DNA from: Caulobacter sp.
Lineage (GTDB): Bacteria > Pseudomonadota > Alphaproteobacteria > Caulobacterales > Caulobacteraceae
Direction: 5' to 3'
DNA length: 51,104 bases
Assembly (NCBI GenBank): GCA_028291265.1
Contig: JAQGIK010000085.1
Location: 1-51,104 of the forward strand
The number at the start of each line of letters is the position of its first letter. Position 1 is the first letter of the stretch. Positions 1 through 51,104 of this stretch are shown here, in pieces. The position numbers and the translations under genes are program-made. The notes below the pieces were generated by a model, which saw only the letters and a program-made list of their open reading frames with translations, searched no databases and was not told the origin of the DNA.

Positions 1-171
1 GAGATCAGCCCCGACAGCTGCCGGCTGTGGGACTCGACGACCAACGAGAAGCTCGACAAGGACCGCTTCCGCCGCGATCTGGGCAACGTCATCGAGAGCT
101 ACACCGAGGTGGCCCGCCGCCTCGGGATCATGAAAGACATGCCGACCGTCATCCAGGGGGGACTGCACTAG
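1..171 (+). CDS. purC: SAICAR synthetase, C-terminal end (partial)
   Basis: The first 56 codons of the window, ending in TAG at 169-171, read as the C-terminus of phosphoribosylaminoimidazole-succinocarboxamide synthase. Recognisable parts are the SPDSCRLWD segment near the beginning, the [10 protein letters not shown] segment, and an ending in [10 protein letters not shown]. In the family the first segment belongs to the C-terminal nucleotide and substrate-binding half, and the enzyme joins aspartate to CAIR in IMP synthesis. The start lies outside the window. The stop overlaps the GTG start of purS by one base, so the two are translationally coupled. The identification rests on family memory and on the pur genes that follow. 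Confidence 0.9.
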
Positions 172-407
172 TGAAGGCCACCGTCCACGTTTTCCTCAAG
201 CCCGGCGTCCTCGACGTGCAGGGCAAGGCGATCGAGAACGCACTCCATGGCCTGGGCTGGGCCGATGTGAACCACGTCCGCGTCGGCCGGGTGCTTGAGT
301 TCGAGGTCGGCGGCGACAAGGCCTCGGCCGAAGCCGAGGTCAAGGCCATGTGCGACAAGCTGCTGGCCAACACGGTGATCGAAAGCTACCGGGTCGAGAT
401 CGGCTGA
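171..407 (+). CDS. purS: FGAM synthase subunit PurS
   Basis: This is a 78-residue protein that starts at GTG 171, whose G is also the last base of the purC stop codon. PurS is the small structural subunit that bridges PurL and PurQ in the three-part phosphoribosylformylglycinamidine synthase. The sequence shows the family pattern: a first strand (KATVHVFLKPGVLDVQGKAI), an amphipathic helix, a VNHVRVGRVLEFEV strand pair, and a final strand ending YRVEIG. An open frame continues upstream to base 27, but that part overlaps purC and reads as an Arg/Pro-rich shadow, so the GTG at 171 is the credible start. The length is typical for the family. Confidence 0.95.
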   Translation: MKATVHVFLKPGVLDVQGKAIENALHGLGWADVNHVRVGRVLEFEVGGDKASAEAEVKAMCDKLLANTVIESYRVEIG

Positions 408-411
408 CGGG

Positions 412-801
412 ATGCGGCGGGTCCTCCTCTTTGTCTCCTTGTTGCTCCTGACCGCCTGCAACCCGAACCCCCTCACCGCCGAAATCCTCTTCAAGCACAA
501 ACGGGCCGAGTTCGACCGGGCCGCGGTCGCCGTCCGCGCCTGCGGCGAGAGCGGCAAGATGGTCCTGCACAGCCGAAAGGATGCGTCGGGGTGCAAGGCC
601 GCGCAGGGTGTGGCCAATCGCATTCGAGACGACCTCGGCGCCGAAGTGATCGCCCTGTACTGGTCGCCCGACGGGGTGGATTTCGTTCTTCGCGCCTGGG
701 ACTTCGAAAACCCGCCGGCCATCCACTACTGGCCGACGGCAATCACCAAGGCGAAGCACAAGCTCGGCCGCTCGCCGACCCACTGGACGTTCGAACAATG
801 A
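412..801 (+). CDS. Small putative lipoprotein, function unknown
   Basis: The protein has 129 residues. A short basic start (MRR), a hydrophobic stretch and a lipobox LLTAC at residues 12-16 predict export and lipidation at Cys16. The mature part contains Cys44 and Cys60, a possible disulfide pair. I recognise no family. It begins four bases after purS, in the same direction, and precedes purQ by about 50 bases, so it probably shares the pur transcript. Whether it has any part in purine synthesis cannot be told. High G/C in third codon positions supports real coding. Confidence 0.75.
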
Positions 802-850
802 CCGCCGGCCGGCTCGCGCCTGTGCAAAGACTCTGCTAGAGGCCCCGCCC

Positions 851-1513
851 ATGAAAGCCGCCGTCATCGTCTTCCCGGGCTCCAACTGCGACCGCGACTG
901 CAAGGTCGCGGTGGAGCGCTCGACCGGAGCCTCCGTCGACATGGTCTGGCACGGCGACACCGCCCTCCCCGACAACCTCGACCTGATCGTGCTGCCGGGC
1001 GGCTTTTCCTACGGCGACTACCTGCGTTGCGGGGCCATGGCCTCGCTGTCGCCGATCATGACCGAGGTGAAGGCGGCCGTGGAGCGCGGCGTCGCCACCG
1101 TCGGCATCTGCAACGGCTTCCAGGTGCTGTGCGAGGCCGGCCTGCTGCCGGGCGCCCTGCTGCGCAACGCCGGCCTGAAATACGTCTGCAAGCCGGTCAG
1201 CCTCGACATCGTCAACGGTCAGACCCGTTTCACGGCCGCCTACCAGGGCCGCCGCGAGGCGGTGATGACGGTCGGCAACGGCGAGGGCAACTACTTCGCC
1301 GACGAGGCCACCCTCGACCGCCTGGAGGGCGATGGCCAGGTGGTGTTCCGCTACAAGGAAAACCCCAACGGCTCGGCCCGCGCCATCGCCGGCATCATCA
1401 ATCCGGCCGGCAACGTCATCGGCCTGATGCCCCACCCCGACCGCGCCTTCGAGGCCGAACTGGGCTCGGCCGACGGCGCCCTGCTGTTCCAGAGCGCCCT
1501 GGCGAGCGCTTAA
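851..1513 (+). CDS. purQ: FGAM synthase glutaminase subunit PurQ
   Basis: PurQ (220 residues) is the class I glutamine amidotransferase that feeds ammonia to PurL in FGAM synthesis. The nucleophile is Cys87 in VGICNGFQ, the oxyanion region is LPGGFSYGD near residue 48, and the catalytic His195 lies in MPHPDRAFE. Most PurQ proteins I know have His-Pro-Glu at this last motif. Here the third residue is Asp197, a conservative change that may still serve the triad. The start is ATG 851, with the motif GCTAGAGG about 10 bases upstream. The stop codon overlaps that of the convergent DUF1801 gene. Confidence 0.96.
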
Positions 1514-1893
1514 GGGCGCTTCTTCTTCGGCTTGTAGGCGGCTTCCTCGGCGGCGCGCAGCTTGGCGATCTTCGCGATCAACGCCTCGGGCACAGGCCCG
1601 TCGAGCGGAAACTTGATCGTCCCCTTGCTGATCTCCAGCCCGACCAGCTCGGCCGCCAGCGTCTTCTTCACCGCATCGCCAACCGGGTAGATCGAGAAGT
1701 GCCGCTTCCAGCCGGCGTAGTAGATCACCGCCCGGCCGCCGATCTTGAAGGTCGGAATGTCATAGGAGATCACCTCCTCGGCCTCGGGCAGCGCCTCGCG
1801 GATCGCCGCCCGCACGGTTTCGAGGATTTCGCGCTGCCGCGCCGGCACCACGGCGAGGTATTCCTCCACCGTGTTGATCTGAAACTTCGCCAT
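1510..1893 (-). CDS. DUF1801 (YdhG-like) domain protein
   Basis: This 127-residue protein matches the DUF1801/YdhG-like fold. Visible hallmarks are an N-terminal helix ([16 protein letters not shown]), the [15 protein letters not shown] segment, a [13 protein letters not shown] strand pair, [12 protein letters not shown], and a Lys/Arg-rich tail. The family is small, soluble and not functionally settled. The ATG at 1893 was chosen because a GGTGGG stretch precedes it and the in-frame extension further upstream has no family similarity. The gene lies between purQ and purL on the opposite strand, and its stop codon overlaps the purQ stop by three bases. A second DUF1801 protein lies at 36677-37051. 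Confidence 0.85.
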
Positions 1894-1969
1894 AAACCCA
1901 CCTGAGCGCGAATTAACTTGGCCGGTCGCCGGCTTGGCCGCACCTTCGCCGAGGAAATGGGGGAAGACC

Positions 1970-2512
1970 ATGGATTTCAGTCAGGTGAACTGGCTCTATG
2001 TGGCGGGCGGGGTGTCGGCGGTAGCGCTGCTCGCCTGGCTGATCGGGCTGTTCCGGGGCCGGACGGGCTTCATCGGCGCCGTGGTCGGCTTCGCCCATCT
2101 GTTCGCCGCCTGCCTGAACAGCGCCGCGCCGTTCCGCAGCCTCGTCGATCCCGGCTACGTCGGCTACGGCTTCGGCCTGCTGCACGGCGACAAGGGCCTG
2201 ACCGTCTCGGCCATGGCCACGGCCGTCTTCGTCACCGCCCTGGTCGGCGCCTTCAGCGCCCTGCGCGGCTCGCGCGAGGCGACGCTCCTGACGGCGGTGA
2301 CCAGCACCCTGTTCCTGGTCGTGCTCGGCTGGCCCTGGCTGCAGGACATCCTGCAGGGCAAGCACATGTCGCTGCAGCTGGGCGAGTTCTACACCCTCTC
2401 GGGACCGGCCTGGGCCGGTGTGCAGTTCGCGCTGATGGTCCTGCCTTTCGCCATCGGCGTGGTCTGGTCGGTGATGCGGATGCGCACAGCCCCGACCGCG
2501 GCGACGCAATAG
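1970..2512 (+). CDS. Small multi-pass membrane protein, function unknown
   Basis: The protein has 180 residues and about five hydrophobic segments: roughly 8-28, 33-52, 74-95, 101-122 and 142-168. I recognise no family. The start at ATG 1970 is preceded by GGGGGAAG at a suitable distance; an earlier in-frame ATG at 1934 would only add a charged leader. It ends 50 bases before purL in the same direction and may be cotranscribed with it. It sits in the inner membrane by prediction. No transport or catalytic motif is visible. Confidence 0.75.
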   Translation: MDFSQVNWLYVAGGVSAVALLAWLIGLFRGRTGFIGAVVGFAHLFAACLNSAAPFRSLVDPGYVGYGFGLLHGDKGLTVSAMATAVFVTALVGAFSALRGSREATLLTAVTSTLFLVVLGWPWLQDILQGKHMSLQLGEFYTLSGPAWAGVQFALMVLPFAIGVVWSVMRMRTAPTAATQ

Positions 2513-2562
2513 CCAGACAGGCGGTTCACAGCGGCGGCGCAGCACTCTAGAAGCCCCAGTCC

Positions 2563-4769
<2,207 letters not shown>

Positions 4770-4773
<4 letters not shown>

Positions 4774-5165
4774 AACCCTTCCTCGCCCTCGCCGCCACGG
4801 CCCTGCTGGCCGCCGCCTGCGCCACCGACAGCGGCGCCGAACCGTCGCCGAGCGTGCCCGGCGGTGAAGGCTGCGACGTCTCCATCTCCTTCGGCAGCTA
4901 CGCCATGGGCATCGACGGCGAAGCCTACGCCCGCGTCGAGACCTGGCTGGCCGGCCACAAGGACCTGGTCGCCGACGTGAAGGTCACGCCCTGGGGCCGC
5001 GAGGGCGAGCGGACGGTCTGCGTGACGACGACCTCGCCGGAGGCGATCAGGCCGGTGTTCAGCGGCGTGGTGAAGCTGCTCCCCACGGTTGGCAAGAAGG
5101 CCCCGATCACGGCGCTCAGCAAGACGGGCGGCCACTTCCACACCAAAGGCGGTCCGGGCGCATAG
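4770..5165 (+). CDS. Small putative lipoprotein, function unknown
   Basis: The protein has 131 residues. A signal with an AAAC lipobox places the lipidated cysteine near residue 17 and predicts membrane anchoring after export. The mature part contains two further cysteines and ends in a Gly/His-rich tail ([14 protein letters not shown]). I do not recognise the family. It overlaps the purL stop codon by four bases (ATGA), so it is the last gene of the purL transcript. The downstream side is a structured repeat before the convergent pckG. It is the second small lipoprotein in this purine cluster; the two show no obvious similarity. Confidence 0.75.
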
Positions 5166-5331
5166 TCCCTTCTCCCGCTTGTCGGGAGAAGGTGGCCCCC
5201 GAAGGGGGTCGGATGAGGGCAGCGCCAGCCTTCGACGATAAGCCAACAAGAAAAAGGGCAGCCCGGCCGAAGCCGGTGCTGCCCTCATCCGTCGGCTTCG
5301 CCGCCACCTTCTCCCGACGAGCGGGAGAAGG
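5166..5331. repeat. Long imperfect inverted repeat, dispersed REP-like element (copy 1)
   Basis: The segment begins and ends with the same small hairpin: CCTTCTCCC and GGGAGAAGG at 5168-5176/5184-5192 and again at 5307-5315/5323-5331. The sequences inside the two hairpins are also inverted repeats of each other (GGTGGC...GGATGAGGGCAGC against GCTGCCCTCATCC...GCCACC). A closely similar right half recurs at 44319-44397, so this is a dispersed intergenic element. It fills the gap between two convergent genes. Confidence 0.8.
5249..5284 (-). terminator. Rho-independent terminator of pckG, inside the repeat
   Basis: Read on the minus strand, GGGCAG, CCGGC, a short loop, GCCGG and CTGCCC form a GC-rich hairpin (5256-5284) followed directly by TTTTTCTTG. 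It lies about 55 bases after the pckG stop codon in the direction of pckG transcription. This is a textbook intrinsic terminator shape. Confidence 0.7.
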
Positions 5332-5338
5332 ATCAGTT

Positions 5339-7195
5339 CTACGCCAGCGCCATCTCGCGCTCGCCGTCCTTGGCCTCGGTCCCGAGCCGCGTCATCAGCG
5401 CCTCGTACTGGCCCCACAGGGCCGCCGGCATGCGGTCGCCGAAGCGCTCGTAGAAGGCCGGGATCAGCGCCGCTTCCTCGCGCCAGACGTCGGCGTCGAC
5501 GCTGAGCAGCAGGTTGAGCTTGTCGTCCGACAGGTCGAGGCCCGAGACATCGAGGCTGCCCTTGGCCGGCAGGCGGCCAATGGGGGTGTCGACAGCCTCG
5601 GCCTCGCCTTCCAGGCGGTCGAAGATCCACTTCAGCACGCGGCTGTTCTCGCCATAGCCCGGCCAGACGAACTTGCCGCCGTCCTTGCGGAACCAGTTGA
5701 CGAAGTAGATGCCCGGCAGCTTGGCCGGATCGGCCTTGGCCCCGACGCTGAGCCAATGGCTGAAATAGTCGCCCATGTTGTAGCCGCAGAAGGGCAGCAT
5801 GGCGAAGGGATCGCGGCGCAGCTCGCCGACCTTGTTCTCGGCCGCGGCGGTGCCTTCGGAGGCGGTGTTGGAGGCCAGGAAGACGCCGTGCTCCCAGTCG
5901 AAGGCCTCGGTGACCAGCGGCACGGCGCTGGCCCGGCGGCCGCCGAACAGGATGGCGCTGATCGGCACGCCGGCCGGGTCGGCCCATTCGTCGGCGATCA
6001 CCGGGCACTGGTGGGCGGCGACGGTGAAGCGGGCGTTGGGATGGGCGGCGGGGGTGGTGGTGGCCGGGGTCCAGGCCTCGCCGCGCCAGTCGGTCAGGCT
6101 TTCCGGCGGCTCGTCGGTCAGGCCTTCCCACCAGACGTCGCCGTCCGGGGTCATGGCGACGTTGGTGAACACGCAGTCGCGGTTCAGGGCGTCGATGGCG
6201 TTCTTGTTGGTGGCCATGCCGGTGCCCGGGGCGACGCCGAAGAAGCCCGCTTCCGGGTTGATGGCCCGCAGCTGGCCATCGGGGCCGAAGCGCATCCAGC
6301 AGATGTCGTCACCGACCGTCTCGGCCTTCCAGCCGGGGATGGTCGGCTGCAGCATGGCGAGGTTGGTCTTGCCGCAGGCGCTCGGGAAGGCGGCGGCGAC
6401 GTAGCGGACCGCGCCCTTGGGGCTGGTCAGCTTGAGGATCAGCATGTGCTCGGCCAGCCAGCCCTCGTCGCGGGCCATGACCGACGCGATGCGCAGGGCG
6501 TAGCATTTCTTGCCGAGCAGCGCGTTGCCGCCGTAGCCCGAGCCGTAGGACCAGATCTCGCGGCTCTCGGGGAAGTGGACGATCCACTTTTCCTCGTTGC
6601 AGGGCCACGGCACGTCCTTCTCGCCCTCGGCGAGCGGCGCGCCGAGCGTGTGCACCGCCGGCACGAAGAAGCCGTTGGCCCCCATCATGTCGAGCGCCTG
6701 CTTGCCCATGCGGGTCATCACCCGCATCGAGATGGCGACATAGGCGCTGTCGGTGATCTCGACGCCGAGCGCGCTGATCGGGCTGCCGATGGGGCCCATG
6801 CAGAAGGGCACGACGTACATGGTGCGGCCGGCCATGCAGCCTGCGAACAGGCCGTTCAGGCGATCGCGCATGGCGTTCGGCTCCGACCAGTTGTTGGTCG
6901 GGCCGGCGTCGATCTCCTGTTCGGAACAGATGAAGGTGCGGCTCTCGACCCGGGCGACGTCGCGCGGGTCGGAGGCGGCGTAGAAGCTGCCCGGGCGCTT
7001 TTCGGCGTTGAGACGCTGCAGGGTGCCCAGCTCGACCAGGCGGTCGGTGAGCAGCGTATACTCTTCGTCCGACCCGTCGCACCAGTGCACCGCCGCCGGC
7101 CTGGTCAGGGCGGCGATCTCGCGCACCCAGGCCACAAGCTTGGCATGTTTGGTGGGCGCCTCGTCGAGGCCGGGAATCGAGACTTCGCCGTCCAT
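5339..7195 (-). CDS. pckG: Phosphoenolpyruvate carboxykinase (GTP)
   Basis: The 618-residue protein is the GTP-dependent PEP carboxykinase, which turns oxaloacetate and GTP into PEP, CO2 and GDP for gluconeogenesis in the cytosol. The GTP-type kinase loop [12 protein letters not shown] is at residues 270-281, with the reactive Cys274 and the phosphate-binding Lys276. The length is standard for the GTP family and longer than the ATP type. The ATG at 7195 was chosen because GGAGG lies 9 bases upstream; an extension to 7318 would add an Arg/Pro-rich leader with no family match. Transcription appears to stop in the repeat just downstream. The divergent neighbour is an acylase gene 230 bases away. 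Confidence 0.96.
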
Positions 7196-7424
7196 CACCG
7201 GCGTCCTCCATCTGTTACTTCGACGCGCCGGATGTCCTCTGACGGGACCCCTTTGCACGCCCTTGCGCGGGCCCTGCCTAGCCCGCCGGGGGGGCGCGGG
7301 GCAAGGCGAAACGGGCAAAAGTGATTAAACGGTCGGGGGTTACCCAGGGGGATCGGGACTATCTGTCGGCCTGTCGCCATTCGGGCCCGGTCCCGCTAGG
7401 CTGGCGAAAAAGCGGGGGAAGCGG

Positions 7425-9539
<2,115 letters not shown>

Positions 9540-9578
9540 CGCCAAGTCACTGTTGCGGCTGCATCCGGCAGGGGTAGG

Positions 9579-9594
9579 CTGACGTGAGCGTCAG
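9579..9594. other. Short perfect hairpin between acylase and monooxygenase genes
   Basis: CTGACG, four loop bases and CGTCAG form a perfect 6-bp stem 40 bases after the acylase stop and about 40 bases before the monooxygenase start. No T-run follows, so it is either a weak terminator or an operator for the downstream pair. Confidence 0.3.
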
Positions 9595-9632
9595 GGCGGC
9601 GTCAGACCGCCTTCGATCCCGGGAGAAGCGCG

Positions 9633-10853
9633 ATGGACCACCAGATCGTCATCGTCGGCGGCGGCATCGGCGGATCGGCCCTGGCGGCGGTGCTGGCCCA
9701 GCGCGGCGTCGACGTGCTCTTGCTTGAGCAGACCGAGGTTTTTGAAGACCGGGTACGGGGCGAGTGGATCGCCCCTTGGGGCGTCGCCGAAACCCGGCGC
9801 GTCGGCCTCTACGACCTGCTGATGGCGGCTGGCGGCCACCACCTGACCCGCCACATCACCTATGACGAAAGCCGCACGCCGGAAGAAGCCGAGGCCAAGA
9901 CCCTGCCGCTCGGCATGTTCCTGCCCGACGTGCCGGGGCCGCTGTGCATCGGCAACCCCCACCACTGCCAGACCCTGTTCGACGAGGCCGTCCGCCGCGG
10001 CGCCAAGGGCCTGCGCGGGGCGCGGGTGACCGAGATCCAGCCGGGCGCCAACCCGACCGTCACCTACGTCCACAACGATGTCGAAAAAACCGTCTCCTGC
10101 CGCCTGATCGTCGGCGCCGACGGCCGCACCAGCTTCGTTCGCGAGCGTTCGGGCGTGGCCCTGCACCAGGACAGGCCTCACCACTGGTTCGCCGGCCTGC
10201 TGGTCGAGAACGCCCATGCCTGGCCCGACGACCTGCAGGCCATCGGCACCGAGGGCGACTTCGCCTTCCTCGCCTTCCCGCAAGGCCAGGGCCTCATTCG
10301 TCTCTACGGCAGCTATGGCCTCGACCAGAAGCGCCGCTTCGCCGGTCCCGACGGCCCCCGCGCCTTCCTCGACGCCTTCCGCATGACCTGCAGTCCGCTG
10401 AACGACGCCATCGCCAACGCCACCCCGGCCGGTCCGCTGCTCTCCTACTTCAACAACGACAGCTGGACCGACACCCCCTACGCCGAGGGTGTTGTCCTGG
10501 TCGGAGACGCCGCCGGCTGGAACGACCCGATCATCGGGCTGGGCCTCTCGATCACCTACCGCGACGTCCGCATCGTCGGCGACATCCTGGCCACCGGCGA
10601 CTGGGACTTCGCCCCCTACGCCGAGGAGCGGGCCGAACGCCTGCGCCGCCTGCGGCTGGCCGCCAAGATCACCTCCGGCCTCGACGCCGAGTTCGGCGAA
10701 GCCGCCAAGGCCCGCCGCCGCCGCCACTTCGACCGGAGCGCCGAGGACCCGATGCTCGGCGCCCACGGCTTCGCGGTCATGGCCGGCCCCGAGACCCTGC
10801 CCGCCGAAATCTTCACCGAGGCCCACATGGCCCGGGTGCTGGAGACCGCCTGA
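9633..10853 (+). CDS. FAD-dependent monooxygenase (PHBH/UbiH type)
   Basis: The 406-residue protein is a class A flavin monooxygenase, an NAD(P)H-using aromatic or similar hydroxylase. It carries the FAD Rossmann motif GGGIGG at residues 9-14, the DG motif LIVGADGRTSFVRERSG near 160-176, and the second FAD motif LVGDAAGWNDPIIGLGLS near 291. The long loop between the first strand and the DG motif is typical of the family. The substrate is unknown. The AGAAG-type ribosome site precedes ATG 9633, and the TGA overlaps the start of the NTF2-like gene (ATGA), so the two proteins are made together. Confidence 0.88.
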   Translation: MDHQIVIVGGGIGGSALAAVLAQRGVDVLLLEQTEVFEDRVRGEWIAPWGVAETRRVGLYDLLMAAGGHHLTRHITYDESRTPEEAEAKTLPLGMFLPDVPGPLCIGNPHHCQTLFDEAVRRGAKGLRGARVTEIQPGANPTVTYVHNDVEKTVSCRLIVGADGRTSFVRERSGVALHQDRPHHWFAGLLVENAHAWPDDLQAIGTEGDFAFLAFPQGQGLIRLYGSYGLDQKRRFAGPDGPRAFLDAFRMTCSPLNDAIANATPAGPLLSYFNNDSWTDTPYAEGVVLVGDAAGWNDPIIGLGLSITYRDVRIVGDILATGDWDFAPYAEERAERLRRLRLAAKITSGLDAEFGEAAKARRRRHFDRSAEDPMLGAHGFAVMAGPETLPAEIFTEAHMARVLETA

Positions 10854-11497
10854 TGGACATCGAGGACTTCAACCGGCGTTGGCTCGAAGCCTGGACCGCC
10901 AAGGACGTCCCGGCCCTGCTCGGCTTCTATGCCGAGGACTGCCTCTACAAGGACAACAACACCGCCGCCGGCATCACCGGCCACGCCGCGCTGAAGCGCT
11001 ATCTGGAAGGCCTGTTCGCGGCGACGCCGCCGATGACCTACCGGCCCGACACGGTCTGGCCGATCGACGGCGGCTTCTGCGGCTGGTGGGATTGCTACCT
11101 TGACGTTGACGGCGCCAAACAGGGCCTGCGAGGCTTTGATCTTGTCCTGCTGGATGGCGACAAGATCAAAAGGAACGAGGTTTGGGCCCATCCGCGCTCG
11201 CCACAGCCGGAACGCTCAGAACTTTACATCGCCCTGGATGTTCTCTTGCGGCCGGAGGCGCACGACCTGGCGGTCCGCGAGGCCAGCACGATCCTGCTCG
11301 TGGACCTGGAAATCCATGATGACCCCCGGCAGGGACTGGGATCATGGAAGTTCGCGAACGAGGCCAAAGCGGTTGAGGCGTTTTCGGACAGCCTTGAAGG
11401 CTGGAAGGGCGAAATAGCGCTCCTTCCTAAGATCAGAGCTGCTGCCGTCCCACTCGCCGAGCTAATGGCTCGAAACGGCTTCGGAGCGGTAGCCTAG
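10853..11497 (+). CDS. NTF2/SnoaL-like protein with unusual C-terminal half
   Basis: The protein has 214 residues. Residues 1 to about 112 look like a SnoaL-like cone fold: an N-terminal helix (FNRRWLEAWTAKDVPALLGF), YAEDCLYKD, LKRYLEGLFAA and strands ending LVLLDGDKIKRNEV. Such proteins bind small molecules and often accompany oxygenases. Typical family members end about here. The remaining ~100 residues (from HPRSPQPERS to the end) match nothing I know and use noticeably more A/T-ending codons (CCA, TCA, CTT, ATA, AGA, CTA), which suggests a fusion or replacement of the original end. It overlaps the monooxygenase stop, and its own stop overlaps that of the convergent acyl-CoA dehydrogenase. 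Confidence 0.75.
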   Translation: MDIEDFNRRWLEAWTAKDVPALLGFYAEDCLYKDNNTAAGITGHAALKRYLEGLFAATPPMTYRPDTVWPIDGGFCGWWDCYLDVDGAKQGLRGFDLVLLDGDKIKRNEVWAHPRSPQPERSELYIALDVLLRPEAHDLAVREASTILLVDLEIHDDPRQGLGSWKFANEAKAVEAFSDSLEGWKGEIALLPKIRAAAVPLAELMARNGFGAVA

Positions 11498-12642
11498 CCG
11501 CCGCGCTTCATCGTCTCGCGCGCGATGACCAGCTGCTGCACCTGGCTGGTGCCCTCGTAGATGCGGAAGATGCGGACGTCGCGGTACAGCCGCTCGATGC
11601 CGTAGTCGGCGACATAGCCGGCCCCGCCGAAGATCTGCACGGCCCGGTCGGCGACCCGGCCGACCATCTCCGAGGCGTAGTATTTGGCCGCCGCCGCCTC
11701 GAGCACGATGTTGGCCCCGCTGTCGCGCTTGCGGGCGCTTTCCAGAACCAGGGCGCGGGCGGCCATGCATTCGGTCTTGCTGTCGGCGATCATCGCCTGG
11801 ATGAGCTGGAAGTTGCTCAGCGCCTGGCCGAACTGCTTGCGCTCGCCGGCGTAGGCCACACAATCGGCCAGCAGCCGCTCGGCGACCCCGACGCACAGGG
11901 CGCCGATGTGCAGCCGGCCCTTGTCGAGCACCTGCATGGCGACCTTGAAGCCCTCGCCCTCTTCGCCCAGGCGGTTCTGAACCGGCACCCGGACGTTGTC
12001 GAAGGTGATGTCGTGGATCTGGGCGCCGTGCTGACCCATCTTCTTCTCGGGCGGCCCGACGCTGATGCCCGGCAGGTCGCTGGGCACCAGGAAGGCGCTG
12101 ACGCCGCCGCCGCCCTTCACGTCCGGATTGCTGCGGGCCATGACGGTGAAGAGGCCAGCCTTGGCGGCGTTGGTGATGTAGCGCTTCGAGCCGTTCAGCA
12201 CATAGGCGTCGCCGTCGAGGATGGCCCGCGTCTGCACCGCGGCGCTGTCGGAGCCGGCTTCCGGCTCGGTCAGGGCGAAGCTGGTCACCGTCGTGCCGGC
12301 GGCGATGCCGGGCAGCCACCTGGCCTTCTGGTCGTCGTTGCCAAACATCACCAGCCCCTGGCTGCCGATGCCGACGTTGGTGCCGAACTCCGAGCGGAAG
12401 GCGGGGCTGGTGCGGCCCATCTCGAAGATCACCAGGCACTCGTCCTCCATCGAGAGGTCGAGGCCGCCGTATTCCTCGGGGATCGACAGGCCGAAGAGGC
12501 CGAGGTCCCGCATCTCGCCGATGATGCCCGCCGGCACTTCGTTGGCCTCGGCCACCGAGGCTTCCAGCGGCCGCAGCCGCTCGCTGACGAACCGACGGAC
12601 GGTGTCGACCAGCTGGTCGCGGGTTTCAGCATCGAGCGCCAT
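11494..12642 (-). CDS. Acyl-CoA dehydrogenase
   Basis: This 382-residue flavoenzyme oxidises an acyl-CoA to the enoyl-CoA and passes electrons to ETF. The middle region has FALTEPEAGSDSAAV (FAD and substrate contacts) and RYITNAAKAGLFTV; the C-terminal helices carry QIFGGAGYVADYGIERLYRD. The likely catalytic base is Glu363 in RIYEGTSQVQ. The length and the position of the glutamate fit the short/branched-chain or glutaryl-like subgroup; chain specificity is not readable. The start at ATG 12642 is preferred over TTG 12657 because the five extra residues are not conserved-looking and GGGGA lies upstream of the ATG. Confidence 0.93.
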   Translation of the reverse strand: MALDAETRDQLVDTVRRFVSERLRPLEASVAEANEVPAGIIGEMRDLGLFGLSIPEEYGGLDLSMEDECLVIFEMGRTSPAFRSEFGTNVGIGSQGLVMFGNDDQKARWLPGIAAGTTVTSFALTEPEAGSDSAAVQTRAILDGDAYVLNGSKRYITNAAKAGLFTVMARSNPDVKGGGGVSAFLVPSDLPGISVGPPEKKMGQHGAQIHDITFDNVRVPVQNRLGEEGEGFKVAMQVLDKGRLHIGALCVGVAERLLADCVAYAGERKQFGQALSNFQLIQAMIADSKTECMAARALVLESARKRDSGANIVLEAAAAKYYASEMVGRVADRAVQIFGGAGYVADYGIERLYRDVRIFRIYEGTSQVQQLVIARETMKRGG

Positions 12643-12709
12643 GGCGGAGGTCCCCAAACAGATGTTCGGGGATCGTTACGGCGCCGGGCGCGGCAGGGGA
12701 AGACTGTCC

Positions 12710-14089
12710 CTACGTTCCCTTGGCCTTGGCCCCGGCGTCCAGCACGTCCGGCCGCTTCGGCGTCATGTCGAACAGGTTCCAGTCGTCGGGGTTGAACGGC
12801 CGCGCCGTTGGCTTGGGATCGGGATAGCCGTGCAGGTCGTCCTGGCTGTCGATGATCGCCCCGCGGCCCTCGGCCACATCGCTGATCAGCTGCACGTCGT
12901 TGGCGTCGCGGTCCCAGGGCCGCGCGCCGGCCGAGATGAGCACCGACTGCTGCACGGCGCTGGCCGGAATCGCCTTCAGGCCCTCGGGCCAGAGCATCGG
13001 CTTGTTCTTCTGGATGATTTTGGCCGGGCTGGTCGTGTAGCGCCCGAACATCGGCAGCGGCCGCCCGTAACGGTCCTGGGCGAGGTTGTCCTTGCCGTAG
13101 AACTCCAGGTCGCCGTAGCCGCCGATCTCCAGGAAGGCGATGTGTTCGGCCGTGTCCATGCCGCCGCGCAGCACATTGCCCACCGCCACCAGCTGGCCGA
13201 CCTCCCAGGGATGGTCGGTCCACTCCTCGGCCATCAGGTTGTAGTGGATGGCCCGCTGGCCGGGATTGTAGATCAGGTTGTTGACCACGACCCCGTGCAC
13301 GCCGCCCTTGAACAGCGGATTGCGCTCGAAATTGTGGGCGTAGAGGTTGCCGACGATCAGCATCCCCGAGATGTTGTCGTGGATCAGGCTGCCCTTCGAA
13401 TGCTCGATCTTGGCGTGGGTCGCGTAGCGCAGGCTCTCGGCGATGATGTTGTTCGAGAAGGTGATGTCGCGCGAGGTGCCCGCCCGCCACTCGTCCGGCG
13501 TATTACCGATGAACCTGGGCCCCGAAGCCGACAGGTTCTCGTCGGTGCCCCAGGTCAGCGTGCAGTGGTCGACGATGATGTTGTAGCTGATCCCCTGGGT
13601 GGAGATGCTGTCGAAGTCGCGGCCGCTCTTCTTGGGGAAGCCGGCGTCGCCGGGCCGCACCCGGATGTGCTGGACGACGACGTCGTGGGTGGCCAGGTCG
13701 ATGCCGCCGCGGATCAGGGTGACGCCCGGCGACGGCGCTGTCTGGCCGGCGATGGTCAGGAAGGGCTCGCGAATCGTCAGGGTCTTGCCGCCCATGTCGA
13801 TCACCCCGCCGACCTCGAAGACGACGATGCGCGGCCCCTTGGCCTCGACCGCCGCCTTGAACGAGCCGGCCCCGTCGCCGGCCAGGGTGGTGACCTTGAG
13901 GATCTGGCCGCCGCGCCCGCCGGGCGTCTTGGCCGCCCAGCCCTGCGCGCCCGGGAAGGCCAGCGGAGCCACCGCCGACTCAGGGGTTTGCGCGGTAACG
14001 GCGCCGAGCGGCGCAAAACAGGCCGCAAACCCTAAAACAACGACCGCAAACCCTTGTTTAAACACCGCTTTCACTCCCCGTGACGTCAT
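12710..14089 (-). CDS. Exported pectate-lyase-like protein (parallel beta-helix)
   Basis: The protein has about 459 residues with a signal peptide ending near LGAVTAQ (residue 34). After FPGAQGWAAKTPGGRGG, a start typical of pectate lyases, come beta-helix rungs: VVFEVGGVIDMGGKTLTI, FLTIAGQTAPSPGVTLI, HDVVVQHIRVRPGD, NIIVDHCTLTWGTDENLS, and DITFSNNIIAESL. These match the polysaccharide lyase 1-like group, which splits polygalacturonate or related acidic polymers outside the cytoplasm. GTG 14065 is an alternative start with GGGGAG eight bases upstream and would still leave a good signal peptide. The hydratase and ExuT-like transporter genes lie divergently next door. Confidence 0.85.
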   Translation of the reverse strand: MTSRGVKAVFKQGFAVVVLGFAACFAPLGAVTAQTPESAVAPLAFPGAQGWAAKTPGGRGGQILKVTTLAGDGAGSFKAAVEAKGPRIVVFEVGGVIDMGGKTLTIREPFLTIAGQTAPSPGVTLIRGGIDLATHDVVVQHIRVRPGDAGFPKKSGRDFDSISTQGISYNIIVDHCTLTWGTDENLSASGPRFIGNTPDEWRAGTSRDITFSNNIIAESLRYATHAKIEHSKGSLIHDNISGMLIVGNLYAHNFERNPLFKGGVHGVVVNNLIYNPGQRAIHYNLMAEEWTDHPWEVGQLVAVGNVLRGGMDTAEHIAFLEIGGYGDLEFYGKDNLAQDRYGRPLPMFGRYTTSPAKIIQKNKPMLWPEGLKAIPASAVQQSVLISAGARPWDRDANDVQLISDVAEGRGAIIDSQDDLHGYPDPKPTARPFNPDDWNLFDMTPKRPDVLDAGAKAKGT

Positions 14090-14210
14090 CGCGTCGGCCT
14101 TTTCGCCGCCTGCGGATTGAAAATGACACCGGTTTCCTCTAGAGACAATCCCGACCCCGACAATGGGGCGCCGGCAACGGCGAAGAAAGCTTCGGGGGAG
14201 GATCAAAGGC

Positions 14211-15077
14211 TTGAAGGGATCGGCGGCCAGCAGCGTGACCGGCGACGTCGGCGCCGACATCGCCCGGGCGTTCACCACCGCCCGGCGCAGCGCCACGGCC
14301 CTGCCCGGATTTCCGGGCGACATCCCGGCCGACCTGGCCGGATCCTACGCCATTCAGGACGCGGCGCTCGAGCAATGGGGCGAGACCCCGGTCGGCTGGA
14401 AGGTCGGCCGCATCGCGCCGGACCTGCAGAGCACGCTTGGCGAGGCGCGCGTCGCCGGCCCGGTGTTCGCCCGCAACCGCTGGATCTCCCGGCCCGGCGA
14501 CGTGCTCGACGTCCCCGTCTTCGTCGGCGGTTTCGCCGCCGTCGAGGGGGAGTTCATCTACCGCCTGGGGGCCGACGCCCCGGCCGGCAAGACCCGCTGG
14601 ACCGCCGAGGAAGCCCTCGATCTCGCCGACGGCCTGTTCGTCGGCGTCGAGATCGCCGGCAGCCCGCTGGCCACCATCAACGCGCTCGGCCCGCTCGTCG
14701 TGGCCAGCGATTTCGGCAACAACTGGGGCCTGATCCTCGGCCCCGCCATCGACGGCTGGCGGGATCGCGCGTTCGAGAGTCTGACCTGCCAGACCTTCAT
14801 CGACGGGGCAAAGGTCGGGGCCGGTTCGGCCGCCGACCTGCCGGATGGCCCGGCCGAGGCCTTCGCCTGGCTGCTGGGCCATTGCGCCGCGCGTGGCCAC
14901 CCCCTGAAGGCCGGCGATCTGGTCACCACTGGCGCGGTGACCGGCGTGCATGACATCGTCGCCGGGCAAACCGCGCGCATCGATTTTGGGACTTTCGGTG
15001 AAATCCTATGCCGGGCCAAACCGGCGGGGCCGATCGGGGAAGAGGAAACGGTCCATGAGCAGCGCGACCGAGGCTGA
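14211..15077 (+). CDS. 2-keto-4-pentenoate hydratase / FAH-family protein
   Basis: The 288-residue protein resembles the MhpD-type hydratases within the fumarylacetoacetate hydrolase superfamily, which act on 2-keto acids with a divalent metal. Matching segments are YAIQDAALEQWGETPVGWKV near the N-terminus, the acidic metal region GEFIYRLG, VGVEIAGSPL, SDFGNNWGLILGP and LVTTGAVTGVHDI. The reaction on uronate-derived keto acids is an inference from its neighbours only. The start at TTG 14211 is chosen because GGGGGAGG lies nine bases upstream; the ATG at 14163 has no such site and adds an Arg-rich leader. Its end overlaps the transporter start by 23 bases. Confidence 0.8.
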   Translation: MKGSAASSVTGDVGADIARAFTTARRSATALPGFPGDIPADLAGSYAIQDAALEQWGETPVGWKVGRIAPDLQSTLGEARVAGPVFARNRWISRPGDVLDVPVFVGGFAAVEGEFIYRLGADAPAGKTRWTAEEALDLADGLFVGVEIAGSPLATINALGPLVVASDFGNNWGLILGPAIDGWRDRAFESLTCQTFIDGAKVGAGSAADLPDGPAEAFAWLLGHCAARGHPLKAGDLVTTGAVTGVHDIVAGQTARIDFGTFGEILCRAKPAGPIGEEETVHEQRDRG

Positions 15078-16338
15078 CAGCGCTTCGCCCTCCATCAAGG
15101 TGGGCAACTATCGCTGGCTGATCTGCACGCTGCTGTTCGCGGCGATGGTCATCAACTACGTCGACCGGCAGATGCTGGGGGTGCTCAAACCCACCCTGTC
15201 GACCGAGTTCGGCTGGACCGAGACCAACTACGCCGACATCATCTTCTGGTTCCAGGCCAGCTACGCCGTCTCCTACCTGCTGTTCGGCCGGTTCATCGAC
15301 CGCATCGGCGCCCGCTGGGGCTTCGGCATCGCCTTCCTGATCTGGCAGATCGGCCATATCGCCCACGCCGGCGTCCGCTCCCTGACCAGCATGATCGCCG
15401 TGCGCGTCCTGCTCGGCGTCGGCGAGGGCGGCGGCTTTCCGGGCGGCATCAAGGCGGTGGCCGAGTGGTTCCCCAAGAAGGAACGCGCCTTCGCCACCGG
15501 CCTGTTCAATGCCGGCACCAACATCGGGGCCATCGTCACCCCGCTGGTCGTGCCGGCCATCGTGCTGAGTTGGGGCTGGCAGGCGGCCTTCGTTGTCACC
15601 GGCGTCGCCGGCCTGCTGTGGCTGCCCGTCTGGCTGCTGGTCTATCGCCGCCCGCGCGAAGCCAAAAACCTTGGCCCCGCCGAACTGGCCTGGATCGAAC
15701 AGGACCCGGCCGACCCGGTCGAGAAGGTCGGCTGGCTCAAGCTGCTGACCATCAAGGAAACCTGGGCCTATGCGCTCGGCAAGTTCATGATCGACCCGAT
15801 CTGGTGGATGTTCCTCTTCTGGCTGCCGGACTTCCTGCACAAGCGCCACGGCCTGGACCTGAAAAACTTCGGCATCCCGCTGGTCTGCATCTACCTGCTG
15901 AGCGACATCGGCAGCATCGGCGGCGGCTGGATGTCCTCGGCCCTGATGAAGCGCGGCATGAGCCTCAACGCCGCCCGCAAGACCGCCATGCTGATCTGCG
16001 CCCTGCTGGCGGTGCCGATTTGCCTCGGCGCCGTCGTCGACAACCTCTGGCTGGCGGTGCTGATCATCGGCGTCGCCACGGCGGCCCACCAGGGCTTCTC
16101 GGCCAACCTCTACACCCTGCCCTCGGACGTCTTCCCGCGCTCGGCGGTGGCGTCCGTGGTCGGGATCGGCGGCATGATCGGAGCCATTGGCGGCATGGCC
16201 ATGGCCAAGTACGCCGGCTGGGTCCTCGACCAGATCGGCAGCTACACGCCGATCTTCGTCGTCGCCGCCAGCGCCTATCTCATCGCCCTGGGGATCGTGC
16301 ACCTGCTGACGCCGAAGATGGAGCCGGTGAAGCTCTAG
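15055..16338 (+). CDS. MFS transporter, ExuT/anion-cation symporter type
   Basis: This 427-residue inner-membrane protein has about 12 hydrophobic segments. The N-terminal helix carries VINYVDRQMLGVLKP, and the loop between helices 2 and 3 has the MFS motif GRFIDRIGARWG. The LLGVGEGGGFPGGIKAVAEW segment is typical of the anion:cation symporter subfamily, which includes hexuronate (ExuT) and galactonate carriers. Substrate choice is inferred from the adjacent pectate-lyase-like and hydratase genes. ATG 15055 follows GGGGAAGAGG. It overlaps the hydratase gene by 23 bases, and its stop overlaps that of the convergent gene downstream. Confidence 0.88.
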   Translation: MSSATEADSASPSIKVGNYRWLICTLLFAAMVINYVDRQMLGVLKPTLSTEFGWTETNYADIIFWFQASYAVSYLLFGRFIDRIGARWGFGIAFLIWQIGHIAHAGVRSLTSMIAVRVLLGVGEGGGFPGGIKAVAEWFPKKERAFATGLFNAGTNIGAIVTPLVVPAIVLSWGWQAAFVVTGVAGLLWLPVWLLVYRRPREAKNLGPAELAWIEQDPADPVEKVGWLKLLTIKETWAYALGKFMIDPIWWMFLFWLPDFLHKRHGLDLKNFGIPLVCIYLLSDIGSIGGGWMSSALMKRGMSLNAARKTAMLICALLAVPICLGAVVDNLWLAVLIIGVATAAHQGFSANLYTLPSDVFPRSAVASVVGIGGMIGAIGGMAMAKYAGWVLDQIGSYTPIFVVAASAYLIALGIVHLLTPKMEPVKL

Positions 16339-16982
16339 GCGACGATGGCCTGGATGTCGGGCGCCTGCAGGCGGTTCATCACCGCCGCATGGGCGTCCGG
16401 CGCCTCGTTCCAGAAGGCGTTGGCGAGCCGGCCCTTGCGATCGATGGTCGCGCGATTGAGTTCCCACAGGACATTGAGCGCAAAGTTGCGGTCCTCGGGC
16501 AGCAGGCGCTCGATGTAGACGACCGGATCGAGACCTGTGCGACCAATGGCGCAAAGTAGCTCATCCAGGCTGTCATCGTAGCCGTCCCAATCGATTGCGC
16601 TGGCCATCGCGACCTCATCGAACCACAGGTCGATCAGACGGCGTACAGCGGCCGTTTCTCGACGGGTCCAGGCCATCCAATCCGCCAGAGCCAGCTTCCC
16701 CACCACAACCTCCACCCCGATCGAGAAGCCCGGGTCGTTGATGGCCAACTCCAGAATACGGGGCAGGAAGTAGCGGAAATCGCTCACGTCCCCGACCGTC
16801 AGGAAGACCGACGCCGCGTAGGCGTCGAGGTCACGCTCCGTCAGGTCCCGCAGGCTACGGGTGTGGAGCGCCTCGACCGTCTTGCGTTCGATGCAGCACG
16901 GGCAGCCGTCGATCCGGGCTGGAGTCGGAGCACGGAATTCCCGGTAGACCTCTTCCAAGGCATCTCGCAGTGCAGGCGTCAT
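16335..16982 (-). CDS. Protein of unknown function with CPCC motif
   Basis: I do not recognise this 215-residue soluble protein. A Cys-Pro-Cys-Cys motif at residues 27-30 could bind metal. The rest is predicted mostly helical and acidic, with several tryptophans (LADWMAWTRRE, LIDLWFDEVAM, ALNVLWELNRA). There is no signal peptide or membrane segment. The ATG at 16982 follows the end of the UdgX gene by 15 bases on the same strand, so it may be the third gene of the repair operon. Its stop codon overlaps that of the MFS gene. Confidence 0.7.
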   Translation of the reverse strand: MTPALRDALEEVYREFRAPTPARIDGCPCCIERKTVEALHTRSLRDLTERDLDAYAASVFLTVGDVSDFRYFLPRILELAINDPGFSIGVEVVVGKLALADWMAWTRRETAAVRRLIDLWFDEVAMASAIDWDGYDDSLDELLCAIGRTGLDPVVYIERLLPEDRNFALNVLWELNRATIDRKGRLANAFWNEAPDAHAAVMNRLQAPDIQAIVA

Positions 16983-16997
16983 TGGCCCAGTCTAGCG

Positions 16998-18434
16998 TCA
17001 AGCCGCCAGCTTCCAAGCCAGAGCCAGATCCTCGACCAGCGCCGCGAAGCCCTCGGCCTTGGCTCTGGCGTCCGGCACGCGCAGCAGGAACGACGGGTGA
17101 TAGGTCACCACCCCCTGCGCCTGATCGTCCAGCTGGATCGCCCGCCCCCGGTTGGCCTTGATCGGCGTCGCCCTGCCGAACACCGCCTGCGCCGCCGTCG
17201 CCCCCAGCGCCACAATCACCCGCGGCCGGATCAGCCGGCGCTCCGAATCCAGCCACCAGCGACAGGCTACGATCTCGGGGGTCACCGGCGTCTTGTGGAT
17301 GCGCCGCTTGCCGCGCAGCTCATGCTTGAAGTGCTTCACGGCGTTGGTGACGTAGGTCTCCTCACGCGGCACGCCGGCCTTTTCAAGCGCCTGGTTGAAC
17401 ACCTGACCGGCCGGCCCGACGAAGGGGCGCCCGGCCAGGTCCTCCTGGTCGCCGGGCTGTTCGCCGACGAACATCAGCCTGGCCAGCGCCGCGCCCTCGC
17501 CCGGCACGCCCTGCGTCGCGTCCTTCCACAGGTCGCAGCGCCGGCAGCCATCGACGCCGGCGACCAGTTCCTCCAGCGACCTCGGCTGCCCCTCGCCGAA
17601 CGGCGCATCGCGGGCGGCGGCGCGGGCCGCCTTGATGGCGTGACGGGCGGGTTGGGTCGGTGCGGATGCGACCATGGCGGCGGTCCTTTCCCCGGCGGTG
17701 GCGATCAGGTCAGGAATGAGCCGGGCCTCGGGAAGGTTGCGCCAGTAGCGCTTGGGCATCTCGGCCTGCATGGCCTTCACCTTCAGCCGGGCCGGGTTGA
17801 AGATCGAGGCGTAGTAGGTGCGCCAATAGTCCTCCAGCACATCGTCGGCCGGCGCCTGGTCGCGGGAAACCCCGGCCGAAAAGCTCAGCGCCTCGCCGTC
17901 CCAGTGACAGCAGAGGTCGGGGGTCAGGATCGAGAACAGCATGCCGGTGAACCGCCGCACGAAGAATCCCGAGGTCCTTTCGACGACGAAGTGGGCCGGT
18001 TCGAACCAGGCGGCAAAGGCCTCCGGCTCCAACCCCTCGATGCGCCGGAAGCGGACGAAGGCCTTCATCTTGTGGCTGGCGCGGGAGACGTTTTTGGCCA
18101 TCTCCCGGGCCCGGGCGACGTCGGGGTCGGTGATGTCGAGCATCAGGGTCTGCTCCCGCTCGAACCGCCAGAGCAGGCGATAGAGCAGATCGAACCGCTC
18201 GCCGTCGCGATGGCAGATAACCTCCTCCGCCAGGTCGACGAAGGCCCGCGGCGTGCGGAAGCCCGGCCCCGCGGGCGGCCCATCCTCGACACCGGCCGGT
18301 TCCGCGAACAGGTCGCCCTCCCCCGCCACCGCCCAGACCACCGCGTTCGGCTCGACGCCCCGCAACCGCAGCGACCGCGCCGCCCGCCGCCAGCCCTCGA
18401 AATCGGTCGGCCCCTGCAGCCGCACCAGGTTCAC
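16998..18434 (-). CDS. UdgX-type uracil-DNA binding protein with N-terminal DUF4130-like domain
   Basis: The 478-residue protein is a fusion. Residues 1 to about 245 match the TIGR03915 (DUF4130) repair-associated domain. From about 285 it is a UDG-superfamily domain: cluster motif GCRRC at 296-300, GEQPGDQEDLAGRPFVGPAG at 324-343, and the diagnostic UdgX loop KRRIH at 376-380. In characterised UdgX that histidine (here His380) forms a covalent bond with the sugar after uracil excision. A histidine (His368 in NAVKHFK) stands where family-4 enzymes have a cluster cysteine; Cys391 follows. The GTG start overlaps the stop of the radical SAM gene (GTGA). Confidence 0.9.
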   Translation of the reverse strand: MNLVRLQGPTDFEGWRRAARSLRLRGVEPNAVVWAVAGEGDLFAEPAGVEDGPPAGPGFRTPRAFVDLAEEVICHRDGERFDLLYRLLWRFEREQTLMLDITDPDVARAREMAKNVSRASHKMKAFVRFRRIEGLEPEAFAAWFEPAHFVVERTSGFFVRRFTGMLFSILTPDLCCHWDGEALSFSAGVSRDQAPADDVLEDYWRTYYASIFNPARLKVKAMQAEMPKRYWRNLPEARLIPDLIATAGERTAAMVASAPTQPARHAIKAARAAARDAPFGEGQPRSLEELVAGVDGCRRCDLWKDATQGVPGEGAALARLMFVGEQPGDQEDLAGRPFVGPAGQVFNQALEKAGVPREETYVTNAVKHFKHELRGKRRIHKTPVTPEIVACRWWLDSERRLIRPRVIVALGATAAQAVFGRATPIKANRGRAIQLDDQAQGVVTYHPSFLLRVPDARAKAEGFAALVEDLALAWKLAA

Positions 18435-19651
18435 AGCAGCCTCGGCTGTTCGGGGGCCACCTGGGCGCGCAGGTCGAGCCGGTCGGTCAGCGACCCCGGC
18501 GACCAGTCCTCGGCGACGATGAAGGGCTTCACCTTCTCGACGCCGCGCGCCAGCCGTTTGACGTCCTCCAGTCGCAGCCGCTTCTGCCGGCGCAGGGCGA
18601 TCATCCGGTCGACCGTTTTCACGCCCAGCCCCGGCGTCCGCAGCAGCGCCTCCCGGTCGGCCCTGTTCACATCGACGGGGAAGTCCTCGCGGTGGGCTAG
18701 GGCCCAGGCCAGCTTGGGGTCGATGGCCAGGTCGAGGTTGCCCTGGTCGCCGACGATCTCCTCGCGCTCGAAGCCGTAGAACCGCATCAGCCAGTCGGCC
18801 TGGTACAGCCGGTGCTCGCGCAACAGCGGCGGCCGCTCGAGCGGCAGGCTGCGCGACGAGTCTGGGATCGGGCTGAAGGCCGAATAGTAGACCCGCCTCA
18901 GGCCATAGCCGCCGTATAGCCGGGCGCTGCGATTGAGGATCTCGCCGTCGCTGCAGGCGTCCGCTCCGATAATCAGCTGCGTCGACTGCCCGGCCGGCGC
19001 GAATTTCGGCGGCCGGGTCTTGCGGCCCTTTTCCCGGCCCTCGTCGATGGCCAGCCGCACGCCGCCCATCGCCTTCTTGATCACCCGCACGTCCTTCTGC
19101 GGGGCCAGGGCCGTCAGGCTGGCGTCGCTCGGCAGCTCGATATTGATCGACACCCGGTCCGCATAGAGGCCCGCCTCCAGCACCAGGGCCGGTGAGGCCT
19201 CCGGGATCAGCTTGAGATGGATGTAGCCGCGAAAATCGTGGTCGAGCCGAAGCGACTTGGCGACCCGCACCATCTCTTCCAGCGTGTAGTCGCCCGACTT
19301 GATGATGCCCGAGGAGAGGAACAGCCCCTCGATATAATTGCGCTTGTAGAAGCCGAGCGTCAGGTCGACGACCTCCTGCACCGTGAACCGCGCCCGGGCC
19401 ACGTTCGAGGACACCCGGTTGATGCAGTAGGCGCAGTCATAGATGCAGAAGTTGGTCAGCAGAATCTTCAGCAGGCTGATGCACCGCCCGTCCGGCGCAT
19501 AGGCGTGGCAGATGCCCATCCCCTCGGTCGACCCCACCCCCTTGCCGCCAACCGAGTCACGCTTGCTCGACCCCGACGAGGCGCAGGAGGCGTCGTACTT
19601 CGCGGCGTCGGAGAGGATGGAGAGTTTACGCTTGAGATCGAGCACGGCCAT
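18431..19651 (-). CDS. Putative DNA modification/repair radical SAM protein
   Basis: The 406-residue protein carries a radical SAM cluster motif CIYDCAYC (Cys69, Cys73, Cys76) and belongs to the TIGR03916 group, regularly found next to TIGR03915 proteins. The C-terminal part has a helix-hairpin-helix DNA-binding segment (LLRTPGLGVKTVDRMIAL, near residues 337-354). The reaction is not established; a link to damaged-DNA processing is inferred from the HhH domain, the UdgX partner and the LexA box 15 bases upstream of ATG 19651. It overlaps the UdgX gene by four bases. Additional cysteines before the motif (Cys23, Cys48, Cys57) could matter for folding or a second cluster. Confidence 0.9.
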   Translation of the reverse strand: MAVLDLKRKLSILSDAAKYDASCASSGSSKRDSVGGKGVGSTEGMGICHAYAPDGRCISLLKILLTNFCIYDCAYCINRVSSNVARARFTVQEVVDLTLGFYKRNYIEGLFLSSGIIKSGDYTLEEMVRVAKSLRLDHDFRGYIHLKLIPEASPALVLEAGLYADRVSINIELPSDASLTALAPQKDVRVIKKAMGGVRLAIDEGREKGRKTRPPKFAPAGQSTQLIIGADACSDGEILNRSARLYGGYGLRRVYYSAFSPIPDSSRSLPLERPPLLREHRLYQADWLMRFYGFEREEIVGDQGNLDLAIDPKLAWALAHREDFPVDVNRADREALLRTPGLGVKTVDRMIALRRQKRLRLEDVKRLARGVEKVKPFIVAEDWSPGSLTDRLDLRAQVAPEQPRLL

Positions 19652-19665
19652 GAACCGTGTCTAAT

Positions 19666-19680
19666 GTTCTCTTTTTGTTC
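19666..19680 (+). promoter_or_regulatory. LexA (SOS) box, alphaproteobacterial type
   Basis: GTTCTCTTTTTGTTC is a perfect GTTC-N7-GTTC direct repeat, the LexA operator of alphaproteobacteria. It sits 15 bases upstream of the radical SAM start on the minus strand and about 60 bases upstream of the transglutaminase-like gene on the plus strand. The repair genes are the obvious target. Confidence 0.8.
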
Positions 19681-19742
19681 TGTCGATGCCCTTCCCGCGA
19701 AAAGTGTTTGGAACCAAAGGCTTCGCGCGCGGTTTCGCCCCT

Positions 19743-20612
19743 GTGACGCGCCTCATGATCCAGCACGAGACCCGCTACCGCTATGAAAAGCCGGTGGCGT
19801 TCGGACCGCAGCGCCTGCTGCTGCGGCCCCGCGACAGCCATGGGCTGAAGGTCGAGCAGGCCTCGTTGGCGGTCGGCCCGCCGGGCGCCATCCGCTGGAC
19901 CTACGACGCCTACAGCAACTGCGTTTGCTGGTTCACGCCCCAGGGCGAGGCGAACGAACTGGCCATTATCAGCCAGCTGGTCATCGAGCGCTTCCCGGCG
20001 CCGCTACTGCCCTTCCAGCCGGACAATCCGCACACGGCGATGCCGATCCTCTACAGCCGCGACGACCGCGCCGCCCTGGCCCCCTTCATCGTCCCCGACA
20101 CCGAGGACGACCCGAGCGTCACCGCCTGGCTGAAGGCCCAGATGGACCACCCGGGCGAGCCGGCCCTCGACTTCCTGCTGCGCATGAACCGGTCCATCGA
20201 CGCCTTCGCCTACAAGGCCCGCTACGAGGAAGGCGTGCAGACGCCGGCTGAGACTTTGGCGACCCGCGCCGGCACCTGCCGCGACTTCGCCTGGCTGATG
20301 GTCGAGGTGCTGCGCCGGGCCGGCTATGCGGCCCGTTTCGTCACCGGCTACCTGCACAGCCCGGCCGCCACCCTGCGCGGGGCCGGCGCCACCCATGCCT
20401 GGTGCGAGGTCTTCCTGCCCGACCTCGGCTGGACCGAGTTCGACCCGACCAACGGCCTGGCCGAATCGCCCGACCTGATCCCCGTCGCCGTCAGCCGCAC
20501 GCCGCGCGAGGCCGCCCCGGTCAGTGGAACCCTGATCGGCGATCCGGGGAAGCGAGAGCTCAGCGTCAATGTCACCGTTTCGGCCGCCGAAGACCTGGCG
20601 GCGGCCGCCTGA
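19743..20612 (+). CDS. Transglutaminase-like cysteine protease family protein
   Basis: With the GTG at 19743 the protein has 289 residues. It has the N-terminal beta domain of bacterial transglutaminase-like proteins (IQHETRYRYEKPV, RDSHG) and the core with the triad Cys179 in AGTCRDFAWL, His218 in GATHAWCEVF and Asp234 in EFDPTNG. Such proteins may cleave or cross-link peptides; no substrate is known, and no signal peptide is present. The start is uncertain: GTG 19743, ATG 19755 and ATG 19686 are in frame. I avoid the last because codons 19686-19720 look non-coding. The gene is divergent from the SOS-controlled repair operon. Confidence 0.85.
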   Translation: MTRLMIQHETRYRYEKPVAFGPQRLLLRPRDSHGLKVEQASLAVGPPGAIRWTYDAYSNCVCWFTPQGEANELAIISQLVIERFPAPLLPFQPDNPHTAMPILYSRDDRAALAPFIVPDTEDDPSVTAWLKAQMDHPGEPALDFLLRMNRSIDAFAYKARYEEGVQTPAETLATRAGTCRDFAWLMVEVLRRAGYAARFVTGYLHSPAATLRGAGATHAWCEVFLPDLGWTEFDPTNGLAESPDLIPVAVSRTPREAAPVSGTLIGDPGKRELSVNVTVSAAEDLAAAA

Positions 20613-20650
20613 AGGCCCGCAAGAGGCTGTTTTGTTGGGAGTAATGCGTC

Positions 20651-20797
20651 ATGACCTCGAATTTCCAGCAGCAGGAACCGTCTTGGAGCAGCGCCTTCTG
20701 CAAGTCGGCTCCCGAACCGCAGCACGGCCAGAAGGCCGAGAAGAGCGCCGCTAAAAAGGACGACAAACCCGTCCCCAAACGCCGCCCGGCCCACTGA
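20651..20797 (+). CDS. Small basic protein of 48 residues, unknown
   Basis: An ATG at 20651, nine bases after GGGAG, opens a 48-codon frame ending at TGA 20797. The product begins MTSNFQQQEPSWSSAF, has one cysteine, and ends in a Lys/Arg/Pro-rich tail (AAKKDDKPVPKRRPAH). Third codon positions are mostly G or C, as in neighbouring genes. It looks soluble and disordered. I recognise no family. It lies 38 bases after the transglutaminase-like gene in the same direction and may be read with it. Confidence 0.5.
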   Translation: MTSNFQQQEPSWSSAFCKSAPEPQHGQKAEKSAAKKDDKPVPKRRPAH

Positions 20798-20897
20798 CAG
20801 CCCATTCCGCGCGTAACCGGAAAAACCCGCGATACGAAAAGTGATCGCGCCGGGCTCGCCTGCGCCGCGACTGGGCTTGCTTGCGCCCCCGGCCGCG

Positions 20898-20911
20898 TTA
20901 ACCTCCGTTAA
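20898..20911. promoter_or_regulatory. CtrA-like repeat TTAA-N6-TTAA
   Basis: TTAACCTCCGTTAA lies 22 bases upstream of ATG 20934. The CtrA cell-cycle regulator binds TTAA-N7-TTAA; the spacer here is one base short, so this is only a candidate. Such A/T-rich motifs are rare in the surrounding GC-rich DNA. Confidence 0.3.
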
Positions 20912-20933
20912 TCGGACGCTCTCGGGGGAGTAG

Positions 20934-21860
20934 ATGCGGCCTGTTGCCGGGATTGCCTTGACGAGCCTGACCGCCGTGTCGATTGCGGCGATGTCGGCCG
21001 TCTCGGTCACCGGCGCCGCCTCCGACGGCCTCTCCGACACCAGCCTGCTGAAGAACGCCAATATCGCCGGGACCTTCGCCGGACGCGTGCCCGACGACCC
21101 GGACGCGCCGATCCGCACCGCTCGCTTCGACGAGCCGCCGGCCCCCGTGATCGAGCTGGCCGGCGCGCCCAAACCCGTCATCCATCCGGCCCAGGCCGTC
21201 GAGATGGCCCGCGCCGACGCCCGCCCCGCCCCTGACGCCAACGCCGTCATGCTGGCCCGCTTCATCCCCAAGGCCGACCCGTCGCCGCGGGGCTATGCCG
21301 AGCCGCGGGTCGCCGCCTATGCCAGCCCGGCCGTGCGCCAGGCCCTGGCTCCCTCCCCGGCCCCCATGGGCCTGTTCAGTCCGATGCGCCGGGTCACCGT
21401 CAGCCTGACCAACGAGAGCCCGCTCAACCCGGGCTCCGGCCTGTCGTTCGGCGGCCGCGACAGCCGCCAGAACCCCGCCGCCCAGCAGATCGCGGCGCGC
21501 GGCCGCCTGTTCGACAACAAGCGCCTGGGCGTGCAGGTCGATGTCACCCCGGCCCGCAGCAAGAAGGGCCGCTGGTTCGCCTTCGCCGCCACCTCCGGCG
21601 ACGCCCTCGGCTTCAACTTCGGCGACAGGGGCCGCAAGAACCAGCGCTGGTCGGTCGAGAAACTGGCCGAGTACGGCAAGGTCCAGCTCGGAATCGGCTG
21701 GCGCAGGGGCCCGATGCAGATCTCGGCCGCCGCCACCCAGCGCGAGGTCGGCGCCTACGGCTACAGCCGCGACGACACCGTCTTCGGCCTGTCCTTCACG
21801 ATCAGCGGCGGCAAGCGCCTGCCCGCCCCCAAGGCCCGCCGGGGCATGCCGCGGGACTAA
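20934..21860 (+). CDS. Exported protein of unknown function, possible outer-membrane barrel end
   Basis: The 308-residue protein starts with a signal peptide (hydrophobic to about residue 28, VTGAAS). Residues 35-150 are rich in Pro, Ala and Asp and probably unstructured. The last ~150 residues alternate polar and hydrophobic positions (RLGVQVDVTPARSKKGRWFAF, KVQLGIGWRRGPMQISAAAT, VFGLSFTISG), which could be beta strands of a surface or outer-membrane domain. I recognise no family. GGGGGAG lies upstream of ATG 20934 and a CtrA-like site further up. It is separated from both neighbours and probably monocistronic. Confidence 0.7.
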   Translation: MRPVAGIALTSLTAVSIAAMSAVSVTGAASDGLSDTSLLKNANIAGTFAGRVPDDPDAPIRTARFDEPPAPVIELAGAPKPVIHPAQAVEMARADARPAPDANAVMLARFIPKADPSPRGYAEPRVAAYASPAVRQALAPSPAPMGLFSPMRRVTVSLTNESPLNPGSGLSFGGRDSRQNPAAQQIAARGRLFDNKRLGVQVDVTPARSKKGRWFAFAATSGDALGFNFGDRGRKNQRWSVEKLAEYGKVQLGIGWRRGPMQISAAATQREVGAYGYSRDDTVFGLSFTISGGKRLPAPKARRGMPRD

Positions 21861-21921
21861 CCCGGCGCCAAATAGAGAGCTTCACTTTCCTCCGCGGCCC
21901 AACCGGCATTAGTAAGGGTCC

Positions 21922-23388
21922 GTGTCCGACCTCCCCGCCGCTCAGGACGTTCCACTGCCGCCCAGGCCCGTCGAGCCGCCGCCGCCGGGGTCGACCGGTT
22001 CGCGCCTGGCCTCGCTCGCCGTGGCCAGCGCCCTGTTCATGGAGTTCATCGACTCCACCTCCCTGTCGACGGCCCTGCCGACCCTGGCCCGCGCCTTCAA
22101 CGCCGACCCCGTCCACCTGAAGCTGGCCCTGACCAGCTACATCCTGGCCCTCGCCGTGTTCGTGCCGGTCAGCGGCTGGGCGGCCGAGAAGTTCGGCGCC
22201 CGGCGGGTGTTCCTGATCGCCATGACCGTGTTCCTGACCGGCTCGGTGCTCAACGGCTTCTCGACCTCGCTGCCGCAACTTGTCGTCTTCCGCATCATCC
22301 AGGGCATGGGCGGAGCGATGATGACGCCGGTGGCCCGCCTGATCGTCGTCGGCTCGACGCCGAGGGAGAAGCTGCTGACCGCCATGGGCTGGTTCACCAT
22401 GCCCGCCCTGGTCGGACCGCTGATCGGCCCCCCGCTGGCCGGGTTCGTGCTGTCGGTCGCCGACTGGCCCTGGATCTTCTGGCTCAACGTGCCGGTCGGC
22501 ATCCTCGGCATGGCCGCCGTCATGCGCTTCGTGCCCCACATCAGGACCCCCGACCCCGGCCGCTTCGACTGGAGCGGATTCGCCCTGTCGGCGGCGGCCA
22601 TCACCGGCGTCGTCGCAGTGGCCGAGACGGCCGGCGTCGGCCTGATCCCCTGGCCTTTGCAGATCGTGCTGGTCGTCGGCGCCGTCGCCTGCGGCTGGGG
22701 GTATCTGCGGGTGGCGGCGCGAAAGGTCAGGCCGATCCTCGACCTCGGCCTCCTGCGGTATCCGACGTTTCGGGCCAGCATCGTCGGCGGAACCTTCGTG
22801 CGGCTGGGCGTCGGGGCCGGCCCCTTCCTGATGCCGCTGCTGCTGCAGATGGCCTTGGGCTGGACACCGCTGCAGGCCGGATCGGTGACCCTGGCCGGCG
22901 GACTGGGTGTGCTGGGCGCCCGGCCGTTCGCCGCCTTCGTCCTCAAGCGGGTCGGGTTCCGCGTCATGCTGGCGAGCTTCGTGGTCATCGCCGGCGTGCT
23001 GACCGCCACGCCGGGCTTCTTCACCAGCGCCACGCCGCCGGCGCTGATCATGCTGTTGCTGTTCCTGGCCGGCTTCTCGCGGGCCAGCCAGTTCATCTCC
23101 GCCAACACCATCGCCTTCGCCGAGATCCCCACCGAAAAGGTGCCCGCCGCCTCGACCCTGCAGGCGGTCAGCCAGCAGATCGGCCTGGCCCTGGGCATCA
23201 GTTTTGGCGGCCTGATGCTGCATTTCGCCCGGGGGCTGGCCGGCCATGAGACCCTGACCCCGGCCAGCTTCACCCTGCCCTACCTGGCCATCGGCGCCGT
23301 CACCCTGCTGGCCGTGCCCGTCTACCTGGCCCTCGATCCCCGGGCCGGCTCGAACATCAGCGGTCACCGCCGGAGGGACGAGGCATGA
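21922..23388 (+). CDS. MFS exporter, DHA2 (EmrB/QacA-like) family
   Basis: The 488-residue inner-membrane protein has about 14 hydrophobic segments, the count of the DHA2 drug:proton antiporters. Helix 1 holds FMEFIDSTSLSTALPTLARA, matching the family's D-x-T motif; VSGWAAEKFGARRVFL is the motif A loop; GPLIGPPLAGFVL is motif C, found in exporters. The substrate is unknown, and no membrane-fusion partner (EmrA) is adjacent. The start is GTG 21922. Its TGA overlaps the ATG of the ABC ATPase gene, an unusual pairing. Confidence 0.88.
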   Translation: MSDLPAAQDVPLPPRPVEPPPPGSTGSRLASLAVASALFMEFIDSTSLSTALPTLARAFNADPVHLKLALTSYILALAVFVPVSGWAAEKFGARRVFLIAMTVFLTGSVLNGFSTSLPQLVVFRIIQGMGGAMMTPVARLIVVGSTPREKLLTAMGWFTMPALVGPLIGPPLAGFVLSVADWPWIFWLNVPVGILGMAAVMRFVPHIRTPDPGRFDWSGFALSAAAITGVVAVAETAGVGLIPWPLQIVLVVGAVACGWGYLRVAARKVRPILDLGLLRYPTFRASIVGGTFVRLGVGAGPFLMPLLLQMALGWTPLQAGSVTLAGGLGVLGARPFAAFVLKRVGFRVMLASFVVIAGVLTATPGFFTSATPPALIMLLLFLAGFSRASQFISANTIAFAEIPTEKVPAASTLQAVSQQIGLALGISFGGLMLHFARGLAGHETLTPASFTLPYLAIGAVTLLAVPVYLALDPRAGSNISGHRRRDEA

Positions 23389-24398
23389 GCCCGGCCCTCG
23401 ACGTCCGCGACGTGCGCCGCGCCTACGGCCGGGTGCAGGCGCTCAACGGCGCCAGCCTGACCCTTGAGGCCGGCCGCATCACCTGCCTGCTGGGCCCCAG
23501 CGGCTGCGGCAAGAGCACCCTGCTGCGCCTGATCGCCGGTCTCGAACCGGTCGATGGCGGCGAGATCCGCAAGGCCGGGGTGGTGGTCTCCGGTCCGGGC
23601 GTCCACCTGCCGGCCGAGAAGCGCGGCATCGGCCTGGTCTTCCAGGACTACGCCCTGTTCCCCCACCTCAGCGGTCTGGGCAACGCCGGGTTCGGCCTGC
23701 ACGGCCTGCCGCCCGCCGAGCGAAAGCGCCAGGCTGCCGACGCCCTGGCCCGGGCCCACATCGATCAGCGCGCCGAGGCCTATCCCGGCCAGCTCTCCGG
23801 CGGCGAGCGCCAGCGGGTCGCCCTGGCCCGCGCCCTGGCCCCCGCCCCGTCGGTCCTGCTGCTCGACGAGCCCTTCTCCGGCCTCGACGGCGTATTGCGG
23901 GCCCAGGTTCGCGACGCCGCCCTGGAGACCCTGCGGGAGAGCGGTGCGGCCGTGCTGATCGTCACCCACGACGCCGAGGAAGCCATGCGCATGGGCGACC
24001 AGCTGGCCCTGATGCAGGCCGGCGCGATCCTGCAGACCGGCACGCCGGAGGACTGCTACCTGCGCCCGACCAGCCTCGACGCCGCCCGCCTGCTCGGCCC
24101 GGCCAACGCCCTGCCGGCCCGCATCGAGAACGGCATGGCCGTCACCGCCTTTGGCGCGGTCCCCGCCGGGACGGGCGGCGATACGGTCATCGCGCGGCCC
24201 GAGGCCATCGTGCTCGCCGACGATGGGGTCGAGGCCGAGGTCACGGCCCGCCGTTTCGTGGGCAGCCAGACCGAGCTGACCCTGCTGGCCGACAACCAGC
24301 GGGCGGCCGCCCGCCTGCCCAGCCTCACCGCGCCTCAGGTCGGGACGCGCATCCGCGTCCGCCTCGACCCGGCCCTCTGCACGGTCGTCACCGGCTAA
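23385..24398 (+). CDS. ABC transporter ATP-binding protein (FbpC/PotA-like), orphan
   Basis: The 337-residue protein is an importer-type ATPase of the iron/polyamine/sulfate group. It has Walker A GPSGCGKST at residues 37-45, Q-loop VFQDYALFPHL, signature LSGGERQRVALARAL, Walker B VLLLDEPFSGLD and switch His in VTHDAEEA. A C-terminal TOBE-like regulatory domain follows residue 240 (ARPEAIVL, VTARRFVGSQTELTL). No permease or binding-protein gene is near; the gene overlaps the DHA2 exporter instead. The partner must be encoded elsewhere, or the protein regulates something. The next gene converges with only three bases between the stop codons. Confidence 0.9.
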   Translation: MSPALDVRDVRRAYGRVQALNGASLTLEAGRITCLLGPSGCGKSTLLRLIAGLEPVDGGEIRKAGVVVSGPGVHLPAEKRGIGLVFQDYALFPHLSGLGNAGFGLHGLPPAERKRQAADALARAHIDQRAEAYPGQLSGGERQRVALARALAPAPSVLLLDEPFSGLDGVLRAQVRDAALETLRESGAAVLIVTHDAEEAMRMGDQLALMQAGAILQTGTPEDCYLRPTSLDAARLLGPANALPARIENGMAVTAFGAVPAGTGGDTVIARPEAIVLADDGVEAEVTARRFVGSQTELTLLADNQRAAARLPSLTAPQVGTRIRVRLDPALCTVVTG

Positions 24399-24401
24399 AG
24401 A

Positions 24402-25466
24402 CTACTTGCGGGCCCCGGCGGCGATGCGCTCGCGGGCCATCTCGTTGGCCACCGCGTGGGTCGGACGGCCCTCGGCGACGGCGCGGTCCAGCACCTCGGC
24501 CAGGGTCAGGGCCAGACGGTCGAGCTTCGTGTCCACCCAACCCTGGTCGAAGGCGCTGTCGCTCTCAAGGCCGCGGATCTCGGCCGCCACATTGATGATG
24601 CCACCGCCGTTGATGACGTAGTCGGGGGCATAGAGCATGCCCTTCTCGAACAGGGCCTGGCCGACCTCGGGCGAGGCCAGCTGATTGTTGGCCCCGCCGG
24701 CCACGACCCGGCCCTTCAGGCGGCCCAGGGTATCGAAGCTGACCGCGCCGCCCAGGGCGCAAGGGGCGAACACCTCGGCATCGGCGTCGAAGATGGCCTC
24801 CGGAGCGACGATCTGCGCACCCGTGCGGGCGGCCACGGCGTCGAGCGCGGCCTGGTTGACGTCGGTGATGATCAGTCTGGCGCCGGCCGCATGCAGCTTC
24901 TCGGCCAGGTAGGCGCCGACATGGCCGACGCCCTGGATAGCGACGGTGACGCCGTTGAGGTCACGGCCATAGGCCCGCTCGACGCAGAGGCTTAACCCGC
25001 GGAAGACGCCCTCGGCGGTGACCGGGCTGGGATCGCCGGAGGCCGCCTTGTGGCCCTCGAGGCCGGCGACGTAGCGGGTCTCCTTGCGGGCCTCCTCCAG
25101 GTCGGCCGGCGAGACGCCGACGTCCTCGGCTGTCCAGTAGCGGCCGCCGAGGCGCTCGACGGCGCGGCCGAAGGCCTGGAACAACTCGGGCGTCTTGTCC
25201 TTGCGGGCGTCGCCGATGATCACCGACTTGCCGCCGCCCAGGTCGAGGCCGGCCATGGCGTTCTTGTAGCTCATCGCCCGCGACAGCTTCAGGGCGTCTT
25301 CCAGCGCCGCTTCGGCGCTCTCGTAGGGCCACATGCGGCAGCCGCCGGCGGCCGGGCCGAGCGTGGTCGAATGCACCGCGATGATCGTCTTCAGCCCCGA
25401 GGCCGGGTCGGCGAAAGCGTGGACGCCTTCGTGGCCTTCAAAGGACGGGGAATCGAACAGGGTCAT
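24402..25466 (-). CDS. Leucine/phenylalanine-type amino acid dehydrogenase
   Basis: The 354-residue protein is an NAD-dependent oxidative deaminase of the Leu/Phe/Val dehydrogenase family, which converts branched-chain or aromatic amino acids to keto acids and ammonia. The substrate region GPAAGGCRMWPYESAEAAL, Lys68 in MSYKNAMAG and catalytic Lys80 in LGGGKSVIIG sit at their usual positions. The NAD domain has VAIQGVGHVGAYLAEKL. Length and numbering match leucine dehydrogenase closely, but specificity is not proven. ATG 25466 is chosen because the 19 extra upstream residues are Arg/Ser-rich and unlike the family. The gene converges on the ABC ATPase gene. Confidence 0.92.
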   Translation of the reverse strand: MTLFDSPSFEGHEGVHAFADPASGLKTIIAVHSTTLGPAAGGCRMWPYESAEAALEDALKLSRAMSYKNAMAGLDLGGGKSVIIGDARKDKTPELFQAFGRAVERLGGRYWTAEDVGVSPADLEEARKETRYVAGLEGHKAASGDPSPVTAEGVFRGLSLCVERAYGRDLNGVTVAIQGVGHVGAYLAEKLHAAGARLIITDVNQAALDAVAARTGAQIVAPEAIFDADAEVFAPCALGGAVSFDTLGRLKGRVVAGGANNQLASPEVGQALFEKGMLYAPDYVINGGGIINVAAEIRGLESDSAFDQGWVDTKLDRLALTLAEVLDRAVAEGRPTHAVANEMARERIAAGARK

Positions 25467-25542
25467 GCCAAGAACTTCGCGTTTGGGGGAAGAGCGATGC
25501 GCGAGGGGCGATCTACGCCGCACGAGCCTTCCTCACAACCCT

Positions 25543-26550
25543 TCAAACGCGGGAAGGCTTCACTCCGGGGCGAGGAATGCGCGGTGCGCCCGAAGGCAGC
25601 GGCGCCTCGGGCGTCAGCATGAAGCTGGCGGCGTCGTCGATGACGTTCTGGCGCTGGTGATCGCGGATCAGCAGGTGGTGGCCCCTGGCGTAGAAGGCGG
25701 TCTTGTCGCCGGGCTTGAGCCGCGCCGCCGCCTGGCGCGAGGGCGTCTCCGGAATCACCTGGTCGTTGGCCCCGTAGAGGTAGGCGACCGGAACCTTGAC
25801 CGCCCCGATCTCCCGCCAGGCCGCTTCCATCAGATCGACCAGGCCGCTGATGGTGTCGGGCCGCGCGCCCCAGATCATCAGCCTGTCGCGGCCCATGGCG
25901 ATCATCTCCTCGGTGTTGTCCGAGGGATGGATGGTGTTGGTCAGCCAACCGGGCGGCTCGACTGGCTTGCCGGGGCTGACCCGGGCGGTGATCCACAGCA
26001 CGGTCTTGTAGGGCAGCGGCTGGCTGGACCAGCCCCACACGGCCGGGGCCAGCAGCAACAGCCGGTCGGCGGCCGGCGGCCGGTCGGCGGCGAAGGCGCA
26101 GATGGCCACCGCCCCGCCCATGCTCTCCCCGGCCACCACCACCGGCACGCCGGGATGCCGGGCCTTCACCAGCGTGACGAAGACCCGCAGGTCCTCGCTC
26201 ATCAGCTCGCGCCCGGCCCAGATGCCCCGCCCGACCGACCGGCCGAAGCCCCGCTGGTCGAAGGCGTAGGTGGCGATACCGCGCGCCGCCCAGTCCGGCG
26301 CCGCCAGGTGGAAGGCGTTGGCGTAGTCGTTCATGCCGTGCAGCCCGACCAGCACCACCTTCGGCTCGTCCTGGGTGGGCCAGCTGGTGACGCCCAGCCG
26401 GGCCCCGTCGAAGCTGACGAACCCGTCGCCATCGAAGCTGGGGCCGGTAAAGCCCGCCATCGGTGTGAGCGGGGTCTGCAGGGCCATGGGCGCGCAGGCT
26501 CCCAAAGCCGTCGCGGCCGTGGCGCTGAGCAGGAACAGTCGGCGGTTCAT
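25543..26550 (-). CDS. Lipoprotein alpha/beta hydrolase (lysophospholipase-like)
   Basis: This 335-residue protein has a Tat-like/lipoprotein signal (MNRRLFLLSA) with lipobox LGAC, placing the lipidated residue at Cys19. The hydrolase triad is Ser143 in AGESMGGAV, Asp263 in YGANDQVIP and His291 or His292 in ARGHHLLIRD. The HGMNDYANAF and FDQRGFGRS segments match monoacylglycerol lipase/lysophospholipase-type enzymes. It is probably membrane-anchored on the periplasmic side. The ATG overlaps the stop of the UDG-superfamily gene (ATGA), so both are translated from one message. The C-terminus is Pro/Arg-rich. Confidence 0.85.
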   Translation of the reverse strand: MNRRLFLLSATAATALGACAPMALQTPLTPMAGFTGPSFDGDGFVSFDGARLGVTSWPTQDEPKVVLVGLHGMNDYANAFHLAAPDWAARGIATYAFDQRGFGRSVGRGIWAGRELMSEDLRVFVTLVKARHPGVPVVVAGESMGGAVAICAFAADRPPAADRLLLLAPAVWGWSSQPLPYKTVLWITARVSPGKPVEPPGWLTNTIHPSDNTEEMIAMGRDRLMIWGARPDTISGLVDLMEAAWREIGAVKVPVAYLYGANDQVIPETPSRQAAARLKPGDKTAFYARGHHLLIRDHQRQNVIDDAASFMLTPEAPLPSGAPRIPRPGVKPSRV

Positions 26551-27128
26551 GCGGCAAGAATGTCAGCGACGCGGCGACGAAGATAGGGCGTCACTTCGTC
26601 CTCGAACCACGGATTGCGCTTCAGCCAGCCGGTGTTGCGCCAGGACGGATGCGGCATCGGCAGGTAGTGCGGCAGATACTCGCTCCAGGCCGCGACGGTG
26701 TCGGTCATCGTCCGTTTGACCCGGTCGCCCAGCGCCCAGGCCTGGGCGTAGCCGCCGACCAGCAGGGTCAGCTCCATCCTCGGCAGGGCCGCCATCAACC
26801 GCGGCCGCCACAGCTGCGCGCATCTTGGCGGCGGCGGATAGTCGCCGCCCTTGGGATTGGTGCCCGGAAAGCAGAAGGCCATGGCCGCCACGCCGATCCT
26901 CGGCCCGTAGAAGGCCTCCCGGTCGACGCCCATCCAGGACCGCAGCCGCTCGCCCGAAGGATCGTCGAACGGCAGCCCGCTCTCATGCACCCGCCGCCCC
27001 GGCGCCTGGCCGCAGATCAGCAGCCGGGTCTGCGCCGAGACCCGGGTTACCGGCCGCGGCTCATGCGGCAGCTCGCCGGCGCAGGCCCGGCAGGCGGCGA
27101 TATCGGCAAGGACGGCGTCGAGGCTCAT
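26547..27128 (-). CDS. Uracil-DNA glycosylase superfamily protein
   Basis: The 193-residue protein has the UDG fold signatures: CGQAPGRRVHESGLPFDD near residues 39-56 (first catalytic motif) and PMPHPSWRN near 157-165 (leucine-loop/His motif). Four cysteines, Cys13, Cys16, Cys86 and Cys103, follow the Cys-x2-Cys ... Cys-x16-Cys spacing expected for an iron-sulfur cluster. It should remove uracil or a related base from DNA, but this subgroup lacks a firm activity assignment. It is a stand-alone domain, unlike the UdgX fusion at 16998. It overlaps the downstream hydrolase gene by four bases; the functional link between them is unclear. Confidence 0.85.
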   Translation of the reverse strand: MSLDAVLADIAACRACAGELPHEPRPVTRVSAQTRLLICGQAPGRRVHESGLPFDDPSGERLRSWMGVDREAFYGPRIGVAAMAFCFPGTNPKGGDYPPPPRCAQLWRPRLMAALPRMELTLLVGGYAQAWALGDRVKRTMTDTVAAWSEYLPHYLPMPHPSWRNTGWLKRNPWFEDEVTPYLRRRVADILAA

Positions 27129-27143
27129 CCCCGATCAACGCGC

Positions 27144-27440
27144 TCAGTCTTCCGCGGCCTCATCGTTCTCGCTCGCGCCGCTGGGGATGACGTCGCCCTC
27201 CATCGGCAGCCGCAGCCGATAGACGCCCTTGAAGGTGTCGGGATCGGCCGGCTTGTTGTGCCGCAGGATGACGATCTGCCCGGCCCGGGCCATGCCGACC
27301 GCCGTCGAACGCACCTGGCCCAGCGCCCGCTGCCAGCGCTCGGGCAGGATGACCCTGGCGACATTGGCCGGGTCGATGCTCTTGCCGGGGGCTAGGTCGG
27401 CAAGCTGGGAGAGGATGGCGTCTTCGATCGGCGAGGTCAT
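27144..27440 (-). CDS. DUF3253-type small protein
   Basis: This 98-residue protein resembles the DUF3253 family (about 90 residues, winged-helix-like). Visible are an N-terminal helix (IEDAILSQLADLAPGKSI), PANVARVILPERWQRALGQV, a second helix with VGMARAGQIVILRHNK, and a short strand region DTFKGVYRLRLP. The tail is acidic. Function is unknown; a DNA-binding role is possible from the predicted fold. ATG 27440 is chosen because longer in-frame starts run into the tyrosinase promoter region. It is followed 15 bases later by the UDG-superfamily gene on the same strand. Confidence 0.75.
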   Translation of the reverse strand: MTSPIEDAILSQLADLAPGKSIDPANVARVILPERWQRALGQVRSTAVGMARAGQIVILRHNKPADPDTFKGVYRLRLPMEGDVIPSGASENDEAAED

Positions 27441-27513
27441 GAGCAGCGCAATACACCGACCGGGCCGCAAGCCAAACCCGGTCATTCCAAACGCGAGACC
27501 GCCAAAATTCTCT

Positions 27514-27542
27514 TTGAAGTTGCAAATCGCCGCCCGCATAGT
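27514..27542 (+). promoter_or_regulatory. Candidate sigma-70 type promoter for the tyrosinase gene
   Basis: TTGAAG and CATAGT are separated by exactly 17 bases, close to the -35/-10 consensus. The -10 element ends 28 bases before ATG 27571. The 130-base divergent region here is locally A/T-richer than its surroundings. Confidence 0.4.
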
Positions 27543-27570
27543 CGCCGCCTCAGGCAAGCAGGGGACGATC

Positions 27571-29223
27571 ATGGGCCAGTTCGAACAGACCCGCCGGGTT
27601 TTCATGGCGACGACAGCGGCCGCCGCCGCCGGGACCACGGCCTTCGCCGCCGCGCCCGCCAGGACCGCGCCGAAATACACCCGCCACAACGTCACCAGCC
27701 CCAAGGGCCAGGAGATGCTGAAGAGCTACGCCAAGGGCGTGGCCGCCATGCTGGCCCTGCCGCCCGAGCATCCGCACAACTGGTTCCGCAACGCCTTCGT
27801 CCACCTGATGGACTGCCCGCACGGCAACTGGTGGTTCTACGTCTGGCACCGCGGCTTCATCGGCTATTTCGAAGAGACCATCCGCAACCTCAGCGGCAAC
27901 CCGGAGTTCGCCCTGCCCTATTGGGACTGGACCGAGCTGCCGCGCATTCCCGAGGGCCTGTTCGACGGCCCGCTGACCCCGGCCAGCGCCGCCTTCGCCC
28001 CGACCACCGGCAACCTCAACATCTTCACCAACAAGATGAAGCCGGCCATGAAGGCCTACTGGGACAACCTCAGTTCGGCCCAGCGCTCGCAGCTGATCAA
28101 GCGCGGCTACAAGACCTTCGACCTGATGTGGAACGACGTCACCGGCTACAGCCCCTCGGCCGACGCCGGCATCTCGGGCAACATGGCCTACGCCATCACC
28201 TGCGGCTCCCGCTACCTGTCGCCGGACAACCCCGGGTTCGACGCCAAGACCCTCGACGCCGTTTCGCCCGCGAAGATCGCCGCCGGCCTGGCGCCGGTCG
28301 ATTTCTACAACGAGGACAACACCCGCAGCTTCACCAGTTCCAAGACCCCCTCGCACAACACCGCTCCCAGCGGCGCCACCAAATTCTCGGTGCTCGAGGG
28401 CTTCCCGCACAACAAGGTCCACAACTGCATCGGCGGCGTCGGCGCGGTCGATCCGGGGCCTTACGGCTCGATGACCAACTTCCTGTCGCCGGTCGATCCG
28501 ATCTTCTTCATGCACCACGCCAACATGGACCGGCTGTGGGACGTCTGGACCCGCAAGCAGCAGGCCTTCGGCCTGCCTATCCTGCCGACCGGCGACGACC
28601 TGCGCACCCTCGCCGAGGAGCCCTTCCTGTTCTACGTCAACGGCAAGGGCGAGTACGTCGGCCACAGCAAGGCCGGCGCCTATTTCGACACCGCCGTCTT
28701 CGACTACGGCTACGCCCCGGCCCGCGACGACGGCCGGCTGCTGACCCCCCGGCCGAAGCTGAAGGGCCGCAAGGCCGCCCCGGCGCCGATCATGGCCCAG
28801 CCCGACGGCCAGGGCGCCACGGCCGCCGTGCCGCGCGGCGTCATCGACGACCACCTGGCGGACCGCCTGCCGGCCCCGCTGATCGCCCAGGTGACCATCG
28901 CCCGTCCCGGCGGCTATTCGACGACCCGCGAGTTCGACGTGCTGATCAACGCCCCGCCCGGCGTCACCCATGTCGAGGCCGACAGCCCCTACTACGCCGG
29001 CACCGTCTCCTTCTTCGGCCCGATCATGGCCATGCATGGCGATCACGAGGGCATGGAGATGTCGGTCGACACCACCTTCGCCGTGCCGCTGCCGCAGAAA
29101 CCGCAGGCCTTCAACCTGCTCGGCGCCGCCGCCCCGGTGGCGGTCAGCATCCGCGTCATCCCGGCCCACGACCGCGACGCCGCAGCCCCGGTTCTGAAAG
29201 GCGTGTCGCTGCACAGCTACTAG
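27571..29223 (+). CDS. Tyrosinase (polyphenol oxidase) with Tat signal and PPO-like C-terminal domain
   Basis: This 550-residue type 3 copper enzyme oxidises phenols or catechols to quinones. A twin-arginine signal (TRRVFMATTAAAAAG) predicts folded export. Copper A ligands appear to be His78, His84 and His93; copper B ligands His280, His284 and His316 (DPIFFMHHANMD). Cys82, two residues before His84, fits the Cys-x-His thioether seen in fungal and plant enzymes. After residue ~340 comes a long C-terminal part (REFDVLINAPPG, YYAGTVSFFGP) that resembles the C-terminal domain of plant polyphenol oxidases. The start is ATG 27571 after AGGGGA; the upstream in-frame extension is promoter DNA. Confidence 0.93.
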   Translation: MGQFEQTRRVFMATTAAAAAGTTAFAAAPARTAPKYTRHNVTSPKGQEMLKSYAKGVAAMLALPPEHPHNWFRNAFVHLMDCPHGNWWFYVWHRGFIGYFEETIRNLSGNPEFALPYWDWTELPRIPEGLFDGPLTPASAAFAPTTGNLNIFTNKMKPAMKAYWDNLSSAQRSQLIKRGYKTFDLMWNDVTGYSPSADAGISGNMAYAITCGSRYLSPDNPGFDAKTLDAVSPAKIAAGLAPVDFYNEDNTRSFTSSKTPSHNTAPSGATKFSVLEGFPHNKVHNCIGGVGAVDPGPYGSMTNFLSPVDPIFFMHHANMDRLWDVWTRKQQAFGLPILPTGDDLRTLAEEPFLFYVNGKGEYVGHSKAGAYFDTAVFDYGYAPARDDGRLLTPRPKLKGRKAAPAPIMAQPDGQGATAAVPRGVIDDHLADRLPAPLIAQVTIARPGGYSTTREFDVLINAPPGVTHVEADSPYYAGTVSFFGPIMAMHGDHEGMEMSVDTTFAVPLPQKPQAFNLLGAAAPVAVSIRVIPAHDRDAAAPVLKGVSLHSY

Positions 29224-29281
29224 AGGCTTGATGCCCCCGGAGCGGCCGTCTAACTCCCTGCGCAAAGCAAGGGGATAGACG

Positions 29282-29737
29282 ATGGCGGACGGCACTGAGA
29301 CAGGTTCGAGCGGCCCGCGCCTGATCACCGATGGCGAATGGGCCGGCTGGCGGTCGTGGACCAGCGATCCGTTCGAGAACCAGTCGGGTCCCTACTACTT
29401 CAAGGAAGAGGCCGACGGTTCGGTTCGCAGCGCCTTCCGCGCCGAGCAGAAGCACATGAACGGCGGCGGCTTCATGCACGGCGGCTGTATGCTGACCTTC
29501 GCCGACTTCTGCCTGTTCTCCATCGCCCACCGCGTGCTGGAGGGCGGCCATTCGGTCACCGTCAGCCTCGGCGGCGAGTTCCTCGGCCCCGCCCACGTCG
29601 GCGACCTGATCGAATGCACGGGCGAGGTGACCAAGGCCGGCAAGTCGATGGTCTTCATCCGCGGCCTGATCCAGACCGGCGGCAATCCGATGATGAGCTT
29701 CTCGGGCGTCGTGAAACGGGTCGCCCGGCGCCTCTAG
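29282..29737 (+). CDS. PaaI-like hotdog thioesterase
   Basis: The 151-residue protein has the hotdog-fold active segment HMNGGGFMHGGCMLTFADFC (residues 59-78), in which the His-Gly-Gly turn and the helix acid are typical of PaaI-like acyl-CoA thioesterases. Strands HSVTVSLGGEFLGPAHVGDL and SMVFIRGLIQ complete the fold. It should hydrolyse an acyl- or aryl-CoA in the cytosol; the substrate is not evident. ATG 29282 follows AAGGGGA. It lies 58 bases after the tyrosinase and 57 bases before the tail sheath gene, all in one direction, without obvious functional relation. Confidence 0.87.
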   Translation: MADGTETGSSGPRLITDGEWAGWRSWTSDPFENQSGPYYFKEEADGSVRSAFRAEQKHMNGGGFMHGGCMLTFADFCLFSIAHRVLEGGHSVTVSLGGEFLGPAHVGDLIECTGEVTKAGKSMVFIRGLIQTGGNPMMSFSGVVKRVARRL

Positions 29738-29753
29738 CGTGGACAGAGCCCTC

Positions 29754-29779
29754 CGGTTGCGCGACGCTGGCCGCAACCG
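29754..29779 (+). other. Perfect 8-bp hairpin just before the tail sheath ribosome site
   Basis: CGGTTGCG (29754-29761), a 10-base loop and CGCAACCG (29772-29779) form a perfect stem. The ribosome site GGGGAG begins one base after it, and the tail sheath ATG is at 29795. No T-run follows. It may end the thioesterase message or shape translation of the sheath gene. Confidence 0.45.
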
Positions 29780-29794
29780 TGGGGAGCCAAGCCG

Positions 29795-31249
29795 ATGTCC
29801 ATTTCGCCGACCTATCCGGGCGTCTACGTCACCGAGACGCCGACCGCCCGCGCGGCGCTCGGCGCCGTTCCCACCAGCCTGACCGTCTTCATCGGCCGCG
29901 CCCCCATGGGCCCGGTCGCGGCGCCGACGCCCTGCAACAGCCTGGCCGACGCGCACCGGCAGTTCGGCCCGGACTGGACCGGCCTGCCGATGGGCCAGAG
30001 CCTGTCGGACTTCTTCGTCAACGGCGGCGGCGCGGCGCTGGTCGTCCGGCTGGCGGCCAAGGGCGCCGTCGCGGCCGGCCTGCAGCTCGATGGCCTGCCG
30101 CTCGTCGCCGCCGACCCCGGCGCCTGGGGCAAGAGCCTGACCGCCACGGTGACCGCCGTCGCCGCCGACGGGACCTTCTCGCTGGAGGCCGTGCTCGTCC
30201 TCGGCGGCCAGACCCGGACCGAAAGCTGGACCGGCCTCAGCGTCGATGCCGCCGCCGGCGCCCGGCGGATCGACCGGGTGCTGGAAACGACCTCCCAGTA
30301 TCTCCGGGTCGCGCCGGACAGTCATGGCCAGCCCGTCCTCCCGCCGACGCCGCCTTCGCTGGGCGCCACCGCCACCGGGGCCGGCGGCAAGGACAGCCCG
30401 GCGCTCAGCCCCCAGGACCTCATCGACGGCCTGTCGGCCCTGGACCAGGTCCCGATCTTCAACCTCGTCGTCATCCCGCCCGACCAGCTCGGCCAGGACA
30501 TCCCCGCCGCCGTCTGGCAGAGCGCCGCCGCCTGCTGCCAGGCCCGCCTGGCCTTCCTGCTGGTCGATCCCCCCTCCGCCTGGACCTCGGCCCGGATCGC
30601 CGCCGACCAGCAGACCGCCACGCCGCTGATGTCGCCCGGGCTCGGCCGCAACGCCGCCGTCTACTTCCCCAGCCTGGTGCACGGAACGCCGTTCCCGCCC
30701 TCCGGCGCCGTCGCCGGCGTCTATGCGGCCACCGATATGGCGCGCGGCGTGTGGAAAGCCCCGGCCGGCACAGAGGCGTCGCTCAACGGCATCGACGGCC
30801 TCAGCCTGCCCCTGACGGACGACGACAGCGGGCTCATCAACCCGGTCGGGATCAACAGCCTGCGCACCTTCCCGGTCTACGGCCCGGTGATCTGGGGCGC
30901 CCGCACCCTGGCCGGCGCCGCGGCGCTGGAGGACGACTACAAGTACGTGCCGGTCCGCCGGCTGGCCCTCTACATTGAGCAGAGCATTCAGGTCGGTTGC
31001 CAATGGACGGTGTTCGAGCCCAACGACGAAGTTCTCTGGTCGGCCCTGCGCCTGCAGATCGGGGCCTTCCTGCAGAGCCTGATGCAGCAGGGCGCCGTCT
31101 ACAGCTACACCGTCGCCTGCGACGCCACGACGACGACACCGGCCGATATGGCAGCCGGCATCGTCAACGTCCTCGTCTCCATCGCCCCGACGAAGCCGGC
31201 CGAGTTCCTGGTCATCCAGATCCAGTTGACGACGGCCGCGTCCGCTTGA
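29795..31249 (+). CDS. Phage/contractile tail sheath protein, solitary
   Basis: The 484-residue protein matches the tail sheath family of contractile phages and related injection machines. It has the N-terminal YPGVYVTET, the subunit-fold region with QSLSDFFVNGGGAALVVRL, and the conserved C-terminal block: NPVGINSLRTFPVYGPVIWG, ARTLA, YVPVRRLALYIEQSI, FEPNDEVLW and the closing strand region FLVIQIQLT. Sheath subunits polymerise around an inner tube and contract to drive it through a membrane. No tube, baseplate, spike, ATPase or capsid gene is near. Codon use is like the neighbours', so it is not a recent arrival. GGGGAG precedes ATG 29795. Confidence 0.9.
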   Translation: MSISPTYPGVYVTETPTARAALGAVPTSLTVFIGRAPMGPVAAPTPCNSLADAHRQFGPDWTGLPMGQSLSDFFVNGGGAALVVRLAAKGAVAAGLQLDGLPLVAADPGAWGKSLTATVTAVAADGTFSLEAVLVLGGQTRTESWTGLSVDAAAGARRIDRVLETTSQYLRVAPDSHGQPVLPPTPPSLGATATGAGGKDSPALSPQDLIDGLSALDQVPIFNLVVIPPDQLGQDIPAAVWQSAAACCQARLAFLLVDPPSAWTSARIAADQQTATPLMSPGLGRNAAVYFPSLVHGTPFPPSGAVAGVYAATDMARGVWKAPAGTEASLNGIDGLSLPLTDDDSGLINPVGINSLRTFPVYGPVIWGARTLAGAAALEDDYKYVPVRRLALYIEQSIQVGCQWTVFEPNDEVLWSALRLQIGAFLQSLMQQGAVYSYTVACDATTTTPADMAAGIVNVLVSIAPTKPAEFLVIQIQLTTAASA

Positions 31250-31361
31250 AGCGCGCCTCATGACGGCATGACAAAAGCTTCATGCTGCATGACGAGACGG
31301 TAAGTTGTAATCCGAACGTCGATCTCCCACGTACACCATCCAAGACACGGGAGATTTAGCC

Positions 31362-31481
31362 ATGAGGAAACTGTTCCTCATTTTCTGTTCATCGATGGTC
31401 CTCACCACCGCCCTGGCGGTCGCCGGACTCAGCAGCGCTCACGACAACAGCCTCTACACGACGGTGTCGCGCAGCGTCTGA
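31362..31481 (+). CDS. 39-residue exported peptide
   Basis: ATG 31362, nine bases after GGGAG, opens a 39-codon frame. The product begins MRKLFLIFCSSMVLTTALAV and has a likely signal peptidase site after GLSSA (residues 22-26). If cut there, a mature peptide of about 13 residues (HDNSLYTTVSRSV) would be released. A single cysteine (Cys9) lies inside the signal. I know no family. It follows the tail sheath gene by 112 bases in the same direction. The strong ribosome site and signal favour a real gene; its small size leaves doubt. Confidence 0.5.
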   Translation: MRKLFLIFCSSMVLTTALAVAGLSSAHDNSLYTTVSRSV

Positions 31482-31531
31482 CGCTGGCGCCTGCCTGCCC
31501 CTTGCGTTGCGTCAGGGGGCCGGGCAGGAAC

Positions 31532-31550
31532 GGCAGGGCATGGCCCTGCC
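31532..31550 (+). promoter_or_regulatory. Perfect palindrome centred on a start codon
   Basis: GGCAGGGCATGGCCCTGCC has two perfect 8-base arms, and the three loop bases are the ATG that starts the next gene. In RNA this would form a very stable hairpin hiding the start codon. Confidence 0.6.
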
Positions 31551-32553
31551 CCTTTCCATTCTCGACCTCTCGACGATCCAGGCCGGCGCTACGCCGGCCG
31601 AGGCCATTCGCCGATCCGTCGAACTGGCCAAGGCGGCCGACGCGCTGGGCTATCGCCGCTACTGGCTGGCCGAACATCACTCGACCGACTCCCACGCCGG
31701 GACCGCGCCGGAGATCCTCATCGCCGCCCTCACCCAGGCGACCAGCCGCATCCGGCTGGGCAGCGGCGCGGTGCTGCTGGCCAACTACAGCCCGCTGAAG
31801 GTGGTCGAGCAGTTCATGACCCTGGAGGCTCTGGCCCCCGGCCGCATCGATCTCGGCATCGGCCGGGCCATCGGCGGCGACGATCTTACTGGGCAAGCGC
31901 TGCGCACCGCCGGCCTGGCGTCCTTCCCGACCTTCTTCAGCCTGATGCAGTCCTGGCTGCTCGACGCCGGCGGCAAGCAGCCCTTCCCCCTCAACCATCC
32001 GGCCAAGGGCGTCCGCGCCCAGCCCTGGGGCCGCAGCCACCCCGACCTCTTCGTGCTCTGCTCCTCGGCGGCCAGCGCCGCCATCGCCGGCCAGCTCGGC
32101 GTCGGCATGGTCTACGCCGAGTTCATCACCGGCCAGGGCAGCAAGGCCGCCATCGACGCCTACCGCGCCGCCTTCCGCCCCTCGCTGTTCCGCCGCGAGC
32201 CCCACGCCGCCATCGCCATCGCCGCCTTCGCCGCCGACACCGACGCAGCCGCCCGCCGCCTCGACGCCCCCCGCCGCGCCTGGGTGGTCGGCGAGGCCGA
32301 AGGGCTGAAGGAGGCCTATCCTTCGCTTGAGGTCGCAGAGCGACGGCTGGCCGAACATTCGGGGCACAGGGCCATCGCCGAGGCCGAGGACCGCGCCCTG
32401 ATCGGCGACGGGCCGACTGTCCGCGCCGGGCTGGCCGCCAAGCTGACCGAAACCACGGCCGACGAGATCTTTGTCATCGCGGCGGGTCCGACCCTGGCCG
32501 ATCAGGTCCGCTCGCTGGAATTGATGGTCGACCCGCCTGACGCCAGAGGCTAG
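31540..32553 (+). CDS. Luciferase-like (LLM) flavin-dependent oxidoreductase
   Basis: The 337-residue protein belongs to the LLM class that uses FMN or F420 on diverse substrates. It shows the YbbO/alkanal-monooxygenase-like pattern: LPLSILDLSTIQAG at the start, YRRYWLAEHHSTDSHAGTAP (residues 45-64), RIRLGSGAVLLANYSPLKV, LAPGRIDLGIGRAIGG and VLCSSAASAAIAGQLG. The substrate is unknown. The start at ATG 31540 has AGGAA upstream but lies inside a palindrome. The in-frame TTG 31507 is the alternative and would add 11 residues. A structured inverted repeat begins right after its stop codon. Confidence 0.87.
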   Translation: MALPLSILDLSTIQAGATPAEAIRRSVELAKAADALGYRRYWLAEHHSTDSHAGTAPEILIAALTQATSRIRLGSGAVLLANYSPLKVVEQFMTLEALAPGRIDLGIGRAIGGDDLTGQALRTAGLASFPTFFSLMQSWLLDAGGKQPFPLNHPAKGVRAQPWGRSHPDLFVLCSSAASAAIAGQLGVGMVYAEFITGQGSKAAIDAYRAAFRPSLFRREPHAAIAIAAFAADTDAAARRLDAPRRAWVVGEAEGLKEAYPSLEVAERRLAEHSGHRAIAEAEDRALIGDGPTVRAGLAAKLTETTADEIFVIAAGPTLADQVRSLELMVDPPDARG

Positions 32554-32760
32554 TCGCTCTCCGCCCTTGGGGCGGAACCGTCCTTTGGCGAGCGCTGCAA
32601 GCGAGCCAAACCGAGGCGGGACTTCCACCCGGCGGAGGTGAAGGGCGGAAGCCGCCGCTAGTGGATCAGGAAACGCGCCAACCTTCGAACGCCGGTGGGC
32701 CCGCCTCCTGGTCCGTCGCTCACGCTCCGAACCGTCCTCCGCCCAGAGGGCGGAGAGCGA
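32554..32760. repeat. Structured intergenic element with inverted ends
   Basis: The 207 bases between two convergent genes begin with TCGCTCTCCGCCC and end with GGGCGGAGAGCGA, a perfect inverted pair. Each end also folds on itself (CCGCCC...GGGCGG). Between them are further inverted stretches such as GGCGAGCGCTGCAAGCGAGCC. No gene is seen inside. It differs in sequence from the element at 5166-5331 but has a similar design, and may terminate both flanking genes. Confidence 0.6.
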
Positions 32761-32773
32761 AACCGCTACGCCG

Positions 32774-33403
32774 TTATGCTTCCGCCTTCACTCCCGCGGC
32801 CGCCGCCGGACGCGCCATCATCGCATCGTACCAACGCTGCGCCGCCGCCATTTCCTCGGGGATGGCGAACCTGGCCATGCGGGAGAAGTCGATGGCGGTG
32901 GCCGCCACAATGTCGGCCATGCTGATGCGGTCGCCGGCGATGAATTCGTTGTCCTTGAGCTGGCGGTTGAAGACCTTGATGGCCCGCGTCCCGCCCGCCA
33001 GGTTGCTCTCGGCGATGGCCGGCACCTGGGTCTCCAGCGCCGCCAGGGCCGGGTGGCTGTGGCGCACGGCCATCATCAGCGGCGTCGCCAGCATCATCTC
33101 CACCCGCCGCAGCCACATCTCGAACACCGCCGCCTCCTTCGGATCGCGGCCGAACATGTTGGGCTCGGGATAGACGCTCTCCAGGTAGCGGCAGATGGCC
33201 ACCGACTCCGTGATCGTGGTGTCGTCGTCGATCTCCAGGGCCGGCACGTTGGGCAGCCCCGCCTTGGACAGGAAGCTCTTGGCCCGGTGCTCGCCCTTAA
33301 AGACGTCGAGGTTGACGATCTCGACCTGGTGGTCGCCCTTCTCGGCCAGGAACCAGCGGACACGGCGCGGATTGGGCGCGCGGAAGCTGTCGTAGAGTTT
33401 CAT
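32774..33403 (-). CDS. Glutathione S-transferase family protein
   Basis: This 209-residue protein has the thioredoxin-like N-terminal domain of GSTs: MKLYDSFRAPNPRRVRWFLAEKG, then NLPN-like GLPNVPALEID with the cis-proline at about residue 54, and the glutathione-binding ITESVAICRYLE (Glu-Ser at 66-67). The helical C-terminal domain includes FIAGDRISMADIVA. It should conjugate or reduce with glutathione in the cytosol; the substrate is unknown. It ends in the structured element at 32554-32760. The nucleoside transporter gene lies 19 bases upstream on the same strand, so the two may be one operon. Confidence 0.9.
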   Translation of the reverse strand: MKLYDSFRAPNPRRVRWFLAEKGDHQVEIVNLDVFKGEHRAKSFLSKAGLPNVPALEIDDDTTITESVAICRYLESVYPEPNMFGRDPKEAAVFEMWLRRVEMMLATPLMMAVRHSHPALAALETQVPAIAESNLAGGTRAIKVFNRQLKDNEFIAGDRISMADIVAATAIDFSRMARFAIPEEMAAAQRWYDAMMARPAAAAGVKAEA

Positions 33404-33422
33404 GGCGTTCTTCCCGTTCGTC

Positions 33423-34811
33423 TTATGATTTCGGCGCTTCGACAGCCGCCTTCGGTTGCTCGATCACCGGCGCAGGCTTGGCCGGCGGCGCCACGGCAGG
33501 CGGCGGCGCGGTGGCGGCCGGCGGCGCGTCCGCCCCGATGCCGAACAGCTCGCGCGGCATGGCCCCGACCACGGCGGCGGTCATGCAGGTGGCCAGGAAT
33601 CCGCCCAGCAGCGCCTTCCAGACCATGCCGATCACCTCGGCCCGCCGCTCGGGCATCAGCACGCCCAGCCCCGACACCGTGATCCCCACCGAGCCGACGT
33701 TGGCGAAACCGCACAGGGCGTAGGTCATGATCATCCGCGTCCGCTCGCTCATTTCGCCGGCCGGGATCTTGCCCAGCTCGATGAAGCCGATGAACTCGGT
33801 CAGCATCAGCTTGACCCCCAGCAGCCAGCCGGCCTTGCCCGCCTCCTGCCAGGGAATGCCCAGCGACCAGGCCAGCGGCGCGAACAGGATGCCGAGGATG
33901 CGCTCGACGCTGACCTTCTCGCCGCCGATGGCCGGCAGCAGGCCGAGGATCTCGTTGCCGATGGCCACCAGGGCCACAAAGACGATCAGGATGGCGCTGA
34001 TGTTCAGCACCACCATCAGGCCGTCCGCCACCCCCTTGGAGATGGCGTCGATCGAGCTCTCGTAACGCAGCAGCGAGGTGTAATCGACGTTGACCCCGCC
34101 CTCGCCCTTCTTCTCCGGCACAATAATCCGGGCCAGCAGCACCCCGGCCGGGGCCGAGACCACCGAGGCCACCAGCACGTGGGCGGCGGCATGCGGCAGG
34201 GTCGCCTTGAGCACCAGCGCATAGGCCACCATGGTCGAGCCGGCCACCGTGGCCAGGCCGACGACCATCATCATGAACAGCTCTGAGCGTGTCAGCTTGT
34301 CGAGGTAAGCCCTGATAATGATGGGGGTTTCCACCATGCCGACGAAAATATTGGCGGCCGTCGCCGTGGCCGAAGCGCCGCCCATGCCCATGGTCTTCTC
34401 GAACAGGAAGCCGAAGCCCTTGATGATCCACTTGAGGATCTTCCAGTGCCAGAGCAGCGCCGACAGGGCCGAGATCACCAGGATCAGCGGCAACACCTGG
34501 AAGGCGAAGACGAAGCCGGCGCTGGGATTGGCCACCGGATAGGGCGACGGGCCGCCGCCCAGGTAGCCGAACACGAACTGCGTGCCCTTGGCCGTGCCCT
34601 CGGCCAAGCCGTCGACCGCGCCGCTGATGCCCAGCACCACCCCCTGCAGGGCCGGCACCCCGAACAGCAGGAAGACCAGCCCGACCTGGACGGCCAGGGC
34701 CCCGATGGCCAGCCGCCAGGGGAAGGCCCTGCGGTTTTCCGACACCGCCCAGCAGATCAACAGGGTCAGCGCCAGACCGACCAGGCTCTGGGCGTTCTCA
34801 AGACGAAACAT
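33423..34811 (-). CDS. Concentrative nucleoside transporter (NupC/CNT family)
   Basis: The 462-residue inner-membrane protein matches the CNT family, which imports nucleosides with protons or sodium. Signatures are the GVVLGISGAVDGL entry, FVFGYLGGGPSPY, GMGGASATATAANIFVGMVETP (the nucleoside/ion-binding hairpin), and TEFIGFIELGK with FANVGSVGITVSGLG near the end. About 8-10 hydrophobic segments are visible. An unusual Ala/Pro-rich cytoplasmic tail of some 40 residues (APPPAVAPPAKPAPVIEQPK) follows the last helix. ATG 34811 has GGAG nearby; upstream extension to 34850 is unlikely. It is divergent from the amidase gene. Confidence 0.92.
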   Translation of the reverse strand: MFRLENAQSLVGLALTLLICWAVSENRRAFPWRLAIGALAVQVGLVFLLFGVPALQGVVLGISGAVDGLAEGTAKGTQFVFGYLGGGPSPYPVANPSAGFVFAFQVLPLILVISALSALLWHWKILKWIIKGFGFLFEKTMGMGGASATATAANIFVGMVETPIIIRAYLDKLTRSELFMMMVVGLATVAGSTMVAYALVLKATLPHAAAHVLVASVVSAPAGVLLARIIVPEKKGEGGVNVDYTSLLRYESSIDAISKGVADGLMVVLNISAILIVFVALVAIGNEILGLLPAIGGEKVSVERILGILFAPLAWSLGIPWQEAGKAGWLLGVKLMLTEFIGFIELGKIPAGEMSERTRMIMTYALCGFANVGSVGITVSGLGVLMPERRAEVIGMVWKALLGGFLATCMTAAVVGAMPRELFGIGADAPPAATAPPPAVAPPAKPAPVIEQPKAAVEAPKS

Positions 34812-35017
34812 GGTCCACTCCTGCGCGCCCCGACTCCCCGCCGGTTTCACGCGCCCCTTGCCGGCGATTGACTACGAATGGACCGTTCGGCGCAAGGCGG
34901 CGCGCCGTCTCAGGCGCATTTCGGGCAAGACCGCTTGCGGCCGGCTGCGGCCCACCGCACTCTGTTCGCTCAAGGCGCGCGTCAGACGCGTCTATCGGGA
35001 ACGACAGGGGCGAGACC

Positions 35018-36508
35018 ATGACCGAACTGACCCGCCGCGGCCTGCTGGCCGCATCCGCCGGCGCGACCGCGCTCGCCGGCTGCGCCACGGAGCTTCCGCT
35101 CACCGTCCCGGCCAACGCCGGGCCCTGGACGCCGGACGCCACCGAATGGGCCGGCCGCATCCGCAAGGGCGAGATCAGCGCCGGCGAACTGATGGACGCC
35201 ACCATCCGCAAGGCCGAAGCCCTGCAGCCGAAGCTGAACTTCATCGTCAACTCCGACTTCGACCGCGCCCTCGACAAGGCGAAAAAGGGCGGCCAGACCG
35301 GCCCCTTCGCCGGCGTCCCCTTCCTGGTCAAGGACCTCGACGACTACGTCGGCATGCCCACCCGCTCCGGCTCCCGCTGGACCCTCGGCCACCCGCCGGC
35401 CAAAAGCCAGGATGTCTACATCGACGCCTTCGAACGGTCCGGCCTGATCTTCTTCGGCAAGTCGGCGACCCCGGAATACGGCTTCCTGCCGACCACCGAG
35501 CCGATCGGCTACAACCCCACCCGCAATCCCTGGGACCCGAGCCGCAGCAGCGGCGGCTCCTCCGGCGGCGCCGCCGTGGCCGTGGCCAGCGGGATTATCC
35601 CGATGTCGCACGCCAGCGATGGCGGCGGTTCGATCCGCATCCCGGCCTCGAACTGCGGCCTGTTCGGACTCAAGCCTTCGCGCGGCCGGATGATCGATCC
35701 CTCGCCGCAGGACAAGGTGGTCGATATCAGCGTCAACCACGCCGTCACCCGCTCGGTCCGCGACTCCGCCGCCTTGTTCGCCGCCACCGAGCGCCAGGAC
35801 GGCTCCCTGCCCCCGGTCGGCCTGGTCACCGCCCCGTTGCGCCGCAAGCTGAAGGTCGGCCTGCTCTACAAGAGCGGCAACGGCAAGGACCCAAACCCGG
35901 ACGTCCGCGCCGCCGTCGACAGCACGGCCAAGCTACTGGAAGACCTCGGCCACCATGTCGAGCCGACCGACTGGCCGATCGACAGCGCCAGGTTCGGCCA
36001 GGACTTCCTGACCCTGTGGTCCTCCGGGGCCGCCCAGCTGGTCCAGGCCGTCGGCAAGGCCACCGGCCGCACCCCCGACGCCAGCATGCTGGAGCCCTTC
36101 AGCCTCGGCATGGCCCAGCTGATCTCGACCCTGCCGCCCGGCAGCCTGGAGGCCGTCATCGGCCGGCTGATCGCCAACGCCGCCGCCTACGACGCCTGGT
36201 TCGCGAAATTCGACGTCGTGCTGATGCCGGTGCTGACCAGCCCGCCCGTGCCGCTGGGTTATGTCAGCGGCGAGGTGCCGTTCGAAGTGCTGGCCGCGCG
36301 GCTGACCGACTACGTCGGCTACACGCCGCTGCACAACGTCGCCGGGGCCGCATCGATGAGCGTGCCGCTGCATTGGACGGCCGAAGGCCTGCCGGTCGGC
36401 AGCCAAGTCTGCGCCCGCCGAGGCCAGGAGAAGCTGCTGTTCGAACTGGCCTACCAGCTGGAGGCCGCCCGCCCCTGGGCCGGTCGCAGGCCGCCGATTC
36501 ATGCCTGA
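35018..36508 (+). CDS. Amidase-signature family enzyme with lipoprotein/Tat signal
   Basis: The 496-residue protein carries a twin-arginine-type signal (TRRGLLAASAGATALAGC) with a lipobox ending at Cys22, so it is likely anchored outside the cytoplasm. The amidase-signature triad is Lys105 (PFLVKDLDD), cis-Ser181 in SSGGSSGGAA and nucleophile Ser205 in SDGGGSIRIPA. Family members hydrolyse amides, including peptide amides, aryl amides and 6-aminohexanoate oligomers; the substrate here is unknown. ATG 35018 is chosen because the signal begins there; an earlier in-frame stretch is not coding-like. It is divergent from the nucleoside transporter gene. Confidence 0.92.
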   Translation: MTELTRRGLLAASAGATALAGCATELPLTVPANAGPWTPDATEWAGRIRKGEISAGELMDATIRKAEALQPKLNFIVNSDFDRALDKAKKGGQTGPFAGVPFLVKDLDDYVGMPTRSGSRWTLGHPPAKSQDVYIDAFERSGLIFFGKSATPEYGFLPTTEPIGYNPTRNPWDPSRSSGGSSGGAAVAVASGIIPMSHASDGGGSIRIPASNCGLFGLKPSRGRMIDPSPQDKVVDISVNHAVTRSVRDSAALFAATERQDGSLPPVGLVTAPLRRKLKVGLLYKSGNGKDPNPDVRAAVDSTAKLLEDLGHHVEPTDWPIDSARFGQDFLTLWSSGAAQLVQAVGKATGRTPDASMLEPFSLGMAQLISTLPPGSLEAVIGRLIANAAAYDAWFAKFDVVLMPVLTSPPVPLGYVSGEVPFEVLAARLTDYVGYTPLHNVAGAASMSVPLHWTAEGLPVGSQVCARRGQEKLLFELAYQLEAARPWAGRRPPIHA

Positions 36509-36515
36509 AAATGGC

Positions 36516-36545
36516 GAGGGGCCGTCCCCCCCGGGGCGGCCCCTC
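36516..36545 (+). terminator. GC-rich hairpin after the amidase gene
   Basis: GAGGGGCCG and CGGCCCCTC form a perfect 9-bp stem beginning eight bases after the amidase stop codon. No T-run follows, so termination would be weak or Rho-assisted. Confidence 0.4.
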
Positions 36546-36615
36546 AGTGCGCGTTCCCCCGCGCCGGGCCAGACCTTGCCCTGAGCCGGGCAGGGTTACT
36601 AGTGGGTCACGCCCC

Positions 36616-36661
36616 AAATTGAGGAATCGGTGTGCTTTTTTGTATCACCTGTTCAATTTTT
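36616..36661 (+). terminator. A/T-rich nested hairpin between amidase and DUF1801 gene
   Basis: Outer arms AAATTGA (36616-36622) and TCAATTT (36653-36659) enclose inner arms GGTG and CACC, and the structure ends in TTTTT. It is strikingly A/T-rich for this genome. On the plus strand it looks like a second terminator for the amidase gene; it is also just downstream of the convergent DUF1801 gene. Confidence 0.4.
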
Positions 36662-36676
36662 CGCGCCGCGGAACGG

Positions 36677-37051
36677 TCAGCACGCCGCCTCGTCGCGAAC
36701 GCGGATGTCCTGCAACATCGCCTCAATGACGGCGAAGTCCATCTTCTTCGGGTTCTTGTAGCGCACGCAGCCCTTGCCGCAGTCGATTCCCGGCACGGAC
36801 AGTTCCGCCGCGAACCGCAGGATGGCCTTCTGCCCGGCGTAAAAGGCGACATGCTGTTTCTGGTTGTTGAACGCCACGCCGATATCCGGCCGGCCCTTCG
36901 GGCTGTAGGCCGGCATGCCATAGCTCATCTTCTCGTCCCAGCCGGGCAGGACCTTCAGGCAGGCGTCACGCAGGCCCTGGATGTAGGGCAGCCGTTCAGG
37001 GCCGACCTCCAGCATGAAGGCATCGACGGTGGCGGCGCGGGACTGGACCAT
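36677..37051 (-). CDS. DUF1801 domain protein (second copy)
   Basis: This 124-residue protein belongs to the DUF1801 group like the one at 1510-1893. It shows a helix with YIQGLRDACLKVLPGWDEKM, the SYGMPAYSPKG segment, VAFNNQKQHVAFYAG, and PGIDCGKGCVRYKNPKKMDF. The Cys-Gly-Lys-Gly-Cys motif (about residues 90-94) and a final Cys are absent from the first copy and typical of another subgroup. No activity is known. GGAGAG precedes ATG 37051. Upstream of it lies the 11-bp tandem repeat region, which may belong to its promoter. Confidence 0.85.
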   Translation of the reverse strand: MVQSRAATVDAFMLEVGPERLPYIQGLRDACLKVLPGWDEKMSYGMPAYSPKGRPDIGVAFNNQKQHVAFYAGQKAILRFAAELSVPGIDCGKGCVRYKNPKKMDFAVIEAMLQDIRVRDEAAC

Positions 37052-37196
37052 GGCTGTCTCTCCTCGTTGCCAGATTATGGGCGACTGGGTGCGACGGTCC
37101 AGTCCGTGGGATAATGGTCCGGCGCTTCGATAAGCGCTCGCCTCCCGCCGGCCAGGGCGACCCACGACCGACCGGCGGCTCACCGAAATCTACCCG

Positions 37197-37240
37197 AAGG
37201 GCCACCCAGGGGCGACCAAAAGGCCACCCGAGGGCCACCT
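37197..37240. repeat. Four tandem 11-bp units
   Basis: Four consecutive 11-base units read AAGGGCCACCC, AGGGGCGACCA, AAAGGCCACCC and GAGGGCCACCT. The common core is (A/G)GGCCACC. The period equals about one DNA helical turn. The repeat lies about 145 bases upstream of the DUF1801 gene and about 70 bases after the acyl-CoA ligase stop, inside the 257-base gap between them. Confidence 0.7.
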
Positions 37241-37253
37241 GAGTTTTCTCAGG
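37238..37253. other. Short hairpin next to the tandem repeat
   Basis: CCTGAGTTTTCTCAGG is a perfect 6-bp stem with a TTTT loop, starting inside the last 11-bp unit. It may help end transcription of the acyl-CoA ligase gene, which stops at 37309 on the minus strand. No T-run follows on that strand. Confidence 0.35.
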
Positions 37254-37308
37254 AAGGAGCCACAAGCTGTTGAACCAACGAAATTTTCCCGAAAATCGAG
37301 GTGGTTTC

Positions 37309-39054
37309 CTAGGACATCGCCTCGAGGATCTTCTTCACCTCGGGCTTCATGATCTTGCCGTTGGCGTTGCGCGGCAGGGTTTCGTGCCAGAAGGCGATCC
37401 TCACGGGCACCTTGAAGGCGGCCAGGCGGTCGGCGACGAAGGCGCGCAGTTCCTGTTCGGTCGCATGGCTGCCGGGCTTCAGGGTCACCACCGCGCCCGG
37501 CTCCTCACCCAGCTGCTTGTGCGGAATGCCGACCAGGGCGGCGTCCATCACCGAGGGGTGGTCGTAGAGGACGTTCTCGACCTCGATGCAGTAGATGTTC
37601 TCGCCGCCGCGGATCAGCATGTCCTTGGCCCGGTCGATAATGTAGCAGAAGCCCTCCTCGTCGAGCCGCGCCAGGTCACCGGTCTTCACCCAGCCGTCGA
37701 CGAAGGTCTGGGCCGTGGCTTCCGGCTTGTTCCAGTAGCCCTTCACCACCTGCGGCCCCTTGCACCACAGCTCGCCGACCTCGCCGATCGGCAGTTCGCG
37801 GTCGCCCTCGACGGTCATGATCTTCAGGTCGGTGACGGCCACGGCCGGGCCGCAGCTGGTCGGCCGGTTCTCATAGTCCTCTGCCCCGTGCTGGGTGGCC
37901 GTAGCGGACGTCTCGGTCATGCCCCAGCCGTTGCCGGGCGCGGATTTCGGCCAGGTTTCCTTGATCTTGCGGACCAGTTCAGGCGCGCTCGGGGCGCCGC
38001 CGTAGGAGACGCTTTCCAGGCTGGAGAGGTCGTACTTCTCGCGGGCCGGATGTTCGATCAGCTGCCAGGCGATGGTCGGCACGCCGCCGGCGGCGGTGAC
38101 CTTCTCGCGCTCGATCAGCTGCATGGCCAGTTCGGCGTCCCACTTGCGCATCATGACGATCTTGCCGCCGCCGAACATCACCGGGTTCAGCACGGCGAAA
38201 CAGCCGGTGGCGTGGAAGAAGGGCACCGAGATCATCATCGCCTTCTGCGGCGCGTCCGGATCGGGGGCCGGCGGCTGCTCGCCCCGGCGCAGGAAGCTGC
38301 GGGAGGCGCTGCTGCCCGACGACATGATGTTGGAATTGACGTTGCGATGGGTGGCCAGCGCCCCCTTCGGCTTACCCGTCGTGCCCGAGGTGTAGAAGAT
38401 CGTCGCGTCGTCCTCTGGACCGAGCTCCACGTCGCACAGGGCGATCTCGGTCAGGTCCCGCCAGCTGTTCGGCTCGCCCAGAACCTCTTCGATCTTGGTC
38501 ACATAGGGGTGGGTGACCTCGTCGGTCATCCGGCTGACGAAGACATGCGTGAGGTCCGGGCAGTTGGGCAGGTGTTCGGCCAGGCGGTCGAAGCGCTCGA
38601 CGTCCATGATCGCGACCTTGGTCCCGGAATCGGTCAGGCCGTATTCCAGCTCCGGCCCGGTCCACCAGGCGTTCAGCGGCGTGACGATGGCCCCCAGGCT
38701 CTCGGCCGCATAGAAGGCCACCGGCCATTCCGGCAGGTTGCGCATGACGATGGCGACCCGGTCGCCCTTGCCGACGCCCTTCTCCCGCAACGCCTCGGCG
38801 AAGGTGACGACGGCCCGGTAAAAGCCCTCGAAGCTGACCCGCTCGTCCTCATGGACGAGGAAGATCTTCTCCCCGTGGGCCCGACCGGCCACCAGGGTGT
38901 CGCGCAGGGAGGCCGGGACGTTTTTCCAGGTCCGCGTCGGCACCCCGCGAATGACCACCTCCTCCATTTCGCACGGCGCTCCGGGCGCGGTGAGGAGGGC
39001 GTGGGCCTCCTGGATCGACATGGCGGGCCAGGCGGACGCGGTGGCGTCGGTCAT
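37309..39054 (-). CDS. AMP-dependent acyl-CoA synthetase/ligase
   Basis: The 581-residue enzyme activates a carboxylic acid to acyl-AMP and then acyl-CoA. It has the P-loop-like motif IFYTSGTTGKPKG, the A5 motif GWGMTETSATAT, A7 in WVKTGDLARLDEEG, A8 in RAKDMLIRGGENIY and the catalytic lysine in ARNANGKIMKPE-type ending (NANGKIMK). The overall length fits medium/long-chain or aryl acid ligases. The substrate is not determined. ATG 39054 opens the family's N-terminal region, and a palindromic operator candidate lies about 90-110 bases upstream. The LysR gene is upstream on the same strand, separated by 105 bases. Confidence 0.93.
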   Translation of the reverse strand: MTDATASAWPAMSIQEAHALLTAPGAPCEMEEVVIRGVPTRTWKNVPASLRDTLVAGRAHGEKIFLVHEDERVSFEGFYRAVVTFAEALREKGVGKGDRVAIVMRNLPEWPVAFYAAESLGAIVTPLNAWWTGPELEYGLTDSGTKVAIMDVERFDRLAEHLPNCPDLTHVFVSRMTDEVTHPYVTKIEEVLGEPNSWRDLTEIALCDVELGPEDDATIFYTSGTTGKPKGALATHRNVNSNIMSSGSSASRSFLRRGEQPPAPDPDAPQKAMMISVPFFHATGCFAVLNPVMFGGGKIVMMRKWDAELAMQLIEREKVTAAGGVPTIAWQLIEHPAREKYDLSSLESVSYGGAPSAPELVRKIKETWPKSAPGNGWGMTETSATATQHGAEDYENRPTSCGPAVAVTDLKIMTVEGDRELPIGEVGELWCKGPQVVKGYWNKPEATAQTFVDGWVKTGDLARLDEEGFCYIIDRAKDMLIRGGENIYCIEVENVLYDHPSVMDAALVGIPHKQLGEEPGAVVTLKPGSHATEQELRAFVADRLAAFKVPVRIAFWHETLPRNANGKIMKPEVKKILEAMS

Positions 39055-39141
39055 CTTGTCGTTTCCTCGTCAAATGTTGGGCTGGCCCCGTTTCTGGCGA
39101 CGAGGCTCCCCTTGGGTGAAGCACAGCCCGGCGGCCGATGC

Positions 39142-39162
39142 AAACACCTGTTTGACCGGTCA
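39142..39162. promoter_or_regulatory. Two adjoining palindromes upstream of the acyl-CoA ligase
   Basis: AAACA-CC-TGTTT (39142-39153) joins TGACCGGTCA (39153-39162), a perfect 10-base palindrome that resembles TetR-family operators of acyl-CoA genes. The pair lies 88 to 108 bases upstream of the ligase start and reaches the LysR stop codon. Confidence 0.4.
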
Positions 39163-40044
39163 GTCCACACCCAGACGCGCGGCGATGAAATCGAGGAACA
39201 CCCGCGTCTTTCGCGGCAGGCTGCGCCCATGCCAGACCGCCCACAGACCCAGCGGCGGGGCGCTCCAGTCGGGCAGCAGACGGACGAGTCGGCCCGCCTC
39301 GAGGTCGGCCTTCACGAGGAAGCCGGGGGCCAGCACCGCCCCCAGCCCGCCCCGCGCCAGGTCGGCCAGCACGTCCCCGTTGGCGGTTCGGATGGCCGGA
39401 TTGATCTCCACCTCGACCTTGGCCCTGCCGCTGGCCAGCGGCCACCGCGTCGCGAACGCCGAGGAAGTCAGGCTGATCGCCGGCCGGGCCGCCAGGTCGC
39501 CCGGCGCGGTCACCGCCCCGTGCGCCTTCTCAAATCCCGGCGCCGCCACCACCACACGCGGATAGTTGCCCAGCCACAGGGCCGTCAGCCGACTGTCCTC
39601 CAACTCGCCCAGCCGCAGGGCGACATCCACCCCCTCGGCGATCAGGTCGATGCGGTCGTCGCGGGCCATCAGGTCCAGCCGCATGCGCGGGAACGCCGCC
39701 AGGAAGGCCCCGGCCTGCGGCGCCAGTTCGGCCCGGGTGAAGGCCACCGACGCCGACACCCGCAGCAGCCCCGCCGGCTCCCGGTCGGCCCCGCGCACCA
39801 CCGCCTCCATGGCCTCGGCCTCGGCGACCATGGCGCGGGCGTGGTCGACCACCTTCCGGCCGGCCTCGGTCAGGGCCAGGCTGCGGGTTGTGCGGTTCAT
39901 CAGCCGGCCGCCGAGTTCGCTCTCCAGCGTCGCCACCGCCCGGCTGGCCACCGACTGCCCCACGCCCGCCTCGGCGGCGGCGCGGCTGAAGCTGCCGGTC
40001 TCGGCGACACGCAGGAACAGGCGCAAGGCGGTCAGGCGATCCAT
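39160..40044 (-). CDS. LysR-family transcriptional regulator
   Basis: The 294-residue protein has the N-terminal winged helix-turn-helix of LysR regulators (LRLFLRVAETGSFSRAAAEA, VGQSVASRAVATLESELG, RLMNRTTRSLALTEAG) and a C-terminal effector domain (LRVSASVAFTRAELAPQ, GEL, WLGNYPRVVVAAPGF). It belongs to the CrgA/DsdC-like subgroup by the SVAFTRAELAPQ pattern. The ATG at 40044 faces the CMD gene across 77 bases that contain a perfect palindrome, the classical LysR arrangement, so the CMD-YHS-membrane genes are its likely target and it probably also controls itself. Confidence 0.92.
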   Translation of the reverse strand: MDRLTALRLFLRVAETGSFSRAAAEAGVGQSVASRAVATLESELGGRLMNRTTRSLALTEAGRKVVDHARAMVAEAEAMEAVVRGADREPAGLLRVSASVAFTRAELAPQAGAFLAAFPRMRLDLMARDDRIDLIAEGVDVALRLGELEDSRLTALWLGNYPRVVVAAPGFEKAHGAVTAPGDLAARPAISLTSSAFATRWPLASGRAKVEVEINPAIRTANGDVLADLARGGLGAVLAPGFLVKADLEAGRLVRLLPDWSAPPLGLWAVWHGRSLPRKTRVFLDFIAARLGVD

Positions 40045-40048
40045 GACT

Positions 40049-40065
40049 TATGCTGTCACAGCATA
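40049..40065. promoter_or_regulatory. LysR operator candidate, perfect palindrome
   Basis: TATGCTGTCACAGCATA has perfect 8-base arms around one central base and fits the T-N11-A type of LysR site. It starts five bases upstream of the LysR ATG and is 57 bases upstream of the CMD start. Confidence 0.65.
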
Positions 40066-40121
40066 GATCATATGCGCAACGACGGGATTATCACAGAACG
40101 GCGACCCGGCTACCAAGCCGC

Positions 40122-40670
40122 ATGGCCGATTTCCCGCTCCACAGCCGCGCCACCGCCCCCTCCGCCTCCAAGCCCTTCATCGAACAGGCCCAGGCGACGG
40201 CCGGCTATGTCCCTGCCCTCGTCGGCCAGATGGCCGAAAGCCCGCAGCTGCTGGAGGGCTATTTCGCCCTCTCCGCCATCTTCGCCAAGTCGACCTTCAC
40301 CCCGGCCGAGCAGCAGCTGGTCCTGCTCGCCGTCTCGGTCGAGCACGACAGCCACTACTGCACCCCGGCCCACGCCCTGCGGGCCCGCGCCGCCGCCCTG
40401 CCCGAGGCCGACATCCGGGGAATCCGCGACCGCCGCCCCCTGCCCGACCCGCGGCTGGAGGCCCTGCGCGCCTTCACCGTCAGCATGGTCCGCGAGCGCG
40501 GCTTCCTCTCCGACGCCGAGATCGCCGCCTTCGTCGCCGCCGGCTTCACCCGCGCCCAGGCGCTGGATGTCGTGCTGGCCGTCGGCCTCAAGACCATGAG
40601 CAACTACGTCAATCACCTGGCCGAGACGCCGTTGGACCCCCCGTTCGCCAACGATGTCCAGGTCGCCTGA
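40122..40670 (+). CDS. Carboxymuconolactone decarboxylase/AhpD-like protein
   Basis: The 182-residue protein matches the CMD/AhpD fold: helices ending in FAKSTFTPAEQQLVLLAVSVE, then the active-site segment EHDSHYCTPAH at about residues 78-88. AhpD-type proteins have Glu-x-x-x-Cys-x-x-Cys-x-x-x-His; here the first cysteine is Ser or His and only one Cys remains, so a dithiol peroxidase-like mechanism is doubtful. The later helix AALEVVLAVG-like stretch (ALDVVLAVGLKTMSNYVNHL) is usual. It is divergent from the LysR gene and starts the CMD-YHS-membrane series, 11 bases before the YHS gene. Confidence 0.85.
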   Translation: MADFPLHSRATAPSASKPFIEQAQATAGYVPALVGQMAESPQLLEGYFALSAIFAKSTFTPAEQQLVLLAVSVEHDSHYCTPAHALRARAAALPEADIRGIRDRRPLPDPRLEALRAFTVSMVRERGFLSDAEIAAFVAAGFTRAQALDVVLAVGLKTMSNYVNHLAETPLDPPFANDVQVA

Positions 40671-40681
40671 AGGAGCCCGCC

Positions 40682-41143
40682 ATGAAGCGTATCGCCCTGG
40701 CAATCGCCGCCCTCGCCCTCGCAGGACCGCTGATGACCCCGACCCCCGCCGCCGCCGCCAAGCCGGCCGTCTACACCCCGGCCCTGAACAACGTCGCGGT
40801 CGGCGGCTACGATACGGTCGCCTATTTCACCCAGGGCAAACCGGTGCGCGGGACCGACGCCTTCCAGACCGACTGGAACGGCGCGACCTGGAAGTTCAGC
40901 TCGGCCGCCAACCTGGCGAAGTTCAAGGCCGGCCCCACGGCCTACGCCCCGCAATACGGCGGCTACTGCGCCTGGGCCGTGGCCAACAACTACACTGCCA
41001 AGGGCGACCCGCTGAGCTGGAAGATCGTCGGCGGCAAGCTCTACCTCAATTACAACGCCGAGATTCAGGCCAAATGGAGCAAGGACATCCCGGGCTTCAT
41101 CGCCAAGGGCAACTCAAGTTGGCCCAAGGTGCTGGGCCAATGA
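40682..41143 (+). CDS. Exported YHS-domain protein
   Basis: The 153-residue protein has a signal peptide (MKRIALAIAALALAG, cut near PAAAA at residue 26) followed by a YHS domain: VAVGGYDTVAYFTQGKPVRG, an aromatic strand AFQTDWNGATWKFSS, and AYAPQYGGYCAWAVAN with one cysteine. YHS domains in copper enzymes and transporters are thought to bind metal; here a periplasmic role is suggested by the signal. GGAG lies upstream of ATG 40682. Its TGA overlaps the ATG of the membrane gene (ATGA), so the two are coupled. Confidence 0.88.
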   Translation: MKRIALAIAALALAGPLMTPTPAAAAKPAVYTPALNNVAVGGYDTVAYFTQGKPVRGTDAFQTDWNGATWKFSSAANLAKFKAGPTAYAPQYGGYCAWAVANNYTAKGDPLSWKIVGGKLYLNYNAEIQAKWSKDIPGFIAKGNSSWPKVLGQ

Positions 41144-41619
41144 AGAGGTTCTGGAAATACCTGCCCGACGCCATGGCCCTGTTCATGGCCGTCATCTTCC
41201 TCGACAGCCTGCGCTACAAGTTCACCGACCATCCCAAGACCCAGGTGATCTTCGGCCGGCTGGACGGCTGGGCCGGCACGCTCGGCTTCCCCGGCCTGTT
41301 CGGCCACACGGGCCTGTTCAGCCAGTACGTCATCGGCAGCATCGAACTGCTGGCCGCCGGCCTGCTGATCCTCGGTCTGCACCCGCGCTTCAAACACCTG
41401 CAGGCCGGCGGCGCCCTTGCCGGTTTGCTGGTGATGACGGGGGCGGTCAGCTTCCACCTGTTCACGCCGCTGGGCGTCGACCCCAACGGCGACGGCGGCG
41501 GCCTGTTCGCCGCCGCCTGCACCAACCTGGCCTTCGCCGTCGTCCTGCTGCTCGGCTTCCGCCGCGCCGCCCTGATGGAGCTGATCGGCCGGGTCGTGGC
41601 CGTCGTGAAGCCTAGCTGA
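41140..41619 (+). CDS. Small membrane protein, DoxX-like
   Basis: The 159-residue protein has about four hydrophobic segments (near 8-24, 64-82, 88-104 and 124-141) and looks like a DoxX-type protein ([39 protein letters not shown]). Members of that group are linked to redox balance in some species but are biochemically poorly known. The ATG overlaps the YHS stop codon, so it is the last gene of this operon. Its own stop overlaps the valS stop (convergent). Confidence 0.75.
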
Positions 41620-44269
41620 CGCCTTCCAGCCGCTTCAGCGCCGCGCCGAGCTTGGCCTTCGCGGCCTCGGCGTCGGCCAGCTTGCCGCGGTTCTCCTCGA
41701 TCACCTCTTCCTTGGCCTTGGCCAGGAAGTCCGGGTTGCCGAGCTTGCGGTTGACCCGTTCGATGTCGGCGTCGTGGCCGGCGACCTCCTTGGTCAGGCG
41801 GGCCTTCTCGGCGGCCAGGTCGATGAAGTCGGCGACGGCAAGCGCCCCGGTGGCGTCGCCGATCACGAACGGGACCGAGCCGGCCGGCGCCTCACCGAGG
41901 TCCGCGCTCTGCAGGCGGCCGAGGCTGAGGATCAAGTCGCGGTGGCGTTCCAACCGCGCGGCCGCCTCTTCGCCGGCCCCGGCCAGGGTCAGCGGCACGC
42001 GGGCGCCGGGGGGAACGTTCATCTCGGCCCGCAGCGAGCGGACCTCGCCGACCAGGCCGACGACCCAGCCGATCTCGGCCTCGGCCGTGGCGTCGACGTA
42101 GTCGGCCGGATAGGTCGGCCAGTCCTGGCTCATCAGGAAGCCGTTGCGGGCCGGGCCGTCCTCGGCCGTCTTCTCCCACAGCTCCTCTGTGATGAAGGGC
42201 ATGACCGGATGAAGCATCAACAGGCACTGGTCGAGCACCCAGGCGGTGGTCGCCTGGATCTCGGCTTTTGCGGCCTCGTCCGAGCCATTGAGGATCGGCT
42301 TGGCCAGCTCGAGGTACCAGTCGCAGAAGACGTTCCAGACGAAGCGGTAGAGGCTGTTCGCCACCTCGTCATAGGAACAGGCTTCCAGCGCCGCGGTGAC
42401 CTCGGCCGCCGTCCTGGCCGTCTCGCCGCGGATCCATTTGGCCAGCGTCTGGTCGACCGCGCCGGGGTCGAAGCCCGGGGCCCGGACACAGCCGTTCATC
42501 TGCGCAAAGCGGGTCGCGTTCCACAGCTTGGTGCCGAAGTTGCGATACCCTTCAATACGTTGTTCCGACAGCTTGATGTCCCGCGCTTGCCCCGACATCG
42601 CCGTCAGGGTGAAGCGGACCGCGTCGCAGCCGTACTGGTCGATGAGGACCAGGGGATCCATGACGTTGCCCTTGGACTTGCTCATCTTGGCGCCGGTCTG
42701 GTCGCGGACCAGGGCGTTGATGACCACCCGCTGGAACGGGACCTCGCCGGTGAAATGGATGCCCATCATCATCATCCGGGCGACCCAGAAGAAGATGATG
42801 TCGAAGCCGGTGACCAGGGTGTGGGTCGGGTAGAAGCGCTCGAGGTCCGGGGTCTTCTCCGGCCAGCCCAGCGTCGAGAACGGCCACAGGCCCGACGAGA
42901 ACCAGGTGTCGAGAACGTCCTCGTCCTGGCGCAGGACCGTCGCCTGGCCGTAGTGCTCGGTCGCCTGCTTCTGCGCGGCCTCCTCGGTCTCCTCGACGAA
43001 GATCTTGCCGTCGGGGCCGTACCAGGCCGGGATTCGGTGACCCCACCACAGCTGGCGGCTGATGCACCACGGCTGGATGTTCCGCATCCACTCGAAGTAG
43101 GTCTTCTCCCAGTTCTTCGGCGAGAAGACGGTCTTGCCGGTCTCGACCGCCTTGATGGCCGGTTTGGCCAAGGTCTCGGCGTCGACGTACCACTGGTCGG
43201 TCAGATAGGGCTCGATGACGACGCCCGAGCGGTCGCCGTGCGGCACCTGGTGGCGGACCTTCTCGATCTCGCGCAGCAGGCCCAGCGCCTCGAACGTCTC
43301 GACGACCTTCTTGCGGGCGACGAAGCGGTCCAGGCCCCGATACTCGGCCGGGGCGTTCTCATTGATCTTGCCGTAGGCGTCCATGATCGAGATGGACGGC
43401 AGGTTGTGGCGCTTGCCGACCTGGAAGTCGTTGAAGTCGTGGGCCGGGGTGATCTTGACCGCGCCCGAGCCCTTTTCCGGATCGGCGTACTCGTCGGCGA
43501 TGATCGGGATCGGCCGGCCGACGATGGGCAGCCGAACGCACTTGCCGATCAGGTGCTTGTAGCGCTCGTCGTCCGGGCTGACGGCGACGGCGGTGTCGCC
43601 GAGCATGGTTTCCGGCCGCGTCGTCGCGACGACGATCTCGCCCGAGCCGTCTTCCAGCGGATAGGCGAAGTGCCAGTAGGCCCCGTCGACCTCCTTCTGC
43701 TCGACCTCGAGGTCGGAGATGGCGGTCTGGAAGTGGGGGTCCCAGTTGACCAGACGCTTGTCGCGATAGATCAGCCCCTGCTTGTGCAGGGTGACGAAGA
43801 CCTTGCGGACGGCGGCCGACAGGCCCGGATCGAGGGTGAAGCGCTCACGCGACCAGTCGCAGCTGGCGCCCAGGCGGCGCAGCTGGTTGACGATGGTGCC
43901 GCCGCTTTCGGCTTTCCATTCCCAGACCTTCTCGATGAAGGCGTCGCGGCCCATGTCGCGGCGGCTCATGTTGCCGGCCTCGGCCAGCTGGCGCTCGACG
44001 ACCATCTGGGTGGCGATGCCGGCGTGGTCGGTCCCGGGCAGCCACAGGGCCGCCTTGCCGCGCATGCGCTGGAAGCGGATCAGCACATCCTGCAGGGTGT
44101 TGTTCAGCGCATGGCCGATGTGCAGGCTGCCGGTGACGTTCGGCGGCGGAATGACGATGCTGAACGGCTCGGCGTTCGGGTTGTCGGTCGGGGCGAAGGC
44201 GCCCGACTCTTCCCAGGCCGCGTAGAGGCGCGGCTCGGCGGACTTGGGGTCGAAGGTCTTCTCAAGCAT
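41612..44269 (-). CDS. valS: Valyl-tRNA synthetase
   Basis: The 885-residue class Ia synthetase charges tRNA-Val. It has the HIGH motif at residues 50-53 ([13 protein letters not shown]) and KMSKS at 528-532, with the editing (CP1) domain in between, including [15 protein letters not shown] and [16 protein letters not shown]. The C-terminal end has the coiled-coil typical of ValS ([38 protein letters not shown]). ATG 44269 is chosen because the extra 12 upstream residues are unlike the family. Its 3' end meets the DoxX-like gene, and the repeat element lies just upstream of its start. Confidence 0.98.
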
Positions 44270-44318
44270 GGCGGTGTCTATCGATTGTGTGAAGCGGACT
44301 GGCAAGCGCCAGACGCGA

Positions 44319-44349
44319 TAAAGGGCAGACCGGCGATGCCGGTGCTGCC
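44319..44349 (-). terminator. Intrinsic terminator of popZ, inside the repeat
   Basis: On the minus strand GGGCAG-CACCGG-loop-CCGGT-CTGCCC forms a GC-rich hairpin followed by TTTAT. It lies about 55 bases after the popZ stop codon, the same distance and orientation as the pckG terminator in the other copy. The T-run is short. Confidence 0.55.
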
Positions 44350-44397
44350 CTCATCCTGGCCGCGGGGCGGCCGCCTTCCCCCGCGAGGGGGAAGGAG
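44319..44397. repeat. Dispersed REP-like element (copy 2)
   Basis: This segment closely matches the right half of the element at 5166-5331: AAAGGGCAG, an inner CCGGC/GCCGG pair, GTGCTGCCCTCATCC, then CCTTCCCCC...GGGGGAAGG in place of CCTTCTCCC...GGGAGAAGG. It begins just after the popZ stop codon on the minus strand and lies between popZ and valS. Confidence 0.75.
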
Positions 44398-44401
44398 AAA
44401 A

Positions 44402-44965
44402 CTATACTCGGCCGCGCTGCAGCTTCTCGACCGCCTCGGCGACCTTGGCCTCGGCGATGCGGGGCAGGTTCTCGTCCAGCCATTGCTTGAGCAGCGGCTT
44501 GAGCAGTTCGCGGACCACGTCGTCCAGGCTGCGGCCGGGGGCCGGCATGGAGAGCGCCGCTTCGAGGCGACCAAAGGCGCTGGCGGTCGCCGTAGCGGCA
44601 GCCGAGCCGATCAGATCGTCGTCGTCGCGCGGCGCGCTATAGGTCGGCGCGGGCGGCGGGACGTAGGGTTCGGGTTCCGGCTCGGGCGCGCTGTACACGG
44701 GCTCAGGCTCGGGCGACCAGGCAGGCTCGGGGGCCGGCGGTTCGTAGACGTCGATGTCGCCATGGGTTTCCACCGGGGCCGAAGCCTCGATGGCGTCCGT
44801 CAGCTCCAGGACGTCCTCGTCCTCGGGCTCGACGGGGGCCGGCGCGAAGACCGGTTCGGGAGCAGCCTGGGCCTCGGCCGGCGGCGCGTCATCTTCGGAG
44901 ATGATGCGGCGGATAGAGGCCAGGATTTCCTCCATCGTCGGTTCCTGGGCGGTCTGTTCGGACAT
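44402..44965 (-). CDS. popZ: Polar organising protein PopZ (DUF2497)
   Basis: The 187-residue protein matches Caulobacter PopZ, which self-assembles into a polar matrix that holds the chromosome origin (through ParB) and recruits cell-fate proteins. It has the N-terminal binding helix TMEEILASIRRIISEDD, a long Pro/Glu/Ala-rich disordered linker (about residues 25-120), and the C-terminal oligomerisation helices (DDVVRELLKPLLKQWLDENL, PRIAEAKVAEAVEKL). The start is ATG 44965. It lies between tolC and valS. The linker is compositionally biased and the most variable part of PopZ proteins. Confidence 0.93.
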   Translation of the reverse strand: MSEQTAQEPTMEEILASIRRIISEDDAPPAEAQAAPEPVFAPAPVEPEDEDVLELTDAIEASAPVETHGDIDVYEPPAPEPAWSPEPEPVYSAPEPEPEPYVPPPAPTYSAPRDDDDLIGSAAATATASAFGRLEAALSMPAPGRSLDDVVRELLKPLLKQWLDENLPRIAEAKVAEAVEKLQRGRV

Positions 44966-45086
44966 TTGACGGGCCTGGGCTTGAGCGGAGCGAATCCGGA
45001 CTGATGGGCAAAGCGTATGCTCTGCCGTCAGTTCCTGCAAATAGGTGCGGTAATAAGTCTTACGCTCCCGTTTAGGGCGGGCAAAC

Positions 45087-46568
45087 TCACTTGTTCGCGG
45101 TCTTCACCGCTTCGTCCGGCGCCGGTCCGATTCTGGGCGCCAGCACATGGTCGACGGCGGCGATCGCCGGTTCCCACGGCACCCAGCCGAAGCTGCGGTA
45201 GACGCGCTTGTACGAGCTCTTGGGATCGTACAGCGTCTGGTCCGGGGTCAACCAACGGGCTTCCAGCTTGCCGATGGCGGCCAGCACGAAGGCGCCGGCC
45301 AGGTATTCGTCTCGGCGGGCGTTGATCAGCGCCAGTTCGGCATTACGCAGTTCCTGCTGGGCGTTGAGCACGTCCAGGGTGGTGCGCAGGCCGACCTGGG
45401 CCTCCTGGCGGACGCCCTCGAAGGCGATGCGGGCGGCGCGGACCTGTTCCTCGTTGCTGGCCAGGGCGGCGCGGGCGCCGAGCAGCTGGTTCCAGGCTTG
45501 GGCGACGTCCTGCTGGGCGGCGCGGCGGGCGCCTTCGATGGCGGCCGCGTCGGCGTTGTTCTGCTCCTGGGCCTGACGGATCGAGGAGGAGATCTGGCCG
45601 CCGGTGAACAGCGGCACCGACAGCGACACCTGGCCCGAGACGCCGCGGTCGAAATCGTCGAAGGGGTCGTTGGTCGGCGACGAACCCGAAGCGTCGAGCT
45701 GGCCACGCAGGTTGATGCTCGGGCGGGTCGCGGCCTTGGCCTGGGCGACGCGGGCGCGGCTGGCCTGTTCGGCGTAGTTGGCGGCCAGCAGGCCGGGGTT
45801 GTTCTCTTCGGCCATGCCGAAAGCGTCTTCGATGCTGGCGGGCAGCAGCTCGGCCAGCGACGGCTCGGCTTCCAGATCACCGGGGTTCTGGCCGACGACC
45901 TGGGCGTAGTTGGCGCGGCTGATGGCCAGCTGGGCGCGGGCGTTCGACTGCTGCGATTTGGAGGCGGCCAGGCGGGCTTCGGCCTGGGCGACGTCGGTGC
46001 GGGTGATTTCGCCGACCTCGAAGCGGGCGCGGGCTTCGTCCAGTTGCCGCTGGAGCACGGCGACGTTCTCGTCGGCGATGCGCAGCGATTCGATGTCGCG
46101 GCGGACGTCGACGTAGAACTGGATGACCTGGCTCAGGATACTAGATTCGACGCTGCGCAGGTTCTGGCGGCCGGTTTCGATGTCGGCCTGGGCGGCGCTG
46201 ATCTGCGAGCGGACGCGTCCGCCGGTGTAGAGCGGCTGGTCGATGGTGAGAGCGGCGCTGGTCGAGGACCCGCGGCTGTCATCGTTGAAGCCGGTGAAGA
46301 TGCTGCCCTGGGGGCTGCCGAAGCGGTCGTAGCTGATGCCGTAGTTGATGCTGGCGCTGACGTCGGGGCGGTAGCCGCTGCGGGCCTGGACGACGGTTTC
46401 GTCGAGGGCGCGCAGGTTGGCCCGCTGCTCGCGCAGGGTCGGATTGGTCTGGTAGGCCAGCGCGATCGCGTCGGCCAGCGACTCGGCGAAAGCCGGCGCG
46501 GCCGTGCCGGCGAGAATCCCGGCGGTGCAGATGGCGGCCAACAATCCGGCCTTACGGCTCTTCAACAT
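45087..46568 (-). CDS. tolC: TolC-type outer membrane efflux/type I secretion protein
   Basis: This 493-residue protein is a TolC-family trimeric outer-membrane channel. A signal peptide (cut after APAFAES, about residue 29) is followed by the duplicated helix-turn-helix and beta-barrel pattern: ADAIALAYQTNPTLREQRAN, LTIDQPLYTGGRVRSQIS, DVAQAEARLAASKSQQ, SLSVPLFTGGQISSSIRQA and QVGLRTTLDVLNAQQELRNA. In Caulobacter the corresponding gene (RsaF-type) exports the S-layer protein, but here the substrate is unknown. ATG 46568 follows AGTTCT-rich DNA without a clear ribosome site. The pcm-like gene is upstream. Confidence 0.92.
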   Translation of the reverse strand: MLKSRKAGLLAAICTAGILAGTAAPAFAESLADAIALAYQTNPTLREQRANLRALDETVVQARSGYRPDVSASINYGISYDRFGSPQGSIFTGFNDDSRGSSTSAALTIDQPLYTGGRVRSQISAAQADIETGRQNLRSVESSILSQVIQFYVDVRRDIESLRIADENVAVLQRQLDEARARFEVGEITRTDVAQAEARLAASKSQQSNARAQLAISRANYAQVVGQNPGDLEAEPSLAELLPASIEDAFGMAEENNPGLLAANYAEQASRARVAQAKAATRPSINLRGQLDASGSSPTNDPFDDFDRGVSGQVSLSVPLFTGGQISSSIRQAQEQNNADAAAIEGARRAAQQDVAQAWNQLLGARAALASNEEQVRAARIAFEGVRQEAQVGLRTTLDVLNAQQELRNAELALINARRDEYLAGAFVLAAIGKLEARWLTPDQTLYDPKSSYKRVYRSFGWVPWEPAIAAVDHVLAPRIGPAPDEAVKTANK

Positions 46569-46730
46569 TAGAACTATCCCCAGAGGCGACGATGCCGCCC
46601 TTATATGATCGCCTGTAAGTCTCGCCGCCAGTCGCGGCCAGTTAAGCTTTTTTCACGCACGAACGTTGCCGCAGGATTACAGCCCTGACGGGTTCACGCC
46701 AAAGTCGCGAACCGTCGCAGGCAGATCTCC

Positions 46731-47303
46731 CTAAAAGGCGAACGCAGCCTTGGGCGCAAAACCGGGCAGCAGCGGGGCCGCCGAGTCGAACACCGAACGC
46801 CCGCCGACGCCGTCTTCCGACCTTACATAGGTCATCGCGCGGCCGACGGGACCCGTCCGCTCTACGATTCCCAGCCGACCGTGCAGCGCGAGCACACCGG
46901 TCCAGGCCGCCGGAACGGCCGAAACCGCCCCTTCGCTGACGATCAGGTCGTAGGGCCCGCCGCCGACCATGCCGAGATCCTCGCCGTCCAGGCGGGTGAC
47001 GGTCAGGCCCATGGTCTCCAGCACCGCCGCCGCATAGGGCGCGGCGATGGCCAGGGCCCGCTCGCCGGCCTTGGGGCCGAGCACCTGCAGCAGCTTGGCG
47101 ATGTCGCGCGGCCGCATCAGGTAGCGGCCCGGGGCGTACTCGACCTCGGTGTCGGCATAGGCCCCGTGGGCCTTGGCCGCGGGCAGAAGCGATTCGCGGG
47201 CGACGTGGCGGATGGCGTCGGTGATGGTCAGGTCGGTGACATCGGCGGTGCGGACCTGGCTCTCGACCATGTTCTCGCGCGCGGCGGCGAAATCGGCGGC
47301 CAT
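46731..47303 (-). CDS. Degenerate Pcm-like (L-isoaspartate methyltransferase fold) protein
   Basis: The 190-residue protein resembles protein-L-isoaspartate methyltransferase: an N-terminal helix MVESQVRTADVTDLTITDAI, RHVARESLLPAA, and a central fold with PYDLIVSEGAVSAVP. The SAM-binding glycine motif, normally V-L-E-(I/V)-G-x-G-x-G, is replaced by ALAIAAPYAAAVLETMG, with no Gly-x-Gly, so methyl transfer is doubtful. The protein is shorter than typical Pcm (about 215). A strongly diverged Pcm relative next to tolC also occurs in Caulobacter, from memory and not verified here. ATG 47303 is the start; tolC follows 162 bases later. Confidence 0.75.
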   Translation of the reverse strand: MAADFAAARENMVESQVRTADVTDLTITDAIRHVARESLLPAAKAHGAYADTEVEYAPGRYLMRPRDIAKLLQVLGPKAGERALAIAAPYAAAVLETMGLTVTRLDGEDLGMVGGGPYDLIVSEGAVSAVPAAWTGVLALHGRLGIVERTGPVGRAMTYVRSEDGVGGRSVFDSAAPLLPGFAPKAAFAF

Positions 47304-47458
47304 GGAATCCCTCGCAAAAAGGCGCTGCGTTTGCTGGCCCGGCTTATAGGTCCGCCCTTAAGGGGAACGCAATGGAAGCGTCGCTAATGCTTGTCGTCGC
47401 GGCCCGCCTCTGATAGCGAACCGCCTCCCCGGCGCGCCGCCAGTGTCGGGGAACGGAA

Positions 47459-47532
47459 GGCCCGATGGCGGAGTGGTTACGCAGAGGACTGCAAATCCTT
47501 GCACCCCGGTTCGATTCCGGGTCGGGCCTCCA
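47459..47532 (+). tRNA. tRNA-Cys (GCA anticodon)
   Basis: The 74-base gene folds as a cloverleaf. The acceptor stem pairs GGCCCGA (47459-47465) with TCGGGCC (47522-47528), the anticodon loop reads CTGCAAA with anticodon GCA, and the T arm is CCCGGTTCGATTCCGGG. The discriminator base is T (U73), as expected for cysteine, and CCA is encoded. No copy of its 3' end is seen downstream, so there is no sign of an integrated element. Confidence 0.95.
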
Positions 47533-47632
47533 AACTTTCAGATCCCGATGAGTTCGCCGGCCATCGCGCCCGCCGTTGCGGCGGCCGCCCCGGCGTGCAT
47601 CATTCCAGCCGGAAAACTGAGGGGCCCACAGC

Positions 47633-47974
47633 ATGATCGCCAACGGACTGATCGCGGCCCTTCTTCTGCTGGCGCAGGGCGTTCCGGACTACCTGGCGAA
47701 CGCGGAGCGGGGTGCGCATGAGTGCAAGGTGCGGAGCGTCTTCACCCACGACAACATCCTCGTCATCGGGTGCGAGAACCCGACCAGCGACGGCATCCGT
47801 TTCTTCGCGGCCATCAGGGGCGACAAGCACTTCGACGAGGCTCGGGACTCCGCCGACTGGGCGCTGGAGAAGGATCGTCCCCTCGGAATCCTGTATCAGC
47901 TCAGGCGGGACAACGACTGGCGCGAGTGCAACAAGCCGGACTGTCGAGGCATGATAGGCGTCGAGCGGCGATAG
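47633..47974 (+). CDS. Small exported protein, unknown, with paired cysteines
   Basis: This 113-residue protein has a signal peptide (MIANGLIAALLLLAQG, cut near residue 16-20). The mature part has cysteines near residues 31, 47, 98 and 103 that could form two disulfides, plus the segment ILVIGCENPTSDGIRFFAAI. I recognise no family. It starts 100 bases after tRNA-Cys in the same direction. Third codon positions are G/C-rich. Confidence 0.65.
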   Translation: MIANGLIAALLLLAQGVPDYLANAERGAHECKVRSVFTHDNILVIGCENPTSDGIRFFAAIRGDKHFDEARDSADWALEKDRPLGILYQLRRDNDWRECNKPDCRGMIGVERR

Positions 47975-48355
47975 AGACGCAGGCCAATGCCCTACAATGG
48001 CGGCCCCTTCGGAACGCGGCTGGGCCCGATTCCCTGGCCGGCGACGACGCGGCGGGTGCTGGCCTTCAGGGCGGTGCTGGCGCCGAAGTGGGTGCTGGCC
48101 CTGATGGCCCCCGACCTTCAGGCCAGGCCCTGAGCCCCGAGGAGCGGCGCGCGGGGTGCCTGTGTTGCAGGACAGCCGGTTCCTGCGGCCGTTACAGTTG
48201 AGCGCGCCGGACGGCCGGCTGGTGTGCGAGGGCTTCACCGAAAGCTGAAAACCGGGGTCGCCCTACTCCGAAGTTTTGCGTCGATGATGTGAGTGAACAT
48301 TCACTTGCATTCCTCGTCTTGTTGTGGCGACATGGCGGCAACGGAGGATGCCCGC
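47975..48355 (+). other. 381-base stretch without a convincing gene; possible gene remnant
   Basis: Two short plus-strand frames have gene-like codons. ATG 47987 to TGA 48133 gives 48 codons (begins MPYNGGPFGTRLGPIPWP). A GTG at 48156 gives 30 codons to TGA 48248 (VPVLQDSRFLRPLQLSAPDG, then VCEGFTES), with GAGGAG 12 bases upstream. They are in different frames and could be the broken pieces of one gene. The segment GGGTGCTGGCC recurs three times with small changes between 48050 and 48105. Nothing else is recognised except the palindrome at 48292-48305. Confidence 0.35.
48292..48305. promoter_or_regulatory. Operator-like palindrome before the DUF2339 gene
   Basis: AGTGAACATTCACT has 6-base arms (AGTGAA/TTCACT) around CA, like TetR- or MarR-type operators. 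It lies 50 bases upstream of ATG 48356. No regulator gene is adjacent. Confidence 0.35.
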
Positions 48356-51104
48356 ATGACCTGGGTCGCCATTTTCGTCCTGACCATCGCCCTCTGGCGC
48401 CTGTGGGAGGACCAGAAGGTTCTTCGCCGCCAGGCCGCCGAACAGACCGAGCGGCTGGAACGGCTGGAGTTCCCCGTGACCGTCGCCCGCCTCGACCGTC
48501 TGAGCGAGGACTGGACGCCGAAGGCCGCCGCGCCCGAGCCCCCGCCTGAACCGGCTCCCGCCCCACCTGCCCGGGAACCGGCGCCCGTGACCGCTCCGCT
48601 GGCGGCAAAGGCGCCGCCGTCCTGGCGCGATCCCATCGAGCCGCAACCGAAGCCGCAGCCCAAACCCGCGACGGTCCGACCGGAGCCGCCGCGCATCAAC
48701 CTCGGCGAACTGCTGGCCGAACGCGGCCTGGTCTGGCTGGGCGGCGGGGCCCTGGTGCTCGGCGGCGTCTTCCTGGTCGGCTATGCGGCCCAGCAGGGCT
48801 GGTTCAATCCGGTCGTGCGGCTGATCGCGGCTGTCGGCTTGGCCGGGCTGATGCTGGCCGCCTCGGAGATCCTGCGCCGCCGGCCGGGTCCGCGCCAGCA
48901 GGCGCTGGCCTCGGCGGTGCTGGCCGGAGCCGGGGCCAGCACCCTCTACGCCACCCTGTGGGCGGCCTTCGCCCTCTACCACTACATCGGCGGGGCGGTG
49001 GCCGCCGTCCTGCTGCTGGCCGTCTCGGGCCTGCTCCTGGCGCTGTCGCGGGACCGCCGCGAGCCGCTGGCCCTGATGGCCCTGTTCGGGGCCTTCATCG
49101 CCCCGCTGATCACCGACTTCGACGCCTGGAGCGACGTCGCCTTGATGCTGCACACCGTCGGCGTCGCCGCCGCCGGCCTGTTGGTCGCCCAGCGCCGCCA
49201 GTGGGAGGGCGCGGCCCTGGCCGCCTCGGCCGGCGGCCTGGTCCTGCACCTGGCCAGCACCTGGGCCGGTGAGCCCTGGCGCCAGGCCCTGACGCCCCTC
49301 CTGCTGGTCGCCCTGACCCTGGTCTGGCGCAGCCGCCGGACGGGTGAGCCCCGGCCGCACACCGCCGCCATCCCGCCCATCGTCTTCGGCCTCGCCGCCC
49401 TCAGTCTGCTGGTCCTGTTCGGCGCCGTCCGCGACGCCGCCCTTGTCGCCGCCGCCGTCGGGGCCGGCCTCGTCCTGACCGCCATGGTCGCCCTCTCCGC
49501 CCGGCGCGGCTGGACCAGCGGCTGGCTGCTGGCCATCCCGGCCGCCCTGCTGGTCGGCGGCCTGGCCCTCGACATCGCCATGGCCCACGGCGCGGTCCTT
49601 GCCGTCGCCCGCGTCGGCGCCCTCACGGCCATCGTCGGCCTCGCCGCCGCCAGCCTGGCCGTGTTCCTCCAGCCCCGCTTCGACGCCGCCCCGGCCCCGC
49701 TGGCCGTCGCCGCCTTCCTGCTGGCCCAGTTGGCCGGGTTCGGCCTGCCCGGCCTGCCGGGGGCCGGCCTGGTGCTGCTGGGGACCCTCCCCGCCCTGGC
49801 CGCCGCCGCCTGGCTCGGCCGCCGCCCCGTCGGCGACCGCCATCACGACGCCTGGACCCTGTCGGCCGCCGCCGGCCTGTTGCTGGCCGTGTTCATCGCC
49901 GTTCCCGACTGGAGCCGCCCGGCCGCCTTCGCCGGCATGGCCCTGGCCTTCGCCCTGGCGCAACGCCGGCTGCGCTGGCTGTCCCTGAGCATCGCCGCCA
50001 TGGCCGCCGTCGGCCTGGCCAGCTCGGCCGCCCTGGCCCCCGACTTCGTGCTCGCCGCCCTGGAGAGCGCCGGCGGGGCCGGCCGCGGGGTCGCCGCAAG
50101 CCTGGTCGCGGCCGCCCTCGCCGCCCTGGCCGCCTGGCGGCTGATCCCCGCGCCGCCGATCGGCGCGGCCCGGCAGGTGCTGGCCGCCGCCGCGGTGGCC
50201 CTGGGGATGATCGGCGCCTTCCTGGCCCTGCGCTTCGCCGCCGCCGGCCAGAGCCCGGCCATCGGCCTCCTGATGGAAGCGGCCTTGCGCACCCTGCTGC
50301 TGGCCATGGCCGGCGCCTCGACCCTGCTGATGCTGCGCGAGGCAAAAGGCGTCATCGCCCGCTTCGGGCCGCACGTCCTCATCGGCATGGCCCTGGCCAA
50401 CGCCGTCGTCGGGCCGCTGTTCTGGCTCAATCCCTGGTGGGGCGTGGACGCCGAGGCCATCGAGGCGGTCCCGGTCACCGACACCCTGCTGCTGGCCTAC
50501 CTGGCCCCGGCCGCCGTGCTCGGCGTCGCCTCTGCCCGGCTCTATCGCAGGACGGAACTGCTGCCCGCCCGCCTCTACGGCGCCGCGGCCGCCCTCATGG
50601 CCTTCGTCTGGGCCCTGCTGGAGCTGCGCCACCTGTTCCACGGCCCGCGTCTGTGGGCCGGTGAGACGACCTTCGCCGAATGGACCTGCATCGGCCTGCT
50701 GCTCTCCGCGACGCCGCTGGTCCTGCGCCGCTTCGCCCAGGTTCCTGCCTTGGGCCAGGCCCGCGCCGACGCCGCAGAGACCGCCACCGTCTTCAGCCTC
50801 GTCGCCCTGCCGCTCGTCCTCCTGCTGGTCGGCGTGCTGCACGCCCCCTGGTGGGGCCTGGCCGCAGGCCCGCTCGGCGCCGCCTGGATCGCCGGACCGG
50901 GCCTGCTGGCCCTCACCGCTTTGGCCGTCCTCAACGGGCGCGGCCTGACCGGCCCGGCCCGCGAAATGGCCCAGGTCGCCGCCGCCGCCTTCGCCCTGGT
51001 CACCGTCACCCTGGCGGCGCGCTGGGCCTTCCATCCCGCCGACCTGCAGGCGACCACCGGCACGGGCCTGGAGACCTGGACCTATTCGGCGCTCTGGGCC
51101 CTGC
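48356..51104 (+). CDS. DUF2339 giant multi-pass membrane protein (truncated by window end)
   Basis: This frame stays open from ATG 48356, eight bases after GGAGG, to the end of the window (at least 916 residues). It has an N-terminal hydrophobic segment, a charged coiled-coil stretch (EDQKVLRRQAAEQTERLERL), a Pro-rich linker to about residue 115, and then a long series of hydrophobic segments, roughly 20 or more. The segments INLGELLAERGLVWLGGGAL and GGVFLVGYAAQQGWFNPVVR match DUF2339 proteins, which are predicted inner-membrane proteins of unknown role. The gene is Leu/Ala/Gly-rich, and the antisense frame is also open over most of it. Its C-terminus is outside the window. Confidence 0.88.
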   Translation, partial: MTWVAIFVLTIALWRLWEDQKVLRRQAAEQTERLERLEFPVTVARLDRLSEDWTPKAAAPEPPPEPAPAPPAREPAPVTAPLAAKAPPSWRDPIEPQPKPQPKPATVRPEPPRINLGELLAERGLVWLGGGALVLGGVFLVGYAAQQGWFNPVVRLIAAVGLAGLMLAASEILRRRPGPRQQALASAVLAGAGASTLYATLWAAFALYHYIGGAVAAVLLLAVSGLLLALSRDRREPLALMALFGAFIAPLITDFDAWSDVALMLHTVGVAAAGLLVAQRRQWEGAALAASAGGLVLHLASTWAGEPWRQALTPLLLVALTLVWRSRRTGEPRPHTAAIPPIVFGLAALSLLVLFGAVRDAALVAAAVGAGLVLTAMVALSARRGWTSGWLLAIPAALLVGGLALDIAMAHGAVLAVARVGALTAIVGLAAASLAVFLQPRFDAAPAPLAVAAFLLAQLAGFGLPGLPGAGLVLLGTLPALAAAAWLGRRPVGDRHHDAWTLSAAAGLLLAVFIAVPDWSRPAAFAGMALAFALAQRRLRWLSLSIAAMAAVGLASSAALAPDFVLAALESAGGAGRGVAASLVAAALAALAAWRLIPAPPIGAARQVLAAAAVALGMIGAFLALRFAAAGQSPAIGLLMEAALRTLLLAMAGASTLLMLREAKGVIARFGPHVLIGMALANAVVGPLFWLNPWWGVDAEAIEAVPVTDTLLLAYLAPAAVLGVASARLYRRTELLPARLYGAAAALMAFVWALLELRHLFHGPRLWAGETTFAEWTCIGLLLSATPLVLRRFAQVPALGQARADAAETATVFSLVALPLVLLLVGVLHAPWWGLAAGPLGAAWIAGPGLLALTALAVLNGRGLTGPAREMAQVAAAAFALVTVTLAARWAFHPADLQATTGTGLETWTYSALWAL

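Follow-up and report, generated by a model that had tools for sequence, protein, structure and literature searches.

A likely LexA operator in the Caulobacter sp. DNA analysed here (the window, 51,104 nt in full) would hold back an operon that encodes a radical SAM protein and a DUF4130-UdgX fusion protein until DNA is damaged, and the operon is predicted to be a DNA-repair module; we place the probability of this reading at roughly 0.7. The box is an exact match to GTTC-N7-GTTC, as the first-pass annotation had reported, at positions 19666–19680 of the window (GTTCTCTTTTTGTTC on the forward strand), and it reads GAACAAAAAGAGAAC toward the radical SAM gene. That annotation gave a distance of 15 bases to the gene, a figure that includes the A of the start codon; 14 nt lie between the box and the ATG. 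The radical SAM gene (18431–19651, reverse strand) encodes a 406-residue protein identified by a profile match to TIGR03916. It is followed by a second gene on the same strand (16998–18434), recognised by profile matches as a 478-residue DUF4130-UdgX fusion with a GTG start codon. The reported overlap of the two genes can be read directly in the sequence: bases 18434 to 18431 of the reverse strand spell GTGA, in which the stop codon of the radical SAM gene (TGA) shares bases with the start codon of the fusion gene (GTG). Translational coupling of the two genes through this overlap is likely; across 178 alphaproteobacterial loci, counted with duplicates, 132 have a selected start codon for the second gene that does not lie beyond the end of the first.

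Taken by itself, the motif in the window is within chance, as one exact box was found where 0.81 are expected and at least one box occurred in 57 of 100 shuffles. The host genome of 4.3 Mb holds 83 exact boxes, compared with 52 matches of a reversed control pattern; in a complete relative these numbers are 98 and 28. A chance match with no function, which both the shuffled-window expectation and the 52 control matches in the host genome would permit, is thus plausible from the window alone. The significance of the box derives instead from its conservation across relatives. The genus was surveyed in 61 genomes, the source of the window among them, 37 of which have a TIGR03916 match; one was left out of the count as a fragment that lacks the gene start. 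An exact box is present in 36 of the 36 remaining loci, the window's own included, at −29 or −30 from the ATG, so that no close relative in this set was found to keep the genes and lose the box. The box also lies within 300 nt upstream in 102 of 104 further alphaproteobacterial loci (24 from a class-wide sample and 80 named loci), and it is found in all 43 additional alphaproteobacterial loci from a phylum-wide sample.

A search for the box upstream of TIGR03916 genes in relatives, as the first-pass annotation had suggested, can be summarised over 177 distinct alphaproteobacterial loci (after removal of five duplicates and one locus cut by a contig end): in 174 of them GTTC-N7-GTTC stands no more than 150 nt before the start codon selected for the gene, a count of loci that share descent and hence are not independent events. 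Every other spacing from N3 to N12 occurs in only one to three of the 177, and outside the promoter the same alphaproteobacterial loci contain 33 boxes in 1,185,198 nt, or 0.004 per 150 nt. The script reported no exact box at L104, L169, and L066; in L066 the reading frame is broken, and the box is present when measured from the right start. In an alignment of 35 genus loci (L066 omitted), the eight core bases are 100% conserved and the spacer 78%, versus 56% for the 25 bases upstream. Unless the loci are misaligned, this conservation rules out a chance match, for which there is next to no probability left. The motif matches the Caulobacter LexA consensus given in Table 1 of PMC9578287. Judged from the sequence comparison, the box is almost certainly a working LexA operator, and SOS control of the radical SAM-DUF4130-UdgX operon is very likely.

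Other boxes in the host genome were surveyed at 64 loci, which hold 65 of the other 82 boxes; adjacent open reading frames were considered at 30 of these loci, and proteins were scanned at 19 sites that had been picked mostly for AT-rich spacers, such that the outcome is descriptive and not an enrichment test. Boxes stand upstream of recA, ssb, radA, and recQ, of a Mg-chelatase gene that we take to be ComM-like, of an ImuA-like gene (score under the family cut-off), and of L071, whose product is a radical SAM protein of the PA0069 family. One further box is at the start of an RmuC-like gene (under the cut-off, with a chosen start that overlaps the box), and others are beside four DUF559 genes. 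Some of the 19 scanned sites adjoin a ParD antitoxin, a glyoxalase, or a PEP mutase, which have no evident tie to repair, or a protein with no family assignment. No lexA match was found in the host draft genome (94.4% complete); lexA is present in five of five relatives, with a box just upstream in each. An identity of the TIGR03916 radical SAM gene of the operon with the LexA-regulated gene PA0069 of Pseudomonas aeruginosa is rejected, as a separate NCBIfam PA0069 family matches L071. No paper linking PA0069, LexA, and P. aeruginosa was found in the open-licence literature.

Across the box from the radical SAM gene lies a divergent gene with transglutaminase-like Pfam domains (19755–20612, forward strand). 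The operator might serve this gene, alone or together with the radical SAM gene, since the box is in the stretch between the two genes, with 74 bases from it to the probable transglutaminase ATG (19755), and in that direction it reads GTTC. However, only 11 of the 36 boxed genus loci have the transglutaminase gene as their divergent neighbour, which indicates that the box travels with the radical SAM gene, and a homologue was found at just 14 of 211 loci, in flanks that were mostly examined over 1.5 kb. The distance between the box and the radical SAM ATG, in turn, is constant at 14–15 nt in 35 genus loci. On the neighbour counts the transglutaminase-like gene is rejected as the main target; it is probably not a target of the box, and a role of the operator at this gene, alone or together with the radical SAM gene, is quite improbable.

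The surroundings of the box toward the radical SAM gene resemble a promoter. A predicted −35-like element, TCGACA (19681–19686, reverse strand), which was judged against the sigma consensus, is located immediately 5′ of the box; all 35 genus loci have its T, six bases ahead of the box, and the remainder of the element varies. A predicted −10-like element, ATTAGA (19660–19665, reverse strand), abuts the other end, and the T and A at box positions +17 and +18 are likewise invariant in the 35 loci. Only 8 nt separate the −10-like element from the radical SAM ATG, which would put the mRNA start at or near the ATG. Among 164 alphaproteobacterial loci with a GAAC-oriented box (duplicates included, starts chosen by script), two main layouts are apparent. 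In 84 loci the box ends no more than 6 nt from the start codon and the spacer itself is −10-like, reading ATATAGT in 15 and similar AT-rich strings in most of the rest; in 74 of the 84, a Shine-Dalgarno-like string is lacking from the positions tested. In 63 loci, including the window's own, the gap between box and ATG is 12–16 nt and TA follows right after the box. The remaining 17 have other distances between box and start. In both main layouts transcription is predicted to begin at the ATG or a few nucleotides from it, and a leaderless mRNA is therefore predicted. Leaderless mRNAs are frequent in Caulobacter, with 375 mapped according to the portion of PMC4117421 consulted.

In other classes of the phylum, GTTC-N7-GTTC is found in 0 of 29 loci within 150 nt upstream. 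The promoters of 24 of these 29 loci carry CTGT-N8-VCAG (19 with ACAG ends and 5 with CCAG), a pattern that fits the Escherichia coli and P. aeruginosa LexA consensus in Table 1 of PMC9578287. With a slightly wider pattern, 31 CTGT/ACAG-type sites occur in 121,283 nt of the 29 loci, promoter sites included. The CTGT-type site is missing from L210, L239, L251, L258, and L262, of which L239, L251, and L262 form one tree group and have a UDG; it is because these three lack the site that only 7 of the 10 UDG-fused loci outside the class are boxed. The CTGT-type sites suggest that LexA-type control is kept though the operator differs by class. The SOS-operator reading of the first-pass annotation is thus backed by the conservation of the box, its position between −35-like and −10-like elements, and the different LexA-type site in other classes.

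The fusion protein contains a DUF4130 domain at residues 79–236 (17727–18200, reverse strand; 129.8 bits, Pfam cut-off 27), and TIGR03915 spans residues 9–237 with 203.7 bits. Residues 239–472 (17019–17720, reverse strand) form a UdgX domain (TIGR03914). In the sections of PMC10359453 consulted, the UdgX class is defined by a GEQPG motif A, an R-loop with R107 and H109, and an HPS motif B; these signatures are intact here as GEQPG at 324, KRRIH at 376–380, and HPSFLLR at 446. GEQPG and KxRxH occur together in 133 of 138 fused proteins, and a relaxed R-loop pattern matches 134 of the 138, a first, stricter pattern having missed 31. Of the four that lack the relaxed R-loop, L237 and L257 still have RKH, L260 is degenerate, and L225 looks frame-shifted. 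The structural model of the fusion is confident (pLDDT 92.6), and the matches it returned in structure searches are dominated by the UDG half.

The partner that accompanies the radical SAM gene throughout is DUF4130. In the flanks of 212 loci, some of them short, DUF4130 homology was detected at 206 and a UDG at 175. In the class sample of 385 genomes, DUF4130 is present in 25 and TIGR03916 above cut-off in 25, and both are present in 24 of the 26 genomes that have either; in one exception the radical SAM gene runs off the contig, and in the other DUF4130 is accompanied only by a sub-cut-off radical SAM match. A closed DUF4130 frame near the radical SAM gene with no UDG was found at 26 loci, 24 of which keep the box (16 of 17 outside the class and 8 of 9 within it). 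In L260, motif A and the R-loop of the fused UDG are gone, and the radical SAM gene, DUF4130, and the box are kept. These loci indicate that UdgX is an add-on. In an 87-row radical SAM tree built with a quick method, the UDG label switches, by gain or by loss, 9 times or more, and well-supported branches force 6 of these switches.

The description of the operon as a radical SAM-UdgX pair in the first-pass annotation therefore holds insofar as the partner protein carries UdgX, but the constant partner is DUF4130 and UdgX is optional. Were UdgX the functional core instead, the radical SAM enzyme would service it, for example by releasing the UdgX-DNA cross-link or by maturing UdgX. The UdgX of Mycobacterium smegmatis bonds covalently with DNA, as the consulted part of PMC10359453 describes, and something must resolve that bond; moreover, one overlapping operon encodes both proteins. 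This arrangement is nevertheless unlikely given the UDG-less loci that retain DUF4130 and, in nearly all cases, the box, and given the degenerate UDG of L260. A DNA-repair module with a radical SAM-DUF4130 core is the likely reading. The statement of the first-pass annotation that the chemistry of the pair is not established applies to the radical SAM protein and DUF4130, but not to the UdgX half, whose chemistry is known from M. smegmatis. The solved chains of M. smegmatis UdgX (PDB 6ajo, 8iie, and others) are UDG domains of 205–229 residues; unlike these, the UdgX domain here is fused behind DUF4130, and its gene shares an operon with that of a radical SAM protein.

The radical SAM protein scores 551.8 bits against TIGR03916 (cut-off 343.5) and contains the CX3CX2C motif at C69, C73, and C76. 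Three further cysteines, at 23, 48, and 57, are conserved as well; across 212 proteins, counted with duplicates, each of the six is missing from no more than one. Such near-invariance is suggestive of a second Fe-S cluster, held by Cys23, Cys48, and Cys57, the geometry of which is unsupported by the predicted model, where pLDDT falls below 50 at residues 23–50. The protein may also have a helix-hairpin-helix DNA-binding tail, as a stretch at about residues 324–355 resembles this motif (RuvA matches with E values of 0.14–0.3; Pfam PF12836 on 1 of 120 listed relatives). Among the matches listed from structure searches with the model, lipoyl synthase and HydE are at the top, with biotin synthase and others lower. 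Lipoyl synthase and further radical SAM enzymes that carry an extra cluster are among the nearest known systems, but with lipoyl synthase the enzyme has only the barrel fold in common. Lipoyl synthase binds its auxiliary cluster through an N-terminal CX4CX5C motif; the extra cysteines here, at 23, 48, and 57, do not have this spacing.

An SplB-like label was given to the enzyme by Aravind et al. (2013, PMC3765255, in the part consulted), and it could accordingly be a spore-photoproduct-lyase-like enzyme that directly reverses UV dimers. This is rather unlikely, as the protein scores as TIGR03916 and L071, the boxed radical SAM gene assigned to the PA0069 family, exists separately in the same genome. 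In addition, the listed fold matches are led by lipoyl synthase and HydE, and the SplB-like reading leaves the three extra conserved cysteines unexplained. Spore photoproduct lyase is absent from the 50 rows listed in each of two structure searches, a result that leaves room for a lyase. The SplB label of Aravind et al. and the TIGR03916 assignment made here differ.

COG4277 is, we presume, the TIGR03916 family. SOS regulation of a UDG-based system, COG1573-COG4277, had already been reported in Verrucomicrobia and Alphaproteobacteria according to the parts of PMC8565304 consulted (Nucleic Acids Research, 2021), which cite a 2008 paper on the Caulobacter SOS regulon for Alphaproteobacteria and predict SOS control of COG1573-COG4277 under both Bacteroidetes motifs. 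This is the same two-gene operon, and on the strength of those parts SOS control of it is already known and our main claim is not new. That work, as far as it was consulted, treats the operon as a UDG-based base-excision system, whereas in the present comparison the partner that stays constant is DUF4130, with UDG optional. DUF4130 had previously been tied to radical SAM and UDG genes by Aravind et al.; an analysis of operators of these genes was not found in the consulted part of their paper. Four genes of the UDG family in C. crescentus are named in the seen part of PMC1839093, and the word "radical" was not found in it; nor were the genes of the operon found in the seen parts of PMC4211646 and PMC13384398, or anything on the operon context in that of PMC10776899. 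In the open-licence literature, no paper was found that joins UdgX with "radical SAM" or that has alphaproteobacteria, LexA, and GTTCN7GTTC together, and COG4277 and DUF4130 each turned up in a single paper. A few searches of this literature, with sources consulted in part, also did not find the obligate DUF4130 pairing, the loss of UDG at loci that retain the box, the CTGT-type sites outside the class, or the predicted leaderless layout.

LexA binding, induction, the leaderless start, the second cluster, and the substrate are our inferences. LexA bound between the −35-like and −10-like elements would block RNA polymerase. In the SOS response, RecA activated by DNA damage makes LexA cleave itself. 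Following LexA self-cleavage, transcription would yield an mRNA whose 5′ end is at the ATG or directly beside it, and through the GTGA overlap the radical SAM protein and the DUF4130-UdgX protein would be translated in a coupled way. The radical SAM enzyme, with its likely second Fe-S cluster and perhaps a helix-hairpin-helix tail, and DUF4130 would then work together on an abasic site or a damaged base. In operons that include it, UdgX would remove uracil and, by forming a covalent bond with the resulting abasic site, hold the site for processing.

With these results, a guess from a single site gives way to counts from several classes that make the case for SOS control of the operon, and biochemistry is directed at the radical SAM-DUF4130 pair. 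If this pair is the core, the role of the enzyme becomes approachable in natural systems that have no UdgX. More speculatively, the SOS response of Proteobacteria might include an unrecognised radical-based form of DNA repair, in which DUF4130 and a radical SAM enzyme that has two clusters and a tail for binding DNA would be an obligate pair that repairs or remodels a damaged base or abasic site; UdgX would be an interchangeable trap, repeatedly gained or lost while LexA control stayed and the operator changed between classes. SplB, a radical SAM repair protein, is SOS regulated in several species according to the consulted parts of PMC8565304, and a further LexA-controlled repair pathway based on a radical SAM enzyme, with chemistry unlike that of SplB, would be new if shown.

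The genome of the window carries a second radical SAM gene preceded by an exact GTTC-N7-GTTC box, the predicted LexA operator. At this locus (L071; G000:C117, approximately 20364–20378) the box lies 23 nt upstream of the likely start of the gene, and the encoded protein matches the PA0069-family profile NF033668 with 502.8 bits against a cut-off of 360. Together, the box and the profile match give this genome two boxed radical SAM genes that belong to different families.

The same exact box also stands near the chosen starts of four DUF559 genes in this genome (L020, L074, L075, and L077), which possibly constitute a boxed DUF559 group. At L074 the box overlaps the chosen start, and at L020 additional start codons are found upstream of the box in the DUF559 frame.

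In the window itself, a candidate short open frame of 48 codons plus a stop (20651–20797, forward strand) can be read from the sequence 3′ of the transglutaminase-like gene that diverges from the TIGR03916 radical SAM gene across the box.

The plasmid search returned homologues of the TIGR03916 gene in 158 plasmid records (Phaeobacter, 58; Paracoccus, 15; Azospirillum, 11; Leisingera, 10; Agrobacterium, 9; plus others), and 142 of these 158 plasmids are predicted to be non-mobilizable.

The arrangement of the radical SAM and DUF4130 genes differs at several compared loci. At L109, L242, and L266 the two genes are not adjacent: a stretch of more than 550 nt separates the radical SAM gene from the DUF4130 gene on its downstream side. 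At L125 (genome G242) the DUF4130 gene is adjoined only by a sub-cut-off radical SAM match covering profile positions 270–399. Behind DUF4130, the UDG half is degenerate at L260 and apparently frame-shifted at L225, which suggests that UdgX is able to decay in place.
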